A DNA stretch of 64,000 nucleotides from Verrucomicrobiia bacterium (lineage in GTDB: Bacteria; Verrucomicrobiota; Verrucomicrobiia; Limisphaerales; CAIMTB01). A program made the position numbers and the translations under genes. Shown here piece after piece: positions 1 through 64,000 of the stretch (the first letter of the stretch is position 1; each line of letters opens with the position of its first letter). Under the pieces are notes generated by a model that saw nothing but the letters and a program-made list of their open reading frames with translations, was not told the origin of the DNA and ran no database searches. The DNA lies in assembly GCA_019634625.1 (NCBI GenBank), contig JAHCBA010000021.1, positions 1-64,000 on the forward strand. The letters are read 5' to 3'.

Positions 1-484
1 ACGCAAGAGCGGCGCGCGGATCATTCGAGGCGCCCCCATCCCGGGACTTAGCGTGCTGCGGGATCTTCGAGTGGATGCGGTGGGGTAAGGTGCCGCACGT
101 GAAGCTCATTCACCGATAATATCCGCAAGTCGCAGGAGATGCTCTATCGGATGGACTGCGCCTGAGGCACAAGGCTGAAGGCGTTGCGGGTGCGCGGAGC
201 CAATACCTGGATCCAATCGAGTTTCCGCCAGCAGTCGAAGCGCCGGCAGAGGCCGTTCTTGAGCAGGATCCATCCACAAAGTCTGCCAACCCGATCTCCG
301 TGAGCGAAGGCGTCGCAGGCTCATGCTGGCGATCCGCGGGCGTGAGCCAAACAGCATACATGGGCTGATGATACATCAACAAGATAGTCATCCGTAAGTG
401 CGTGTCTTTGATGCTCGCCAAGGATTCGAGCCTCCCGCGTTGCCCTCCCTCCCGCCATTGCGGCAGCCTCCAACTCACGCCGCC
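1..484. other. Window edge, no confident gene
   Basis: Nothing in this stretch can be assigned. One plus-strand frame open from the window edge ends at the TAA at 86-88 and could be the last 28 codons of a gene starting outside, but nothing in it is recognisable. A minus-strand open frame of 83 codons (106-357) has an arginine-rich, low-complexity translation typical of noise in high-GC DNA. The rest is the 5' flank of cysS. No convincing -35/-10 pair or terminator was found. Confidence 0.4.
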
Positions 485-1900
485 ATGGCCCTTCAACTCT
501 TCAATACCCTCTCCAGACGCATCGAACCCTTCGCCCCTTGGGACCCCTCCCAACGCCGCGTCCGGATGTACTGCTGCGGACCAACCGTCCACGATTACGC
601 CCACATCGGCAATTTCCGCACCTTCGTCCTCGCCGACCTCCTGCGACGCCACCTCGAAGCCTCCGACTGGCAGGTCAACCACGTCATGAACGTCACCGAC
701 GTGGAGGACAAGATCATCCGTCGCGTCCGCGAATCAGGCCTTCCCCTCGCCGACTTCACCCGTCCTCTGGAGAGGGCCTTCTTCGAGGACCACCACGCCC
801 TCAACTGCCTCCCCCCACACCACTCCCCACGCGCCACCGAACACATCCCCGACATCATCGCCCTCATCTCCCGCCTCATGGAACGAGGCCTCGCCTACCG
901 CGCCCCCGACGGCTCCGTCTATTTCAGCATCGCCCACTACACCTCCTGCGGCCATCGCTACGGCCAACTCCTCCCCCTCAACCTCGACCAACTTCGCCCC
1001 GGCGATCGCGTCCGCTCCGACGAATACGCCAAGGAATCGGTCTCCGACTTCGCCCTCTGGAAGGCCCGCGTTCCCGACGATGGGCAGGTCTACTGGCCCA
1101 GTCCCTGGGGCGAAGGACGTCCCGGATGGCACATCGAGTGCAGCGCCATGAGCATGAAACTCCTCGGCCCCAGCTTCGATCTCCACCTCGGTGGCGAGGA
1201 CCTGGTCTTCCCCCACCACGAGGACGAGATCGCCCAAAGCGAGGGGGCCGCCTGGCACAATTCCGGGGAATGCTTCGTGAAACACTGGGTCCACGGCGCC
1301 TTCCTCCTTGTGGAGGGCAGGAAGATGAGCAAATCCCTCGGCAACTACTTCACCCTTCGCGACCTCCTTGCCCGGGGCTTTTCCGGCCGCGAAGTCCGCT
1401 ATCTCCTCCTCACCGCCCATTACCGCGAATCCTTCAACTTTACCCTCGATGGCCTCACCGGTGCCCGGGCCGCCCTCGGCCGGATCGACGAATGCCTCGC
1501 CAAACTTACCGAACGAGCCGCCAGCCACACCGCCCCGCCCGATCCCGACCTCCTCGAACCCTTCCGATCCGCCCTCGACGACGACCTCAATGTTTCCGCG
1601 GCCTGGGCCGCTGTCTTCGACTGGATCCGCCACGTCAACCGGTTGATGGCCGCTCGGCAGCTGCCCCCCAAGTCCGCCGCCGCTGCCCTCGCCGCGTGGC
1701 GCCATGTCGCGAATACCTTCGGCCTCCAACCCCCGCCCGAAGCCGATGCCCCCCAGGAAATCCAAGCCCTGGCCGACGCCCGCGAAACTGCCCGGCGCGC
1801 TCGCGACTTCGCCCGGGCCGATGCCCTTCGCGAGGAACTCCGCTCCCGTGGTTGGACCATCGAGGACACCCCCAAGGGCCGCAAACTCAAACCACTCTGA
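485..1900 (+). CDS. cysS: Cysteine--tRNA ligase
   Basis: Class I aminoacyl-tRNA synthetase that charges tRNA-Cys in the cytoplasm. The 471-residue product has the usual family length. It shows the zinc/active-site segment CCGPTVHDYAHIGN near the N-terminus (HIGN is the HIGH motif), the central GWHIECSAMS and HHEDEIAQSE segments that supply further zinc ligands, and RKMSKSLGN as the KMSKS loop. An in-frame extension starts at 398, but homology-like sequence begins only at MALQLFNTLSRR, so the ATG at 485 is preferred. proC follows after 76 bases on the same strand. Third positions are strongly C-biased, as in the other plus-strand genes outside 17-24 kb. Confidence 0.97.
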   Translation: MALQLFNTLSRRIEPFAPWDPSQRRVRMYCCGPTVHDYAHIGNFRTFVLADLLRRHLEASDWQVNHVMNVTDVEDKIIRRVRESGLPLADFTRPLERAFFEDHHALNCLPPHHSPRATEHIPDIIALISRLMERGLAYRAPDGSVYFSIAHYTSCGHRYGQLLPLNLDQLRPGDRVRSDEYAKESVSDFALWKARVPDDGQVYWPSPWGEGRPGWHIECSAMSMKLLGPSFDLHLGGEDLVFPHHEDEIAQSEGAAWHNSGECFVKHWVHGAFLLVEGRKMSKSLGNYFTLRDLLARGFSGREVRYLLLTAHYRESFNFTLDGLTGARAALGRIDECLAKLTERAASHTAPPDPDLLEPFRSALDDDLNVSAAWAAVFDWIRHVNRLMAARQLPPKSAAAALAAWRHVANTFGLQPPPEADAPQEIQALADARETARRARDFARADALREELRSRGWTIEDTPKGRKLKPL

Positions 1901-1976
1901 TCCCCATCGCCCCGTTGCCCCACCACGCCTTTGCGCTTCCGCCCCACCACGCCCGTTGCTACACCAACCCCGCATC

Positions 1977-2798
1977 ATGGCCGAATCCCCATCCATCGGC
2001 TTCCTCGGCGCCGGCCGCATGGCCACCGCCCTCGCCCTGGGCTTCCTCCGTGCCCAGCTCGTCCGCGTCGAAAACCTCCACGCCAGCGATCTCGAACCTG
2101 CCGCCCGCGACCAGTTCGCTCGCACCACAGGCGCCACCACCACCGCCGACAACTTCGAAATCGCCCGGGCCTCCACACTCCTCGTCGCCGTCAAACCCAC
2201 CCAGGTCGCCCAACTCCTCCGTGAACTCCGGCCCTCCCTTTCCCCAAGCCACCTCGTCGTCTCCATCGCTGCCGGCATCCCCCTCGCCCAACTCGAAGCC
2301 TCCGTCCCCCCCGGCGTCCGGGTCGCCCGCGTCATGCCCAATACCCCGGCCCTCCTGGGCGCCTCCGCCACCGCCTACTCGCTGGGCGCCCAATGCTCCC
2401 CCGAGGATGCCCACTGGATCCAGCGTCTCTTCGACGCCGTCGGAATCGCATTTCCCCTCCCCGAACCCCTTCTCGATGCCGTCACCGGCCTCAGCGGCAG
2501 CGGCCCGGCCTATGGCTACCTCATGATCGAGGCCCTCAGCGACGGCGGCGTCGCCGCCGGCCTCCCCCGGGACGTCGCCACCCGCCTTGCCGCCCAAACC
2601 CTCCTCGGCGCCGCCCGGATGGTCCTCGAAACCGGCCTCCATCCGGGTGCCCTCAAGGATCAGGTGGCCAGCCCTGGCGGCACCACCATCGAAGGCCTCC
2701 ACGAACTTGAACGTGCCGGGCTCCGTGCCGGCCTCATCAACGCCGTCCGCGCCGCAGCCGACAAATCCCGCCGCCTGGGCCAGCGGGACCAGCCGTGA
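1977..2798 (+). CDS. proC: Pyrroline-5-carboxylate reductase
   Basis: NAD(P)H-dependent last step of proline synthesis, reducing 1-pyrroline-5-carboxylate to L-proline. The 273-residue protein has the N-terminal Rossmann signature IGFLGAGRMATALALGFL, the VKPTQV segment, VMPNTPALLG, and the C-terminal dimerisation helices with SGSGPAYGY and VASPGGTTIEGL, the family signature. The ATG at 1977 was chosen because the Rossmann strand begins seven residues later; the longer in-frame start at 1704 would run through unrelated sequence. Its TGA overlaps the GTG of the next gene (GTGA), indicating translational coupling. Confidence 0.96.
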   Translation: MAESPSIGFLGAGRMATALALGFLRAQLVRVENLHASDLEPAARDQFARTTGATTTADNFEIARASTLLVAVKPTQVAQLLRELRPSLSPSHLVVSIAAGIPLAQLEASVPPGVRVARVMPNTPALLGASATAYSLGAQCSPEDAHWIQRLFDAVGIAFPLPEPLLDAVTGLSGSGPAYGYLMIEALSDGGVAAGLPRDVATRLAAQTLLGAARMVLETGLHPGALKDQVASPGGTTIEGLHELERAGLRAGLINAVRAAADKSRRLGQRDQP

Positions 2799-4165
2799 AC
2801 TTCCCCGCCCCCACCCCCCGTCAGGGCCAGCTCATCTGGTTCGCCATCACCATGCTGGCGGTGACCCTCACCGTCGCCATCGTCGGTGCCGTGCTCTGGG
2901 GCCTCGGACGCGCCCTCGTTGTCCTTTCTCCCGTCCTCTGGCCCATCGCCGTCGCCGGCATTGTCGCCTTCATCCTCGATCCCGTCGTCGAATGGTTCAT
3001 CCGCAAGGGGATCCCCCGCCTCCGCGCCATTCTCCTCGTCTTCAGCGTCGCCGTCATCGCCTTCCTTGGCGTCGCCGCCAGCATCGTCCCCCGCGTCGTC
3101 GTCGAAGCGCGCGACCTCGCCCGCCAAATCCCCGGCTATGTCGGCCGAGCCCAGGCGAAAATGGAGAAGTGGATCAACAAACCTCCCACCCCGCTCCTCC
3201 GTCTCCTCCCCCTCCCCTGGCGCGACGATCCCACCAACGCAACCCCCGCCTCCCTCACCTCCACCAACGAATCCGCCCACCCGGACTCCCCACCCTCCGA
3301 GGATGCCGCCGAGAACGACGACCCCCCCCTCCTTTCACTCCTGGGCCTTGGCGGCACTCCCTCTGACAACGCCGCCCCGTCGGCCACCGATCCCCCTTGG
3401 TGGATCAAGGCCCTCGACCCCAACGCCCTCCGCACCGCCGGCGGCTGGCTCGCCACCATCCTCCCCGATGTCGGACGCTGGCTCATCGGCCAGCTCGGAA
3501 AGGTCGCCTCCTGGATCGGCGTTCTCGTTGGCCTCGCCCTCATCCCCATCTACACGTTCTTCTTCCTCCTCGAAAAAAGCAGCATCGAACGGCAGTGGAC
3601 CCGGTACGTTCCCCTCGCGGATTCGCAGTTCAAAGACGAGATCGTCTGGCTCCTCCGCAACATCAACGACGCCCTCATCGTATTCTTCCGAGGCCAGGTG
3701 CTCGTCGCCATTTGCGACGGCGTCATGTACACCATCGGCTTTCTCATCATCGGCCTCCCCTACGCCCTCCTCCTTGGCCTCGTCGCCACCGTCCTCACCA
3801 TCGTGCCCTTCCTCGGCGCCATCGTGACCTGCGTCTCCGCCCTCATCATCGCCTTTGTGCAATTCGGTGACTGGCAGCATCCCCTCCTCGTCCTCGTGGT
3901 CTTCTGCATCGTCCAGACCATCGAGGGCTGGATCGTCCAGCCCAAGATCATCGGCGACCGCGTCGGCCTGCACCCGGTGACCATCATCATCGCCCTTCTT
4001 GTCGGCACCACCCTCATGGGTGGCCTCCTCGGAGGTCTCCTGGCCATCCCCGCCACCGCCGTGCTCCGGGCCCTGCTGTTCCGCTATGTCTGGCACAAGC
4101 GCATCGCCGAACCCGCATCCACCCTCTCCCCCGAGCCGACGGCCCGGGAAATTTCCTCAGCATGA
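2795..4165 (+). CDS. AI-2E family (PerM-type) membrane permease
   Basis: A 456-residue multi-pass membrane protein of the AI-2E transporter/PerM family. These proteins are variously reported as autoinducer exporters or Na+/H+ antiporters, so the substrate cannot be read from sequence. Hydrophobic segments lie near residues 10-40, 45-65 and 70-90, and a cluster from about 235 to 425 carries the family-like stretch LPYALLLGLVATVLTIVPFLGAIVT. A hydrophilic Pro/Asp/Ser-rich insert of roughly 80 residues (about 125-205) makes it longer than the usual ~350. It starts with GTG and shares four bases with proC, so both are probably cotranscribed. Confidence 0.88.
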   Translation: MNFPAPTPRQGQLIWFAITMLAVTLTVAIVGAVLWGLGRALVVLSPVLWPIAVAGIVAFILDPVVEWFIRKGIPRLRAILLVFSVAVIAFLGVAASIVPRVVVEARDLARQIPGYVGRAQAKMEKWINKPPTPLLRLLPLPWRDDPTNATPASLTSTNESAHPDSPPSEDAAENDDPPLLSLLGLGGTPSDNAAPSATDPPWWIKALDPNALRTAGGWLATILPDVGRWLIGQLGKVASWIGVLVGLALIPIYTFFFLLEKSSIERQWTRYVPLADSQFKDEIVWLLRNINDALIVFFRGQVLVAICDGVMYTIGFLIIGLPYALLLGLVATVLTIVPFLGAIVTCVSALIIAFVQFGDWQHPLLVLVVFCIVQTIEGWIVQPKIIGDRVGLHPVTIIIALLVGTTLMGGLLGGLLAIPATAVLRALLFRYVWHKRIAEPASTLSPEPTAREISSA

Positions 4166-4401
4166 ACGGTTGCCCGCTCCCCGCGCCCTGTGCCAGCCTC
4201 TTCCCCCGAAAGCGCAAGCGGACCGGCTTCAAGGAAAGCCGGATCGGCGGATTCATGAGGGTTTCCGGGGGTCCCGGAGGTCACCATGCGATTCCTCAGA
4301 TCCCAACTCATTCCGAGAAAACCGGTTGACAGCTTCCGCGGCGAGCATTACTACGCTCGCGGACTGGGTGGTGAACCAAAACTGCGTGTAGAACTCGGAA
4401 C
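4166..4401. other. Intergenic region before exported protein gene
   Basis: No gene is supported here. The segment holds the promoter for the exported protein gene (listed separately) and about 160 bases downstream of the permease stop without a clear terminator hairpin. Confidence 0.5.
4326..4354 (+). promoter_or_regulatory. Sigma70-like promoter of exported protein gene
   Basis: A perfect TTGACA -35 box (4326-4331), a 17-base spacer and a weaker -10 TACTAC (4349-4354) lie about 50 bases upstream of the ATG at 4402. The -35 match and the spacing are seen directly; promoter activity is inferred. Confidence 0.5.
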
Positions 4402-5070
4402 ATGAAAAACCTCGCTTTGATTCTTGTATTTGCGGCCCTCTCGCTCGGCGCGACGACCGTCAGCGCCAAGGAAATGCCGGCCCCCCGCGTGACGGTGGAT
4501 GCCCTCAACGGTGTCTCGGCGGCAGAATTGCCGGCCACCGCCGTCAAAATTGTCTCAACCGCTCCCCAGCAGTCCCGCGCTGCTGTCGTCGGCATCGTCA
4601 TGCGCAAGGTTGCCCGGACCCACCCTGCGGCCATCCACCATGTCGTTGCTGCCATCGCCAAGGCGGAACCCAGCCTCGCCACCACGGCCGCCGCCGCGGC
4701 TGCCCGGGCGAATCCTGAAAACGTCAGCTTGATCGCCGCCTCCGCCTGCAGCGCCGCCCCCGAACGGGCCGCCGAAATCCTCGCGGTCTGCTCCCGGTTG
4801 ACGACCACCTCGTCTTCCTCGCTCGCTCAGGAAGTGGCCTTTGCTCATCCCAGCGTGTTCTCCGCGACCACTCTCGCCCAGGACGCCGCCGCGCTCGAAA
4901 TCACCTCCGATGCCGTCGTGGCTCGGGGCGGTACGGTCATCAGCGGGTTGATTCCCCCCGGCTCCATCGGTCAGACCATTGCCGGAAGCAAGGTCACCCT
5001 CCCGCCCAAGGCCGTCGGTCCCGGCCGTCCTGGCTTCGACCCCGATCGGTACGGCGCCGCCGGGAACTAA
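4402..5070 (+). CDS. Exported Ala-rich hypothetical protein
   Basis: A 222-residue protein with a clear Sec signal peptide (MKNLALILVFAALSLGATTVSA, cleavage probably after residue 22) and no membrane segment afterwards. The mature part is alanine-rich with repeated helix-like units of the kind HPAAIHHVVAAIAKAEPSLA and ANPENVSLIAASACSAAPERA, followed by a Gly/Pro-rich tail ending PGRPGFDPDRYGAAGN. This suggests a periplasmic or outer-membrane-associated helical-repeat protein. I recognise no characterised family. It is a single-gene unit: its own promoter lies upstream and a strong terminator begins 19 bases after the stop. Confidence 0.75.
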   Translation: MKNLALILVFAALSLGATTVSAKEMPAPRVTVDALNGVSAAELPATAVKIVSTAPQQSRAAVVGIVMRKVARTHPAAIHHVVAAIAKAEPSLATTAAAAAARANPENVSLIAASACSAAPERAAEILAVCSRLTTTSSSSLAQEVAFAHPSVFSATTLAQDAAALEITSDAVVARGGTVISGLIPPGSIGQTIAGSKVTLPPKAVGPGRPGFDPDRYGAAGN

Positions 5071-5089
5071 GATCCTTCCGAATCCCTCA

Positions 5090-5124
5090 AAGCCCGTCTC
5101 CCCTGCGGAGACGGGCTTTTTCTT
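5090..5124 (+). terminator. Rho-independent terminator
   Basis: A perfect 11-bp stem AAGCCCGTCTC / GAGACGGGCTT with a 7-base loop is followed by TTTTCTT. It lies 19 bases after the exported-protein stop and isolates that unit from the tRNA. Confidence 0.92.
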
Positions 5125-5183
5125 GCCGGCATCCCATTCCTTCGTGCACCCTTTCACCTCTTCCGCGGCCCCGGGTGGAGATT

Positions 5184-5270
5184 GCCGACGTGGCGGAATT
5201 GGCAGACGCGCTAGACTCAAAATCTGGTACCCGCAAGGGTGTGTGGGTTCGATCCCCTCCGTCGGCACCA
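5184..5270 (+). tRNA. tRNA-Leu (CAA anticodon)
   Basis: An 87-base tRNA with encoded CCA. The acceptor stem GCCGACG (5184-5190) pairs with CGTCGGC (5260-5266), followed by A and CCA. The anticodon stem CTAGA/TCTGG encloses loop CTCAAAA, giving anticodon CAA for the UUG codon. A long variable arm (TACCCGCAAGGGTG) marks it as class II. The T arm GTGGG-TTCGATC-CCCTC has a T-T mismatch in its second pair, a minor oddity. Confidence 0.95.
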
Positions 5271-5353
5271 TCCGGGCTCTCGCTCGCGCAGGGGTTTTCC
5301 CCCTGTCCCCCGCAGGGTTGCCGTCCCGTACACCCCTTTGCCACTCTCTTCCC

Positions 5354-5992
5354 ATGCTCGATTCGCTCCCGATCCCAGCCACGGACAAGGATTCCCGCTG
5401 GCTCATGATCGTGCTCCATGGCCTCGGAGACAGCCTAGCCGGCTATCGATGGCTGCCCGATGCCTTGGCCCTCCCTTGGCTCCATTACCGACTGGTCAAC
5501 GCCCCAGACCACTATTTCGGCGGCTACTCGTGGTACGACTTCGCCGGCGATCCCGGTCCGGGAGTCGAACGTAGCGCCCGGCTCCTCTTCGAACTTCTTG
5601 AAGACTCCGAGCGGCAGGGCTTCCCACCGGACCAAACCATCCTCTTCGGGTTCTCCCAAGGCTGCCTCATGACCATCGAGGTGGCCCTCCGCTACCCAAG
5701 GACCCTCGCCGGGGCCGTCGGCATCAGCGGCTATGTCCACGAACCCGAACGTCTCCTCCAACGCCGCTCCCCCGCCGCTCCATCCCAACGCTTCCTCCTC
5801 ACCCATGGAACCGCCGACCCCCTCCTGCCCATCGAACCCGTCCGGCGTCAGATGCGACAACTCCAGGAAGCGGGCATTCGCGTGGCCTGGCATGAGTTCC
5901 CCAAGGAACACACCATCGCCGGCGAAGAGGAAATCTCGCTGATCCGAAACTTCGTCACCGGCCTGCGCCCGGCTCCATCCCCCGTCGCATGA
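5354..5992 (+). CDS. Alpha/beta-hydrolase, phospholipase/carboxylesterase family
   Basis: A 212-residue cytosolic serine hydrolase without a signal peptide. The nucleophile elbow GFSQGC (about residue 100) matches the G-x-S-x-G of the carboxylesterase/acyl-protein-thioesterase family. HGLGD near residue 20 is the oxyanion-hole loop, and HGTADPLLP and KEHTI carry the acid and histidine. The substrate is unknown. The ATG at 5354 places HGLGD at the usual distance from the start; longer in-frame sequence would run back through the tRNA. Its last 38 bases overlap the 3' end of the convergent O-antigen-ligase gene. Confidence 0.85.
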   Translation: MLDSLPIPATDKDSRWLMIVLHGLGDSLAGYRWLPDALALPWLHYRLVNAPDHYFGGYSWYDFAGDPGPGVERSARLLFELLEDSERQGFPPDQTILFGFSQGCLMTIEVALRYPRTLAGAVGISGYVHEPERLLQRRSPAAPSQRFLLTHGTADPLLPIEPVRRQMRQLQEAGIRVAWHEFPKEHTIAGEEEISLIRNFVTGLRPAPSPVA

Positions 5993-7853
5993 GGACCGCC
6001 TCCCGCTCGTCCAGCACACGAAGGTAGTCCATCGCCGGCTCGTACGGTGGCCATCCCTGTTCCGTCGAAAGGGTGAACCACCGCCTGGCCTCCGCCAGAT
6101 TGCCCTTCTGCATCTCGTGCCAGCCCATGTAGAAGCTCGTGATCCTCCCTTCCGGATCCAGCTCCCGGGCCGCCTGGTAATACCCCGCAGCACGGTCCGG
6201 CTCTCCCAGCCAGTCCAGGCACATCCCGGCCCGGTGCCGAAAGACCGGCTCGAACGGATTCAACCGCGCCGCCACTTCGAACCACTCCAGCGCCCGCTGC
6301 CCCCACTGCCGGAACTCCCCTTCCCCCGTAAAGCTCCGCAATCGGTACGCCTCCGCCAATCGATACGCGGTCCACGCATTCCTGGAGTCGATCCGCCAGG
6401 CCGCCTCCAAGTCGGCCACCTGCCCATCCGATGCCGGAATCGCCCGCTGGGCCCTCTCCAAATGCCGCGTCTCCCGCCCCCGTTGCACCAGATCCCAACC
6501 CAGCAACCCGGTCAGCGGCAAAATCAGCCCCAGGGACACCGCCCATCGCCACGGCCACCGCGACGAGACCCACCAGTCGTCTGTCGCGTACCGGAAGTAC
6601 CCCGTCAACAACCCCATCCATAGCACCGCCACCATCGCGTTGGCGGGGATATGCCAGTTGAAGTCGGCCAGACTGTGCGCGGCCAGGGCTGCCAAACCGC
6701 CGCTCGCGCCCAGGACAAACGCGTACCGCCCGCTGCGCTTCACCTCGAGATCCCCGGGATCCCGCCGCACCTGCCGCAGGGTCCGCACCACTCCGTATCC
6801 CAGCAATACCAGCGGCACCGCCAAGACCGTCACCCCAAGCACCCCCCAGTCCGCCAAGGCATCCAGGTAATCGTTGTGCGCCCGCTCCGGCTCCCCATGC
6901 ACCCATCGCGTCCGGTACGCCTTGAATCGCTCCGAGAAATGCGCCGGCCCCACCCCAAACCAGGGATGGTCCTGCCACATCCCCACGGCTGCCCGCCAGA
7001 TGTGCGGACGGGAGTTCCGTGCCGTCGGTTCCAGATCCTGAGACTGCGCCACCCGCCCCTGAATCCAGTGGCTGCGCATCGCCACCGCTCCAATTCCCAC
7101 CACGATCACCGCAACGCTCACCACGGCGGCCCGCCGGTAATCCCGATGCCGTGACAGCGCCAACAACACCAGCCCCACCCCGACCGACGCCGCCGCCCAT
7201 CCGCCCCTCGAAAGGCTCAGCGCCAGCCCCGCCATCATCGCCAGCGCCGCGTACCCCAGCAAAACCCGCCCCACCGGCTTCATCCGCCCCGCAATCACCG
7301 TCCCGATCGCCACCGGCAGCAGAAGGGCAAGTAACCCGGCGAAATGATTCGGGTTCATGTATGTCCCGCTGGCCCTCCGGACGTAGTCCGCACTGCGTTC
7401 GAATCCCCACACCGCGTTGGCCCCGGTCGCGAACTGCCACGCCCCGTAAAAGCAAAGCAGCGTCGCCAACCCCGCCAGGAACCACGCCAGACCCTGCGCG
7501 ACACTCTGCCGGTTCAAATTGTTCACCGCCACGAAGTAGAGGGCCGTGTAGGTCGCAATGCGCATGCCCTCTCCCCATGCCACGTATGCCACATCCGCCA
7601 CCGCCGTCCGCCACACCGCCCACAGCCCGAATCCCAACACCCCCCAGCACACCGGAGGCCAAAGCAGACGATGGTCGCGCACCGTCCAGATCCGCACGCC
7701 CCACAACAACAGGGCCAGCGCCATCAACCCCTCGATCCAAAGGAACTCCCCGATCCGCACCCCGCCAAACGCGAGGACGGCCAATCCGATCGCCGCCCCC
7801 ACCAACACCGCGATCCACCGCTCCAGCCGTTCATCCCAGCGTTCCGAATCCAT
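5955..7853 (-). CDS. O-antigen ligase/polymerase-like membrane protein with TPR tail
   Basis: A 632-residue protein with about ten to twelve membrane segments over residues 12-460, then a soluble helical-repeat (TPR-like) region of about 150 residues. The polytopic part carries RGGWAAASVGVG and AHNDYLDALADWGVLG, hallmarks of the Wzy_C/WaaL family, whose conserved Arg and His act in the large periplasmic loop. It probably polymerises surface glycan or ligates it to a lipid or protein acceptor. It lies downstream of and on the same strand as the six-gene sugar operon, separated by the 159-bp dispersed repeat. Its 3' end overlaps the convergent esterase gene. Confidence 0.87.
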   Translation of the reverse strand: MDSERWDERLERWIAVLVGAAIGLAVLAFGGVRIGEFLWIEGLMALALLLWGVRIWTVRDHRLLWPPVCWGVLGFGLWAVWRTAVADVAYVAWGEGMRIATYTALYFVAVNNLNRQSVAQGLAWFLAGLATLLCFYGAWQFATGANAVWGFERSADYVRRASGTYMNPNHFAGLLALLLPVAIGTVIAGRMKPVGRVLLGYAALAMMAGLALSLSRGGWAAASVGVGLVLLALSRHRDYRRAAVVSVAVIVVGIGAVAMRSHWIQGRVAQSQDLEPTARNSRPHIWRAAVGMWQDHPWFGVGPAHFSERFKAYRTRWVHGEPERAHNDYLDALADWGVLGVTVLAVPLVLLGYGVVRTLRQVRRDPGDLEVKRSGRYAFVLGASGGLAALAAHSLADFNWHIPANAMVAVLWMGLLTGYFRYATDDWWVSSRWPWRWAVSLGLILPLTGLLGWDLVQRGRETRHLERAQRAIPASDGQVADLEAAWRIDSRNAWTAYRLAEAYRLRSFTGEGEFRQWGQRALEWFEVAARLNPFEPVFRHRAGMCLDWLGEPDRAAGYYQAARELDPEGRITSFYMGWHEMQKGNLAEARRWFTLSTEQGWPPYEPAMDYLRVLDEREAVLMRRGMEPGAGR

Positions 7854-8197
7854 GGAAGTCCCAGCCTATCGACCAACCCCCATGGGCTACACGCGAAATC
7901 CTGCCCGCCTCCGCCCGCCCGTGCTTCCCGGAATTGTGGGTAGAGGTGCGAACTCCGCCAAGCGGCGCTTCGGAGGGCCGAGTTCCACGAGGCCGCAACG
8001 GTGTGGAGCGTTGGGTTGAGGACTCGCGGAGCTCGTCCCTCCGATTCGCTGGCTCGTTACCGACAACTTGGGGATGCACCTGCCGCCCGCCCCCGCCGCC
8101 GGAAACCCACCCAGCCCAAAAACGCCCTCAACTTCGTGCATAGGCACGCCGAATCCGTCGATTTGCCGCAACCCCCGCATCGCCCCGCACTCCAGTC
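7854..8197. other. Intergenic region holding dispersed repeat copy 1
   Basis: This 344-base gap separates the transketolase C-subunit gene from the ligase gene, both read leftward. Its main content is the 159-bp inverted-repeat-bounded element at 7921-8079. No further gene is supported. Confidence 0.6.
7921..8079 (+). repeat. Dispersed MITE-like repeat, copy 1
   Basis: This copy is complete at both ends: GTGCTTCCCGGAATTGTGG on the left is matched in reverse complement by CGACAACTTGGGGATGCAC on the right (about 14 of 19 positions). Internally CGGAGGG and CCCTCCG face each other, so the element can fold back. Its core, GTGTGGAGCGTTGGGTTGAG followed by GACTCGCGGAGCTCGTCC, recurs at 17121-17254 and, inverted, at 39470-39624. 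It encodes no transposase, so it would be mobilised in trans if at all. Confidence 0.85.
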
Positions 8198-9136
8198 TCA
8201 TCGCGTTACCCCTTCCAGCGCGGCCCGGATGGCCGTCGTGATCGCCGGGATCGTCAGCCCAAAATGCTCCCGCGCCCCCTCCTGCTCACAGGTCCGGTGC
8301 AGAAACGCATCCGCTGTCCCAAACCGCAACAGGCGTGCCCGGATCCCGACCCCGCCGCGGTCCGCCAGCCACTCCGACACCGCTCCTCCCAAGCCGCCCA
8401 GCACACTGTGCTCTTCGATGGTCGCCACCACCCGCACCCGCCCAAACACCTCCCTCAGCAGATCCTCATCCAGGGGCTTCACCGTGTGGAAACTCGCCAC
8501 GCCGGCGTCCACTCCCTCTTCCGCCAGACGCCCGGTCACCTCCACCGCCAACGGCAGAATCGTCCCCGCCGCCAGCACCATGACCTCCGCCCCTTCGCGC
8601 AACCGGATCGCCCGCCCGATCTCGAACCCCGGCCGTGCCGCATGGACCGCCGGTTCCCCCTTCTTCCCGATGCGCAGATACACGGGACCGGGGTGACGCA
8701 ACGCCGCCTCCAATCCCGCCCGCACCTCCCACGGATCCCCCGGCGCCACCACCGCGAGTTCCGGCAGCAACCGCAGCATCCCCATCTCCTCGCAGGAATG
8801 ATGGGTCGCCCCCAGCGACGCATACGACAACCCCGACCCTGTTCCGACAAGCACCACCGGCGCATGGTGGTAGCAGAGGTCCACCCGGATCTGTTCGAGG
8901 CACCGGTAGGTGAGAAACGGCGCAATGGTGTAGCAGACAGGGCGCAATCCGCTCAACGCCATCCCGGCCGCCATCCCGATCATGTTGGCCTCGGCCACAC
9001 CGCAATTGAAAAACCGGCCCGGACACCGCGCCTTCATCTCGTCGAACAGCCGGTTCCCGATGTCGCCGCTCAACAGCACCACCCGCTCATCCTCGAGCGC
9101 CAGCCGCGTGATCTCCTGGGCAAAGGCGTTGCGCAT
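8198..9136 (-). CDS. Transketolase C-terminal subunit
   Basis: A 312-residue protein covering the pyrimidine-binding and C-terminal domains of a split, transketolase/DXPS-like ThDP enzyme. It shows LSGDIGNRLFDEM, FNCGVAEANMIGMAAGMALSG (the Glu that activates ThDP), YASLGATHHSCEEMGMLR and IEEHSVLGGLGGAVSEWLAD. It pairs with the N-terminal subunit encoded 11 bases upstream. The ATG at 9136 begins MRNAFAQEI; an upstream in-frame extension is rejected because it overlaps that gene. As the last gene of a sugar operon with no other pentose-phosphate gene, it probably transfers a two-carbon unit in making an unusual glycan sugar; the substrate is unknown. Confidence 0.9.
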   Translation of the reverse strand: MRNAFAQEITRLALEDERVVLLSGDIGNRLFDEMKARCPGRFFNCGVAEANMIGMAAGMALSGLRPVCYTIAPFLTYRCLEQIRVDLCYHHAPVVLVGTGSGLSYASLGATHHSCEEMGMLRLLPELAVVAPGDPWEVRAGLEAALRHPGPVYLRIGKKGEPAVHAARPGFEIGRAIRLREGAEVMVLAAGTILPLAVEVTGRLAEEGVDAGVASFHTVKPLDEDLLREVFGRVRVVATIEEHSVLGGLGGAVSEWLADRGGVGIRARLLRFGTADAFLHRTCEQEGAREHFGLTIPAITTAIRAALEGVTR

Positions 9137-9147
9137 TCCCGTTCCTT

Positions 9148-10011
9148 TCAATCCGCCAATCCCAACTGCCGCCGCGCCTCCGCCACCTCCCCGGACTTCG
9201 GAATCCGGTAGTGCCAGTTGTTGTCGTCCTCCATGAACGACACGCCCTTGCCCTTGACCGTGTGCGCCACCACCGCCACCGGACGTCCGCTCCCATCCGG
9301 CACCTCCCCCAACGCCCCGACCAGCGCCTTCAGATCGTGGCCGTCCACATCCCGGGCCCTCCAGCCGAACGCCTCCCACTTGGCCCGCAAATCCGCCAGC
9401 GCCATCACTTCATTGCTCCGGCCGGTCGCCTGCCACTTGTTGTAATCAATCACCACCGCCAGCCGGTCCAGTCCCTGCGCCGGCGCGAACAGCGCCGCCT
9501 CCCACACCGTCCCCTCGTTGCACTCCCCGTCGCTCAGGCACACGAACACCCGCCCCGGCCGGCCGCTCAGCCGGTTGGCCAGCGCCATCCCCAGCCCCAC
9601 CGGCAACCCGTGCCCCAGCGAACCCGTCGCCAGTTCCACCCCGGGCGCGCATCCCGGCGCCGGTTGCTCCGCCAGCGGCGCCCCCTCCCCCGCAAAGGTC
9701 TCCAGCCATCCGGTCGGAAAGAAACCCCGCCGCGCCAGCACCGCATACAGCGCCATCGCCGCATGCCCCTTGCTCAAAATGAACCGGTCCCGCGCCGGAT
9801 CGGTGGGACGCGCCGGATCGATCCGCAGCACCCTCCCGTACAACCCCACCAGGATGTCCACACACGACAACGCCGAACCCAGATGCGGCGTCCCCGCCCG
9901 GTGCGACATGGCCACCACGTCACCCCGCACCTCGCGCGCCAGCCGCGCCAGTTCCTCCATCGTCATCGCGGCCGCCACCGGCGCCGCCTCCTCGCGTTGC
10001 AGGTCCGTCAT
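9148..10011 (-). CDS. Transketolase N-terminal subunit
   Basis: A 287-residue ThDP diphosphate-binding half of a split transketolase. Visible motifs are SHRAGTPHLGSALSCVDIL, FILSKGHAAMALYAVLA, GSLGHGLPVGLGMALANR and SDGECNEGTVWEAA followed by VIDYNKWQATG, together the GDG-to-N thiamine-diphosphate/Mg motif in its SDG variant. It starts inside the dehydrogenase gene with a 4-base ATGA overlap and is followed after 11 bases by the C-terminal subunit, so the two halves are likely made in equal amounts. Confidence 0.92.
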   Translation of the reverse strand: MTDLQREEAAPVAAAMTMEELARLAREVRGDVVAMSHRAGTPHLGSALSCVDILVGLYGRVLRIDPARPTDPARDRFILSKGHAAMALYAVLARRGFFPTGWLETFAGEGAPLAEQPAPGCAPGVELATGSLGHGLPVGLGMALANRLSGRPGRVFVCLSDGECNEGTVWEAALFAPAQGLDRLAVVIDYNKWQATGRSNEVMALADLRAKWEAFGWRARDVDGHDLKALVGALGEVPDGSGRPVAVVAHTVKGKGVSFMEDDNNWHYRIPKSGEVAEARRQLGLAD

Positions 10012-11048
10012 GAGGTTCGAAAATCGATCAGGCCATGCACCACCTCGCCCGCCCGCATCCGGCCGATCAACTCATTGACCTCCCCGATCGGCCCCCGATC
10101 CGTGACCATGGCACGCGGATCAAACCGTCCACCGCGCATCATCCTCAGGTACCGCGGGATGTCCTCCGCCGGCTGGCTGTCCCCCCCGTGCGAGCCCGTC
10201 AGCCGCTGGCCGAAATGCAGCGGCAGGGTGTTCAATGTCATCCGCCGGTCATGCGCCATCACCCCCACCCCCACACAGCGCCCCCGCGGGCCCAGCAATC
10301 CCATGGCCTGCTCCAGCACCGACGGCTGCCCCGTCCCGTCCACCACCACATCCGCCGCCGCGCCGTCCAGAATCCCCCGCACCGCCGCCCCCAGGTCCTC
10401 CCGCCCGGCATGCACCGTGTGCGTTGCCCCGTACCGACGCGCCATCTCCAGCTTGGGATCGTGCAGATCCACCGCAATCACCGGATGGGCGCCGGCCAGT
10501 CCGGCCCCGAGCACGATACCCAGCCCGATGCCGCCGCACCCCACCACCACCACCGATTCCCCCAGGCGCACCCGGGCGTCGTTGTGAATCACCCCGAATC
10601 CCGTGGTCAACGTGTCCGCCAACAGGGCGCACACCTCGAAATCCGTGTCCGGCGGCACCCCCGTCAGCCGGTTCTCCGACACCACCGCCAGCCGCTGAAA
10701 CGTCGTGATCGGCCCCGCGTTCACCGCCTTGCCCCGCCACCCATAAACCGACCCCCGCGCCTCGATGCCCCGCCCCGGGCGCCAGTGCAACACCACCCGG
10801 TCGCCCGCCCGCACCTGACGCACCTCCGGCCCCGTCTCCAGCACCACGCCGCCCCCCTCATGCCCCAGGAGATGAGGCAAATACCGGTCCGGCCCCTTCA
10901 CCCCGTCGATCTCCCCCAGTTGGGAACCGCAAATCCGGCTGACCTGGATGTCCACCAGCACCTGCCCGAAGCCAGGCGCCGGCACCTCCACCTCATCCAC
11001 CACGAGAGGCTGGCGTTGCTCCACAAGAATGGCGGCGACGGTCTTCAT
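10008..11048 (-). CDS. Zinc-type alcohol/polyol dehydrogenase (MDR family)
   Basis: A 346-residue medium-chain dehydrogenase. Catalytic-zinc ligands appear as SRICGSQLGEIDG (Cys near residue 40) and LLGHEGGGVV (His-Glu near 64); the Rossmann fold shows VVVGCGGIGLGIVLGAGLAGA and AVDLHDPKLEMARRYGA. The four-cysteine structural-zinc lobe of classical ADHs is absent and replaced by LHWRPGRGIEARGSVYGWRGK, a form seen in carbohydrate-cluster dehydrogenases. In this operon it probably oxidises or reduces a sugar intermediate. It lies 18 bases after the HldE-like gene and overlaps the transketolase N gene by 4 bases. Confidence 0.88.
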   Translation of the reverse strand: MKTVAAILVEQRQPLVVDEVEVPAPGFGQVLVDIQVSRICGSQLGEIDGVKGPDRYLPHLLGHEGGGVVLETGPEVRQVRAGDRVVLHWRPGRGIEARGSVYGWRGKAVNAGPITTFQRLAVVSENRLTGVPPDTDFEVCALLADTLTTGFGVIHNDARVRLGESVVVVGCGGIGLGIVLGAGLAGAHPVIAVDLHDPKLEMARRYGATHTVHAGREDLGAAVRGILDGAAADVVVDGTGQPSVLEQAMGLLGPRGRCVGVGVMAHDRRMTLNTLPLHFGQRLTGSHGGDSQPAEDIPRYLRMMRGGRFDPRAMVTDRGPIGEVNELIGRMRAGEVVHGLIDFRTS

Positions 11049-11066
11049 GCGTTGCGCGGTCCGCGT

Positions 11067-12620
11067 TCAGCAATCCAACAACGACATGCCTCCCCGGACC
11101 AGCACCGGTTTCGAAATCGGATGGGCATTCCCCGGAATCCGCACCGCCTGCGCCCCCGCGAGCTGACCGAGAAAGGTCGCCAGATCCAGCGGCAGCCCAC
11201 GCGCCGCCGCCAGTCCCGCCACCGAGAAGAACGCATCCCCCGCCCCCACCGGATCCACCACATCCGTCTCCAGCGGCGGACACACACAACCCTCCTCCCC
11301 GTCGCGCAACCCCAGCGTCTCCACCGGCCCGCGCGTCAGCCACGCATACCGGGCACCCAACCGCTCCTTCAAACCCCGGAGTTCCTGCTGGAAATCCACC
11401 CGCCGTTGCCCCGCCGCCAGCAGCAACTCCTGCTCGTCCAGCGCAAAGACATCCGCCCGCCGGTACTGTCGCGGCAGCACATTGAACCCGTGATTGCTGC
11501 TGTTGGTCTGGCAGTTCAACACCAGCAGCGGCGCCCGCTCCTCCACCATCCGGCGCAACCGCTCCGTCATCAGACCGTGCCCGAAATCAAGCAGCAGGAC
11601 CGCGTCGCAATTCCCGCACGCCTCGCGAAACCCCGCTTCAAACCGTTCCAGCACCGCCTCGGCCGGCGGCTCGGGATCAAGGTAGTTCACCGCAAACAGC
11701 TTGCTCACCTCCTCCCCCTCACCCCGGGGTTCCACGAACCGCTCCTTCACAATCGTCGTGTACCCGGGATCCCGCACCACCAGGTCCTCGCCCGTCCCCA
11801 CCAGACCTCGCAACGCGCCCTCCACCCACGGCTCCGTCCCCACCACGCTCAGAAACCGGACCTTCGAGGTGAACTGCCGGACGTGCCGGAACGCCGCCAG
11901 CGCCCCCCCGCCGTGCGTCTCGCTCCCCAGAAATCGCCCCGACATCACCCGGCTCTTCGAGGTCAATCCCTGCACCCGCACTTGCGCGTACCGGTCAAAA
12001 ATGGTCTCGCCCACCACCAGCACCCGCAGGCCGGCCAGGCTCTCGACCGCCTCCCCCAGCGTCTTGCGCGTGTACCGCGTTGCCAGCCCCCGGCAGAACG
12101 CCCGCACCGGGGCCCCCAGATGCTCGAAATAATGGTTCAGCAGCCGCGTCGAGCCCGCCTTGATCCCACCCGTGAAGCGCACCTCGCCCCCGCACCGCTC
12201 CACCGCCCGCATCTCCTCCTGCAACGCCCCGGAATCGTCGTGCTCCGCATCCTCGTATTCCTTCCCCTTGCAGTAGATGTCCGGCCGGATCGCCTCGATC
12301 GCCGGCACCGCGCTCGGAAACGGCGACAGCACCACGTGATCGACACACGACAGCGCCGCCAGGCTCCCCAACCGCAGGCGCTCGTCGAAATACGGCCTCC
12401 CCGGCCCCTTCTGCACATGGGCGTCCGCCGTGACGCTTACCACCAGCACATCGCCCATCGCCCGCGCCCCCTCCAGATGCGTCACATGCCCGGGATGGAT
12501 CAGGTCGAAGATTCCGTGCGACTGCACCACCCGCCGCCCCGCCGCCCGCAGCGCCGCCATCCGCTCCGGAACCGCCTCGAACGGGATCCACTTGCCCGGT
12601 GCCACCGCGTCCGCATCCAT
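11067..12620 (-). CDS. Bifunctional nucleotidyltransferase-PfkB sugar kinase, HldE-like, reversed domain order
   Basis: A 517-residue fusion. Residues about 25-165 form a cytidylyltransferase-type domain with HPGH at 42-45 (the HxGH motif), SCVDHVVLSP and GSTR. Residues about 195-510 form a PfkB kinase with GAGDAF at 459-464 and a glycine-rich GGGALAAF start. In E. coli HldE the kinase comes first and the adenylyltransferase second; here the order is inverted. The HldE comparison suggests sugar-phosphate phosphorylation followed by nucleotidyl transfer, producing an activated heptose-like sugar. The sugar and nucleotide are not determined by the sequence. Fourth of the seven-enzyme-function, six-gene operon counted from the last gene, and tightly spaced on both sides. 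Confidence 0.88.
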   Translation of the reverse strand: MDADAVAPGKWIPFEAVPERMAALRAAGRRVVQSHGIFDLIHPGHVTHLEGARAMGDVLVVSVTADAHVQKGPGRPYFDERLRLGSLAALSCVDHVVLSPFPSAVPAIEAIRPDIYCKGKEYEDAEHDDSGALQEEMRAVERCGGEVRFTGGIKAGSTRLLNHYFEHLGAPVRAFCRGLATRYTRKTLGEAVESLAGLRVLVVGETIFDRYAQVRVQGLTSKSRVMSGRFLGSETHGGGALAAFRHVRQFTSKVRFLSVVGTEPWVEGALRGLVGTGEDLVVRDPGYTTIVKERFVEPRGEGEEVSKLFAVNYLDPEPPAEAVLERFEAGFREACGNCDAVLLLDFGHGLMTERLRRMVEERAPLLVLNCQTNSSNHGFNVLPRQYRRADVFALDEQELLLAAGQRRVDFQQELRGLKERLGARYAWLTRGPVETLGLRDGEEGCVCPPLETDVVDPVGAGDAFFSVAGLAAARGLPLDLATFLGQLAGAQAVRIPGNAHPISKPVLVRGGMSLLDC

Positions 12621-12647
12621 ATCGTCGCAACCTTCCGCGCCCCGTCC

Positions 12648-13685
12648 CTACCGGGCAAAATACCGGTACGCGGCGGCACTCCGGGTCATCTTCATGAACT
12701 TCATGTTGTAGTGTTCCGGCGCGTCCACGTCCGGAAAAGCCCCTCCCTCGAGCACCCGCCTCAGTTGCCCGACCTCCTCCCGGATCGAACTCACCGGCCG
12801 GTACCCCAGCACGTCCCGGATCTTCGCCGACGAGATGTGGTAGTCCCGCTTGTCCAGCGTGTCGGTCACCCGGATCTCGACATGGAGGTCCGCCAGCTCC
12901 GCCTGAATCGTTCGCGCAATCTCGATCACTTTCAGGTTCTCGAACCCGAAATTGAACGTCCGCCCGTTGATCCGCGCCGCCTCGATCTCCAACAGCTCGC
13001 CATAGAGCCGGATCGCGTCGGTCATGCCCACGTTCGGACGTCGCTGCTCCCCCCCATGGACCGTGATCACCCGCTTGCGCACGGCGTCCGCCGTCAGCTT
13101 GTTCACCGTCAGGTCGAACCGTTGCCGCGGTGAATACCCGCAGATCGTCGCCGGCCGGACGTTCACGGCGCAGAAGTCCGGCGAGGACGCCGCCACCACC
13201 AGCCACTCCGAGAGCATCTTGTACCTGGAATAGAAAGTCAGCGGCTCCGGCTCGAGTTCCTCGGTCACATCGGGCACATCCTTGATCCCGAACACGCTGC
13301 TCGAAGACCCATTGATGAACCGCTGCACCCCCGCCGCCCGCGCCCGCGCCAGCAGCATCCCCACCGCGTCGAAGTTCACCTGCCGCGTCAGCACCTCGTC
13401 CACATCCCCCGTCGGGTCGTTCGAGATCGCCCCCAGGTGGATCACCGCATCCACCCCCGCCAGCGCCCGATCGACCGCGTCCGGATCCCGCAGATCCCCC
13501 TCGACAAGTTCGAACCGCTCGCGCCATTCCGGGTAGGACCCATCCCGTTCGAGCGCCTCCAGCCCGGCCCTTGTGTACAGCATCAGGTCCAGGACCCGCA
13601 CCCGGTATCCCAGTTGAAGCAGATGCGGCGTCAGTCGGCTCCCGACATACCCGAATCCGCCGGTGACCAATACGTGCTTTGCCAT
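12648..13685 (-). CDS. NAD-dependent epimerase/dehydratase (extended SDR) 1
   Basis: A 345-residue extended SDR. The Rossmann motif is VLVTGGFGYVGSRL, the active-site Ser region is FINGSSSSVFG, and the catalytic Tyr/Lys pair is in YSRYK (YxxxK). The C-terminal part is substrate-specific (GGEQRRPNVGMTDAIRLYGE, DTLDKRDYHISSAKIRDVLGYRP). It likely epimerises or dehydrates a nucleotide-sugar in the operon. Two adjacent ATGs exist (13688 and 13685); the second gives MAKHVLVTGG and is slightly preferred. The next gene begins 27 bases downstream. Confidence 0.9.
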   Translation of the reverse strand: MAKHVLVTGGFGYVGSRLTPHLLQLGYRVRVLDLMLYTRAGLEALERDGSYPEWRERFELVEGDLRDPDAVDRALAGVDAVIHLGAISNDPTGDVDEVLTRQVNFDAVGMLLARARAAGVQRFINGSSSSVFGIKDVPDVTEELEPEPLTFYSRYKMLSEWLVVAASSPDFCAVNVRPATICGYSPRQRFDLTVNKLTADAVRKRVITVHGGEQRRPNVGMTDAIRLYGELLEIEAARINGRTFNFGFENLKVIEIARTIQAELADLHVEIRVTDTLDKRDYHISSAKIRDVLGYRPVSSIREEVGQLRRVLEGGAFPDVDAPEHYNMKFMKMTRSAAAYRYFAR

Positions 13686-13698
13686 CATGAAAAGGGGC

Positions 13699-14700
13699 CT
13701 ACGGCTTGTGCTGGTACTCCAGCGGTTGCCCTCGCAGGGCGTCCAGGTGCCGGTCCACCCAGGCGATCGTCTCGTCCACCCCGGTCTCGAAGGAAATCGT
13801 GTCCTCCCAACCCAGCGTCGTCCGCGCCTTGCCGCTGTCCAGCAGGTACGCCGCATCCTTCCCCGGACGATCCCCCACCACGTCCACCACCTCGTCGAAC
13901 GCCACCCCCATCTTCCGGCACACCGTCTCGACCACCTGCCGGATCGAATGCGTCACCCGTGTGGACAAATGGTACACCTCCCCTGGCCGCCCCTCCCGCG
14001 CCACCCGCAACGTCCCTTCCGATACATCCCGGATATGAATGAACGACCGCACCGAATGCCCGCCTCCATGCAACTGCAACCGGCGCCCCAGGCGGATATA
14101 GAGGATCGTCCGTGGCACAATCCGGTACAATTGCTGGCCCGGCCCGAACACGTTCGCCGCCCGCGTGAACACCACCGGGAACCCGTAATTCCGGAAGAAC
14201 GTCATCAAATGCAGATCGCACCCCGCCCGCGAAGCCGCGTACGGCGTGCTCGGATTCATCGGAGCGTCCTCCGTCACGTTCCCCGCGCAACTCCCGTACA
14301 CCTCCGGCGTCGAGACGTGCACATAGCGCCGGATGAACCCGAACCTCCGGATCCGTTCGTGCAACCGCACGTTTGCCAGGATGTTTGTCCGGTACCAGTC
14401 CTCCGGTTGCAGCCAGCTCTCCGCCACCATGCTCTGCGCCGCGAAGTTGACCACGTAGTCCGGCCGGAACCCCTCGATCCGTTCCACGATCCGGTCCGTG
14501 TCCCGATTCAGATCCAGCGCTTCGAACTCGAACCGCTCCACCGCCCCCCCTTCCTTCCCCCAACGGTACGGCAAAAACGCCGGGTGCGGCTCCGGCGAAC
14601 GGCTCACCCCCACAACCGCCGCCCCCGCCCCCAGCGCGTGCGCCACAAAACTCGCCCCTGAAAAGGAGTTGCTTCCCAGTACCAGAATGCGTTCAGCCAT
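13699..14700 (-). CDS. NAD-dependent nucleotide-sugar dehydratase/epimerase (extended SDR) 2
   Basis: A 333-residue extended SDR, the first gene of the six-gene operon. It resembles the dTDP-glucose/GDP-mannose 4,6-dehydratase group: ILVLGSNSFSGASFVAHAL (variant Rossmann), FAAQSMVAESW, HVSTPEVYGS, NVFGPGQQLYRIVPR and SFIHIRDVSEG. The catalytic YxxxK appears as YAASR, so Arg replaces Lys; the codon CGG was checked in the DNA. The GxxGxxG is also relaxed (GSNSFSG). It may still bind NAD, but catalysis could be altered. The downstream SDR starts 10-13 bases after its stop. Confidence 0.88.
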   Translation of the reverse strand: MAERILVLGSNSFSGASFVAHALGAGAAVVGVSRSPEPHPAFLPYRWGKEGGAVERFEFEALDLNRDTDRIVERIEGFRPDYVVNFAAQSMVAESWLQPEDWYRTNILANVRLHERIRRFGFIRRYVHVSTPEVYGSCAGNVTEDAPMNPSTPYAASRAGCDLHLMTFFRNYGFPVVFTRAANVFGPGQQLYRIVPRTILYIRLGRRLQLHGGGHSVRSFIHIRDVSEGTLRVAREGRPGEVYHLSTRVTHSIRQVVETVCRKMGVAFDEVVDVVGDRPGKDAAYLLDSGKARTTLGWEDTISFETGVDETIAWVDRHLDALRGQPLEYQHKP

Positions 14701-14950
14701 ACGTGGACGGATCCTCCGGGCCGGCCCTCAGTCCGCCGGCGATCGTCCCCCGCCTCGGAGAACCCGGCCCGCGAGGGGACGCAGGGTACGGACCCCCCCC
14801 CGCCAGTCCAAGCCGAATCCCCGAATCCTTGGCGCGTGTTCCGGCGTGAGAAGGGTTGATGGCCCCTGGGACAGGAGGGTTCGGGACGGGTCGTGCCGCC
14901 AGCACGGAGAGGGTGCCGCGAAGCGCGCGACCCCATCGAGTCAAGCGGTC

Positions 14951-15061
14951 TCGACAATAAGACAGGCATAATGCAATTGACCAAATCGCATATAACAGGC
15001 CTGGCATATCTTGTTGACGATCCGCAACCAGATCACCACCGGTAAGGTAATTAAATAGCCT
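14951..15061 (-). repeat. AT-rich degenerate tandem repeat, locus A
   Basis: On the minus strand the segment reads as irregular units with the pattern TGCC(A/T)G..CTTATT/ATATG and spaced GTCAAC/GTCAAT words, for example GTCAATTGCATTATGCCTG and GTCAACAAGATATGCCAGG. The same words recur on the plus strand at 15172-15215, at 32104-32300 and at 63878-63949. Confidence 0.6.
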
Positions 15062-15086
15062 GGCTGGTTACTCTTGACGGGTCGGC

Positions 15087-15113
15087 AACCCAGCCAACCC
15101 AGCCAACCCGGCC
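15087..15113 (+). repeat. Short 9-bp tandem repeat
   Basis: AACCCAGCC occurs twice in a row, followed by AACCCGGCC with one change. No function is evident. Confidence 0.75.
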
Positions 15114-15391
15114 ATCCGCCGCGGTCGGCTGGGGCTCTTGGGAGCGCCAGATGGGGGACTGAAGCAAGTGGCGTCAACAGCAATAGGCCTGCCTTTTTAT
15201 ATCATGGTCATGGCCCTGGATCGGCGTATCGGCTTCGTCGCAACGGCCTCGCGGCTTGCATCCCGGGAGCAGGCCCATCGAGGGTTCACCCGAAACATCG
15301 GCAGAACCATGAGCGCCCTACCACGTCGTCATGGGCCCCAGACCCGCCTCTCGGAAATTGTTGGGCCCTATCACAATCATCGCGCCCGAAG

Positions 15392-17050
15392 ATGATCGTA
15401 CCCCCTCACGCTCCCCCGCCTTGCCGTCTCAGGGCGTCTCGTCGCCTGCCGATGGCCGTGCTGATGTTGTTCCTCCTCGTGGGAGCCACGGCCACCGGAG
15501 CACCAATACCTGGCGCCCCGCCGCCCAACGTCGTCGTCATACTCGCTGACGACCTGGGCTGGAGCGATCTCGGTTGCTACGGTGGCGAGATCGCCACGCC
15601 CCACCTCGACGGACTGGCCCGGCACGGACTCCGCTTCACCCAGTTCTACAATTCCGGACGCTGCTGGCCGACCCGCGCCGCCCTCCTGACCGGCTATTAT
15701 CCGCAGCAGATCCGTCGCGACGCCGTCCCCGGCATCCCAGGGGGCGGTCAGGGACGTCGCCCGGACTGGGCTCCACTCCTTCCCCAGTTGCTGCGTCCCC
15801 TCGGCTACCGTTCCTATCACTCGGGCAAATGGCACATTGACGGGCCGCGACTCCAAGGCGGGTTCGACCGGTCCTACAGCGTCGAGGACCACGACCGCTT
15901 CTTCCATCCCCGCCACCACTTCGCCGACGATCAGCGCCTGCCGCCCATCGAACCGGACACCGGATTCCTGGTGACCACCGCCATTGCGGACCACGCCGTC
16001 CGCCATCTTCAGGAACACGCCCGCGAACATCCGGACCGCCCCTTCTTTCAGTACCTGTGCTTCACCTCCCCGCACTTTCCTCTCCACGCCCCGGCCGAAG
16101 ACATCGCGCCCTATATCCACCGGTACCAGGTGGGTTGGGATGTCATCCGCGAGGAACGATGGCGTCGCGGCCGCAGCCTCGGACTGGGTCGCCATCCCCT
16201 CTCGTCACTCGAACCGAACGTCGGCCCGCCCTACCACTTTCCCGATGCCCTGATCCAGCTCGGTGCCGGCGAGGTCAACCGCCCCGTTCCCTGGATCGAT
16301 CTCGACGCCGTCCAGCGCTCCTTCCAGGCGACCAAGATGGCCATTCATGCCGCCATGATCGATCGCATGGATCGCGAAATCGGCCGCGTCCTCGATCAAC
16401 TCCGCACCATGGGCGCCTGGAACAACACCCTGATCCTCTTCCTCTCGGACAACGGCGCCAGCGCCGAGATCATGGTCCGAGGGGACGGACACGATCCTGC
16501 GGCCGCGCCCGGTTCGGCCGCGTCGTACCTATGTCTCGGCCCCGGATGGTCCAGCGCCGCCAACACCCCGTTCCGTCGGCACAAGATCTGGGCCCACGAA
16601 GGCGGCATTGCCACGCCCCTGATCGTCCACTGGCCCGACGGCATCCGTGCCCGCAATCGGTTCCGTCGCAGCCCAGGCCATGTCATCGACATCCCGCCCA
16701 CCCTCATGGAACTGGCGGGGGGAACCTGGCCATCCGAACGTGCTGCTGAGGCGGGGCTCCTGCCCCCGGGCCAAAGCCTCGTTCCGGCCTTCCGCCGCGA
16801 TGTCATACTGGCCCGCGACCCGCTGTGGTGGCTGCATGAGGGCCACCGCGCGCTCCGGGTCGGCGACTGGAAGATCGTCGCCGCCCGCGACGAACCGTGG
16901 GAACTCTACGACCTCCGCGCCGACCGATCCGAGACCCGCAATCTCGCAACCCGCCACCCCGACCGTGTCGAGGCCATGGCGGCCGAATGGCAACGCCTCG
17001 CCGATCGCCACTTCGCCGCCGCCCGTGAATCCTCGGGGTCAGATCTCTGA
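15392..17050 (+). CDS. Exported arylsulfatase-family sulfatase 1
   Basis: A 552-residue type I sulfatase for desulfating glycans or other sulfate esters. A hydrophobic segment at about residues 21-37 is a signal peptide or anchor. Metal-binding LADDLGWSDLG lies at 51-61 and the formylglycine site is CWPTR at 91-95 (C-x-P-x-R), so an FGE-type maturase is needed. SGKWHIDGP and LFLSDNGA follow, and the C-terminal subdomain contains WELYDLRADRSETRNLA. The ATG at 15392 is chosen; 15452 is an alternative that shortens the n-region. The last residues GSDL and the TGA are encoded by the REP-like motif at 17035-17060, so the natural C-terminus may have been replaced. Confidence 0.92.
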   Translation: MIVPPHAPPPCRLRASRRLPMAVLMLFLLVGATATGAPIPGAPPPNVVVILADDLGWSDLGCYGGEIATPHLDGLARHGLRFTQFYNSGRCWPTRAALLTGYYPQQIRRDAVPGIPGGGQGRRPDWAPLLPQLLRPLGYRSYHSGKWHIDGPRLQGGFDRSYSVEDHDRFFHPRHHFADDQRLPPIEPDTGFLVTTAIADHAVRHLQEHAREHPDRPFFQYLCFTSPHFPLHAPAEDIAPYIHRYQVGWDVIREERWRRGRSLGLGRHPLSSLEPNVGPPYHFPDALIQLGAGEVNRPVPWIDLDAVQRSFQATKMAIHAAMIDRMDREIGRVLDQLRTMGAWNNTLILFLSDNGASAEIMVRGDGHDPAAAPGSAASYLCLGPGWSSAANTPFRRHKIWAHEGGIATPLIVHWPDGIRARNRFRRSPGHVIDIPPTLMELAGGTWPSERAAEAGLLPPGQSLVPAFRRDVILARDPLWWLHEGHRALRVGDWKIVAARDEPWELYDLRADRSETRNLATRHPDRVEAMAAEWQRLADRHFAAARESSGSDL

Positions 17051-17060
17051 ATTTGACATT
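17035..17060 (+). repeat. REP-like motif (single arm), left boundary of 7-kb block
   Basis: The core TCAGATCTCTGAATTTGAC preceded by GGGG is a close relative of the palindromic motif at 24099-24175, with core GGATCTTTGAATTTGAC. Motifs of this type accompany REP-associated tyrosine transposases (RAYTs) in many bacteria; that link is from general knowledge, and no RAYT gene is in the window. The first half encodes the sulfatase residues GSDL and its stop. Confidence 0.7.
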
Positions 17061-17120
17061 TCACCCGCGGGCCGGGCGCACGAACACCCCGCCCGGCCCC
17101 CATCGGTACCCGCCCCTTCG

Positions 17121-17254
17121 ATCCGAAGCGCGCGAAGCGTCGCCTCGGAGGGCCGGGTTCCACGGGGCTGCAACGGTGTGGAGCGTTGGGTTGAGGACTC
17201 GCAGAGCTCGTCCCTCCGATTCGCTGACTCCTCACTCACAACACCGGGATGCAC
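17121..17254 (+). repeat. Dispersed MITE-like repeat, copy 2
   Basis: This copy has the core shared with 7921-8079 (GTGTGGAGCGTTGGGTTGAG, then GACTCGCAGAGCTCGTCC and CTCCGATTCGCTG) and an intact right end ACCGGGATGCAC. The left terminal repeat has decayed or been lost. It occupies most of the 258-base gap between sulfatase 1 and the sigma factor gene, just inside the left boundary of the skew-reversed block. Confidence 0.82.
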
Positions 17255-17308
17255 CGCCGGGGCGGGTACGGGTACGTCTGGAACTTGCCATCGCCGGGCG
17301 GTTGATTT

Positions 17309-17944
17309 ATGCCAGCGCTCATGGTCAGAGATGTGCCGACCCGGCGTTCGTTGCTGTTGCGCCTCCGGGACGGGAAGGACCAGGAGGCTTGGGCCGGGTT
17401 TGTGGAGATCTACACGCCCGCGATCTATGGATTCTGCCGGCGTCGAGGGCTTCGGGAGGCGGACGCGGCGGATGTGACGCAGGACGTGTTGCGGGCGCTG
17501 GCGGGGGCGTTGCCGCGGTTCGAGTACGATCCGGAACGAAGCCGGTTCCGGCAGTGGCTGTACACGGTGGTTCGCAGCAAGCTGAACAACTTCCTCTCGG
17601 CCCAGGCGCGGCGGCCGCGGCTGGCCGGTGAGACGACGCTGGCCCGGCTGGAAGGACGTCCACCGGAGGAGGGTTCGGAGGAGGACTGGCAGCGGGAGCA
17701 TCGGGAGCAGTTGGTGCGCTGGGCGGCCGCCCGGATCCGCCCGGAGTTCAAGGCCGTGACCTGGGACGCCTTTTGGCGGACGGCGGTGGTTGGCGAGCCG
17801 GCGGAGCGGGTGGCGGGCGATCTGTCGTTGAGTCTGAACGCGGTCTATATCGCGCGTTCGCGGGTGATCCGTCGCCTGAAGCGGACGATCGATACGCTGG
17901 GGGATGTCCTGGATGGAACAGGGGAGTGGGACCATGGGGGATGA
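17309..17944 (+). CDS. ECF-type RNA polymerase sigma factor (kinase-linked)
   Basis: A 211-residue sigma factor with a region 2 (AWAGFVEIYTPAIYGFCRRRGLREADAADVTQDVLRAL, then FRQWLYTVVRSKLNNFL) and a C-terminal helix-turn-helix region 4 (RVAGDLSLSLNAVYIARSRVIRRLKR). An ATG at 17324 is an alternative start. It overlaps the next gene by 11 bases, which couples the two. ECF factors linked to membrane Ser/Thr kinases are known in Planctomycetes and Verrucomicrobia, where phosphorylation is thought to control the sigma factor. Unlike other plus-strand genes in the window it favours G-ending codons (CTG, GTG, GCG). Confidence 0.9.
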   Translation: MPALMVRDVPTRRSLLLRLRDGKDQEAWAGFVEIYTPAIYGFCRRRGLREADAADVTQDVLRALAGALPRFEYDPERSRFRQWLYTVVRSKLNNFLSAQARRPRLAGETTLARLEGRPPEEGSEEDWQREHREQLVRWAAARIRPEFKAVTWDAFWRTAVVGEPAERVAGDLSLSLNAVYIARSRVIRRLKRTIDTLGDVLDGTGEWDHGG

Positions 17945-20339
17945 GTGTCCGGCGCGATCCCGGATCGAGGCGCTGGCCGGGGACCTTTTGTCGGAGGGGG
18001 AGGAGGCCGCACTGACCGCGCACGTGGAGACTTGCGAGGCCTGCGCAGGGGTTCTGGAGTCCGTGGCCCGATCCGGGTGGGAGGGGATGGACGTGCGATG
18101 CCTGGCGTTCGAAGCCGGGGTTGCCGACCCGGGCGGAACGGTCGCCGCATTGATTCGATGCGCGCAGTTGGGGGCATGGGACAGCCCGGTGGATGTGGAG
18201 GCCCTCGTGATGTCCGCGCTGGATCGGCCTTCGGGTCCCGGGATGCTGGGGCGGTGGGCCGGGTATGAGGTGATCGAGGTGTCGGGACGCGGGGGCATGG
18301 GGATGGTCTTCAAGGCGCGCGATCCCACGCTGAACCGGTGGGTTGCCTTGAAGGTGACGGTTCCGCTGGAGGAGGCGGGCCAGGGGAGGGCGTCGGAGGC
18401 GTTCCTGGACGAGGCCCGGGCGGTGGCGGCGATCCGGCATGATCATGTGGCGGAACTCCACACCGCGGGCCGGGAGCACGGGTTGCTCCATCTGGTCATG
18501 CCCTTCTATGCGGAGGGTTCGTTGGAGGGTTGGATCGGGCGTTCGCCCTCCCTGCCGGTTCCCGACACGGCGCGCATCGGGAAGCAACTGGCCCGGGCGC
18601 TGGCGGCGACCCACGCACGCGGCGTGCTGCACCGGGACCTGAAGCCGTCGAATGTGCTCCTCGATGGCGGCATTCACCATGTGCGTCTGGCGGACTTCGG
18701 ACTGGCGCAGACGGGGGGCAGGGAGGTGCCGGGAACGTGGGGGCGGGTTGTCGGCACGCCGCAGTTCGTGGCTCCGGAAACGGCGGCGGGAGGGGCCTAT
18801 GACGTGCGCAGCGATCTCTTCGGACTTGGGGCGCTGCTCTACCTGCTGGCCGCCGGGAAATGGCCCCGGCGCGGCGACACGATCGGGGAGGTGCTCCGGG
18901 CCGCCGCGTCGGACCCGATTCCACCCGTGCGCGCGTCGAACCCGAAGCTTCCGCCGGCCTTCGCGAGCATCGTGGACCGGCTGGTGGCCTTTCGCCCCGA
19001 GGATCGGTTCGTCAGCGCCGACGCCGTGGTGGTGGCGCTGGAACGATTCGAGCGGACGGCCCGCGAGGGGCGAAGGGTCCTGCCCGGCCTTGGCTGGGCC
19101 GCGGGGCTGCTGCTGCTTGCCGCCGCTGCCGTGCTCTGGCTCGACGCCCTCGGCCGCACGGCGGTCGTGAACGCGTGGCTCTGCCACCTTCGAGGCGACG
19201 GGTATCACGTGCGCGGGCAGTTCGGAAGCCATGCCCGACTGGCGGACGCTGTCGGGGCCTGCCGGGATGGCGGGGTGGTGGAGGTGCGTTTCGATGGAGA
19301 GCGGCACACGGATGGGTTCCGGGTTGGGGACCGGTCGGTGACCCTGCGTGCCGCGCGGGGCTTTGTGCCGGTGCTGGTCGCGACGAACCGATACGAGCCG
19401 CTGATCCTCGCCGATGGCCCTTTGACCCTGGAGGGATTGACCCTGGCGGCGCGCGCCGACCGGATGGATCCGGGGCCGCTCATCCTGGTGGAGCATGCGT
19501 CCCTGCACCTGCTGAACTGCCGGTTGATGCGGACCCCCGGCGATGCGGAGGATGTCCTTGTACGTGGGGGGAGAAGGGTGCCGCCCGAGGACAATACGCG
19601 AACCTACCGTCCCCTGGTCCTGTTGACCTCGGGGAGCATGGCACACCTGAAGAACTGCCTGCTGCTGGGGGTTCACGCGACGGGGATCGGCCTGGGTGCG
19701 GGGCAAGGGACCCTTCGGGTCGAGATCGAGAATTCGATCCTTGTGATCCATCGCGCCCTGGCGGTTCGACCGGACGCTGACGGGGGAGCGCGGATTGAAT
19801 CCCGGGGCAGCGTCTTTGTGACGGCGACGCTTCTGGACCTGTGGCATGCACCCCGGCATGGGGAGTTCTCGGTCCTGTGGAGGGATTCCCTGGTGGACCG
19901 GACCGGAGGGATGCTGTTGCGCTGGAATCGGGCCCAGGGGCATCCGGCGCTGGAACGATTGAACTGGCGGGAGACGAACATGGTGTACGCAGGCGTGGGA
20001 CACTTTGCGAGCGAACGGCGGCGAGGCGAGGCCGGGGCGGAGGAGCCCTGGCACCGGCTCCCGAGCGTCCCTCAGGGCGGCCACCGGGTCACGGATCGGG
20101 GCGTGTTCGACTCCGTCCTGCATCGGTCGAGCCGTCGCCTTCAGGCCGTCGATCTGGACCTCGACGGCGCCTGGGTTGCGGCGGAGGTCATGCAGGCCTG
20201 GGATGCCACCTGGATCGGGGAGGGGTCATCCTTCGAGCGGTTTCGCAAGGACGCGGCGTACCCGGCCTGGCTCGATCGGGTGGGCGCGACGGTGACGGAC
20301 TGGAATCGGAGCCGCCGCCACGCGCCCCTGGCGCCATGA
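17934..20339 (+). CDS. Membrane Ser/Thr protein kinase with zinc-finger N-terminus and extracytoplasmic sensor
   Basis: An 801-residue protein. Residues 30-37 carry HxxxCxxC (H30, C34, C37), as in zinc-finger anti-sigma domains. The kinase spans about 110-365: GRGGMG at 118-123, Lys140 in VALK, HRDLKPSN at 223-230, DFG at 244-246 and APE near 270, so all catalytic residues are present. One membrane helix lies at about 374-393. The remaining ~400 residues lie outside the cytoplasm and resemble a right-handed beta-helix (repeated short strands such as LTLEGLTLAAR and LKNCLLLGVHATG). The ATG at 17934 has GGGGAG upstream. Together with the sigma factor it forms a sensor unit from envelope to transcription. 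Confidence 0.88.
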   Translation: MGDECPARSRIEALAGDLLSEGEEAALTAHVETCEACAGVLESVARSGWEGMDVRCLAFEAGVADPGGTVAALIRCAQLGAWDSPVDVEALVMSALDRPSGPGMLGRWAGYEVIEVSGRGGMGMVFKARDPTLNRWVALKVTVPLEEAGQGRASEAFLDEARAVAAIRHDHVAELHTAGREHGLLHLVMPFYAEGSLEGWIGRSPSLPVPDTARIGKQLARALAATHARGVLHRDLKPSNVLLDGGIHHVRLADFGLAQTGGREVPGTWGRVVGTPQFVAPETAAGGAYDVRSDLFGLGALLYLLAAGKWPRRGDTIGEVLRAAASDPIPPVRASNPKLPPAFASIVDRLVAFRPEDRFVSADAVVVALERFERTAREGRRVLPGLGWAAGLLLLAAAAVLWLDALGRTAVVNAWLCHLRGDGYHVRGQFGSHARLADAVGACRDGGVVEVRFDGERHTDGFRVGDRSVTLRAARGFVPVLVATNRYEPLILADGPLTLEGLTLAARADRMDPGPLILVEHASLHLLNCRLMRTPGDAEDVLVRGGRRVPPEDNTRTYRPLVLLTSGSMAHLKNCLLLGVHATGIGLGAGQGTLRVEIENSILVIHRALAVRPDADGGARIESRGSVFVTATLLDLWHAPRHGEFSVLWRDSLVDRTGGMLLRWNRAQGHPALERLNWRETNMVYAGVGHFASERRRGEAGAEEPWHRLPSVPQGGHRVTDRGVFDSVLHRSSRRLQAVDLDLDGAWVAAEVMQAWDATWIGEGSSFERFRKDAAYPAWLDRVGATVTDWNRSRRHAPLAP

Positions 20340-20361
20340 GACCCCGTCGTCACCGGGGGCA

Positions 20362-23300
20362 TCAGCGTGCCGCCGCCCGGAAGAATCGATGCGCGAGGAC
20401 GTCGGCAGGCACGCGGATCTCGACGCGTTCGGTTGCCGGATCGAGCGCCACGACCGTCTCGCCGAGACCGGAGACAGGAGCCCAGGTTAGCAGATCGTCG
20501 CTGGCCTGGATCTCGACGCCCCAGGACCTCGCGTAAGGGGCACGGGTAAAGGAGATGATCGCGGCGATGGAACCCTCCGACTCCGCGAGCGTGACTGCGA
20601 AGATGGGCGTGCTTTCAGGGATCTTGGGGTCTCTTCCGAAGTACGCCTCGAATCGGTCGCTCAGACCGTCGCCGTCCGAGTCGCCTTCGGGGGAACTGCC
20701 CTCGGGCAGGTGATGGTAGGCCGCCCAGGTTTCGTAGGCATGGATCTCGGGCAGCGGGACAAACTCGACCGGGAAACGGGTGGGATTCGGTCCGGCGTTC
20801 GGGGCGGTGCCGGCGGGTTGGGAAGTGAGCGCCAGTTCCTGCGGCGTGTAGGCGAGGGGACCGTGGTGGTTGCCGACATAGACCTTCCGTCCGTCGGGAA
20901 ACACGGGGGACGGAGGGAGGTTGAACGAGGAGAGTACCTGGTATTCGTGGGTGGCGGAGGCGTGATAGACCCAGGGCTGGAGGAAGAGACTCCGGAATCC
21001 GGTGTTGGGCGCGAAGCGCATCAGGCCTTCCCAGGGCAGCTTGAGCAGGATCGGGATGGTCTGGCCGGTCTGCCCCGCCAGGGCGAAGGGGGAATGCGTG
21101 TGACCCACCACCGCGAAGCCGTCGCCCGCGTCGGCAAGGTCGAGGAACGGATTGGAACCTGGAGCATCCACGACCGAGTAGAACCGCACTCCGAGATTCC
21201 CGGTGAGGCCCATGACCCATCCGGTGACGTCCGCTCCGAGGCCGGACGCGCCACAGGCGATCAGGCCGTCGGGAGTCCACCTCAGTCCATGCACCGCATC
21301 GTAGGGGGATCGACCCGCGTAGGGGAGCAGGTCCGGCCAGTCGGGGTCGTCCCCGACGCTCACATGGTCGAGCAGGGCACCCTGGGGGGAGAATCGGGCG
21401 AAGACGTTGGAAGGGCGATCCAGAGTGACGGGGCGGGAAGAGGCTCCGGCGGCGTAGATCGTTCCGTCAGGGGCTTCGACGATGGCGTTGAACCGCATGC
21501 CCCAGCGGGCCGGGCAGACAGTGGCCCATCGAACCGCGCCGGTTTGCGAATCCACCTTCATGACCATCCCCCCGGCGAGCGCCAGCTTCAGGATATTGCC
21601 GGGTTCCGGGGAGCCGGTGGTGGGCGGCGGGACATCGCCCCTGCCGAAGCCGCACAGCAGGATGTGCCCATCCGCGGCCAGGGTCATGCCGAGCGCTTCG
21701 TCGTCGTGCGGGTTGGAGTAGTAACGAGCCCAGACCGGCTGGCCTTCGGCGTCGAGTTTGATCAACGCGGGGTCACTCGTGGTGACGGTCGTATGGGTCA
21801 CGCTGCCGGCCACGTAGTACTCCGGTTGACCGGAGTCGTCGGCTCCCACCGTCACGGCTTCGATGGTGAAGCGGGGAACCTGGCTGTAGGCGGTGGCCCA
21901 GAGCCGGTTGCCGTGGCCGTCGTAGCGGGCGAACACGATGTTCAATCCCTCCGTCCCGGCGGTGAAGAACGAGCCATCGGGGAGCGGGGTGGCCTTGTGG
22001 ATGGTGGGGACCGGGTGGGTGTCGAGGATCCAACGCAAGTCGCCCGTGGGCGAGAAACGGGCCAGCATCGAGTAGGCATTGTAGCCGCCGGCGATGATGT
22101 CCCCGCCGCCGTCCGGCACGGCGAACACGAAGGCGTTGCGGAACCCCTGGAAGTTCGGGCGCGACTGGAACAATCGTCCCCACCGGACACCCTCGCCGGT
22201 CCGGGGTCCGAAGGGGCGGGTCGAAACCGGGGCGGCGAGGCGCGCCCCACCCGTCAAGGGGCCGCCTGCGTCGCGGTGAAACAGGTCGAACCGATGGATC
22301 GAGGCGGTCGAATCCACCAACCGGATTTCGGCGAACTCGAGCAGTTCCAGATCGATGGCGAAGTTCCCGACCAGTTCCAGCCCGAGGTCCACGGCCCACC
22401 ATGGGTCCTCGATCGGCGCCAGGCGGTAGTCATTTTCAAGCCGGATGCCGAGGGACGGCCCCGCCTGAATGGCGATGCCCGACCCGGCGGCGATCTCGAG
22501 ACCCACATCGAGCTGCGTCCAGAAACCCACCGTGGCCGCCAGTTCGTCGAACACGGTCGGGTCGGACACACGGACCGGAACGAACTCCGTGATCGGGCGG
22601 TAGAAGAAACCCTCTGTCGTGTCGGTGACGAGACTGCGGTCGTAGCCCATTTCCATGCCGACCGTGAAGGCGCTCTGCAACGGGAGGACGAGGCGGGACG
22701 GGACGTTTGCCTCGACCCCGGCGGTCAGGCGGAGCACGGGTTTCACCGACACCGGCACGCCCCCGAGGTTGAAGGTCACGGCCGGGATGTCATCGATCTC
22801 GAACAGCGTTATCGAGGAGCCGTCGGAGGCTTCCTCCGAGTCGTCCCCGGGTTCGCCACACTCGATGAGCAGGTTAAAAACCACGCCGGCATCGACCTGA
22901 GCCAGCACGCGCTCGACGCGAAAGTCCCGGATCTTGAGCTCAAGGCGAAGCCCCGACTGGCGAAAGAGCCATTCGCCGCTCAGCGTGACGCGCCCGCCGA
23001 TGGGCACCTCGTTGAAATGCCACGGACGGGCGAACATCCCGTTCAGGTCGGCAAGCCGTCCGTCGCGCGGGTTCTCCTCGGTGGCGATGAGCCTCGCTTC
23101 TGCATGGCGCTCGGATTGTTCCCTGCGGGTGTGGGTCTTTTCGGGGTCCGGCTTGTACGGATCGCGCAACGGGTGGACGTACGCATCCAGGGGCGTGCCC
23201 ACCAGGGTCGCGCTGCGGATCACCTCCAGGAGCAGCATCCGCCGGCCCACGACCCGGATCTGGTCGTCCTCCACGGTCACGCTTCCGACCCGGAACGGCA

Positions 23301-24003
23301 CATAGTCGGCCAGGGTGGTCAGGGTGTCGTCGGGGGCTGTCCCCGAAACGATGTTGGTCCGGGCGAGGGGATGGACCGACAGGTTCTCCACCAGAAGGTC
23401 GCCCGGTTGCAGGGAAAGCAGGAAGGGCGTGGTGTTGGTGAACACGAGCCTGATCTCCGTCCGTTCCGCGTCGGCCCATTCCGCGGGGTATCGCCAGGCT
23501 CGTTCCGTGTCGGCATCGATGCCCCTGGGTGGATGCACATAGATCCACATCTCGCTGCCGGTCGTGCGGAAGGCCTCGCCTGCAAGCATGGCGGCCCGGA
23601 CGGCGCCCGCCTGCTCCGACGGCACGGCGATGACAACGGGATCGGAATCAGCCGGGCTGGCCGAGGCGCCCGGACCCAGCATCCCGTTGAATCGGAGTTC
23701 CTGGGTCAGGACCTCGACCCGCACCCCGGCGATCTCGTCGCGGACCGATACCGTCACGTTCTCCCAGGTGGATTCCCCGACAATCCGAACCCCGGCCCGG
23801 GCCTCCATGCGGATCCGTCCGTCGGCCATTGGCGCCTCCGACAGCACGACGATGCCCTCCACGAGGATCTCCGGGGGGGATTTCACGGGGGTTGAAAGTC
23901 CCGGGGCCATGGAATCGGCCGCCGAGGCAGTCCACCCGCCCTGAATGGCGAGCACCCCGAGCACCATGAAGAACGTCCAGGGCCAGTTCCGAATCAGGTT
24001 CAT
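20362..24003 (-). CDS. Large secreted protein, propeller-like repeats and EF-type calcium motif
   Basis: A 1213-residue exported protein. The signal peptide covers about residues 1-29 (WTFFMVLGVLAIQGGWTASAA). Residues 30-620 are beta-rich and unrecognised. From about 640 to 1000 there are repeated blade-like units with the pattern G..LWATAY.., LIKLDAEGQPVWARYY and VMKVDSQTGAVRWATV, as in proteins that report values along a beta-propeller. SDGDGLSDRFEAYFGRDP near 1135 is a thrombospondin-type-3/EF-hand-like Ca2+ motif that often precedes a C-terminal surface module. It ends HRFFRAAAR, a tail typical of Verrucomicrobia surface proteins. Function unknown. It is convergent with the kinase (22-base gap), and its codons are C-ending, unlike other minus-strand genes. 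Confidence 0.8.
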   Translation of the reverse strand: MNLIRNWPWTFFMVLGVLAIQGGWTASAADSMAPGLSTPVKSPPEILVEGIVVLSEAPMADGRIRMEARAGVRIVGESTWENVTVSVRDEIAGVRVEVLTQELRFNGMLGPGASASPADSDPVVIAVPSEQAGAVRAAMLAGEAFRTTGSEMWIYVHPPRGIDADTERAWRYPAEWADAERTEIRLVFTNTTPFLLSLQPGDLLVENLSVHPLARTNIVSGTAPDDTLTTLADYVPFRVGSVTVEDDQIRVVGRRMLLLEVIRSATLVGTPLDAYVHPLRDPYKPDPEKTHTRREQSERHAEARLIATEENPRDGRLADLNGMFARPWHFNEVPIGGRVTLSGEWLFRQSGLRLELKIRDFRVERVLAQVDAGVVFNLLIECGEPGDDSEEASDGSSITLFEIDDIPAVTFNLGGVPVSVKPVLRLTAGVEANVPSRLVLPLQSAFTVGMEMGYDRSLVTDTTEGFFYRPITEFVPVRVSDPTVFDELAATVGFWTQLDVGLEIAAGSGIAIQAGPSLGIRLENDYRLAPIEDPWWAVDLGLELVGNFAIDLELLEFAEIRLVDSTASIHRFDLFHRDAGGPLTGGARLAAPVSTRPFGPRTGEGVRWGRLFQSRPNFQGFRNAFVFAVPDGGGDIIAGGYNAYSMLARFSPTGDLRWILDTHPVPTIHKATPLPDGSFFTAGTEGLNIVFARYDGHGNRLWATAYSQVPRFTIEAVTVGADDSGQPEYYVAGSVTHTTVTTSDPALIKLDAEGQPVWARYYSNPHDDEALGMTLAADGHILLCGFGRGDVPPPTTGSPEPGNILKLALAGGMVMKVDSQTGAVRWATVCPARWGMRFNAIVEAPDGTIYAAGASSRPVTLDRPSNVFARFSPQGALLDHVSVGDDPDWPDLLPYAGRSPYDAVHGLRWTPDGLIACGASGLGADVTGWVMGLTGNLGVRFYSVVDAPGSNPFLDLADAGDGFAVVGHTHSPFALAGQTGQTIPILLKLPWEGLMRFAPNTGFRSLFLQPWVYHASATHEYQVLSSFNLPPSPVFPDGRKVYVGNHHGPLAYTPQELALTSQPAGTAPNAGPNPTRFPVEFVPLPEIHAYETWAAYHHLPEGSSPEGDSDGDGLSDRFEAYFGRDPKIPESTPIFAVTLAESEGSIAAIISFTRAPYARSWGVEIQASDDLLTWAPVSGLGETVVALDPATERVEIRVPADVLAHRFFRAAAR

Positions 24004-24080
24004 ACCCCCATGGAAACCGGTCTCCCCGGAAAACCTTTCACGACGCCCGTGGCATCGGGTGGAACCCAGCCTCCTCTCTA

Positions 24081-24096
24081 GGCCGTGGCTACGGCC
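24081..24096. repeat. Small GC-rich hairpin
   Basis: GGCCGT-GGCT-ACGGCC forms a perfect 6-bp stem with a 4-base loop, 3 bases outside the REP palindrome. No T-run follows on either strand, so it is not an obvious terminator. Confidence 0.45.
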
Positions 24097-24098
24097 AA

Positions 24099-24175
24099 GG
24101 GTCGGATCTTTGAATTTGACCCATCAACCACGCCCCCGGGCAAAGGTGTCATTGTCAGAATCAAAGATCCGACCC
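24099..24175. repeat. REP-like palindromic element, right boundary of 7-kb block
   Basis: The arms GGATCTTTGAATTTGAC (left) and GTCAGAATCAAAGATCC (right) are each flanked by GGGTC/GACCC, and about 33 bases separate them. The arms are inverted copies with two mismatches, so the single strand folds into a long hairpin. The right arm, read on the minus strand, encodes the last residues GSDL and the TGA of sulfatase 2. The single arm at 17035-17060 is in inverted orientation relative to it. It resembles RAYT-associated REP pairs (general knowledge). Confidence 0.82.
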
Positions 24176-25636
24176 CGATGCCGCTGCCGCCTCCTCGTCC
24201 GATCGCAAGCCCAACCGCGCTGCCAGGGACCGCACCACGTCCGGCCGCTCTTCCACATGGTTTCGGGTCTCCTCCGGATCGTCCTGATAGTCGAACAGCT
24301 CGTAATGACGGGCCCGCCCCCCATCGGCCCCATGCGCAATGAGCCGCCAGCGGTCCGTCCGTATCGTTCGCTGGCCGCCGGTCCAATACCCACGCGCGGG
24401 CTTCGCCGATGGCGCCTCGGGATCGTTCAACTGAGCCACCAGACTGTGCCCATCGAGTCCGTCCGGCACCGGAATTCCGCACAACCCGGCGAGCGTCGGA
24501 TACAGATCCACGGTCTCGACGATCGCGTCGCTGGGCAGGCCCGGCCGGGATAGTCCCGGAGTGCGAAGGATCAGAGGGGCGCGCAAGGCGTGTTCGTACA
24601 GGCAGTGCTTTCCCCAAATGGCGTGTTCTCCGAGCAGGAACCCATGGTCGCTCCAGACCACCACCACCGTGGACGCCTCGAGATCCAGTCGTCGCAGGGC
24701 TTCCAGCACCCGCCCCACCTGCGCATCCACATAACTCACGCTCGCCGCATAGGCCCGCCGCGTCGCCCGGGCATAGTCCCCATCCGTCTCCGGATCCCTT
24801 CCCGGCGGGTGCCCATAGTTCCCCCGAAACTCCCCGCTCCGATGCCACCCCGACGGCCATGCGGGCCGGGCCGCCGCCTCGGGTGAAAGCTCTGCCACCC
24901 CACCCGCGTGCAGATCGTGCCATGCCTTCGGAACGGCGAACGGCAGATGCGGCTTGAAGAATCCCACGGCGAAAAACCAGGGCCCCTTCTCCGCTGCCAG
25001 CCGCTCCAGCGTCGCCACCGCTTCCGTCGCCACCCAGGCGTCCGGATAGGCCTCATCGGGACCCTCGTGCGCCTCCCAGGCCGGCGACACGCCCGCTCGC
25101 CGCGCCGCCCCGTTGGCATACCCGTGCATCATGGCCAGGGGCGTCTGCCATGGCCCCTCGGGCACCCACGCCCGGTCCCACGCCCCCGGCAGTTCTTCGG
25201 GCCCGACCGCCCAATCCGCACCAGTCCGTCCCCCAGGAAAATGCGTCAGCTTCCCCAAGGCCAGGGTCCGATACCCCGCCCCCCGAAACCGCGCCGGAAG
25301 CGAATCCCCGGCCCACGCACCGTGTGTGTCACGTATGGCGTGGTTGCCCAAATGCGCCGGCTCCGTCGGATACCGCCCCCGCCACAGTACGCCCCGCGAC
25401 GCCCCGCAGGTGGGAACCTGCACGTAATGCCTCCGAAACAACCGGCCCGTCGCAGCAAGCCTGTCCAGATGCGGCGTCCGTGCGTGGGCCACTCCGAACA
25501 CCCCGAGATCGTTCCGCAAATCGTCAATGGCGACGAACAGGACATTCGGCCGCACCGCTCCCGGCCCGGAGTCCGCCGCCCCTCCGGGCAGGCCAGCAAG
25601 GACCAACACCCCGAGACAACCCAGAATCACTCTCAT
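24161..25636 (-). CDS. Exported sulfatase 2, iduronate-2-sulfatase-like
   Basis: A 491-residue type I sulfatase with a signal peptide at about residues 1-21. Metal-binding VAIDDLRNDLG includes Asp38/Asp39. The formylglycine site is CGASR at 77-81, the Ala variant of C-x-P/A-x-R. FFAVGFFKPHLPF, VVVWSDHGFLLGEHAIWGKHCLYEH and a final WRLIAHG..HYELFDYQDDPEETRNH segment are characteristic of the iduronate-2-sulfatase/choline-sulfatase group. The substrate is unknown. The ATG at 25636 (MRVILGCLG) best fits the signal peptide. The C-terminal GSDL and stop come from the REP element. It is divergent from polX (112-base gap). Confidence 0.92.
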   Translation of the reverse strand: MRVILGCLGVLVLAGLPGGAADSGPGAVRPNVLFVAIDDLRNDLGVFGVAHARTPHLDRLAATGRLFRRHYVQVPTCGASRGVLWRGRYPTEPAHLGNHAIRDTHGAWAGDSLPARFRGAGYRTLALGKLTHFPGGRTGADWAVGPEELPGAWDRAWVPEGPWQTPLAMMHGYANGAARRAGVSPAWEAHEGPDEAYPDAWVATEAVATLERLAAEKGPWFFAVGFFKPHLPFAVPKAWHDLHAGGVAELSPEAAARPAWPSGWHRSGEFRGNYGHPPGRDPETDGDYARATRRAYAASVSYVDAQVGRVLEALRRLDLEASTVVVVWSDHGFLLGEHAIWGKHCLYEHALRAPLILRTPGLSRPGLPSDAIVETVDLYPTLAGLCGIPVPDGLDGHSLVAQLNDPEAPSAKPARGYWTGGQRTIRTDRWRLIAHGADGGRARHYELFDYQDDPEETRNHVEERPDVVRSLAARLGLRSDEEAAAASGSDL

Positions 25637-25748
25637 CGTGTGGATGCCCGCACGGTGCCGGATGGTTCCCGCCCGGGAAAGCCCGCTCGTTCCAAATCCT
25701 CCCGGGCCGTGCTTCTCCCCCCGCAACGCCTCGGATAGCCTCCGACTC

Positions 25749-27506
25749 ATGACCAAGGACAACGTGGCGGCAATCCTCGAAGAGATCGGGGTCCTGCTGG
25801 AACTGAAGGGGGAAAACCCGTTCAAGACCCGCGCCTACCACAACGCCGCCCGCACCCTCGAAGCCCTCACCGAACCCCTGGAACGTCTCGTCGCCGAGAA
25901 CCGGCTGGGTGAACTCAAAGGGTTCGGCGAAGCCCTCCAGACCAAGGTCGCCACCCTCGTCACCACCGGGTGCCTTCCCTACTACGACGAACTCAAGGCG
26001 TCCTTCCCCCCAGGGTTGCTCGACCTCCTCAACCTCCCCGGCGTCGGCCCCAAAAAGGCCCGCAAACTCCACGACGCCCTCCAGATCGCCTCGGTCGAGG
26101 ACCTCGAAGCCGCCTGCAAGGACGGTCGCGTCGCCGCCCTCGATGGATTTGGCGACTTGTCCCAGCAACGCATCCTCGAAGGGATCGCCCTGCGCCGCCA
26201 GTTCGCCTCCCAGCACCGGCTCGGCGACGCCCTCGCCACGGCGGAACCGATTCTCGAACGGCTCCGCTCCCATCCCGATGTCATCCGCTGTTCGGCCGCC
26301 GGAAGCCTGCGCCGCTGGAAAGAGGTCATTGGCGACCTCGATTTCGTGGTCTCGTCATCGCGGCCGGCGGCGGTGATCGAATCCTTCCTCCATCAGCCCG
26401 GCGTCCTCAAGGCCACCGCCCAGGGCGAAACCAAGGCCAGCGTCGTGCTCGACAACGGCTTGCAGGCTGATCTCCGCGTGGTGCGCGATGCCGAGTTCCC
26501 CTTCGCCCTCGCCTACTTCACCGGCAGCAAGGAACACAATATCGTCATGCGCCAGCGCGCCATCGCCCGCGGTCTGCGCCTGAACGAATACGGCCTGTCC
26601 CCATCCGACGATGCCCCTGCCGGCCGCGCCACTGCGCCGGATCCGTGCCGCACCGAGGAGGAAATCTACCGCGCCCTGGGCCTGTCCTACATCCCCCCGG
26701 AACTGCGCGAGGATCAGGGCGAATTCCTCGCCGCAGAACGGGGGGAACTCCCCGAACTCATCGAGTGGACCCAGCTCAAGGGCTCCCTCCACAACCACTC
26801 GACCTGGAGCGACGGACGCCAGTCCCTCGAGGAGATCGCCGCGCATGCCCAGGACCTCGGTTGCGCCTACTGGGCGGTGACCGACCATTCCAAAGCCTCC
26901 TTCCAGGCAAATGGCCTCGACGCCCGCCGCCTTCGCGAGCAGATCCGCGCCATCCGCGACATCAACCGGCGCCTGGAGGACGATGGCAGCGATTTCCGAC
27001 TGCTGACCGGCACCGAGGTGGACATCCTCAAGGACGGACTCGATTTCCCCGACGAAGTGCTGTCCGAACTGGATGTCGTGGTGGCCAGCCTGCACGTCCC
27101 CGCCCGCGACGAGGCCGAAAACACCCGGCGCCTCATCCGTGCCGCACGGAATCCGTGGGTCCACATGCTCGGACATCCCAGCGGTCGTCTCCTGCTCGAA
27201 CGCCCTCCATACCCCGTCAACCTGCGTGCCATCATCGAGGCCTGCGCCGAAACCGGCACCTGGATCGAACTCAACGCCAGCCCCTTCCGCTTCGACCTCG
27301 ACTGGCGCCACTGGCACGACGCCGTCCGGCTCGGCGTCCGCTGCGCCATCAACTGCGATGCCCATCGCCCCGAACACGCCGGCCAGCTGCGGCTCGGCGC
27401 CGGCATCGCCCGCAAGGGCTGGCTGACCCGCGACGACGTGATCAACACCCGTCCCCTGCCCGCCCTGCGCCAGGCCCTCGCCGACCGCCGGAGCCGCATA
27501 CGCTGA
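25749..27506 (+). CDS. polX: DNA polymerase/3'-5' exonuclease PolX
   Basis: A 585-residue family X polymerase for gap-filling base-excision repair. The N-terminal 8-kDa-like and HhH region includes LLNLPGVGPKKARKLHDAL. The polymerase Asp pair is in VIGDLDFVV and a third acidic residue in LQADLRVV. From about residue 330 a PHP domain carries metal ligands HNHSTWSDG, AVTDHS, TGTEVDIL, MLGHPSGRLL and NCDAHRPEH, which supplies exonuclease activity in Bacillus PolX. The ATG at 25749 (MTKDNVAAILEEI) matches the family start. Confidence 0.94.
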   Translation: MTKDNVAAILEEIGVLLELKGENPFKTRAYHNAARTLEALTEPLERLVAENRLGELKGFGEALQTKVATLVTTGCLPYYDELKASFPPGLLDLLNLPGVGPKKARKLHDALQIASVEDLEAACKDGRVAALDGFGDLSQQRILEGIALRRQFASQHRLGDALATAEPILERLRSHPDVIRCSAAGSLRRWKEVIGDLDFVVSSSRPAAVIESFLHQPGVLKATAQGETKASVVLDNGLQADLRVVRDAEFPFALAYFTGSKEHNIVMRQRAIARGLRLNEYGLSPSDDAPAGRATAPDPCRTEEEIYRALGLSYIPPELREDQGEFLAAERGELPELIEWTQLKGSLHNHSTWSDGRQSLEEIAAHAQDLGCAYWAVTDHSKASFQANGLDARRLREQIRAIRDINRRLEDDGSDFRLLTGTEVDILKDGLDFPDEVLSELDVVVASLHVPARDEAENTRRLIRAARNPWVHMLGHPSGRLLLERPPYPVNLRAIIEACAETGTWIELNASPFRFDLDWRHWHDAVRLGVRCAINCDAHRPEHAGQLRLGAGIARKGWLTRDDVINTRPLPALRQALADRRSRIR

Positions 27507-27598
27507 TCCAGGGCTGAGGGTCCATTCCCCGAAAGAGGCCCCATCGATTCCGCTCAAGACATTGCGTCCTGGCGCCGATGTGGTATTCGAAAGGCCGC

Positions 27599-27928
27599 AT
27601 GAAGACGACGCAATCCACGGCGCTGCGCCGGGTGAGTCGCCCTCAGCCGTTCGGACGTCGCGGACACGCGCGCCCGAACGATCAGGCGCTAACGCACCTC
27701 ACCGGAACCATCCTCCGCCGATTGCTGGCGGAAACGGAAAATCCGGTGCTGCACGCCAGCTTGAGGCGTGCTGCGGCGGAAGCAGAGTCACTCGCGTGGC
27801 TCACTTCGGTTCCGCTGCTGGTGCTGCCGACGCTGCTTGAGGAAAAGGCCCGCGCGGCCCGGTTCTATGCCACCCGGCAGGCCGAACTGCGCGAAGCCAG
27901 CCGCGAGTGGGTCAGCCTGACCGAATAA
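27599..27928 (+). CDS. Small basic hypothetical protein
   Basis: A 109-residue protein of no family I recognise, without a signal peptide or membrane segment. The N-terminus is basic (MKTTQSTALRRVSRP..RRGHARPND) and the rest is predicted helical (LLAETENPVLHASLRRAAAEAESLAWL). AAAGG stands 4-8 bases before the ATG at 27599; an upstream ATG at 27578 is less well supported. A strong terminator lies 35 bases after the stop, which suggests a real transcript. Confidence 0.6.
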   Translation: MKTTQSTALRRVSRPQPFGRRGHARPNDQALTHLTGTILRRLLAETENPVLHASLRRAAAEAESLAWLTSVPLLVLPTLLEEKARAARFYATRQAELREASREWVSLTE

Positions 27929-27963
27929 CGCGGCGCAGCGCCGCATTGAGCAACGAATACGAC

Positions 27964-27997
27964 AGGCCCGGGGGCAACCCCGGGCCTCTTTCTTTCA
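27964..27997 (+). terminator. Rho-independent terminator
   Basis: A perfect 10-bp stem AGGCCCGGGG / CCCCGGGCCT closes a GCAA loop and is followed by CTTTCTTTC. It ends the small-protein unit on the plus strand, shortly before the 3' end of the convergent enolase-family gene. Confidence 0.9.
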
Positions 27998-28011
27998 ACC
28001 CTGACTCCAAA

Positions 28012-29412
28012 CTACTCGCCGTACACCCACTCGGCCGCCGGCAGGTCCCGCCGAATCGCTTCCAGCCGGTATCCGAAACCCGATCCCCGCAGGGTGGACA
28101 GATCCACCTCCCCGTTCCGGCGCGCATGACACCCGGGATGTACCGCCGCCTCCGGCGCCGACACCGCCGGGTAGAACTGCATCGCGTTGGTCTCCACCCC
28201 CATGATGGTGCCCGCATGGGCCGCCAGGAGGAGATGCGGCAGTTGAGCCAGCATCGGATTGGTCAGATCCTGCACCATCAGTTCCATCCCGTGCGCCCGC
28301 GCCCAGGCGAGGCTCAGCAGCGCACCGCTCTGGGTCTTGCACGTCTTCAACGCCACACCGCTCCATCCCAACTGCCGTCCATGCCGCACCAGGCGCCAGT
28401 CATGCGCGCTTTCGTCGAGAAACAGCGGCTTGCGGGCCGAGACGCTGTGCGCCGGAATCGGGTTCGCCTCGAGGTCGTAGGGAAAAGGCTGCTCCACGTA
28501 CAACAGCATGCCGTACAGGCGCGGATGCGAGTTCCGAAGCCGGTCGAGGATGACGTTCACGTAGGCGGGCTCGCGGACGGTGCAGTTGAAGTCGGCCGTC
28601 AACCAATCCACTCCGCCCGCCACCGCCACCTTCCCCACCGCCACCAATCGTTCATAATCCCAAGCCGCGTCGTTGCCGCGCAGCTTCACCTTGAGGCACT
28701 TCAAACCGTCCCGCCGGATCCAGTCCGCCAACAGCACCGGCACGCCATCCTCCGGCTCGTCCCCGCGCAACTCCGACGCGGCGATCGGGTCCAATCCCCC
28801 CACCAGATGCCAGGCGCGAAGCCGGTCGCGCCGCGGCACCAGGTAGTCCGACGGATACCGGCCCGCAAAGCTCATCCCCGGCTCGGCCGGTTCGAGAAAC
28901 ACCGCCAGGTCGCGATTGAGGTGTTCCGGCCCATACGTCTCGTACACGGGAAGGCCCACGCTGTTGCCGAACGCATCGTGGATCGCCACATCGAACGCTG
29001 AGGCCACAATCAAGGCCGCCAGCCAGGGCATCGGTTCGCCCCCCCGCTCCTCGTTCAACGCCCGCCATAACCCAGGCAGCCTCCCTTCCACGAAGTCCCA
29101 GCCCAATTCGAGCGCATGTCCGAAAGCCCCGTGCTCCGACCACAACCGTGCCACCCTCCCGGCCAGATCGATCATCGCCCGCAACCGCACTTCGTAAGGC
29201 AGCGCTGACGGCCATCCCCACTGGACGCTCAAAGGCGTCTCCCCCCACCCCTCGCTCCGTCGGCCCTTCCGATCGATGACCCGCACCCGGACCCGGGCAC
29301 AGGTCACCCGCGTCAACGTCTCCGTTCCGAACTTCAACGGAACCCGCGTGGGCACCGGCAACAAGTACAACTCCGCACCCGTCACGCGGACGTCCGAGGG
29401 CCTGCCGATCAT
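28012..29412 (-). CDS. Enolase-superfamily enzyme (muconate cycloisomerase/mandelate racemase-like)
   Basis: A 466-residue member of the enolase superfamily, acting by metal-assisted proton abstraction from a carboxylate. The capping N-terminus is followed by a barrel with KVKLRG (KxK), ADFNCT (first metal Asp), YVEQPFP (Glu), FLDESAHDW (Asp/Glu) and ALKTCKTQSG (Lys on the opposite face). The substrate is unassigned. The ATG at 29412 follows the NusG-like gene by 61 bases on the same strand, so the two may form a unit. The family assignment is firm; specificity is not visible. Confidence 0.86.
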   Translation of the reverse strand: MIGRPSDVRVTGAELYLLPVPTRVPLKFGTETLTRVTCARVRVRVIDRKGRRSEGWGETPLSVQWGWPSALPYEVRLRAMIDLAGRVARLWSEHGAFGHALELGWDFVEGRLPGLWRALNEERGGEPMPWLAALIVASAFDVAIHDAFGNSVGLPVYETYGPEHLNRDLAVFLEPAEPGMSFAGRYPSDYLVPRRDRLRAWHLVGGLDPIAASELRGDEPEDGVPVLLADWIRRDGLKCLKVKLRGNDAAWDYERLVAVGKVAVAGGVDWLTADFNCTVREPAYVNVILDRLRNSHPRLYGMLLYVEQPFPYDLEANPIPAHSVSARKPLFLDESAHDWRLVRHGRQLGWSGVALKTCKTQSGALLSLAWARAHGMELMVQDLTNPMLAQLPHLLLAAHAGTIMGVETNAMQFYPAVSAPEAAVHPGCHARRNGEVDLSTLRGSGFGYRLEAIRRDLPAAEWVYGE

Positions 29413-29473
29413 AAGGACCGCAGCGTGCCCCTTCCGCCTCGATTCGCGAAGTTGAATCCGTACACGCGCGAGG

Positions 29474-30040
29474 CTACGGAGCGCTTCGAGGGATTCCCGA
29501 TCGGACGTCGCCCCACGGCCGGGGCGCAGGCGTGGAGGGGGGACGCAACACCGGTCGGATGGCATCACGGCGCAATATCTCCAGCAGGATCTGGACGCGT
29601 TGCGCGGCCGGGATGTCGTAGTGGGTCACCGCCCGAAACCCCTTCAGCGGCCCTGCCCAAGTGTCGGGATTGGCCCCCGGCTCGAGCCGCGGTATCGGCC
29701 GGTCCATGATCTGCGATGGACCAAACTCAAGAATCAGCTCCTGCATCAGGGCGTCCGGGATGGTCGGCCATTGATCTCCAAACCGCACCACGGCCTTCAC
29801 CCCTTCCACCCGGCCCACCCGCTCCAAACCCGCCTCCAGCGCAAACCGCGCAAACAGATGCTGCGGAAACAGCGGCTCAACTCCCAAACGCACCGTCCGC
29901 ACCCCCAGCGGTCGCCTCGACCGCAATCGCGGCAGGAAGACGTCCACGCCCCTCACCTGACTGAGATGCGTGAAGGCCACCAACTCCTGCCTCCGCGCCG
30001 TGCTCACACAATACCAAGCCGCCGATCGGACGTTCATCAT
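29474..30040 (-). CDS. NusG/RfaH/UpxY-like transcription antiterminator
   Basis: A 188-residue NusG paralogue. The NGN domain runs from about residue 8 to 110: AAWYCVSTARRQELVAFTHL, GVDVFLPRLRSRRPLGVRTVRLGVEPLFPQHLFARF. A KOW-like part follows (GPLKGFRAVTHYDIPAAQRVQILLEIL). Such specialised paralogues promote elongation through long surface-polysaccharide operons in Bacteroidetes and Proteobacteria. Here no polysaccharide operon follows; the next gene encodes an enolase-family enzyme. Two ATGs (30040, 30037) are possible. The upstream 520 bases carry repeats and potential structure. Confidence 0.85.
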   Translation of the reverse strand: MMNVRSAAWYCVSTARRQELVAFTHLSQVRGVDVFLPRLRSRRPLGVRTVRLGVEPLFPQHLFARFALEAGLERVGRVEGVKAVVRFGDQWPTIPDALMQELILEFGPSQIMDRPIPRLEPGANPDTWAGPLKGFRAVTHYDIPAAQRVQILLEILRRDAIRPVLRPPSTPAPRPWGDVRSGIPRSAP

Positions 30041-30157
30041 GCATCGATTTCCGTTGTGTCCGCCGCGCATCCCATGGCACAGGACGCTCCACGCCCGCAG
30101 ACCCCATCCCACCTCTCGGACCCCCGCGCCCGCGCCAACCCTTCGCCAAACCCGCCC

Positions 30158-30196
30158 GTGCGAAGGGCCCGTGCGAAGGGCCCGTGCGAGAGCCCG
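30158..30196 (+). repeat. 13-bp GC-rich tandem repeat
   Basis: GTGCGAAGGGCCC occurs at 30158 and 30171, with a diverged third copy at 30184. A seven-base GGCGCCC-type repeat follows immediately. Confidence 0.8.
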
Positions 30197-30454
30197 GGCG
30201 CCCGGGCGCCCGGGCGGAGGGCCCGAGCGAAGGGCCCGGATCCATCCCAAACCGCAGAGCCTTCAAATAGCAGAATGCATTCCACACGTGACAAAAGCGT
30301 GAACTTCCCGGGGCACCACCCAAGAAACCCTCCCTTTTGGCCCGTTCCACCCCCCAAAAAGACGCTCCCCTTGGCTCGTCCCAGCCTTACCCCGATTGGG
30401 GTATGGACCATCGGTGTAAGACCTCCCGACGCCTTATCCTTTCACGGACCGAAC

Positions 30455-30531
30455 CGCTTTGTTACAAGCTCCTACTCCCAAGCGGGATATAACCCATGGA
30501 GCAGTTCCTGGCAGGGGTGTAAAACAAAGCG
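30455..30531. repeat. 77-bp inverted-repeat structure
   Basis: CGCTTTGTTACA at 30455-30466 faces TGTAAAACAAAGCG at 30518-30531, pairing over 12 bases with one two-base bulge. Nested inside, GCTCC (30468-30472) faces GGAGC (30498-30502). It lies 31 bases beyond the stop of the minus-strand oxidoreductase gene and lacks a T-run on that strand, so it is not a standard terminator. Confidence 0.6.
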
Positions 30532-30561
30532 ACACTCCCCCCCCACCAGCCCGCCGGCCCA

Positions 30562-31977
30562 CTAGCCCAATGACCAAGGCGCCCGCGTCGGACGCGACAG
30601 CAGTTCACTCGCGCCCGGATCGTTGAGGATCTGCTCCCGCTCGGCGTCCCAGCGGATCTTCCGTCCGGTCAGCATTGCGATCAGCCCCAGGTGACCGGGC
30701 ACCGCCGAGCAGTGCGCCACCTCGACCGGCGTCACCGTCGGTTGACGCGACTTCACGCTGTCGAGGAAGTTCCGGTAGTGGCCACCTTCCGCGAAGGGCA
30801 GCTTCACCTTGCGCAGTTCCTCTGGAAGCCGGCGGTTCTCCTCCCAAGCCTTGTTCGACGCCTCGAATCCATTACCGCGGTTCACCCAGACCCAGCCGTC
30901 GGTCCCAACCCATTTGGTTCCGCCCCGGATGTCGTTGTGGCCGCCGGCGATCACCAATTCGATGTCATTCGGGTATCGGCAGGTGATCCGGTACCGCGTG
31001 CAGGTGTTCCACAACGCCTCGGCCGCGGGAAATTCGCCGGTGCCCGACACCTCGCTTGGCCCAATCCGGTCATCGTTACCCAAACCCCAGTGGGCGATGT
31101 CTCCATGATGCCCGATCCAGTCCAGCAATTGCCCGCCACCGGTATTGTAGTTCCAGCGCCAGTTCATGTGCACTCGCGCCTGCACATAAGGCTCCATTCT
31201 CGCCGGCCCAATCCAGCGGTCGTACTGGAGCTCGGACGGCGGGGCCGTCATCGCCACCTTCCACGCCGGCGTACCCGGCATCAGACGGGACAAGTTCGTC
31301 ACCGGGTCAGGCAACCGGCTCAGCGCCTCGATCAAAGGCTTGCCCGTCCCCGCAAAATCGTGGTGTCCACTGGGCAATCCCACCTCGACACGCGTCACCC
31401 GACCGATCAGCCCGTTGCGCACAATCTCCGCCGCGTAGTGGAAATTGCGCTCCGACCGCTGCCATGAACCCGTCTGCCAGATCCGCTGGTTCGATTGCAC
31501 CGCCCTCACGATCGCCTGCTGCTCGGCAATGGTCCGGGCCAGCGGCTTCTCGCCGAAGATATCCTTCCCACTGCGGGCCGCCTCGACCGACATCACCCCA
31601 TGCCACTGATCCGGAACCGCCAGCATTACCGTGTCGATATCCTTCCGGGCCAGCATTTCCCGGTAGTCCTCGTAGGCCCGGCAGTCCCGGTTGTCGTAGT
31701 GCCGGTTGATGGATCGCAGCGACGCTTGAAGATGGTTGCGGTCGATGTTCGCGCTGGCCACCACCTGGCAGTCCGGCTGCCTCATGAAATTCCCCGTGTT
31801 GCCCGGCCCCTGCATCCCCCAGCCCACCACCCCCATGGTGATCCGGTTCGAGGGCGCCGGCCGGCCGGCCGCCCCAAACACCGTCGCCGGCACAAAAGTC
31901 GGCAGCGCAATCCCCGCTCCGGCAGCGGCCAAGAACCGGCGACGTGAAATCCGTGGACTGGAAGGGATGCGTTTCAT
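30562..31977 (-). CDS. Tat-exported Gfo/Idh/MocA-family oxidoreductase 1
   Basis: A 471-residue NAD(P)-dependent sugar-type oxidoreductase with a twin-arginine signal (RISRRRFLAAAGAGIALP), indicating folded export with cofactor bound. The Rossmann segment is MGVVGWGMQGPGNTG, EKPLARTIAEQ is the conserved EKP motif, and HGDIAHWGLG lies in the C-terminal domain. These exported members are common and often numerous in Verrucomicrobia and Planctomycetes, with unknown substrates. The ATG at 31977 begins the Tat signal; a longer in-frame start is rejected. The AT-rich repeat region is upstream. Confidence 0.9.
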   Translation of the reverse strand: MKRIPSSPRISRRRFLAAAGAGIALPTFVPATVFGAAGRPAPSNRITMGVVGWGMQGPGNTGNFMRQPDCQVVASANIDRNHLQASLRSINRHYDNRDCRAYEDYREMLARKDIDTVMLAVPDQWHGVMSVEAARSGKDIFGEKPLARTIAEQQAIVRAVQSNQRIWQTGSWQRSERNFHYAAEIVRNGLIGRVTRVEVGLPSGHHDFAGTGKPLIEALSRLPDPVTNLSRLMPGTPAWKVAMTAPPSELQYDRWIGPARMEPYVQARVHMNWRWNYNTGGGQLLDWIGHHGDIAHWGLGNDDRIGPSEVSGTGEFPAAEALWNTCTRYRITCRYPNDIELVIAGGHNDIRGGTKWVGTDGWVWVNRGNGFEASNKAWEENRRLPEELRKVKLPFAEGGHYRNFLDSVKSRQPTVTPVEVAHCSAVPGHLGLIAMLTGRKIRWDAEREQILNDPGASELLSRPTRAPWSLG

Positions 31978-32414
31978 GGTGTGCCGAGCCTGCCTTCGCC
32001 ATCCGGCGATGACCAGCGCGTTCAGCACCCACCCCACCATTCCGGGCATCCGCGAGCAGCCGAAAGCCCAGACCCAGCGTCAACAATAAAAATAAAACTT
32101 AAAGCGCCTGGCAATTTATTATCGTGAAATCTGATTCAAGTGCCTGACTTTTTAACTTGGACGTCAACTGCAATGTGCCGGACTTATTATTTTGTTATTA
32201 TTGACTAAGGTCAAATGCTACTTGCCTGACTATATATTTGATCTTTGAATTTGTTGACGACGGTGTCAACTTTATATTGTCTGGCTCGTTATCATGAGCT
32301 CAGCGGGTATTGGATCGCGGACGCGATGTGGACGGAGCGGACGCGTGGGAGGACCGTCACCATCAGGGCAACTCCCGCAAGTAATAGTCCGATCGGTCAA
32401 CGGCGGTCGTCCGC
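31978..32414. other. Intergenic region dominated by AT-rich repeats
   Basis: This 437-base gap separates two minus-strand genes. About 200 bases are the AT-rich repeat array (32104-32300). The low GC content contrasts sharply with the rest of the window. No gene is supported in it. Confidence 0.65.
32104..32300 (+). repeat. AT-rich degenerate tandem repeat, locus B
   Basis: About five units of 35-55 bases each begin near (G/T)TGCC(T/G)GAC and contain TTATT/ATTT and GTCAAC words. Unit starts are about 32104 (GCGCCTGGC), 32140 (GTGCCTGAC), 32175 (GTGCCGGAC), 32222 (TTGCCTGAC) and 32277 (TTGTCTGGC). GATCTTTGAATTTG at about 32238 also matches the core of the REP-like motif at 24099. Confidence 0.72.
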
Positions 32415-33356
32415 TCACCCGCCTCGCGCCATTCGCATGACCTCGGTCACATTCAGTTGCCTGCTCTGGCGTTGGATCTCAGGAAGGTACCGGGCCTGCA
32501 TCCCCCTGGCTTCGCCCAATAGCGACTGAAATGTCTCCCGCATCTGCATCCCATTGAGAGAACGGCCTCCCGCATAGTACCGCCGCGCCATCTGACCCAA
32601 CGCCCAAGTGCTGGCAAACGCCATCGCCGATCCGGTGAACGCCCCAGCCAGTCCCCGCCCCAATCCACCCGCCACTTTCCCCAGAATCCCCTTCATCAGC
32701 TTCGTCGCGTACCCTTCGATCACCTGCGCCGACACCCCGATGCCCGCGGCGGCGAGGAATTCACCGATGTGACCCCGGTCCAGACTGTGCCCGTACCGCT
32801 GGCCGATCCGATACACCAACCGCATCTGCAACGGTATGATCGCCATGGTCGCCAGCGAACCCGGCAAGAGTTCCAAGGCCCCCGCCAAAATCGCCTGATT
32901 CCGGATCATCCCGTCGAGGTCCTCCTCCGAGACGACCGCGGCCAAGGCGACCGGCGCAGGCGACGCCAGCACCGGCGGAACCGCCGCCGCCACAATTTCG
33001 TCCGCCTCCCGCCGCAGCGGGGCCACCCGTCCGTCTCCAAGACCCAACCGCCGCTGCAACCCATCCAGGAACCGGCGCTCCTCGTCGTTCAATCGGTCAT
33101 CCGCCTCGCACACCCCGAGCGCCATCTCGTAGGCCAACAGCCTGGATTCGGGCGTTTGCAGGGCCCCGGCCAGTTCTTCCATCGACACCTTCTTCAACAG
33201 CACATCCCGATATAACTCCATCGCCTTCAAACCCGGGTTCTCGAACCCTGCCACGATCTCCCGCACCCGGTCCCGCTCCACGTCGCTCTTCGTCCCGTCC
33301 GCAAAGGCCGCCATCAGGCACAACCCCAGCAATCCGCGCTGCTCGGCATCGTTCAC
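32415..33356 (-). CDS. TerB-like protein with DUF697/YcjF-like membrane-associating C-terminus
   Basis: A 313-residue protein. Residues about 1-115 resemble the TerB/tellurite-resistance fold (LCLMAAFADGTKSDVERDRVREIV, YEMALGVCEADDRLNDEERRFLDGL). A Ala/Pro-rich linker follows, then about 145-275 carry hydrophobic helices (ELLPGSLATMAIIPLQMRLVYRIGQRYG, GIGVSAQVIEGYATKL, GLAGAFTGSAMAFASTWALG) like DUF697 domains. Families of this design act in envelope stress or associate with membranes; its role is unknown. It is divergent from the PSD1 gene (71-base gap). Confidence 0.7.
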   Translation of the reverse strand: MNDAEQRGLLGLCLMAAFADGTKSDVERDRVREIVAGFENPGLKAMELYRDVLLKKVSMEELAGALQTPESRLLAYEMALGVCEADDRLNDEERRFLDGLQRRLGLGDGRVAPLRREADEIVAAAVPPVLASPAPVALAAVVSEEDLDGMIRNQAILAGALELLPGSLATMAIIPLQMRLVYRIGQRYGHSLDRGHIGEFLAAAGIGVSAQVIEGYATKLMKGILGKVAGGLGRGLAGAFTGSAMAFASTWALGQMARRYYAGGRSLNGMQMRETFQSLLGEARGMQARYLPEIQRQSRQLNVTEVMRMARGG

Positions 33357-33427
33357 GGGGCCAGCCTAGGACCTCCGAACCGCATTGAAAGCGTCTTCCA
33401 ACTCCCGCACGCTCACGTCCTGTTCCC

Positions 33428-36400
33428 ATGCCCCACGCCCCTTCCACCGGTGAACTCCGACCCGGCCGATGGCGGATCGCACTCCCCGTCATCCTGCCCA
33501 TGGCCACCTTCCTGGTCACCGCCGCCATCGATCCCGGCCGCCTTCCGCCGGCCGCCAGTCATCCGGTCGATTTTGTCACCGATATCCGCCCCATCTTCGA
33601 AACGCGCTGCTACTCCTGCCACGGACCCGACCGCCAACGTTCCGGCCTCCGCCTCGACGTTCGCGCGGCGGCCCTCGGCGGTGGGGATCTTGGACCCTCC
33701 ATCCTGCCCGGCAACGGCGACGAAAGCCCGTTCCTCCACTATGTCGCCCGGCTCGTCGAAGGCATGGAGATGCCGCCTTCCGGCGATCCCCTCAACGACG
33801 CTGAAATCGGACTCCTCCGCGCCTGGATCGACGCCGGAGCCCACTGGCCGGACGGCATCGATGCCGCAGAACTCCACGACAAGTCGGATCACTGGGCCTT
33901 CAAACCCGTTCTCCATCCCACCCCGCCCGAGGTTCGCAACGCCTCATGGCCCCGCACTCCTATCGACCGGTTTATCCTCGCCCGGCTCGAAACCGAAGGC
34001 CTCTCCCCCTCCCCCGAGGCGGATCGCCGCACCCTGATCCGCCGCCTCAGCTTCTCCGTGCGCGGCCTCCCGCCTACCCCGGACGAGGTCCGTGACTTCG
34101 TCCAGGATCCCGACCCCCACGCCTACGAACGACTCGTGGACCGTCTCCTGGCCTCCCCCCAGTACGGCGAACGCTGGGCCCGTCACTGGCTCGACATCGT
34201 CCACTACGGCGAATCCCACGGCTACGACAAGGACAAGCCCCGCCCCAACGCGTGGCCTTACCGCGACTACGTCATCCGCGCCTTCAACATCGACAAACCC
34301 TACTCCCGCTTCGTCGAGGAACAGCTTGCCGGCGATGTCCTCTTTCCCGACGACCCCGACGGCGTGGTGGCCCTCGGGTTCCTCGCGGCCGGTCCGTGGG
34401 ACTTCGTCGGCCATGTCGAACTCCCCGAATCCAAGACCGACGGCCTCATCGCCCGCTACAACGACCGCGACGACATGGTGATGACTGCCATGTCCACGTT
34501 CCTCAGCCTCACCGTCCACTGCGCCCGCTGCCACGACCACAAGTTCGATCCCATCCCCCAGCGCGATTACTACGCCCTCCAGGCGGTCTTCGCCGGCGTG
34601 GACCGCGCGGACCGACCCTACGACCGCGACCCCGAAACCCACCGCCAACGACAATCGCTGTCCCGGGAGACGAAGGACCTGACCCGCCAGCGCCAGGCCT
34701 TCGATGCCGTGTTCGCCCGGCTTGAACGCCCGGAAGTCCGCGCCCTCGATGCCACCATCGCCGAACGCCGGGCCGCCCTGAATGCGCTGTCCGATGCCGC
34801 CGAAAGTCCCTCCAACGGCTACCACAGCGCCGTCGAACCCCGACCCGACGTCCTCAAATGGGTCCAGGTGGATCTCGCCGAACCCCGGCCCATCACCGAA
34901 ATCCGCCTGGTCCCCGCCCGCCCCACCGATTTCCCCGACACCCCCGGGTTCGGGTTCCCAGTCCGCTTCCGCGTCGAGGCCGATGACGACCCGGCCTTCC
35001 CCGACCCACGCCTGGTGGCCGATCACACGACCACCGACTTCACCAATCCTGGCGACGAACCTGTGGTGTTCCCCACCCCGGCCCTCCGCGCCCGCGTGAT
35101 TCGCATCACCGCCACCCGCCTCTGGGAACGCACCGCCGACTACGCCTTCGCCCTCGCCGAACTCCAGGTCCTCTCCGGCTCCGACAACCTCGCCCTCTGG
35201 GCCCCCGTCCAGGCACTCGACTCAATCGAAAGCGGTCGTTGGGGCCGCGCCCGCCTGGTCGACGGCTTCGACAGCCGCCAGCGCCTGGGCAGCCCGCCCG
35301 AATCCGCGACCCTCGCCGCCCGCCGCCAGGATCTCCGCAACGCCATCGAAACCCTCCGCCTACAACGCCTCGAAACCCTCGTCGCCGCCCTCCCACCCGC
35401 CGCCCAAGCCGACTACCGGCAGATCGTCGCACGCCTCGCCGAAATCGAACGCGACCTCACCGCTCTGCCTCCGCCCGAATGGGTGTACGCCGCCACGTCC
35501 GACTTCACGCCCATGGGCTCGTTCCGGCCGCCCGACGGCCCCCGCACCGTCCACTTCCTGCGCCGCGGCGACGTGCGGGCCCCGATGGAACCGGCAACCC
35601 CGGGCGCCCTTTCCACCTTCCCGTGGCTGTCCAGTGAACTCCCTCTCGAACCCGGCGCCGAGTCCTCCGAGGCCCCGCGCCGCGCCGCCCTCGCCCGCTG
35701 GCTCACCGATCCCCGCAACACCCAGCTCCGACGCTCGATCGTCAATCGCGTCTGGCACTACCACTTCGGGCGCGGCCTCGTCGATACCCCTGGCGACTTC
35801 GGATGGATGGGCGGCACCCCGTCCCACCCGGAACTCCTCGACTGGCTCACCCACCGGTTCCAGAACTCCGGCGAATCCTTCAAGGACCTCCACCGCCTCA
35901 TTCTCACCAGTGCCACCTGGCGCCAGGCTTCCTCACCCCACCCCGAGGCCGAACGCGCCGATGCCGACAACCGCCTTCTCGCCCGCATGAACCGCCTCCG
36001 CCTCGACGCCGAATCCCTCCGCGACGCCCTCCTCGCCGTCAGCGGAGAACTCGATCCCGCCATGGGCGGTCCCAGCGCCCAACAGTTCCTCTTCCAGGAC
36101 GATCACTCCCCCGTGTACGACTACACACGCTTCGAAGTGGACAGCCCCGCCGCCGCCCGCCGCAGCATCTATCGCTTCATCGTCCGCAGCGTCCCCGACC
36201 CCTTCATGGACACCATGGACTGCCCCGATCCCAGCATCCTCACCGATCGCCGCACCGAAACCCTGACGCCGCTCCAGGCTCTCGCTCTCCTCAACAACCC
36301 GTTCGTCCTCCGCCAGGCCGAACGCTTCGCCGACCGCGTCGCTGCCGGACAACCATCCACCCCGGACCGCATTCGGCGCGCCGTCGAACTCGCCTTCCTC

Positions 36401-36514
36401 CGCCCGGCCACCGATTCCGAGATCGACCGGCTCGGTGCCTACGCCGACCAGCACGGCCTGCCCAGCGCCTGCCGCCTCCTCCTCAACAGCAACGAATTCA
36501 CCTTCCTCGACTGA
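33428..36514 (+). CDS. PSD1/planctomycete cytochrome protein (PSCyt1-DUF1549-DUF1553)
   Basis: A 1028-residue exported protein with a hydrophobic N-terminus (about residues 16-34). A haem-c-like CYSCH motif is at 61-65 in the PSCyt1 module, followed by DUF1549 (about 150-370, WPRTPIDRFILARLETEGL, GERWARHWLDIVHYGESHGYD), a central beta-sandwich-like region (about 480-600), and DUF1553 (about 720-1020, NRVWHYHFGRGLVDTPGDFGWMGGTPSHPELLDWL). These proteins are abundant in Planctomycetes and Verrucomicrobia and nearly always adjacent to a DUF1501 gene, as here (2 bases between). A role in periplasmic sugar oxidation has been suggested; the reaction is unproven. Confidence 0.93.
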   Translation: MPHAPSTGELRPGRWRIALPVILPMATFLVTAAIDPGRLPPAASHPVDFVTDIRPIFETRCYSCHGPDRQRSGLRLDVRAAALGGGDLGPSILPGNGDESPFLHYVARLVEGMEMPPSGDPLNDAEIGLLRAWIDAGAHWPDGIDAAELHDKSDHWAFKPVLHPTPPEVRNASWPRTPIDRFILARLETEGLSPSPEADRRTLIRRLSFSVRGLPPTPDEVRDFVQDPDPHAYERLVDRLLASPQYGERWARHWLDIVHYGESHGYDKDKPRPNAWPYRDYVIRAFNIDKPYSRFVEEQLAGDVLFPDDPDGVVALGFLAAGPWDFVGHVELPESKTDGLIARYNDRDDMVMTAMSTFLSLTVHCARCHDHKFDPIPQRDYYALQAVFAGVDRADRPYDRDPETHRQRQSLSRETKDLTRQRQAFDAVFARLERPEVRALDATIAERRAALNALSDAAESPSNGYHSAVEPRPDVLKWVQVDLAEPRPITEIRLVPARPTDFPDTPGFGFPVRFRVEADDDPAFPDPRLVADHTTTDFTNPGDEPVVFPTPALRARVIRITATRLWERTADYAFALAELQVLSGSDNLALWAPVQALDSIESGRWGRARLVDGFDSRQRLGSPPESATLAARRQDLRNAIETLRLQRLETLVAALPPAAQADYRQIVARLAEIERDLTALPPPEWVYAATSDFTPMGSFRPPDGPRTVHFLRRGDVRAPMEPATPGALSTFPWLSSELPLEPGAESSEAPRRAALARWLTDPRNTQLRRSIVNRVWHYHFGRGLVDTPGDFGWMGGTPSHPELLDWLTHRFQNSGESFKDLHRLILTSATWRQASSPHPEAERADADNRLLARMNRLRLDAESLRDALLAVSGELDPAMGGPSAQQFLFQDDHSPVYDYTRFEVDSPAAARRSIYRFIVRSVPDPFMDTMDCPDPSILTDRRTETLTPLQALALLNNPFVLRQAERFADRVAAGQPSTPDRIRRAVELAFLRPATDSEIDRLGAYADQHGLPSACRLLLNSNEFTFLD

Positions 36515-36516
36515 CC

Positions 36517-38040
36517 ATGCCCGCCCAACCCCGCCACGTCTGTTCCTCCACGGAACACCCCTTCGCCCCCGCCCCTCCCCACGCCTTCGATCGCCGCGAA
36601 TTCCTCTGGCGCCACGGCGGCGGACTCGGCGGCATCGCCCTCGCCTGGCTCCTCGGCCGCCAAGGACTCCTCGCCGACACCGCACCCGGCTCCGGCCCGG
36701 TGGCCGCGTCCGCCGGTTCCCCCGACCTCCATGGCGGACTCCACCATCGCGCCCGTGCCCGCCGCGTCGTCCAGCTCTTCATGTCCGGCGCCGCCAGTCA
36801 GTGCGACACCTTCGACTACAAACCCCGCCTCCTCCGCGATGCCGGCAAACCCTTCGATGTCGGCGAAAAAGTCGAACTCTTCCAGAGCGAGCCCGGCGCC
36901 TTCATGAAGAGTCCCTGGGACTGGAAACCCTACGGCCAGTGCGGCAAGTGGATCAGCGACCTCGTCCCCCACATCGGCGCCTGCGCCGATGACCTCGCCT
37001 TCGTCCACTCCATGATCTCGAAGTCCAACGTCCACGGCCCCGCCACCTTCCTCCAGTCGAACGGCTTCGTCCTCCCCGGCTTCCCCAGCATGGGCGCCTG
37101 GATCAGCTACGGCCTCGGCAGCCTCAACCAGAATCTCCCCACCTTCGTCGTCCTCCCCGACACCCGCGGCTTCGCCCCCAACGGCCCCGCCAACTGGGGC
37201 TCCGCCTTCCTCCCCGCCCAGCACCAGGGCACCATGATCCGCGTCGGCCATCCCAATCCCATCTTCGACCTCTTCCCTCCCGAATCCGCCACCTACCTCA
37301 CCCCCGACAGCGAACGCGACGGCGCCCATCTCCTCCGCGCCCTCAACCGCGAACACGCCGCCGCCCGCCCCGGCGATTCCCGCCTCGACGCCCGTATCGC
37401 CAGCTACGAAATGGCCGCCCGCCTCCAGCTCTCCGCCCCCGAGGTTCTCGACCTCACCGGCGAATCCCCCGCCACCCTCCGCCTCTACGGTGTCCATGAT
37501 CCCGTCACCGAGGACATGGGCCGCCGCTGCCTCGTCGCCCGCCGCCTCCTCGAACGCGATGTCCGCTTCATCCAGATCTGGAGCGGCGCCGACAACGGCT
37601 TCCCCCGCCGCAACTGGGACAACCACGAGAACATCGCGCGGGACCACGGCGACATGGGCCGCAGCATGGACCAACCCGTCGCCGGGCTCCTCCGCGACCT
37701 CAAGGCCCGCGGACTCCTCGAGGACACCGTCGTCCTCTGGACCACCGAGTTCGGCCGCATGCCGTGCAGCCAGGGCAGCGAGGGCCGCGACCACAATCCG
37801 TTCACCTTCACCAACTGGCTCGCCGGCGGCGGCATCCGCGGCGGCATCAGCCATGGCACCAGCGACGAGTGGAGCTACAAGGCCGTCGAACACCCCACCG
37901 AGTGCTACGACATCCACGCCACCATCCTCCACCTCCTCGGCATCGATCACACCCGCCTCACCTTCCGCCACAACGGCATCGACCGCCGCCTCACCGACGT
38001 CCACGGCGACGTCATCCGCCCCCTCCTCGCCCACGCCTGA
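36517..38040 (+). CDS. DUF1501 protein
   Basis: A 507-residue alkaline-phosphatase-fold-like protein with a Tat-type signal (FDRREFLWRHGGGLGGIALAWLLG). Family motifs: RRVVQLFMSGAASQCDTFDYKP, FVHSMISKSNVHGPATFLQSNG, RNWDNHENIARDHGDMGRSMDQPVAGLL and TTEFGRMPCSQGSEGRDHNPFTFTNWLAGGGIRGG. It follows the PSD1 gene by two bases, so the two are almost certainly translated together. The ATG at 36517 was chosen over a much longer in-frame extension that overlaps the PSD1 gene. Confidence 0.93.
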   Translation: MPAQPRHVCSSTEHPFAPAPPHAFDRREFLWRHGGGLGGIALAWLLGRQGLLADTAPGSGPVAASAGSPDLHGGLHHRARARRVVQLFMSGAASQCDTFDYKPRLLRDAGKPFDVGEKVELFQSEPGAFMKSPWDWKPYGQCGKWISDLVPHIGACADDLAFVHSMISKSNVHGPATFLQSNGFVLPGFPSMGAWISYGLGSLNQNLPTFVVLPDTRGFAPNGPANWGSAFLPAQHQGTMIRVGHPNPIFDLFPPESATYLTPDSERDGAHLLRALNREHAAARPGDSRLDARIASYEMAARLQLSAPEVLDLTGESPATLRLYGVHDPVTEDMGRRCLVARRLLERDVRFIQIWSGADNGFPRRNWDNHENIARDHGDMGRSMDQPVAGLLRDLKARGLLEDTVVLWTTEFGRMPCSQGSEGRDHNPFTFTNWLAGGGIRGGISHGTSDEWSYKAVEHPTECYDIHATILHLLGIDHTRLTFRHNGIDRRLTDVHGDVIRPLLAHA

Positions 38041-38085
38041 TCCCGTCAGCGCCGCCCCTCAAACCCGGCCCCCGCCCCGCCACCC

Positions 38086-39378
38086 TCACTCCATCCGCGG
38101 CGCCCACCCCGGCCGGTACGTCCGGCCCCAGAGGGCGTCCGCCTCCGGATCCCCAAGGATGCGCCGCCGCTCGGGATCGAATCGGATCTCTCTCCGGAGC
38201 CGGTACGCGATGTTGCCAAGGTGACAGAGCAACGCGCTCTTCTGCCCCTCCTCAATCTCCGCCGTCAGCGGCACCCCATCCCGGATGGCATCCACGAAGT
38301 TCCGGAAATGGCCGACATCCCCTCCCGGCCCGGTGCCCGACGCCACCTCGGTTCCCTTCAGATCGAAGACCCGATACCCGCCCCCCTCCTGGGTCAGGGC
38401 CCCGCTCTCCCCATAAAAGGTCACCCAGGGTCGCCGCTCATGAGCGCGCGGATGACAACTGCTGTGATCGAAGGACGCCCCGCACGGGCCGAAATCGTAG
38501 GTCGCCAGCGCGGTGTCCGGAGTCTCCTGATCGTCCTGATGGTGGTACCTCCCCCCGGTGTAGGTCACCCGCAACGGATAATCCACGCCAAGTCCCCATC
38601 GCGCCAGGTCGAGCGCATGGACCCCGTTGTTCGCCAGTTCGCCCCCGCCCCAATGCCAGCGCCAATGCCAGTCGTAATGCACCAGATTGCTCAGATACGG
38701 CCGCTCCGGAACCGGTCCCTGCCACAGGTCGTAGTCCAGGTAATCCGGCACCGGCACCGGCTGCCCCCGCCCGATCGAGGGCCTCGCGTTGTTGTAGTAC
38801 GTCCGCGCAAACAGCACCTTCCCGATCGCCCCGTCCCGCAATCGCCCGATCGCCTCGACCACCCCCGGCCAGCTCCGCCGCTGCGTGCCCATCTGCACCC
38901 GCCGGTCGTACCGCCGTGCCGCCCGCACAATCCACTCCGACTCCTCCGCCGTCTGGCTCCCGGGCTTCTCGACGTACACGTGCTTCCCCGCCGCGCACGC
39001 CATGATGGTCGCCGGCGCATGCCAGTAATTCGGGGTCGCCAGCGTGATCGCGTCCACATCCCGGTCGTCCAGGATCCGCCGCAAATCCTGAGTCGTCCGC
39101 GGCGTCCGCTCCTGGCGCCCTGCCATCTGCCGCGCCGCCTGCTCCAGCCGCCGCGTATCCACATCGCAGATCCATCCCACGTCCACCCCCTCGATCTGCT
39201 GCAACGCCCGGATATGATCCTGACCCCGCGCCAGACCGATGACCCCGACGGTCAGCCGCCGCGAAGGCGCCTGCGCCCCGCGCGCTCCCGGAAGCGCGCC
39301 GTAAAGGGTCAGGGCCGCCGAGGCCGCAGAGGTGCGCGCCAGAAACTGGCGCCGATCGAGGGAAAGGCTCTTGGACAT
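38086..39378 (-). CDS. Tat-exported Gfo/Idh/MocA-family oxidoreductase 2
   Basis: A 430-residue oxidoreductase with a twin-arginine signal (LDRRQFLARTSAASAALTLYG). Rossmann motif TVGVIGLARGQDHI (variant), EKP motif in VYVEKPGSQTAEESEW, and a C-terminal domain with WHWRWHWGGGELANNGVHALDLARWGLG. It is convergent with the DUF1501 gene (45-base gap). Together with PSD1/DUF1501 it fits a periplasmic carbohydrate-modification setting. Only about 25% of its length resembles oxidoreductase 1, so it is not a recent duplicate. Confidence 0.9.
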   Translation of the reverse strand: MSKSLSLDRRQFLARTSAASAALTLYGALPGARGAQAPSRRLTVGVIGLARGQDHIRALQQIEGVDVGWICDVDTRRLEQAARQMAGRQERTPRTTQDLRRILDDRDVDAITLATPNYWHAPATIMACAAGKHVYVEKPGSQTAEESEWIVRAARRYDRRVQMGTQRRSWPGVVEAIGRLRDGAIGKVLFARTYYNNARPSIGRGQPVPVPDYLDYDLWQGPVPERPYLSNLVHYDWHWRWHWGGGELANNGVHALDLARWGLGVDYPLRVTYTGGRYHHQDDQETPDTALATYDFGPCGASFDHSSCHPRAHERRPWVTFYGESGALTQEGGGYRVFDLKGTEVASGTGPGGDVGHFRNFVDAIRDGVPLTAEIEEGQKSALLCHLGNIAYRLRREIRFDPERRRILGDPEADALWGRTYRPGWAPRME

Positions 39379-39712
39379 GGTCGTGCTCCGTCGAAGGAAT
39401 CTCCCGCCACTACCAGATGGAACGCCTCATTTGAAGCGGATTCCCCCTTTCAGGACGCCCAAGCCGGTAGATCCCGGAGTTGTGGAGCGGACGCAGCGAT
39501 TCGGAGGGACGAACTCCGCGAGTCCTCAACCAAGCGCTCCACACTGCTGCAGCCTCGTGAAACCCCTCCTTCCGAGGCGACGCTCCGCAAACTTCGCACC
39601 TCTCCCCACACCTCCGGGATGCACCGGATGCCCAAGCCTCCCCCCGCCCGCACGCTTGCCTCGCCGCAGGCGGCTTCCTAGCGTCGCCGATGTGTCCCGG
39701 GAGAACCTCCTC
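39379..39712. other. Divergent intergenic region with dispersed repeat copy 3
   Basis: This 334-base gap lies between divergent genes. The 155-bp element (39470-39624) fills its centre, so any promoter must lie in the remaining short flanks or in the element itself. Confidence 0.6.
39470..39624 (-). repeat. Dispersed MITE-like repeat, copy 3 (inverted)
   Basis: Read on the minus strand it starts GTGCATCCCGGAGGTGTGGG and ends CCACAACTCCGGGATC, so both terminal inverted repeats are preserved. The core is GTGTGGAGCGCTTGGTTGAG followed by GACTCGCGGAGTTCGTCC. Together with 7921-8079 it defines the element ends. Confidence 0.85.
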
Positions 39713-40825
39713 ATGGTGGCGGACAGCGAGCGTGATGCCGACATGCTCTATGCCGTGAGGACCTTCGTCCATGACCCGTTCATCTGGTTCACCCACAAGG
39801 GATCGCCTTCCGTCGTGGTCGGCGATCCGGAACTTCTCCGTCTCCGGACCGAAGCCCCCCACTGCCGCGTCCTCCCCTACTCCCGTTACGAACGAACATT
39901 GCAGCGCACCCACGGCGGTGACCCCGTGGGCCTGGGCGATGTGCTGGTGGCCGTGCTCAAGGCACACCGCATCCGCAAGGTCACCGTCGCCGAAACCTTC
40001 CCCCTCGGCCTCGCCAAAGCCCTCCGCTCCCGCCGCATCAAGGTCAAACTCCGGCCCGGCCCCTTCTTCCCGGATCGCGCCTGGAAATCCTCCGACGAGG
40101 TGAACAAGATCTCGGCCGCCCTCGTGATGGCCGAGGTCGGTCTCGCCGAAGGCCTCCATGCCCTCCGCCGCTCCCGCCCCGGCAAGGCCGGTCACCTCAT
40201 GCTCGGCCAGTCGCCCCTGACCGCCGACCGCCTCCGCGCCATCATCGATACCTCCATCCTCGAAGCCGGCGGCCAGCCCTGTCACACCATCGTCGCCGGC
40301 GGGCAACAGGGGGGCGATCCCCACCGTCGCGGCCATGGACCCCTCAAGGCCAATCAACCCATCGTCATCGATCTCGTCCCCAGATCCCTGCGCACCGGCT
40401 ATTACGCCGACATCACCCGCACCGTCGTGCGCGGGCGCGCCTCCGACTTCGTCCGCCGCATGTACGCCGCCGTCGCCGATGCCCAGACCGAAGCCATCCG
40501 ATTGGCACGCGCCGGATCGCCCTCCGCGGACGTGCACCGCGCCACCGCAGCCCGTCTTCGCGACGCCGGATTCAAGACCCTCCGCCGCACCGGCCGCGTC
40601 GAGGGGTTCTTCCATCCCACCGGCCACGGACTCGGTCTCGCCGTCCATGAACCCCCGCGCCTCAGCGCCCATTCGCGCGATGTCCTCCGCGCCGGACACG
40701 TCATCGCCGTGGAACCCGGCCTCTATTACCCGGAGGTCGGTGGCGTCCGCCTCGAGGACGTCGTCCTGGTCACCCGCAGCTCGCCTCGAACCCTGACCCG
40801 GTTCGAAAAACAACTGGAGATCTAG
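39713..40825 (+). CDS. M24-family metallopeptidase (Xaa-Pro aminopeptidase-like)
   Basis: A 370-residue cytosolic pita-bread-fold peptidase. Metal ligands are visible: Asp in VIDLVPRSL and YADITRTVV, His in HPTGHGLGL, Glu in VEPGLYYP and RLEDVVLVT. The N-terminal part (about 1-140) resembles the creatinase-type domain. Start at 39713: GGGAG lies 9 bases upstream. A GTG at 39692 is an alternative. It is divergent from the Gfo/Idh gene across the repeat. Confidence 0.88.
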   Translation: MVADSERDADMLYAVRTFVHDPFIWFTHKGSPSVVVGDPELLRLRTEAPHCRVLPYSRYERTLQRTHGGDPVGLGDVLVAVLKAHRIRKVTVAETFPLGLAKALRSRRIKVKLRPGPFFPDRAWKSSDEVNKISAALVMAEVGLAEGLHALRRSRPGKAGHLMLGQSPLTADRLRAIIDTSILEAGGQPCHTIVAGGQQGGDPHRRGHGPLKANQPIVIDLVPRSLRTGYYADITRTVVRGRASDFVRRMYAAVADAQTEAIRLARAGSPSADVHRATAARLRDAGFKTLRRTGRVEGFFHPTGHGLGLAVHEPPRLSAHSRDVLRAGHVIAVEPGLYYPEVGGVRLEDVVLVTRSSPRTLTRFEKQLEI

Positions 40826-40898
40826 CGGGCCTCGGTCAACCCTCCCCCCCAGAGCAGCTCCCAGCCGCCCGAAACCGGTCCCATCCCCGACGGCCCCG

Positions 40899-41540
40899 AT
40901 GCCTGCCACGTGCACGATCGAGAATCCCGCCGCCCCGCCGGCATCGATCGCCCAACTCGAAGGCGATCCCCGGTCGGACGAGGACCTGGTCCGTTCCGTC
41001 CTCGCCGGCGCGACCGGCGACTTCGAGGAGCTGATCCGCCGCCACCAGTCCCGCGTGTTCGCCACCGCCCGCCGCTACGCCCGCCGCGAAAGCGAAGTCG
41101 CCGACATCGTTCAGGAAGTGTTCATGAAGGGCTTCGAACGCCTCTCCGGCTTCCGCTTCGAGGCGCCCTTCGACCATTGGCTCATGCGGGTCACCGTCCG
41201 AACCTGCTACGATTTCCTGCGCGTCCATCAGCGCTGCCGGGAATTCAGCTTCACCGACCTGAGCCCCGAGGAAACCGACTGGCTGGAACGTTTCCGATCA
41301 GACCCCGAATCCGCCGACGACCGCGCCGCCGCCGCCCGCGCCCTGGTCCAGCGCCTGATGGAATCCCTGCCCCCCCAGTTCCGGCTGGTCATCCAGCTCC
41401 TCGAAATCGAGGAACGTTCCGTCCGGGAGATCCAGGAACTCACCGGCTGGTCCGCTTCGCTGGTCAAGGTGCGCGCCTTTCGCGCCCGCGCCGCCATGCG
41501 CAAGGCCCTGCTCCGCCTCAAGCCCGGAAAGTATCTGTAA
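40899..41540 (+). CDS. ECF sigma factor (first gene of a three-gene unit)
   Basis: A 213-residue sigma-70 family protein. Region 2: FEELIRRHQSRVFATARRYARRESEVADIVQEVFMKGFERL, then FDHWLMRVTVRTCYDFL; region 4: LMESLPPQFRLVIQLLEIEERSVREIQELTGWSASLVKVRAFRARAAMRKAL. The next gene encodes a small membrane protein after 42 bases, then a Spy-like protein overlapping it by four bases. This order resembles regulatory triads of the CnrYXH type. Confidence 0.9.
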   Translation: MPATCTIENPAAPPASIAQLEGDPRSDEDLVRSVLAGATGDFEELIRRHQSRVFATARRYARRESEVADIVQEVFMKGFERLSGFRFEAPFDHWLMRVTVRTCYDFLRVHQRCREFSFTDLSPEETDWLERFRSDPESADDRAAAARALVQRLMESLPPQFRLVIQLLEIEERSVREIQELTGWSASLVKVRAFRARAAMRKALLRLKPGKYL

Positions 41541-41582
41541 CCCCCCCGTGAAAACAGTTCGTCTGAATCACCCGTCCGCCTC

Positions 41583-41879
41583 ATGAACGCCGAGCGCCTT
41601 CAACACAAACTGGTTGCCGCCGCCCGCCGCGTCCCCACCTCCGATGCCGTGCCGTTCGCCTTCGAAAAGCGCATCATGCATGCCCTGCGCAATGCCCCCG
41701 CCCCGGATGCCTGGACGACCTGGGGCCGCCTCTTGTGGCGCGCCCTCGCACCCTGCTGCGCCGTGATGATCCTCGTGGGCCTCGGAACCCACCCGCGATC
41801 GGAACCCGCCTTCGACCTGGAAGAAACCATCGATGCCGTGCTCCTCGCCGGACTCGATCATGGCGGAGACTGGCCGTGA
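41583..41879 (+). CDS. Small membrane protein, possible anti-sigma factor
   Basis: A 98-residue protein with a basic N-terminal cytoplasmic stretch (HKLVAAARRVPTSDAVPFAFEKRIMHALR) and one membrane helix (about residues 50-68, LLWRALAPCCAVMILVGLG). The C-terminal ~30 residues would face the periplasm. It has no sequence match I recognise. Its position directly after an ECF gene and before a periplasmic Spy-like protein is the arrangement of membrane anti-sigma factors such as CnrY. Confidence 0.65.
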   Translation: MNAERLQHKLVAAARRVPTSDAVPFAFEKRIMHALRNAPAPDAWTTWGRLLWRALAPCCAVMILVGLGTHPRSEPAFDLEETIDAVLLAGLDHGGDWP

Positions 41880-42307
41880 AACACTGGAAGGTCCTCCTCG
41901 CCGCCGCCCTCATCTTCGCGTCGGGCGTGATCACCGGGTCGTTCGCCTTCCGCAGCGCTCCCACCCCTCCTCCCCGCACCCTCCCGCGCCCCCCCACCGA
42001 TGCGCGTTTCGATGCCCTCCGCCAGATGCAGGAGGAACTGAACCTCTCCCCCCTTCAGGCCGAACGCATCGACGCCATCCTCAAGGACGGCCACCAGCGC
42101 ATGCGCCAGTTCTGGGAATCCTGCCAACCCCAGGTCCGCGACGAAATGCACCGCGTCCGCCAACTCATCGAAGCCGAACTCGACGAGTCCCAGCGACTCC
42201 AATACGACGCCCTCCTCAAACGCTCCAAGCCCCACCGCGGCCCCCCCCATGCCGGTGGCGATGCCCCCCCCTATCGGCGACGCCCGGATCGCCCGCCGGA
42301 TCCCTGA
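41876..42307 (+). CDS. Spy/CpxP/CnrX-like periplasmic protein
   Basis: A 143-residue protein starting with GTG inside the previous gene (GTGA overlap). An N-terminal membrane segment (about 5-24, VLLAAALIFASGVITGSFAF) anchors a helical domain with LNLSPLQAERIDAILKDGHQRMRQFW, the LTxxQ-like motif of Spy/CpxP/heavy-metal-resistance sensors. No His/Met-rich metal site is obvious, though a Cys lies in WESCQPQV. The C-terminal tail is Pro/Arg-rich. Confidence 0.72.
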   Translation: MKHWKVLLAAALIFASGVITGSFAFRSAPTPPPRTLPRPPTDARFDALRQMQEELNLSPLQAERIDAILKDGHQRMRQFWESCQPQVRDEMHRVRQLIEAELDESQRLQYDALLKRSKPHRGPPHAGGDAPPYRRRPDRPPDP

Positions 42308-42359
42308 TCCCCCAAACTTCACCGGGTCCCGTACGTCTCTTTCGTCCCTTCCTCCCCCC

Positions 42360-45209
<2,850 letters not shown>

Positions 45210-45371
45210 GGCGGTCTGGTTCGGAAACGTGCCCCCGATGGCCGGCCGGATGGCCCGCCGGATGGCGACCGGGAAACCCGGGCGGGAAACCGCGGCCGGC
45301 CGCGCCTTCCCCGCCAGTTCAACGGCAACCTGGCGACACGACCGTTCCGGTCCGCTCGCCGAAAGCCACCC

Positions 45372-46397
45372 TCAGTAGGCGGCCTGCGCCCCGCCGATCC
45401 GCCGCTTCTTCATCCACGGCATCAGGCCGCGAAGCCGCTCGCCCACCTTCTCGATCGGATGCTTCTGTCCCTCCTTCAGCAGCGCGTTGTACCGGCGGTA
45501 CCCGCCCTGGTATTCCTTCACCCAGTCGCGGGCGAACTTGCCGGACTGGATCTCCTTCAGGGCCGCCTTCATGCGCTTCTTCACCGAGGCGTCGATGATC
45601 TTCGGCCCCACCGTCACATCCCCCCACTTCGCCGTCTCCGACACCGAGAACCGCATCCCGCTGATTCCCGATTCGTTCATCAGATCCACAATGAGCTTCA
45701 GCTCATGGAGACACTCGAGATACGCCATCTCGGGCGAGTACCCCGCCTCCACCAGCGTCTCGAAGCCCGCCAGCACCAGCGCGCTGCAACCGCCGCACAA
45801 CACCGTCTGCTCGCCGAACAGGTCGGTCTCCGTCTCTTCCTTGAACGTCGTCTCGATGACCCCCGCCCGCGTTCCGCCAATTCCCTTGGCCCACGCCAGG
45901 GCGACCTTCTTCGCCTTCTTGCCCGGATTCTGGTACACCGCGATCAGGCTCGGCACGCCCTTCCCCTCCACATACTGCCGCCGGACGATGTGCCCGGGAC
46001 CCTTCGGCGCCACCAGGATCACATCCACGTCCTTGGGCGGCACCACGGTCTTGAAATGCACCGCAAACCCGTGACTGAACAGCAGTGTCTTGCCCTTGCT
46101 CAGGTTCGGCGCGATGTCGCTCTCGTACACCGACGGCTGCTTGGTGTCCGGCAGCGCGACCATGATCACGTCGCCAAGCCGCACCGCCTCGGCGGTCGGA
46201 ACCACTTCGAATCCCATCTCCTGCGCGACGGCGATCGACTTGCTCCCCTCGTAGAGTCCCACGATCACCCGCAGGCCCGAGTCCTTGAGATTGAGCGCGT
46301 GGGCGTGCCCCTGGGATCCGAAACCAAGCACCGCAAGGGTCTTGCCCTGCAGCACTCCGAGATCCGCGTCTTTGTCCGAATAGAGTTTGGCTGGCAT
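45372..46397 (-). CDS. ilvC: Ketol-acid reductoisomerase (class I)
   Basis: A 341-residue class I enzyme of valine/isoleucine/leucine synthesis, converting acetolactate or acetohydroxybutyrate to dihydroxyacids. The NADPH site is [20 protein letters not shown], with GLYEGSKS at the cofactor loop. Metal/substrate residues occur in [24 protein letters not shown] and SETAKWGD. It follows ilvN by 67 bases on the same strand and probably shares the regulatory region at 46983-47148. Confidence 0.97.
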
Positions 46398-46464
46398 GGA
46401 TGGAATGGTCTGAGTCTGAGTGAAAGGCGGGAATCCTGCCGGGAATGGGTCTCGCGGTCCAGCC

Positions 46465-46938
46465 TCAGGATCGAGGCAGCGCCACCTGCCCGGTCCGGGT
46501 GAGGTCGCAGATCCCGAAACAGGTCATCAGTTCGATGAACTTGGCGAGCTTGGTCTCCCCGCCCGTGATCTCGATGGTCAGGCTGTCGGGCTGCACATCG
46601 ACCACCTTGGCCCGGAACAGTTCCGCCATCTGGCAGATCTCCGCCCGGTTCGCCGGCTCGGCCTTGACCTTCACCAGCACCAGTTCCCGGTCAATGTAGT
46701 CGCCCTGCCCGTAGTCGATGACCTTCACCACATCGACAAGCTTGTTCAACTGCTTGACGATCTGATCGACCGTCGCGTCGTCCCCACGGGTGACAATCGT
46801 CATCCGCGACAGGGTCGCATCGTGGGTCGGGGCCACATTGAGCGAGTCGATGTTGTACCCCCGCCCGCTGAACAGGCCCGCCACGCGGGTCAGCACCCCG
46901 AACTTGTTTTCCACCAGCACCGAGATCGTGTGTCGCAT
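46465..46938 (-). CDS. ilvN: Acetolactate synthase small (regulatory) subunit
   Basis: A 157-residue regulatory subunit giving valine feedback to acetolactate synthase. The ACT domain ([33 protein letters not shown]) is followed by the C-terminal domain ([36 protein letters not shown]). The catalytic subunit gene is not in the window, which is unusual since ilvB normally precedes ilvN. A leader-peptide attenuator stands upstream. Confidence 0.95.
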
Positions 46939-46982
46939 AGCATTCCTTCGGAATCCGCTTCGTTCCGGCGCCGACCGAAAGC

Positions 46983-47011
46983 AAAAACCCGCCTCCGGTG
47001 CGGAGCGCGGG
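46983..47011 (-). terminator. Terminator hairpin in ilvN leader (attenuator)
   Basis: On the minus strand, CCCGC-(G)-CTCCG pairs with CGGAG-GCGGG around a CAC loop (10 bp, one bulge) and is followed by TTTTT. It lies 37 bases after the leader stop and 44 bases before the ilvN ATG. It may end the upstream unit or act as an attenuator. Confidence 0.75.
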
Positions 47012-47048
47012 CGATCAGTTCGACAGAGTTCCAGTCGCGAACCGCCCG

Positions 47049-47111
47049 TCAGTCCCGGACAACCGGGATCTCACGTACGATTACCGATGGGAACGCCGCC
47101 GTGCGGTTCAC
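47049..47111 (-). CDS. Putative Val/Ile-rich leader peptide for ilvN-ilvC
   Basis: A 20-residue open frame starting with GTG. Its second half is VIVREIPVV followed by RD and TGA; five of nine residues in that stretch are Val and two are Ile, the products of the pathway. Those codons sit in a potential pause hairpin: TCCCGG-TTGT-CCGGGA at 47053-47068. The GTG is about 1-2 bases from the predicted transcription start, so the leader may be translated without a Shine-Dalgarno site. The frame and codons are seen; the regulatory role is inferred. Confidence 0.55.
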   Translation of the reverse strand: MNRTAAFPSVIVREIPVVRD

Positions 47112-47118
47112 GGGCGCG

Positions 47119-47148
47119 ACCCTATCGATCCCTTGCGACCCCAGTCAA
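47119..47148 (-). promoter_or_regulatory. Sigma70-like promoter for ilvN leader
   Basis: On the minus strand TTGACT (5 of 6 to the -35 consensus) at 47148-47143, an 18-base spacer and TAGGGT (-10, 3 of 6) at 47124-47119. The implied transcription start is at about 47112, just before the leader GTG. Confidence 0.45.
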
Positions 47149-47204
47149 ACCGTTTCCCGACGAAGACCCGTCACTCCGGAATCCACCGTCGCCATGCCCC
47201 CCGT

Positions 47205-48689
47205 TCACGAACCGCCGCCCCGCTTGATCTCGCGCAGGCGCCGCGCCTCGGGCCGGCCCTTGTAGGCATCGTCCAGCGGATAGCAGCCGCTCGGCAGTCC
47301 GTTGCGCGGCGCCGTCGTGCAGTCGCTGAACGTCCGGCAGATCAGCCGTCCGTTCAGGACGCCGGTCTCGAAGGTATCCGCCGGCAGATGCGGATAGCTC
47401 AACACCATCCGGCCCAGCCCAATCATGTCCGTCCATCCCCCCCGCACCGCCGCCTGCGCCACGTGCGGCAGGTACTCCTGCAGATAGGAATAGCCGGTCC
47501 CAATCACCACCGGGCGGTTGGCCATCCCCGCCAGATGCCGCATCACCCGCCGCACCTCGTTCATCTGCCGCGCCACCCCAACCAGCGGATCCTCCGGAGG
47601 CTGATACCCGTCGCTCGGAGGATAGGCCGCGGGCCGTTGAATGTGCGGATTGTAATAGGGCGACCCCGCGGTGAGGTTCAGCAGCTTCACCCCCAGCCCG
47701 GCACACAGTTCCGCCAGACGCAACGTCTCGGTCAGATCCGCCTCCACCGGACACTCCGCATTCACCCCAAACCCATATCGGTACGGCAGGCAGTGGCCGT
47801 ATTCGACCGGCACCCCGGGTCCGGGCCGGCCGGGCTCGGACAGGGCCGGATCCGGCCGGAACGGAACAAAGTCGAAGGCACTCAGCCGCACCGCGAGATC
47901 GATCGGGTTGCCGTCCGCCCGAATCCCCCGCACCACCTCGCGCAACATCCGGGTCCGGTTCTCGAAGCTGCCCCCGTACCTCCCCGGCCGCGTGTGCGCC
48001 CCGAGAAGCTCATGCAGCAGATACCCGTGGCAGTGCTTGATGTCGATGAAGTCCGCCCCGGCGTCCCACGCCAGGCGTGCCGCCCGGACGAAATCGCCCC
48101 CCAGGTCGTCCAGCTCCCCGTCGCTGAACACCTGGTCGTCGCGGGTCACCCCGAACCGCTCGTCCAGAAGCGGGTGCCGGAAGGCGACGCGCGGTTCGAA
48201 ACGCGCCTTGTCGTTGGGACGGCAAAACCGCCCGGAGTGGGTCAGTTGGAACCCGACCGCCACCCTCGCATCAGCGCCGAACTTCGCCGCATGGGCCGCC
48301 CGCAACTCGCCGAGCAGCGACGCGATCGCGCCAAGGTTCTCCGCCGAGAGGATCAATTGGTTCGGATTCGCCCTGCCGTCCGGCCGCACCGCCATCGCCT
48401 CGCCGCCGAAGATCACCGAGGCCCCGCTTTCCCCGAACCGGCGCCACCGCCGCCGCACATCGTCCGTGGGCTTGCCATCGGTCGTTCCATCCCAGCCTTC
48501 CATCGGGTGAACGACCCAGCGGTTCCGCGGCCCGATGCCGTTCAGCAGCAGGCCCTCCACCGGTCGGGCCAGCGGGGATTCCGCGCCGGGGATGGGAGCG
48601 TCGTCGGTCGGCAACTCAATCGCCAGGGCGCCCACATGCGCCCGGAAATCGGCGATCGTCTTCAAGGTGGGAATGCGGATCAGTTTCAC
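47205..48689 (-). CDS. NADH:flavin oxidoreductase, Old Yellow Enzyme family
   Basis: A 494-residue FMN enzyme that reduces activated C=C bonds. Barrel signatures: NRWVVHPMEGWDGT, VGFQLTHSGRF, DFIDIKHCHGYLLHELLG and RYGGSFENRTRMLREV. There is no C-terminal 4Fe-4S/FAD extension, so it is the short class. The GTG at 48689 (MKLIRIPTLKT) is the likely start, since further upstream the translation is low-complexity Gly/Trp/Arg; no good ribosome site was seen. Its stop lies about 56 bases upstream of the ilvN promoter. Confidence 0.85.
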   Translation of the reverse strand: MKLIRIPTLKTIADFRAHVGALAIELPTDDAPIPGAESPLARPVEGLLLNGIGPRNRWVVHPMEGWDGTTDGKPTDDVRRRWRRFGESGASVIFGGEAMAVRPDGRANPNQLILSAENLGAIASLLGELRAAHAAKFGADARVAVGFQLTHSGRFCRPNDKARFEPRVAFRHPLLDERFGVTRDDQVFSDGELDDLGGDFVRAARLAWDAGADFIDIKHCHGYLLHELLGAHTRPGRYGGSFENRTRMLREVVRGIRADGNPIDLAVRLSAFDFVPFRPDPALSEPGRPGPGVPVEYGHCLPYRYGFGVNAECPVEADLTETLRLAELCAGLGVKLLNLTAGSPYYNPHIQRPAAYPPSDGYQPPEDPLVGVARQMNEVRRVMRHLAGMANRPVVIGTGYSYLQEYLPHVAQAAVRGGWTDMIGLGRMVLSYPHLPADTFETGVLNGRLICRTFSDCTTAPRNGLPSGCYPLDDAYKGRPEARRLREIKRGGGS

Positions 48690-48924
48690 GGCGCGGTGAC
48701 GGACCGTCAGCCTCCCGAACGACCCCGGCTTTGTCGAGACCCACCCGCCCCCGGACCAATCCCCGCCACGCCACCCAGGACCCCAATCTCCCCACCCCCG
48801 GCAATCACCCGCCCTGCCCCCCAAATCGCCCAAAACTTCGTGCATATGCACGGGTTTTCTGCCCATTTGACCGGGGCCTCCGGCTTTTCCCCCGGTCGGC
48901 CCCGGTCCCCGCCCCCGCCCTCCG

Positions 48925-51900
48925 TCACGCAGGCGATGGCGGCGTCGCCCGGGCCGTCACCTCGAACGTGGGTTGTCGGCCCAGCGTTCCCCGCAGTCCC
49001 GCCGCATAACCGGGATCGCGCGCGGCGGCGAGCCGCTGCCGGGCCCGTTCGAGGCGCCCCGGGATGCCCAGGCGCGCCGCCTCGTCCGCATACTGGGTCC
49101 GCATGAGGAATTTCTGCAGCGCATCGACATGGCGCGCCGCAAGGGCCTCGTCCTGCTCCTGCTGCGCCCCGATCCGGGCCGCGTACCAGTCGCTGCCCAT
49201 CATCTCCTCACGGGTGAACAGCCGCCGCACCTCCGGATCGTCCAGGCCACGCCCCTGCCATTGTCCGTCCCGCATGATGTGCAGCAGCGCCCGCAGAGGA
49301 GGACACGCCAGTTCCACACCCCCGTCCGCGAAGTAGTGCTCCGCCACCCGCCGGTGCGTGGAAACGATGTTGTCCATGCCGTCGGCAAAGACATCCGCAT
49401 CCTGCAACTCGGGGCGCAGCATCTCCTCGGTGAAGACCAGGTGGGGATGGTTGAACACCCGGCCGAAATAGCGGTTCACGAACCGCTCGTTGATCCGCCA
49501 GCCCAGGCGGCTGGCGAGGATGGTCTGGCCGCCGTGCTGGAAGTCGCGGCATCGTTCGAGGCAGCCCTGCGCCTGCATGTGCTCCGGGGTGGCCTCATCG
49601 AAACCCAGCCGGCACCAGATCTCGGGCACCAGCAGGCTGATGTCATGATCGACGCGGTACTTCGGGCCCACATGGCCCGCCGCGGTGATGAACGCGGAAT
49701 GCCCGCACAGGATGAACGCCACGAGGGCGTTGTTCACATCGACGATCGGCAGCAGGGCATTGAACGGCCCCTTGGTCAGCGCCCCCTCCGATCCGGCCCC
49801 CGTCGTCGAGGGCGACTTGCCCGTCATCGAACAGAAAAACTCGATGAACAACTCGGGCAGTTCGAGATAGTGGATCGGATTGTACACCGCCAGCGGGCGG
49901 ACTCCGGGTTCCGGCGGGTTGTTGCGGCGTCCGGGCAGGACGGCGGTGACCGGGATGGGGAGCGGTTCGTCCGGACCCACCTTGCGAAGAAGCCGCATGC
50001 TGATGTCCGCGAGGTAGGTGGCCCGCGGATTCACAAGGTCCGGCCGGGTCTGGAGATAGCGCGGATTCTTCGAAGGTCTGCCCTCGACCACGCGGGGAGA
50101 GGCCGTGCACACGAAGTATTTCGGCGTCCCCTGCTCCGCCACCTCGCCGATGCAGCGCTGCATGGGCGGCGTGAACTGGTCGAACCCGATCGAGTCCTCG
50201 ACCATGTCCCGCGCCACCTCGGGCGTCAGGGGTTCGTAGTTCGAGAAGAAATTTCCGCCCGCCGCAAAGTCGCTTTCGGTCTGCTTGTCGTACCCCCGGT
50301 GGATGGCGTCGTCGGGCCGCTGGAACAGCCGGTACTCACAGTTGTGGACGAACTTCATCGAGGGCGCGGCAAAACCCGGCGGCGTGCAGCCCAACCGCCC
50401 GGCCGGCACGACCACCGAGGCGGTGATGTCGTCCTCGAACTGGACCTTGATCGCCGGCATGAAGTCCTTGCGGAGCCCGAAGGTGCGCCACGATCCGTCG
50501 GCCAGGTACCCCACCCGCACCTGGGCGGAGGTCATCTTCCGGTCGTGCAGCTTCAGCTCCTTGCCCGGCTGCCCGTTGATGGCGTCCACGCTGAAGTGCG
50601 CCCGCCAGCCCTCGCCCCACTCCGGCCGGTAGAACCGCTTCACCACGAAGACGAGTTCCTTGAGGTACTGCGGAATCTCGCCAAGCCATGCGTTGAACTC
50701 CGGCGTGTAATCCTCCGAGGGGGTCAGCAGCTTGATGACGCTCCCCAGCGACCGGTCCGGGTCCAGGATGGGCCGCGCGTCCCGCCGGGCGGGGTCGAGG
50801 AATCGCGTCGAGTAGTCGCGCCGCAATAGGGCCTCCACCCGCGTGAAGTCCTCCTCATAGTCCGCCACAAAGACGGGCCCCGTCAGGATGGCATCCAGGA
50901 TCGACTTCGAGATCTCGGACTTTCCGCCTCCGGAGACGGTGCACGGCTTGTGGCAGAGGGTCGCGTCCGCCCGGGTTCCCACCAGTCGCCAGAGCCGGTT
51001 CGACGGCTTCTCCATGTGGACCTTGTATCCCGAGGGTCGGACATAACTGCGGCCGGGCAGCAGCTTGATCGAGGTCGTCACACCCCCGGCCGTCCAGGTG
51101 ACGCGCTGCTTCGCCAGGTCGAACCGGGCCGACTCCGGGACGTACAGGATGTCAGGATGGTTCCGGTCCACCGCGTATCCCTGCGCCTGCGGTTCCATGA
51201 CGTCCCCGAACTGCGCCATCATCTCCTCGTACCGGTGCCCGGTCGGGCGCACGTGCCGACCGCCGTCGAACTCCTCGCCCAGGTCGTAGCTGGCGAACAC
51301 CAGCGCGCCGCCGGCGTGCTCCTCCTCGGCCTGGCCAAGCAGGTTCGCCGCATAGCCGATCTGGGTCTTCACCTCCTTCTTGCAGTACCCGAAATAGTTG
51401 TCGGCGATCAGCGTCACGATCACCCCGGCCTGGTCCCGCGCCGTCACCTTGAAGGCCGAACCTCCGTTGTAGAGCTCCTCCTCCTCCTTCCAGCACATGC
51501 CGTCGCGACGCTGGCGTTCGGTGGCCCGGTCCCAGGAAGGCAGGCCGAGATCGACCTTGCGGAGCCCCACCAGGTGAGGCGCCAGGATCACGCACCCCGA
51601 GTGGCCGGTCCAATGGTCGGTGTCGAGCCCGGCATCGTTCTCCGGCAGGAACGGATCACCCGCATTCCCGAAAATGCTCTCCACGAAGTCCAGATTGCAC
51701 ACCAGGTTGCCCGGCGCGAAAAACCGCACTTCCATCGACTGCGCCTCCCGCACCCCGGGCACCGCCGGGACCACCACCGGCCGCAGGAGCAGCGACACGA
51801 AACACTCCGCCGGGTCCGGTCGGTCCGCCGTGAATGGCAGGCGCATCAGTTCCCGTGGAGGATTCAGCGCCGCCCGCAACAGCAGTGCGAAGGTCCGCAA

Positions 51901-52401
51901 CGGAACCGCCCGCTTGTCATCAGGGATCGGCAATCCCCCCTCCGTCACGTGAAACACCCCCTCGGTCGTCCGCCGGTCCTTGGCCGGGTTGTTCAGAATG
52001 CCGTTCCTCGCCCGGTAGCTGTGGATGATCGGCGAATGGAATTCGTCCGCCTGCGGCGGCAGCGACAACGCCCGGCCAATCCCATGGCGGTAGAGCACGA
52101 AGGTGTTGTTGGGCAACCGCACCGGAATCGCCGCGTCATAAAGATACTCGTCCAGCCAGTTCTGGATCCGCCAGTCGGCCGGCGGCAGGTAATTCGCCAA
52201 CAACCGGTCGGTCTCGCGCTGGTGCGCCAAAAGCACATTCACCATCTCGTTCCAGTCGTCGCCAGCCGACGCCGGCATCGGCACCGTGGGCAGCCCCAGC
52301 GATGCCAGCCGGAAATTGATGTACTGGATGGTCTGTTCGTCGGGACGAAACGGCGGATTCGCTCCCAGTCCAATGCGGGTCTTCAGGTCAGTTCGATCCA
52401 T
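48925..52401 (-). CDS. Probable PPi-type phosphoenolpyruvate carboxykinase
   Basis: A 1158-residue protein, a length matching PPi-dependent PEP carboxykinases (about 1140-1200) and not GTP- or ATP-types (about 530-620). Features with the order of GTP-PEPCK: NYFGYCKKEVKTQIGYAANLLG with EEEHAGG at about 335-365 (compare the LLGKKCFALR segment) and a P-loop-like VSGGGKSEISKS at about 489-500. It would interconvert oxaloacetate and PEP using pyrophosphate. The ATG at 52401 (MDRTDLKTRIGLG) is preferred to an extension at 52512. No search was possible, so a different large family is not excluded. Confidence 0.62.
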   Translation of the reverse strand: MDRTDLKTRIGLGANPPFRPDEQTIQYINFRLASLGLPTVPMPASAGDDWNEMVNVLLAHQRETDRLLANYLPPADWRIQNWLDEYLYDAAIPVRLPNNTFVLYRHGIGRALSLPPQADEFHSPIIHSYRARNGILNNPAKDRRTTEGVFHVTEGGLPIPDDKRAVPLRTFALLLRAALNPPRELMRLPFTADRPDPAECFVSLLLRPVVVPAVPGVREAQSMEVRFFAPGNLVCNLDFVESIFGNAGDPFLPENDAGLDTDHWTGHSGCVILAPHLVGLRKVDLGLPSWDRATERQRRDGMCWKEEEELYNGGSAFKVTARDQAGVIVTLIADNYFGYCKKEVKTQIGYAANLLGQAEEEHAGGALVFASYDLGEEFDGGRHVRPTGHRYEEMMAQFGDVMEPQAQGYAVDRNHPDILYVPESARFDLAKQRVTWTAGGVTTSIKLLPGRSYVRPSGYKVHMEKPSNRLWRLVGTRADATLCHKPCTVSGGGKSEISKSILDAILTGPVFVADYEEDFTRVEALLRRDYSTRFLDPARRDARPILDPDRSLGSVIKLLTPSEDYTPEFNAWLGEIPQYLKELVFVVKRFYRPEWGEGWRAHFSVDAINGQPGKELKLHDRKMTSAQVRVGYLADGSWRTFGLRKDFMPAIKVQFEDDITASVVVPAGRLGCTPPGFAAPSMKFVHNCEYRLFQRPDDAIHRGYDKQTESDFAAGGNFFSNYEPLTPEVARDMVEDSIGFDQFTPPMQRCIGEVAEQGTPKYFVCTASPRVVEGRPSKNPRYLQTRPDLVNPRATYLADISMRLLRKVGPDEPLPIPVTAVLPGRRNNPPEPGVRPLAVYNPIHYLELPELFIEFFCSMTGKSPSTTGAGSEGALTKGPFNALLPIVDVNNALVAFILCGHSAFITAAGHVGPKYRVDHDISLLVPEIWCRLGFDEATPEHMQAQGCLERCRDFQHGGQTILASRLGWRINERFVNRYFGRVFNHPHLVFTEEMLRPELQDADVFADGMDNIVSTHRRVAEHYFADGGVELACPPLRALLHIMRDGQWQGRGLDDPEVRRLFTREEMMGSDWYAARIGAQQEQDEALAARHVDALQKFLMRTQYADEAARLGIPGRLERARQRLAAARDPGYAAGLRGTLGRQPTFEVTARATPPSPA

Positions 52402-52577
52402 GGTCTCGGCGGGTTGGGTCGGCAGCGGCAGGGAGGGGGTTGGCCCCGCCGGCCATACCCTACCGATCCGCCCCATGCCCATCGAGCCCCAAACCGCAGT
52501 CCCGCCATCCAACCTTCCCGCTCACTTCTGGCTTTTGCACTCACCCCGAAATTGACAACCTCCCCCACGGCAACCCC

Positions 52578-54254
52578 ATGAGCGCCCGCTACACGCTCGG
52601 TCTCGATTACGGCACCAACTCCGTCCGCGCCCTGATCGTGGACACCGCCCGGGGACGCGAGGTTGGCACGGCGGTCTGGAACTACCGGCTGGGAACCCAG
52701 GGCATCTTCCTCTCCAAGGACCCCAACCTCGCCCGACAACATCCCTCCGAATACGTCGAGGGCGCCGAACACGCCATCCGCGCCGCACTCGCCAACGCCC
52801 GCAAGTCCCGGCCCGCGTTTCGCCCGGACCAGGTGGTCGGGATCGGCGTGGACACCACCGGAAGCACCCCCCTGCCCGTGGACGCCAACGGCCGGCCGCT
52901 CGCCCTGGACCGTCGCTTCCGCCGCAACCCCGACGCCATGGCCTGGCTCTGGAAGGACCACACCGCGGTCGCGGAGGCCGGCGAAATCACCGCCCTGGCC
53001 CGCCGCATCCGGCCCCAGTACCTCGCCAAATGCGGCGGCACCTACTCCAGCGAATGGTTCTTCAGCAAAATCCTCCGCTGCCTCCGCTCCGCCCCCGACG
53101 TGTTCGAGGCCGCCCATTCCTGGGTCGAATGCGCCGACTGGATCCCCGCCATGCTCACCGGCACCGAGGCGCCCGACCGCCTCACCCGCGGTATCTGTGC
53201 CGCCGGTCACAAAGCCATGTTCCACCCCGACTGGGGCGGCTACCCCGATGCGGAGTTCCTCGCGGAACTGGCCCCCGAACTGGGCGCCCTGCGCAGCCGG
53301 CTCCCGTCGGAAGCCGCCTCGATCGACCGCGCCGCCGGCGGCCTCACCGCCGATTGGGCGCGCCGAACCGGCCTGCGCCCAGGCATCCCCGTGGCGGTCG
53401 GAGCCTTTGATGCCCACCTCGGCGCCGTCGGTTCCGGAATCGAACCCGGCACGCTGGTCAAGATCATCGGCACCAGCACCTGCGATATCGCCGTGGTCCC
53501 GCTGGCCAACGCCCTCCCCGACATCCCCGGCCTCTGCGGCATCGTCCCAGGATCGGTCCTCCCCGGCTGCCATGGTCTCGAGGCGGGACAGTCGGCCGTC
53601 GGCGACATCTTCAACTGGTTCGTCCACTACCTCCAACCCGGCGGCCCCAAGGCCGGTTCCCACGAGGCCCTCTCCCGGGCCGCATCCCGTCTCCGCCCAG
53701 GCGAATCCGGGCTCCTGGCCCTCGACTGGAACCACGGCAACCGCACCGTCCTCGTCGATCAACGCCTCACCGGCCTGCTCGTCGGCCAGACCCTCTACAC
53801 GCGCCCCGCAGAAGTGTACCGCGCCCTCATCGAGGCCACCGCCTTCGGCGCCCTCACCATCGTCGAGCGCTTCGAGGCCTACGGCATCCGCATCGACCAG
53901 GTCGTCAACTGCGGCGGCATCGCCGACCGCAATCCCCTGGTCATGCAGATCTATGCCGATGTCCTCGGGCGCCCCATGCGGATCAGCCGCTCCTCCCAGA
54001 CCTGCGCCCTCGGCGCCGCCATCGCCGGAGCCGTCGTCGCCGGTGCCCATCCCGACTACCCCTCGGCCCAGCGGGCCATCACCGGACTCAAGTCACGGGT
54101 GTTCGCCCCAAACCCCGAGGCCCATGCGGTGTACCGCGACCTCTTCGCCCTCTATCGCACCCTCCACGACGCCTTCGGCACCCGCGAGTGGAACGGCAAT
54201 CTCCACGACCTCATGAAACGCCTGCTGGCGATCCGTGACGCCGCCCGGCCCTGA
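52578..54254 (+). CDS. araB: Ribulokinase
   Basis: A 558-residue FGGY-family kinase that phosphorylates L-ribulose. YTLGLDYGTNSVRALIVDT is the N-terminal phosphate motif; GTYSSEWFFSKILRCL, HKAMFHPDWGGYP, IGTSTCDIAV and VVNCGGIADRNPLVMQIYADVLGRPM are typical of AraB. The ATG at 52578 fits the family start. First gene of araB-araD-galM-symporter; araA (isomerase) is not in the window. Confidence 0.94.
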   Translation: MSARYTLGLDYGTNSVRALIVDTARGREVGTAVWNYRLGTQGIFLSKDPNLARQHPSEYVEGAEHAIRAALANARKSRPAFRPDQVVGIGVDTTGSTPLPVDANGRPLALDRRFRRNPDAMAWLWKDHTAVAEAGEITALARRIRPQYLAKCGGTYSSEWFFSKILRCLRSAPDVFEAAHSWVECADWIPAMLTGTEAPDRLTRGICAAGHKAMFHPDWGGYPDAEFLAELAPELGALRSRLPSEAASIDRAAGGLTADWARRTGLRPGIPVAVGAFDAHLGAVGSGIEPGTLVKIIGTSTCDIAVVPLANALPDIPGLCGIVPGSVLPGCHGLEAGQSAVGDIFNWFVHYLQPGGPKAGSHEALSRAASRLRPGESGLLALDWNHGNRTVLVDQRLTGLLVGQTLYTRPAEVYRALIEATAFGALTIVERFEAYGIRIDQVVNCGGIADRNPLVMQIYADVLGRPMRISRSSQTCALGAAIAGAVVAGAHPDYPSAQRAITGLKSRVFAPNPEAHAVYRDLFALYRTLHDAFGTREWNGNLHDLMKRLLAIRDAARP

Positions 54255-54274
54255 AGCGGCCCCGGCCTGACCCC

Positions 54275-55030
54275 ATGCTCGACGCCCTCAAACGCCGCGT
54301 GTGCGAAGCCAACCTGGACCTGGTCCGGCGCGGACTCGTCCTCGAGACCTGGGGCAACGCCAGCGCCCTCGATCGCCCGCGCGGCCTGGTGGTGATCAAG
54401 CCGTCCGGTGTGGACTACGCGGCCATGCAACCCCGCGACATGGTGGTGGTGGATCTCGCCACCGGAGCGGTCGTCGAGGGACGCTGGAAGCCCAGTTCCG
54501 ACACCGCCACCCATCGCGTGCTGTACCAGGCCTTCCCCGCCATCGGCGGCGTGGCCCACACCCACTCCCTCCATGCCACCGCCTGGGCCCAGGCGCGCCG
54601 CTCCATCCCCCCCCTCGGCACCACCCACGCCGACGCCTGGCGCGGTCCCGTGCCCTGCACCCGACCCCTCCGTCCCGCCGAAATCCGCGGCGATTACGAG
54701 GCCAATACCGGACGCGTCATCGCCGAGGCGTTCCGCCGCCTCGACCCCCTCGAATGCCCGGCCGCCCTCGTCGCCAGTCACGGACCCTTCACCTGGGGCC
54801 GTTCCGTCGAGGACGCTGTGGCGGGCGCCGCCGTGCTTGAGTTCGTGGCCCGCCTTGCCGGAGAAGCGCTCCGCCTTCAACCCCGCCTGCCGGCCATCCC
54901 GAAGGTCCTCCTCGACCGCCATTTCCTCAGAAAACACGGCCCCGGCGCCTCCTATGGCCAGAACGGCGCGAACCCCTCCCCCGCCAGGCCCAGGGCGAAG
55001 GCCCCCTCCCCTTCGGAAGGAAACCTATGA
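54275..55030 (+). CDS. araD: L-ribulose-5-phosphate 4-epimerase
   Basis: A 251-residue class II aldolase/epimerase converting L-ribulose-5-P to D-xylulose-5-P. Substrate and zinc motifs: TWGNASALD, KPSGVDY, SSDTATHRVLYQAFPAIGGVAHTHS (zinc His residues) and TTHADAWRG. The last ~25 residues (GANPSPARPRAKAPSPSEGNL) are a low-complexity extension beyond the usual 231. The gene begins 20 bases after araB and its TGA overlaps the galM ATG (ATGA). Confidence 0.93.
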   Translation: MLDALKRRVCEANLDLVRRGLVLETWGNASALDRPRGLVVIKPSGVDYAAMQPRDMVVVDLATGAVVEGRWKPSSDTATHRVLYQAFPAIGGVAHTHSLHATAWAQARRSIPPLGTTHADAWRGPVPCTRPLRPAEIRGDYEANTGRVIAEAFRRLDPLECPAALVASHGPFTWGRSVEDAVAGAAVLEFVARLAGEALRLQPRLPAIPKVLLDRHFLRKHGPGASYGQNGANPSPARPRAKAPSPSEGNL

Positions 55031-56169
55031 AACGCGCAACATGGCGAATCCTGGGCTGCGGCTGCACCGCCGCCGCCCTCCTGCTCGTGGCGGGCTGCGC
55101 CACGCCGTCCGGCACCCCGTCCATCGAACGGCAATCATGGGGCACCCTCCCCGACGGCACCCCGGTGGACCTCTACATCCTCCGACAGGCCGGCGGCGTC
55201 GAGGCGCGCATCAGCAACTACGGCGGCATCGTCACCTCCCTCATCGTCCCCGACCGCGCCGGGCGCCTCGGCGATGTCGTCCTCGGCCACGACTCCCTCG
55301 ACGGTTACCTCCGCGCCTCGCCCTACTTCGGCTGTCTCATCGGGCGCTACGGCAACCGCATCGCCGCCGGAAGGTTCACCCTCGACGGCGTCCCCTACAC
55401 CCTCGCCGTCAACAACGGCCCCAACCATCTCCACGGCGGCGATCGCGGCTTCGACAAGCGCGTCTGGAAAGCCCGCGCCCGCGCCACCCTCGAAGGCCCG
55501 CGCCTCTCCCTCACCTACGTCAGTCCCGACGGCGAGGAGGGCTATCCGGGCACCCTCACCGTCGAGGCGGTGTACACCCTCACCCGCCAGAATGGCCTGC
55601 GCCTCGACTTCATCGCCCGCACCGACCGCCCGACCATCGTCAACCTCACCCAGCATTCCTACTTCAACCTCGCCGGACGCGGCGATGTCCTCGGTCACGT
55701 CGTCCACATGCCGGCCTCCCGCTTCACCCCGGTGGATTCCACCCTCATCCCCACCGGGGAACTCCGTCCCGTGGCCGGAACCCCCTTCGATTTCCGCACC
55801 CCCACCACCATCGCCGCCCGTGTCCACCTCGACGACGAACAACTCCGCTTCGGCGGCGGCTACGACCATAACTGGGTCTTCGACAAACGCCCCGGCCAGT
55901 GGACCCGCATGGCACGGGTGACCGAACCCGCCTCCGGCCGCATCCTCGACGTCTGGTCCACCGCGCCCGGCCTTCAGTTCTACGGCGGCAACTTCCTCGA
56001 CGGCACCATCGTCGGCAAAGACGGACAGGTGTACGGCCATCGCCACGGGTTCTGCATGGAACCGCAGCACTTCCCCGACTCGCCCAACCGCCCCGGGTTC
56101 CCCTCCGTGGTCCTCCGCCCCGGCCAGACCTATCTCCACTCCCTCGAATACCGGTTCTCCACCCAATAA
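55027..56169 (+). CDS. galM: Aldose 1-epimerase, predicted lipoprotein
   Basis: A 380-residue mutarotase that interconverts sugar anomers. A lipoprotein signal peptide ends at LVAGC (Cys24), so the enzyme is probably anchored in the periplasm rather than cytosolic. Catalytic residues are visible in VNLTQHSYFNLAG (His) and CMEPQHFPDSPN (Glu). It is coupled to araD by a 4-base overlap and precedes a Na+ symporter, which suggests it prepares sugar anomers for uptake. Confidence 0.94.
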   Translation: MKRATWRILGCGCTAAALLLVAGCATPSGTPSIERQSWGTLPDGTPVDLYILRQAGGVEARISNYGGIVTSLIVPDRAGRLGDVVLGHDSLDGYLRASPYFGCLIGRYGNRIAAGRFTLDGVPYTLAVNNGPNHLHGGDRGFDKRVWKARARATLEGPRLSLTYVSPDGEEGYPGTLTVEAVYTLTRQNGLRLDFIARTDRPTIVNLTQHSYFNLAGRGDVLGHVVHMPASRFTPVDSTLIPTGELRPVAGTPFDFRTPTTIAARVHLDDEQLRFGGGYDHNWVFDKRPGQWTRMARVTEPASGRILDVWSTAPGLQFYGGNFLDGTIVGKDGQVYGHRHGFCMEPQHFPDSPNRPGFPSVVLRPGQTYLHSLEYRFSTQ

Positions 56170-56176
56170 CTCCCGC

Positions 56177-58009
56177 ATGATCCCCCACCCCCTCCTCGCC
56201 CAGTCCGCCGGCGCCGGTCTGGGAACCTTCGACTGGCTCACCATCCTCCTCTACTTCGGCCTCCTCCTCGGCATCACCGCCTGGGCCGTCTCCCGGAAGC
56301 GCGACACCGCCGAGGATTACTTCCTCGCCGGACGTCACCTCGGCTGGTGGATCGTCGGAGCCTCCATCTTCGCCTCCAACATCGGCTCGGAACACCTCGT
56401 CGGCCTCGCCGGTTCGGGAGCCACCGACGGTGTCGCCATGGCCCACTACGAACTCCATGCCTGGTGCCTCCTCGTCCTCGGCTGGCTCCTGGTCCCGTTC
56501 TATATGCGCTCCCGGGTGTACACGATGCCCGAGTTCCTCGAACGCCGCTTCTCCCCCGCCTCCCGCTGGGTGCTCTCCATCATCTCCCTCCTCGCCTACA
56601 TCCTCACCAAAGTCGCCGTCGGCATCTACGCCGGTGGCGTCGTGTTCAGCGCCCTCCTCCCCGAGGTCTCCCTCAACCTCGGCTTCATCCGGCTCGACAG
56701 CTTCTGGGTCGGTTCCATCGCCGTCCTCTTCGCCACCGGCCTCTACACGGTCCTCGGCGGCATGCGCGCCGTGGCCTACACCGAGGCCCTCCAAACGGTC
56801 GTCCTCGTCCTGGGCTCCATCTTTGTGACCCTCTTCGGCCTCGCCAAACTCGGTGGCTGGAGCGAACTCCGCGCCGTTCTGCCCTCCGAGATGTTCAACC
56901 TCTGGAAACCCCTCGTCCCCGCCGGCGTCGAGGGCACCTGGGCCCCCGTCCTCGAAACCAACGCCGCCGGCGAGGTCGTCCGCCAGGCCTGGTACTTCAA
57001 CGGCAATTTCCCCTGGCTCGGCATGCTCGTCTGCGCCCCCGTCATCGGCATGTGGTACTGGTGCACCGACCAGTACATCGTCCAGCGCGCCCTCGGCGCA
57101 AAAAGCGAACGCGACGCCCGCCGCGGCACCATCTTCGCCGCCTACCTCAAACTCCTGCCGGTCTTCATCTTCATCATCCCCGGCATGATCTGCTTCGCCC
57201 TCGCCCTCTCCGGCAAGGTGCCCGAACTCAACTCCCTCCTCACCGTCGAAGGCGGCCAGACCGTCGCCAATCGCAGTGCCGCCCAGGGCGCCTACCCCCT
57301 CATGGTCTCCCATGTCCTGCCAGTCGGCCTCCGGGGCATCGTCGTCGCCGGCCTTCTCGCCGCGCTCATGAGTTCCCTCGCCGGCGTCTTCAACGCCAGT
57401 TCCACCCTCTTCACCGTCGATCTCTACCAGAAATTCCGGCCCGCCGCCTCCCAGCACGAACTCGTCCGCATGGGCCGCATCGCCGTCGGTGCCATGGTCG
57501 CCGTCGGTCTCCTCTGGATCCCCGTCATCAAGGGCTCCCAGGGCCTCTACTTCTATCTCCAGGCCATGCAGGGCTACCTCGCCCCGCCCATCTTCGCCGT
57601 CTTCTTCATGGGCATCTTCCTCAAACGCCTCAATGGCCCGGGCTGCCTCGCCGCCCTCCTCGTCGGGTTTGCCATGGGACTCTTCCGCCTCGCGGTGGAC
57701 ACCCCCATCGCCCTGGGCATGGACGGCTACGCCCAGGGCTACCCGCCCGGTTCGTTCCTCTGGATCGTCAACCAGATCTATTTCCAGTACTTCAGCATCC
57801 TCATCCTCCTCGTCAGCGCCGCCACCATGCTCGGCGTCAGCTACCTCACCGCCCCGCCCTCCGACGAACGCATCCGGGGCCTCACCTTCGCCACCGTCAC
57901 CCCCGAACAACGCTCCGAAAGCCGCTCCAGCTGGGGCCGCGGCGAAGTCATCGCCTCCGCCCTCGTCCTGGTCCTCATCCTCATGGCCTACCTCTACTTC
58001 CGCGGCTGA
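56177..58009 (+). CDS. Sodium:solute symporter (SSS/SLC5 family)
   Basis: A 610-residue Na+-driven transporter with about 13-14 membrane helices. Family signatures: ASNIGSEHLVGLAGSGA, VLGGMRAVAYTEALQTVVLVLG and GLLAALMSSLAGVFNASSTLFTVDLYQKF. It lies 7 bases after galM, so sugar uptake (arabinose or a related pentose) is the likely job. The substrate is inferred from the operon. Confidence 0.92.
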   Translation: MIPHPLLAQSAGAGLGTFDWLTILLYFGLLLGITAWAVSRKRDTAEDYFLAGRHLGWWIVGASIFASNIGSEHLVGLAGSGATDGVAMAHYELHAWCLLVLGWLLVPFYMRSRVYTMPEFLERRFSPASRWVLSIISLLAYILTKVAVGIYAGGVVFSALLPEVSLNLGFIRLDSFWVGSIAVLFATGLYTVLGGMRAVAYTEALQTVVLVLGSIFVTLFGLAKLGGWSELRAVLPSEMFNLWKPLVPAGVEGTWAPVLETNAAGEVVRQAWYFNGNFPWLGMLVCAPVIGMWYWCTDQYIVQRALGAKSERDARRGTIFAAYLKLLPVFIFIIPGMICFALALSGKVPELNSLLTVEGGQTVANRSAAQGAYPLMVSHVLPVGLRGIVVAGLLAALMSSLAGVFNASSTLFTVDLYQKFRPAASQHELVRMGRIAVGAMVAVGLLWIPVIKGSQGLYFYLQAMQGYLAPPIFAVFFMGIFLKRLNGPGCLAALLVGFAMGLFRLAVDTPIALGMDGYAQGYPPGSFLWIVNQIYFQYFSILILLVSAATMLGVSYLTAPPSDERIRGLTFATVTPEQRSESRSSWGRGEVIASALVLVLILMAYLYFRG

Positions 58010-58099
58010 TCCCGCCCGTCGTCAGGCCACGTTCGGTGTCCGGGCGTCCGCCGTCCCCGACATTGCCAAGGCCCCCCCGGTCCGTAATCTCCCTCCACC

Positions 58100-58828
58100 A
58101 TGGAGCTTTCAATCGCGCCGGGCCCCCCCCCCGGAGGCGGCCGGCCCGGCCCCGAAGACGCCGTCGTGGATGTGCGCGAGGTCTTCAAAATCTACCGCCA
58201 GGGCGATGTCGAAGTGGCCGCGCTCAACGGCGTCTCGCTCGCAATCATGGCCGGGGAGTTCCTGGTCCTGATGGGACCCTCGGGCTCCGGCAAGTCCACC
58301 CTCCTCCACCTGATCGCCGGCATCGACCGGCCCACTCGCGGCGAACTCCACGTCCAGGGCATCGACATCACCCTCCTCAACGAATCGCAATTGGCCGACT
58401 GGCGGAACCGCAACGTCGGGTTCGTGTTCCAAAGCTTCAACCTCGTGCCCGTCCTCACCGCCTTCGAGAATGTCGAACTGCCCCTCCTCCTCACCCGCCT
58501 CGGTCGCCGCGAACGTCGTCACCTGGTCGAAACCGCCCTCGACCTGGTCGGCCTCTCCGACCGCAGCCGACACCTCCCAAGGCAGATGTCCGGCGGACAG
58601 GAACAGCGCGTCGCCATCGCCCGCGCCCTGGTCACCGACCCCAGCCTCGTGGTCGCCGACGAGCCGACCGGCAATCTCGACGCCCATTCCGCCAATGAGG
58701 TGCTCGAAATCCTCGCTTCCCTCAGCCGCGATCACGGCAAGACGGTGATCATGGTGACCCACGATCCCAAGGCCGCCGCCTTCGGCTCCCGCCAGGTCCA
58801 CCTCGAAAAGGGCGAACTCTCCGCCTGA
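58100..58828 (+). CDS. ABC transporter ATP-binding protein (LolD/MacB-like)
   Basis: A 242-residue ATPase. Walker [11 protein letters not shown]-loop [12 protein letters not shown], signature [15 protein letters not shown], Walker [10 protein letters not shown] and H-loop VTHD are all present. The first ~20 residues are Pro/Gly-rich and extra to the family. It drives the two FtsX-type permeases that follow (37 and 32 bases of spacing). Confidence 0.94.
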
Positions 58829-58865
58829 TCCCGCTGCCCCCTCCTCCCCGCCGTCCCCCGCCCCC

Positions 58866-60011
58866 ATGACGCTGCCCGGATTCGTCCTCCGCAATGCCCT
58901 CCGCAACAAGCGCCGGGCCCTGTTGTCCACCCTCAGCGTGGCAGCCAGCCTCTTCCTCCTCGTGCTGCTCCAGACGCTGCAACGCGAGTTCACCCTGCCG
59001 CCCGAAGACGTCGGTGCCTCCCTCCGCATCGCCGTCCGCAACAAGGTCTCCCTCGGCATGCCCCTCCCCGCCCGCCAGCGCCCCATCATCGAACGGATCC
59101 CCGGCATCGCAGCGGTGACCCCGTTCACCTTCTTCGGCGGCCGTTTCCGCGACGAGGCCTTCACGCCCTTCGCCCAGTTCGCCGTCGATCCCGTCGCCTT
59201 CACCAACGTCTTCGTCGATGCCCGCGTCGAAGCCGGACAACTGGCCGACTGGCTCGCCGACCACCGCTCCTGCATCGTCGGCCGCGACACCCTCGAACGC
59301 TACGGCCTCTCCGTCGGCGAACGCCTGCGCCTGACCGGCACCTTCTACCCCGTGGACCTCGATCTCCGCATCGCCGGCTCGTACTCCGGCACCCTCGATG
59401 ACCGCTCGGTGTTCTTCCACCACCGCCACCTCGACGAAATGCTGGGCGGCTCCGAAACGGTCGGAACCTGGTGGGTGCGCGCCGCCTCCGCCGAGGTGGC
59501 GCCGGAAGTGATCTCGACCCTGAACGCCACCTTCGCCAACACCTCGGCCGAGGTCCGGGCCGAGACGGAAAGCGCGTTCCAGATGGGCTTCGTGTCCATG
59601 TGGGGCAATATCAAACTCCTCATCGGCTCGATCAGCGGGGTGGTCGTCTTCACCCTCCTCCTCGTCGCCGTCAGCACCATGAGCATGGCCATCCGCGAAC
59701 GGTTCCGCGAGCTGGCGATCCTCAAGGCCCTCGGCTACCGCCGCCGCGAACTGTTCGGCTTCATCCTCGCCGAAAGCTTCGGACTCTCGATGCTCGGCGC
59801 CCTCCTCGGGGCCGGCGGCGCCTTCCTCCTCTTCCAGTCCATCGACATCCAGAAGCTCAGCGGCGGCATGATGCTCTACTTCGAGGTCACCCCCCGCATC
59901 CTCGCCATGGCCTTCACCGTCGCCGCCGCCCTCGGCATCCTCGCCTCCATCCCCCCCGCCCTGGCCGTCGCCCGTACCAGCGTCGTCGAAGGCCTCAGAA
60001 CCCTCGACTGA
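58866..60011 (+). CDS. ABC transporter permease (FtsX/MacB type) 1
   Basis: A 381-residue permease: one N-terminal helix (about 17-35), a periplasmic MacB-PCD-like domain (about 40-250), then three helices from about 258, 310 and 350. RERFRELAILKALGYRRRELFGFILAESFGLSMLGALLG is the characteristic coupling segment before the later helices. Confidence 0.92.
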   Translation: MTLPGFVLRNALRNKRRALLSTLSVAASLFLLVLLQTLQREFTLPPEDVGASLRIAVRNKVSLGMPLPARQRPIIERIPGIAAVTPFTFFGGRFRDEAFTPFAQFAVDPVAFTNVFVDARVEAGQLADWLADHRSCIVGRDTLERYGLSVGERLRLTGTFYPVDLDLRIAGSYSGTLDDRSVFFHHRHLDEMLGGSETVGTWWVRAASAEVAPEVISTLNATFANTSAEVRAETESAFQMGFVSMWGNIKLLIGSISGVVVFTLLLVAVSTMSMAIRERFRELAILKALGYRRRELFGFILAESFGLSMLGALLGAGGAFLLFQSIDIQKLSGGMMLYFEVTPRILAMAFTVAAALGILASIPPALAVARTSVVEGLRTLD

Positions 60012-60043
60012 CACCCCATCCCCCCCGCCACCGCCGCCACCCC

Positions 60044-61207
60044 ATGGCCCTTCCCCTCAAGTACAACGTCCGCAACGTCCTCGTCCGCTGGCGCTCCACG
60101 GTCGCCACCCTCCTCGGCATCGCCCTCGTCGTCGGCGTGTACATCCTCCTCCAGGCCATGGCGGCCGGCATCGAACGCAGCAGCGCCAATACCGGCAGCC
60201 CCGACCAGCTCCTCGTGGTCCGCCGTGGCTCAACCGCCGAGTCCAGCAGCATCGTCTCCCGCGAACAGTGGCGCACCCTCCTCTACAGCCCTGAAATCGC
60301 CCGCACCGACGCCGACGAACCCCTCGTCTCCGCCGATGTCCTCGTCCTCCTCAACCTCCCCCGCTCCGAAGGCCGAGGCGAAGCCAATGTCCTCCTCCGC
60401 GGCACCTCCCCACGCGGCCCCGCCCTCCGCCCCCAGGTGCGCCTCGTCGCCGGACGCTGGTTCCAACCCGGCCGCCGCGAGGTGGTCGTCTCCCAACGCC
60501 TCGCCCAGCGCTTCGAATCATTCGGCATCGGCGACCAGTTCCGCAGCGGTCCCGCCACCTTCACCGTCGTGGGACACATGGACGGCAACCGCAGCGCGTT
60601 CGACTCCGAGATCTGGATGGACGCCGACGAGGCCCGGGCCCTCTTCGACCGTGAACAATACTCCAGCCTCCTCCTCCGCCCCCGCGATGACGCGGCGCGC
60701 GAGGCCCTCATGAACCGCATCGAAAACGACAGGCGCCTCCAGCTCATTGCCCACATCGAAAGCGAGTACTACGCCTCCCAGACCGGCACCGCCACGCCCA
60801 TCAAATGGCTCGGCAACTTCCTCGCCCTCGCCATGTCCGTCGGCGCCGTCTTCGCTGCCATGAACACCATGTACGCCGCCGTCGGTGCCCGCACCCGCGA
60901 GATCGGGACCCTTCGCGTCCTCGGCTTCCGCCGCCGCACCGTCGTCCTCAGCTTCCTCATCGAGGGCGTCTTCCTCGCCACCCTCGGCGGCGCCGTCGGT
61001 TGCCTGCTTTCCCTCTTCCTCAACGGCTATGCCGTCGGGACCCTGAACTTCGAAACCTTCAGCGAATCCGTCTTCGAGTTCCAGGTCACCCCCGCCGTGA
61101 TGCTCAAAGGCCTGGTCTTTGCCTGGATCGTCGGCGTCCTCGGCACCCTCCTCCCCGCCGTCCGCGCCGCCCGGCTCCCGGTCATCGCCTCCCTCAAGTC
61201 CGTATGA
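60044..61207 (+). CDS. ABC transporter permease (FtsX/MacB type) 2
   Basis: A 387-residue second permease with the same topology as its neighbour (N-terminal helix about 20-38, periplasmic part, three C-terminal helices). The coupling segment is GARTREIGTLRVLGFRRRTVVLSFLIEGVFLATLGGAVG. The two are only moderately alike and probably form a heterodimer. ATG at 60044; the stop overlaps the adaptor start (ATGA). Confidence 0.92.
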   Translation: MALPLKYNVRNVLVRWRSTVATLLGIALVVGVYILLQAMAAGIERSSANTGSPDQLLVVRRGSTAESSSIVSREQWRTLLYSPEIARTDADEPLVSADVLVLLNLPRSEGRGEANVLLRGTSPRGPALRPQVRLVAGRWFQPGRREVVVSQRLAQRFESFGIGDQFRSGPATFTVVGHMDGNRSAFDSEIWMDADEARALFDREQYSSLLLRPRDDAAREALMNRIENDRRLQLIAHIESEYYASQTGTATPIKWLGNFLALAMSVGAVFAAMNTMYAAVGARTREIGTLRVLGFRRRTVVLSFLIEGVFLATLGGAVGCLLSLFLNGYAVGTLNFETFSESVFEFQVTPAVMLKGLVFAWIVGVLGTLLPAVRAARLPVIASLKSV

Positions 61208-62310
61208 ATCCGCCCTCCACGTCCAAGGTCGCCCGCCTTCGTATCGACCCGGCCGCCAAGCGCCGGTCCCAGGGAAGCTTCTGGCTCCTCTTCGGCACGG
61301 TCGCCTTCCTCGCCGTCGCCGCTGTCCTCACCTGGCAACCCTGGACAACCGAGTCGGACCGCGTCGTGACCGGCCGCGGATCCACCCAGTCCCGCACCTC
61401 CGCGTCCTCCCGCGATCCCGCCGCCCCGGCATCATCCCCAACATCTCCCTCCGCAAGATCCGCCGGCACCCGCTCCGACCGGTCGTCCACCCCGCCTCCG
61501 GTTTCCCCGGACCCCGCGCGCTCCCCGGGCGGGACCTCCGACACCGTGGTCCTCACCGTCAGCGGCTACATCATCAATCGCGAACGCATCGAACTCAGCC
61601 CCCGCTTCATGGGTCAGGTCCGCTGGATCGGCGTCACCAAGGGCGACGCCGTCACCAACGGCCAGGTCGTCGTCCAGCTCGACGACACCGAATACCAGGC
61701 CCAGCGCCTCGAAGTCCTCGGACGACTCGATGGAGCCCACGTCCGCATCGAACGCGCCCAACTCGAACTGCGCCGCATCGAACGTCTCGCCGCCGCCAAT
61801 ATCGAAACCCAGCAGGCCCTCGACTTCGCACGGCTCGATGTCGCCGCCGCCCGCGCCGACCTCAAATCCCTCGAAGGCCAGCTCGCCCGCATCGACACCT
61901 GGATCGACTGGACGGTCATCCGTTCCCCCATCAACGGCGTCGTCCTGGAAAAAATGGTCGATCCCAATGAACTGGTGACCCCCCAGAGCTTCGGCGGTAC
62001 CCGCGGCCCCAGCACCGCCCTCATCTCCGTCGGCGATCCCACGGATCTCCAGGTCGAAATCGACCTCAACGAGGCAGATCTTTCCAAGGTCCGGCTCGGC
62101 CAATTCTGCCGGGTCAGCCCCGAAGCCTGGCTCGACCGCGTCTACGACGGCGAAGTCGTCGAAATCGCCCCCGAAGCCAGCCGCCAGAAAGGAACCCTCC
62201 AGATCAAGGTCCAGATCCGCGACCCCGACGCCTTCCTCATCCCCGAACTCAGCGCCAAAGTGGACTTCCTCGCCATCGACCCCGCCCCCGCCCGGGGCGT
62301 CGCAAATTAG
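61204..62310 (+). CDS. Periplasmic adaptor (membrane fusion) protein of the ABC efflux system
   Basis: A 368-residue HlyD/MacA-type adaptor. One N-terminal membrane helix (about 26-45) is followed by a 70-residue Ser/Pro/Arg-rich linker, then a lipoyl/barrel-sandwich part (VVLTVSGYIINRERIELSPRFMGQVRWIGVTKGDAVTNGQVVVQLDD), a helical hairpin (about 180-250) and a beta-barrel with DLNEADLSKVRLGQ. No outer-membrane channel gene is nearby. The set probably exports a compound or lipid of unknown identity. Confidence 0.9.
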   Translation: MNPPSTSKVARLRIDPAAKRRSQGSFWLLFGTVAFLAVAAVLTWQPWTTESDRVVTGRGSTQSRTSASSRDPAAPASSPTSPSARSAGTRSDRSSTPPPVSPDPARSPGGTSDTVVLTVSGYIINRERIELSPRFMGQVRWIGVTKGDAVTNGQVVVQLDDTEYQAQRLEVLGRLDGAHVRIERAQLELRRIERLAAANIETQQALDFARLDVAAARADLKSLEGQLARIDTWIDWTVIRSPINGVVLEKMVDPNELVTPQSFGGTRGPSTALISVGDPTDLQVEIDLNEADLSKVRLGQFCRVSPEAWLDRVYDGEVVEIAPEASRQKGTLQIKVQIRDPDAFLIPELSAKVDFLAIDPAPARGVAN

Positions 62311-62446
62311 CCAGCCTGTTCACTTCGCAACCCGGGTCCCGCCCCACGCCAGCCAGACTCGGCCAAAATACCGCCCAACTACCCCCCGCTTCCGCCCGCC
62401 CCCCACGCCGTCCGTCGCTGGCACAGGCGATGCTTTCACCCATGCC

Positions 62447-62578
62447 ATGAGGATGGCACTTCAAACCGTAACCACGGTCGAGGTCGCCCCCCGCCGTCTC
62501 CGCCGCCCTAGCGGGGACACCTGCCCTGCCTCCCATCCGCCAGTCGTCGGTGTCTCCGGACGTCGGCGCCTTTGCTGA
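62447..62578 (+). CDS. Candidate 43-residue protein
   Basis: A short frame from the ATG at 62447 to the TGA at 62576-62578, reading MRMALQTVTTVEVAPRRLRR and then PSGDTCPASHPPVVGVSG with a basic tail RRRLC. It is followed after 15 bases by a perfect 12-bp terminator, the same layout as the well-terminated small genes elsewhere in the window. No clear ribosome-binding site is seen and I recognise no family. Confidence 0.4.
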   Translation: MRMALQTVTTVEVAPRRLRRPSGDTCPASHPPVVGVSGRRRLC

Positions 62579-62593
62579 CACACGAATGTGGTC

Positions 62594-62632
62594 CCGGCGG
62601 TCTGCCTGTGCAGACCGCCGGCTTCTTTCTTG
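62594..62632 (+). terminator. Rho-independent terminator
   Basis: A perfect 12-bp stem CCGGCGGTCTGC / GCAGACCGCCGG around a CTGT loop, followed by CTTCTTTCTTGT. It separates the efflux operon and candidate small gene from the DUF1080 gene. Confidence 0.92.
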
Positions 62633-62685
62633 TCCCCCGCTTTTTGTCGCTGTCGCGCGCCCCGCTTCCGTTCAGGATCTTCCCC

Positions 62686-63837
62686 ATGAAGATTCCCCTC
62701 GGAGTTCCCGCCGCCCTCCTGCTGCTCGCCATGTCGGGCCGTGGCGAAGATGGATTCCGCCCCCTCTTCAACGGCCACAACCTCGATGGCTGGGTCAACG
62801 TCAACTGCGCCCCCGGCACCTGGCGCGCCACCAACGGCCTCATCCACTGCACCGGCTTCCCCATCGGCGAACTGCGCACCGACCGGATGTACCAGAACTT
62901 CATCCTCGAACTCGAATGGCGTCACCTCCGGCCCCAGGGCAACGCCGGCGTGTTCGTCTGGGCCGATGCCCTCACCGCCCCCGGTCAACCCTTCATCCGC
63001 GGTATCGAAGTCCAGGTCCTCGATGGCCGCGAAGGCACCTGGTTCACCTCCGACGGCGATATCTTCCCCATCCACGGCGCCCGCATGGTCCCCATCAACG
63101 GACGCGGCGGCGATCGCGCCTTCCCCATCGAGAAGCGTTCCCGCCCCTCCCCCGAGTGGAATCACTACCGCATCGAGTGCGTGGACGGCGCCATCTCCCT
63201 CGCCGTCAACGGCAAAATCGTCACCCGCGGCCACAGCGCCTCCCCCCGCAAGGGCTACATCTGCCTCGAATCCGAAGGTTCCCCCGTCGAGTTCCGCAAC
63301 CTCCGCCTCCGCGAACTCCCCGCCCGCGAAGCCCTCCCCCCCGAACACATCGCCGAACCCGCCCTCGGCTTCCATCCCCTCTACTCCGGCGTGGACGGTT
63401 CAGGCTGGCACTGGACCGAAGCCGTCGCCCGATCCTGGCGCGTCGAGGACTGGACCCTCGCCAGTCTCGGCGGCGACGACGCCACCCCGCTGGTTTCCGA
63501 ACACTCCTTCGGCGACGGCGAACTCATCCTCGACTGGCGCTGGCCCGACCGCGAACAACCCGGCGACTGGACCCGCCTGGTCCGCCCCCGCGGCTACAAT
63601 CTGGCCACCGTCCTCGCCCCATGGACCGCCCGGGATCGCTCCGGGGAAAACCCGCCCGGACAATGGAACCGCGCCCTCCTCCGCCTCCGCGGCAACCACC
63701 TCGCCATCGAGATCAACGGTCGCCCCCTCGGAACCGGGTTCGAACTCCCAGGCATCCCCCCTCAGGCCCCCCTCGTCCTCATCCCCCCGCCCCGCCCCGC
63801 CCAGTGGGCCAACCTCTTCTGGCGCCGCCTCGACTGA
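62686..63837 (+). CDS. Secreted double DUF1080 (3-keto-disaccharide hydrolase-like) protein
   Basis: A 383-residue exported protein with a signal peptide at about residues 1-20 (IPLGVPAALLLLAMSGRGED). Two tandem concanavalin-like DUF1080 units are seen: about 22-215 (GFRPLFNGHNLDGWVNVN, GNAGVFVWADALTAPGQPFIRGIEVQVLD, GYICLESEGSPVEFRNLRLREL) and a shorter, diverged one to the end. The family is linked to 3-keto-glycoside cleavage in this phylum, and it fits with the Gfo/Idh and PSD1 enzymes nearby. The second unit lacks the EVQVLD-type segment and may be non-catalytic. Confidence 0.85.
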   Translation: MKIPLGVPAALLLLAMSGRGEDGFRPLFNGHNLDGWVNVNCAPGTWRATNGLIHCTGFPIGELRTDRMYQNFILELEWRHLRPQGNAGVFVWADALTAPGQPFIRGIEVQVLDGREGTWFTSDGDIFPIHGARMVPINGRGGDRAFPIEKRSRPSPEWNHYRIECVDGAISLAVNGKIVTRGHSASPRKGYICLESEGSPVEFRNLRLRELPAREALPPEHIAEPALGFHPLYSGVDGSGWHWTEAVARSWRVEDWTLASLGGDDATPLVSEHSFGDGELILDWRWPDREQPGDWTRLVRPRGYNLATVLAPWTARDRSGENPPGQWNRALLRLRGNHLAIEINGRPLGTGFELPGIPPQAPLVLIPPPRPAQWANLFWRRLD

Positions 63838-64000
63838 CCCGGCCCTCACCCCCCGTCGCTGCCAATGCTCTCCGTTTATGCGCCAGCCTATTTATTTATT
63901 TGAGTCAACTTCTATGTGCCAGCCCGACTATTTGAAAGGTCAACATTCAAACGACAATTCTTTTGTAATCCATCCATTCGCGGCGCGCTGGGTTGTTTTA
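63838..64000. other. Window edge, AT-rich repeats
   Basis: No gene is supported after the DUF1080 stop. The segment contains the AT-rich repeat pair described separately and runs to the window edge. Confidence 0.55.
63878..63949 (+). repeat. AT-rich tandem repeat, locus C (2 x 36 bp)
   Basis: Two imperfect 36-base units begin at 63881 (CGCCAGCCTATTT, preceded by ATG) and 63914 (ATGTGCCAGCCCGACTATTTG), each ending in GTCAAC. They share words with loci A and B. Confidence 0.7.

Follow-up and report, generated by a model that had tools for sequence, protein, structure and literature searches.

A probable transcription attenuator with a valine-rich, predicted leaderless leader peptide before ilvN-ilvC in Limisphaerales (Verrucomicrobiota)

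From its sequence, a Limisphaerales bacterium appears to sense valine shortage through a valine-rich reading frame that opens its ilvN-ilvC message. The frame lies in the window, i.e., the whole 64,000-nt stretch of DNA analyzed here, and belongs to what is very probably a transcription attenuator that works through the ribosome, in the manner of ilv and trp, with a leader peptide predicted to be leaderless. Indeed, a frame of regulatory codons, an intrinsic terminator and an antiterminator that excludes it were found together ahead of two genes of the same pathway, ilvN and ilvC. An attenuator had been proposed at this place in a first-pass annotation of the window, and that reading is strongly supported by the comparison of relatives, the short frame being conserved as a frame and the alternative hairpins being conserved as well. 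The features of the locus are as follows.

47205-48866, minus strand: oxidoreductase gene upstream, ending 56 nt before the -35 box.
47119..47148, minus strand: promoter, TTGACT (47148-47143), 18-nt spacer and TAGGGT (47124-47119), read from the sequence.
47049..47111, minus strand: leader-peptide frame, predicted leaderless, 20 codons, GTG at 47111, VNRTAAFPSVIVREIPVVRD, TGA at 47051-47049, read from the sequence.
47053..47068, minus strand: hairpin over the Ile-Pro-Val-Val codons, TCCCGG/CCGGGA, core of the 1:2 protector hairpin, from the fold and order-wide pairing.
47040..47048, minus strand: antiterminator 5' arm (segment 2), CGGGCGGTT, directly 3' of the stop codon, from its pairing with 47016-47008.
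47008..47016, minus strand: antiterminator 3' arm (segment 3), GATCGCCCG, which overlaps with the 5' arm of the terminator, from pairing and conservation.
46983..47011, minus strand: intrinsic terminator (segments 3:4) with a T5 tract, from folding energy and alignment.
46465..46938, minus strand: ilvN, acetolactate synthase small subunit, the controlled gene (TIGR00119, 206.9 bits against a cut-off of 56.9; NF008864, 228 bits).
45372..46397, minus strand: ilvC, ketol-acid reductoisomerase, the second gene, after a 67-nt gap (TIGR00465, 438.6 bits against a cut-off of 226).

The identities of ilvN and ilvC were taken from NCBIfam equivalog models, and a search of the gap between them for terminator-like or promoter-like sites found none. 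The same strand carries ileS (isoleucine--tRNA ligase, 42360-45209, minus strand) 162 nt past ilvC. As the interval between these two genes also holds no terminator-like site, ileS may be under the attenuator too.

Direct reading of the minus strand bore out the promoter and the 20-codon GTG frame of the annotation. The GTG stands 7 nt past the -10 TAGGGT, and transcription is predicted to begin at the GTG or a few nt away from it. The window promoter fell below calling strength in a generic sigma-70 consensus scan, so that its support comes from conservation: the promoters of the relatives combine a -35 of TTGACC or TTGACG, a 16-18 nt spacing and a -10 of TANNNT. Over both strands of the 64-kb window, the combination of a promoter with a leaderless frame of 12-30 codons matched once, at this leader. 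A Shine-Dalgarno-like GAAGGA lies a few nt 5' of the ilvN ATG and none lies at the leader frame. Beyond its start codon, the window peptide contains 4 Val and 2 Ile, i.e., fewer Val codons than most relatives.

The hairpin announced over the Ile-Pro-Val-Val codons is present as TCCCGG/CCGGGA inside 47068-47053. The predicted terminator was also recovered, with its TTTTT (46987-46983) and its distance of 44 nt to the ilvN ATG (46938); its stem, described as 10 bp, consists of 9-10 pairs with one bulge (CCCGC-g-CTCC / GGAG-GCGGG, 47011-46988). It folds at -17.3 kcal/mol (z -3.5). The suggested GGGCG/CGCCC antiterminator proved real and extends to 9 bp plus an inner CGAC/GTCG, with an energy of -18.6 kcal/mol (z -3.55, reached by 0/200 shuffles). 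Because CCCG at 47011-47008 belongs to both structures, antiterminator and terminator are mutually exclusive. When the full leader is folded, 47101-47021 forms one long 1:2 hairpin and the terminator is left free.

These parts suggest the following mechanism. The transcript would start at or beside the GTG, and a ribosome would load at its 5' end without a Shine-Dalgarno sequence and decode the Val/Ile codons. With ample charged Val-tRNA (and Ile-tRNA), the ribosome would proceed as far as the stop codon, where its leading edge would mask 47048-47040; with segment 2 covered, segment 3 would pair with segment 4 and transcription would end at 46983. A free segment 2 would capture 47016-47008, the terminator would be blocked and ilvN-ilvC would be transcribed. 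An untranslated RNA should terminate, since the whole leader folds as the long 1:2 hairpin plus the terminator: the frame would fold with segment 2 and the terminator would form by default. If a ribosome is taken to cover 26 nt with the decoded codon in the middle, as was done for M. tuberculosis ilvB1 (PMC13236596), it would extend to about 47038 when at the stop codon (47051-47049) and cover all of segment 2; when stalled at Val-17 (47063-47061), it would extend only to about 47050 and leave segment 2 free. With these predicted footprints, the arrangement would fit the classical switch without adjustment.

In order to place the locus among its relatives, ilvN upstream regions were collected from Limisphaerales, giving 109 sampled loci. 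The comparison of related ilvN and ilvB upstream regions, which the annotation had named as a way to check its proposal, revealed conserved Val codons together with hairpins. The arrangement is shared by 4/4 genomes of the same genus with diverged peptides (VFRFAAIDLVVGVVPVVRG, VTRIAVASLLVVVVPVIGG, VMRTLAPVTDRDVVRVIPV and VIRSAASSLPVVVVPVIGG), and the leader plan was found at 47 of the 109 ilvN loci, again with diverged peptides, MNLLISAVQVASVVVVD and MKFLASPPPVVRVVVVD being typical of the order. A strict pattern (promoter, start codon 6-11 nt past the -10, frame of 12-30 codons, terminator and at least 35% V/I/L) was matched by 37/109 real ilvN upstream regions, against 0.01 expected per dinucleotide-shuffled set and 0/443 control windows. 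These counts are conservative, because some relatives with the whole element fail only the strict -35: L119, L121, L123-L128, L131 and L133, all near relatives, carry a GTTGCY-type -35 together with the leader, antiterminator and terminator. Besides, a covariance model of the element (R1) matched in 49/112 genomes of the order at E<=0.1 and in 33/75 separately fetched GTDB loci. Its strong matches lie nearly all immediately 5' of ilvN, usually as one copy per genome.

The coding nature of the frame was assessed on 43 aligned leaders. Valine accounts for 232 of their 686 codons (34%), spelled GTC 98, GTA 71, GTT 40 and GTG 23 times; the other two frames contain 2% and 1% valine and many stops. 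The annotation had named valine and isoleucine together as the sensed amino acids. Valine is upheld, and across the order the signal is mainly valine rather than both. Mean base entropy is 1.17, 1.29 and 1.56 at codon positions 1, 2 and 3, the third being the most variable, and Val codons vary synonymously with Val retained. Frame-0-only valine and variable third positions are the pattern predicted for selection on Val codons, and not on RNA shape alone. This also bears on the idea that the leader is another type of RNA, such as a riboswitch, a T-box, a ppGpp riboswitch or a protein-bound leader, in which the frame would be incidental. ppGpp riboswitches do precede ilvB genes in some bacteria (PMC10272879); synonymous change with Val kept, however, points to selection on the codons of the peptide, and no Rfam family fits the window or the leaders of the relatives. 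In a search of the window and the leader loci with Rfam 15 (4227 models, ilvB-II not necessarily among them), nothing reached the gathering threshold and only chance-level matches appeared at E<=10. T-box and riboswitch models gave no match in the window or the leader loci, the sole match being an unrelated cobalamin riboswitch (RF00174, 85.8 bits) near ilvN in a genome of the same genus (L013, 1033-1198, minus strand). Such an RNA is thus extremely unlikely here.

The position of the start codon bears on translation initiation. In 43/43 leaders it lies 6-11 nt after the -10, and 7-9 nt after it in 40 of them, and transcription usually starts about 6-8 nt after the -10. A Shine-Dalgarno-like tetramer precedes the leader start in just 3/43. 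Because of this near-fixed spacing and the near absence of Shine-Dalgarno-like sequence, we infer that the leader RNA begins at the start codon or within a few nt of it, i.e., that it is leaderless. Alternatively, the attenuator could be translation-dependent with a transcript starting further upstream, ribosomes reaching the frame by read-through or through an entry site that escaped detection. The weakness of the window promoter in the generic scan, TAGGGT being a weak -10, would speak for this arrangement. It is nonetheless quite improbable given the spacing and the scarcity of Shine-Dalgarno-like sequence in the ilvN leaders, none of the 43 having an internal alternative start with a Shine-Dalgarno sequence; the same spacing was seen in 36/36 ilvB leaders, where the finder required 6-11 nt. 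For leaderless initiation, the near-fixed promoter-to-start spacing provides an argument drawn from sequence only, in a group for which metagenomes are almost the sole source of knowledge.

Pairing of the alternative helices was scored on alignment A1 (43 sequences). For the antiterminator, 86.9% of cells are paired, a share that drops to 33-46% if the arms are slid by 1-3 columns; in the relatives, this helix takes the form GCGRCCTG/CAGGYCGC, with compensatory changes. This is illustrated by pair 36-72 (A-U 13, G-C 13, G-U 12) and pair 37-71 (C-G 33, U-A 5). Covariation is limited to few pairs since the sequence is highly conserved. At the level of single loci, the antiterminator duplex is better than duplexes of shuffled arms (p<=0.05) in only 22/43 (window p 0.01), as the arms are short and GC-rich. 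The terminator is paired in 95.9% of cells with an invariant CCCG/CGGG core, and the hairpin of the Val codons and stop region is kept across the order, its two main helices being paired in 78-87% of cells. The conservation of these structures also has to be weighed against another reading, namely that hairpin and T-run merely terminate the upstream oxidoreductase gene and that the short frame arose by chance; the oxidoreductase gene is indeed on the same strand and ends shortly before the -35. However, the longest upstream ORFs of 40 leaders were divided into 33 clusters by sequence, while the element tracks ilvN. In addition, a promoter separates the oxidoreductase gene from the hairpin, the frame is kept as a Val-rich coding sequence and the antiterminator is conserved. 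The case that the annotation had set against itself, a hairpin kept only as the terminator of the upstream gene, did not hold, and a terminator of that gene was rejected as hardly credible on account of conservation beside unrelated upstream genes.

The ilvB gene is unlinked to ilvN-ilvC in these genomes and has its own Val-rich, predicted leaderless leader, of different sequence, at 36 of 50 loci examined, e.g., MLFVLRQVSLVVVVVTEDAVGSCCG followed by the terminator CCCACGGCTGGAAACGGTCGTGGGTTTTTT. Its antiterminator 5' arm lies inside the tail of the frame (AVGxCR), and the duplex of tail and terminator scores better than shuffles (p<=0.05) in 35/36, the exception being the genome of the window (p 0.365), whose ilvB leader is MSDRQPMPPGLLVLVVVSTGLAGGVSCR (L247, G000:C20:5000-6500, positions 1007-1131). 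Upstream of leuA, a Leu-rich, predicted leaderless leader followed by a terminator, e.g., VNRNPGLLLLSSALLLSCAAAGF, was found in 12 loci (L267, L268, L269, L272, L276-L278, L293, L295, L391, L394 and L396). The terminator arm GAACCCCACTGCC is matched by a complementary frame tail, GGCAGTCGGGTTC, with p<=0.05 in 8/12; in the genome of the window, the region upstream of the leuA candidate meets the contig end and lies outside this comparison. For trpE, the same pattern gave no leaderless leader in 30 loci. The independent ilvB and leuA versions suggest a regulon, and it is likely that Limisphaerales run branched-chain amino acid (BCAA) synthesis genes by leaderless attenuation through three sequence-distinct designs (Val for ilvN-ilvC, Val for ilvB, Leu for leuA) that share only their plan. 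This plan consists of a promoter, a predicted 5'-terminal start codon, regulatory codons, an antiterminator arm at or just past the frame end and a terminator. If so, leaderless initiation would be the standard way to load attenuator ribosomes in Limisphaerales, outside Actinobacteria.

The mechanism as such is classical. Proteobacterial ilv, leu and trp attenuators, such as those of E. coli ilvGMEDA and leuABCD, carry regulatory codons in a leader peptide and follow a 1:2, 2:3, 3:4 hairpin logic. The present element has the same hairpin logic; theirs, however, come with a 5' UTR and a ribosome-binding site, whereas here the frame is seemingly at the RNA 5' end. Leaderless or near-leaderless BCAA attenuators are known from Corynebacterium. 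In Corynebacterium glutamicum ilvBNC (ilvL; ilvB-II motif), the transcription start and the start codon of the leader are one nucleotide apart, and the 15-aa Val/Ile/Leu leader MTIIRLVVVTARRLP is associated with a terminator, an antiterminator and an anti-antiterminator (PMC11857589, PMC10272879). Both systems have a start codon near the 5' end (predicted here), a BCAA leader and a terminator/antiterminator pair, but they belong to different phyla and their RNA sequences are unrelated. The C. glutamicum element precedes ilvBNC, whereas that of Limisphaerales precedes ilvN-ilvC, with ilvB elsewhere under its own leader; the window also differs in that its leader stop codon is followed immediately by the antiterminator arm. 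Mycobacterium tuberculosis ilvB1NC combines a BCAA uORF ('LVVI' codons) with a terminator/antiterminator switch and an abundant terminated RNA of ~120 nt (PMC13236596). A BCAA frame and such a switch are found here as well, but that type is restricted to Actinobacteria and differs in gene order and sequence. Actinobacterial BCAA attenuator candidates had been listed in 2005 (PMC1262725). The ilvB-OMG and Leptospira ilvB motifs are structured leaders with similarly BCAA-rich upstream frames (PMC10272879), set apart from the present element by organism and by the lack of an Rfam match. In the open-access literature searched, no such attenuator was found described for Verrucomicrobiota, in agreement with the first-pass annotation. 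Translation-dependent attenuation with a predicted leaderless leader peptide would extend to Verrucomicrobiota, with order-wide comparative support, and the comparison lets codon, structure and promoter predictions be tested together. The surprise lies in the place of occurrence and the consistency of leaderlessness, not in the mechanism.

Outside the order, R1 found no strong match in 289 phylum-wide genomes. Two weak matches (E about 1e-3) were seen at G215:C1:2024001-2024089 (L242) and G264:C255:13721-13860 (L243), with no kinship implied. A simple search for leaderless frames at the ilvB and ilvN loci of a 59-genome phylum-wide sample (best-match loci only, strict promoter pattern) gave no convincing BCAA leader. 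Within the order, maximum parsimony applied to a fast tree of IlvN required 17 gains or losses of the element, from which no history was drawn. About half of the genomes do without it, usually with a TTGACC promoter directly before ilvN; hence, the element is not essential. The ilvN regions free of a leaderless frame (about 50 genomes, e.g., L034, L061 and L094) have a short predicted 5' UTR with no clear Shine-Dalgarno sequence, which often ends in a small hairpin, e.g., CCCGTTTAACGGG, just before ATTT-ATG.
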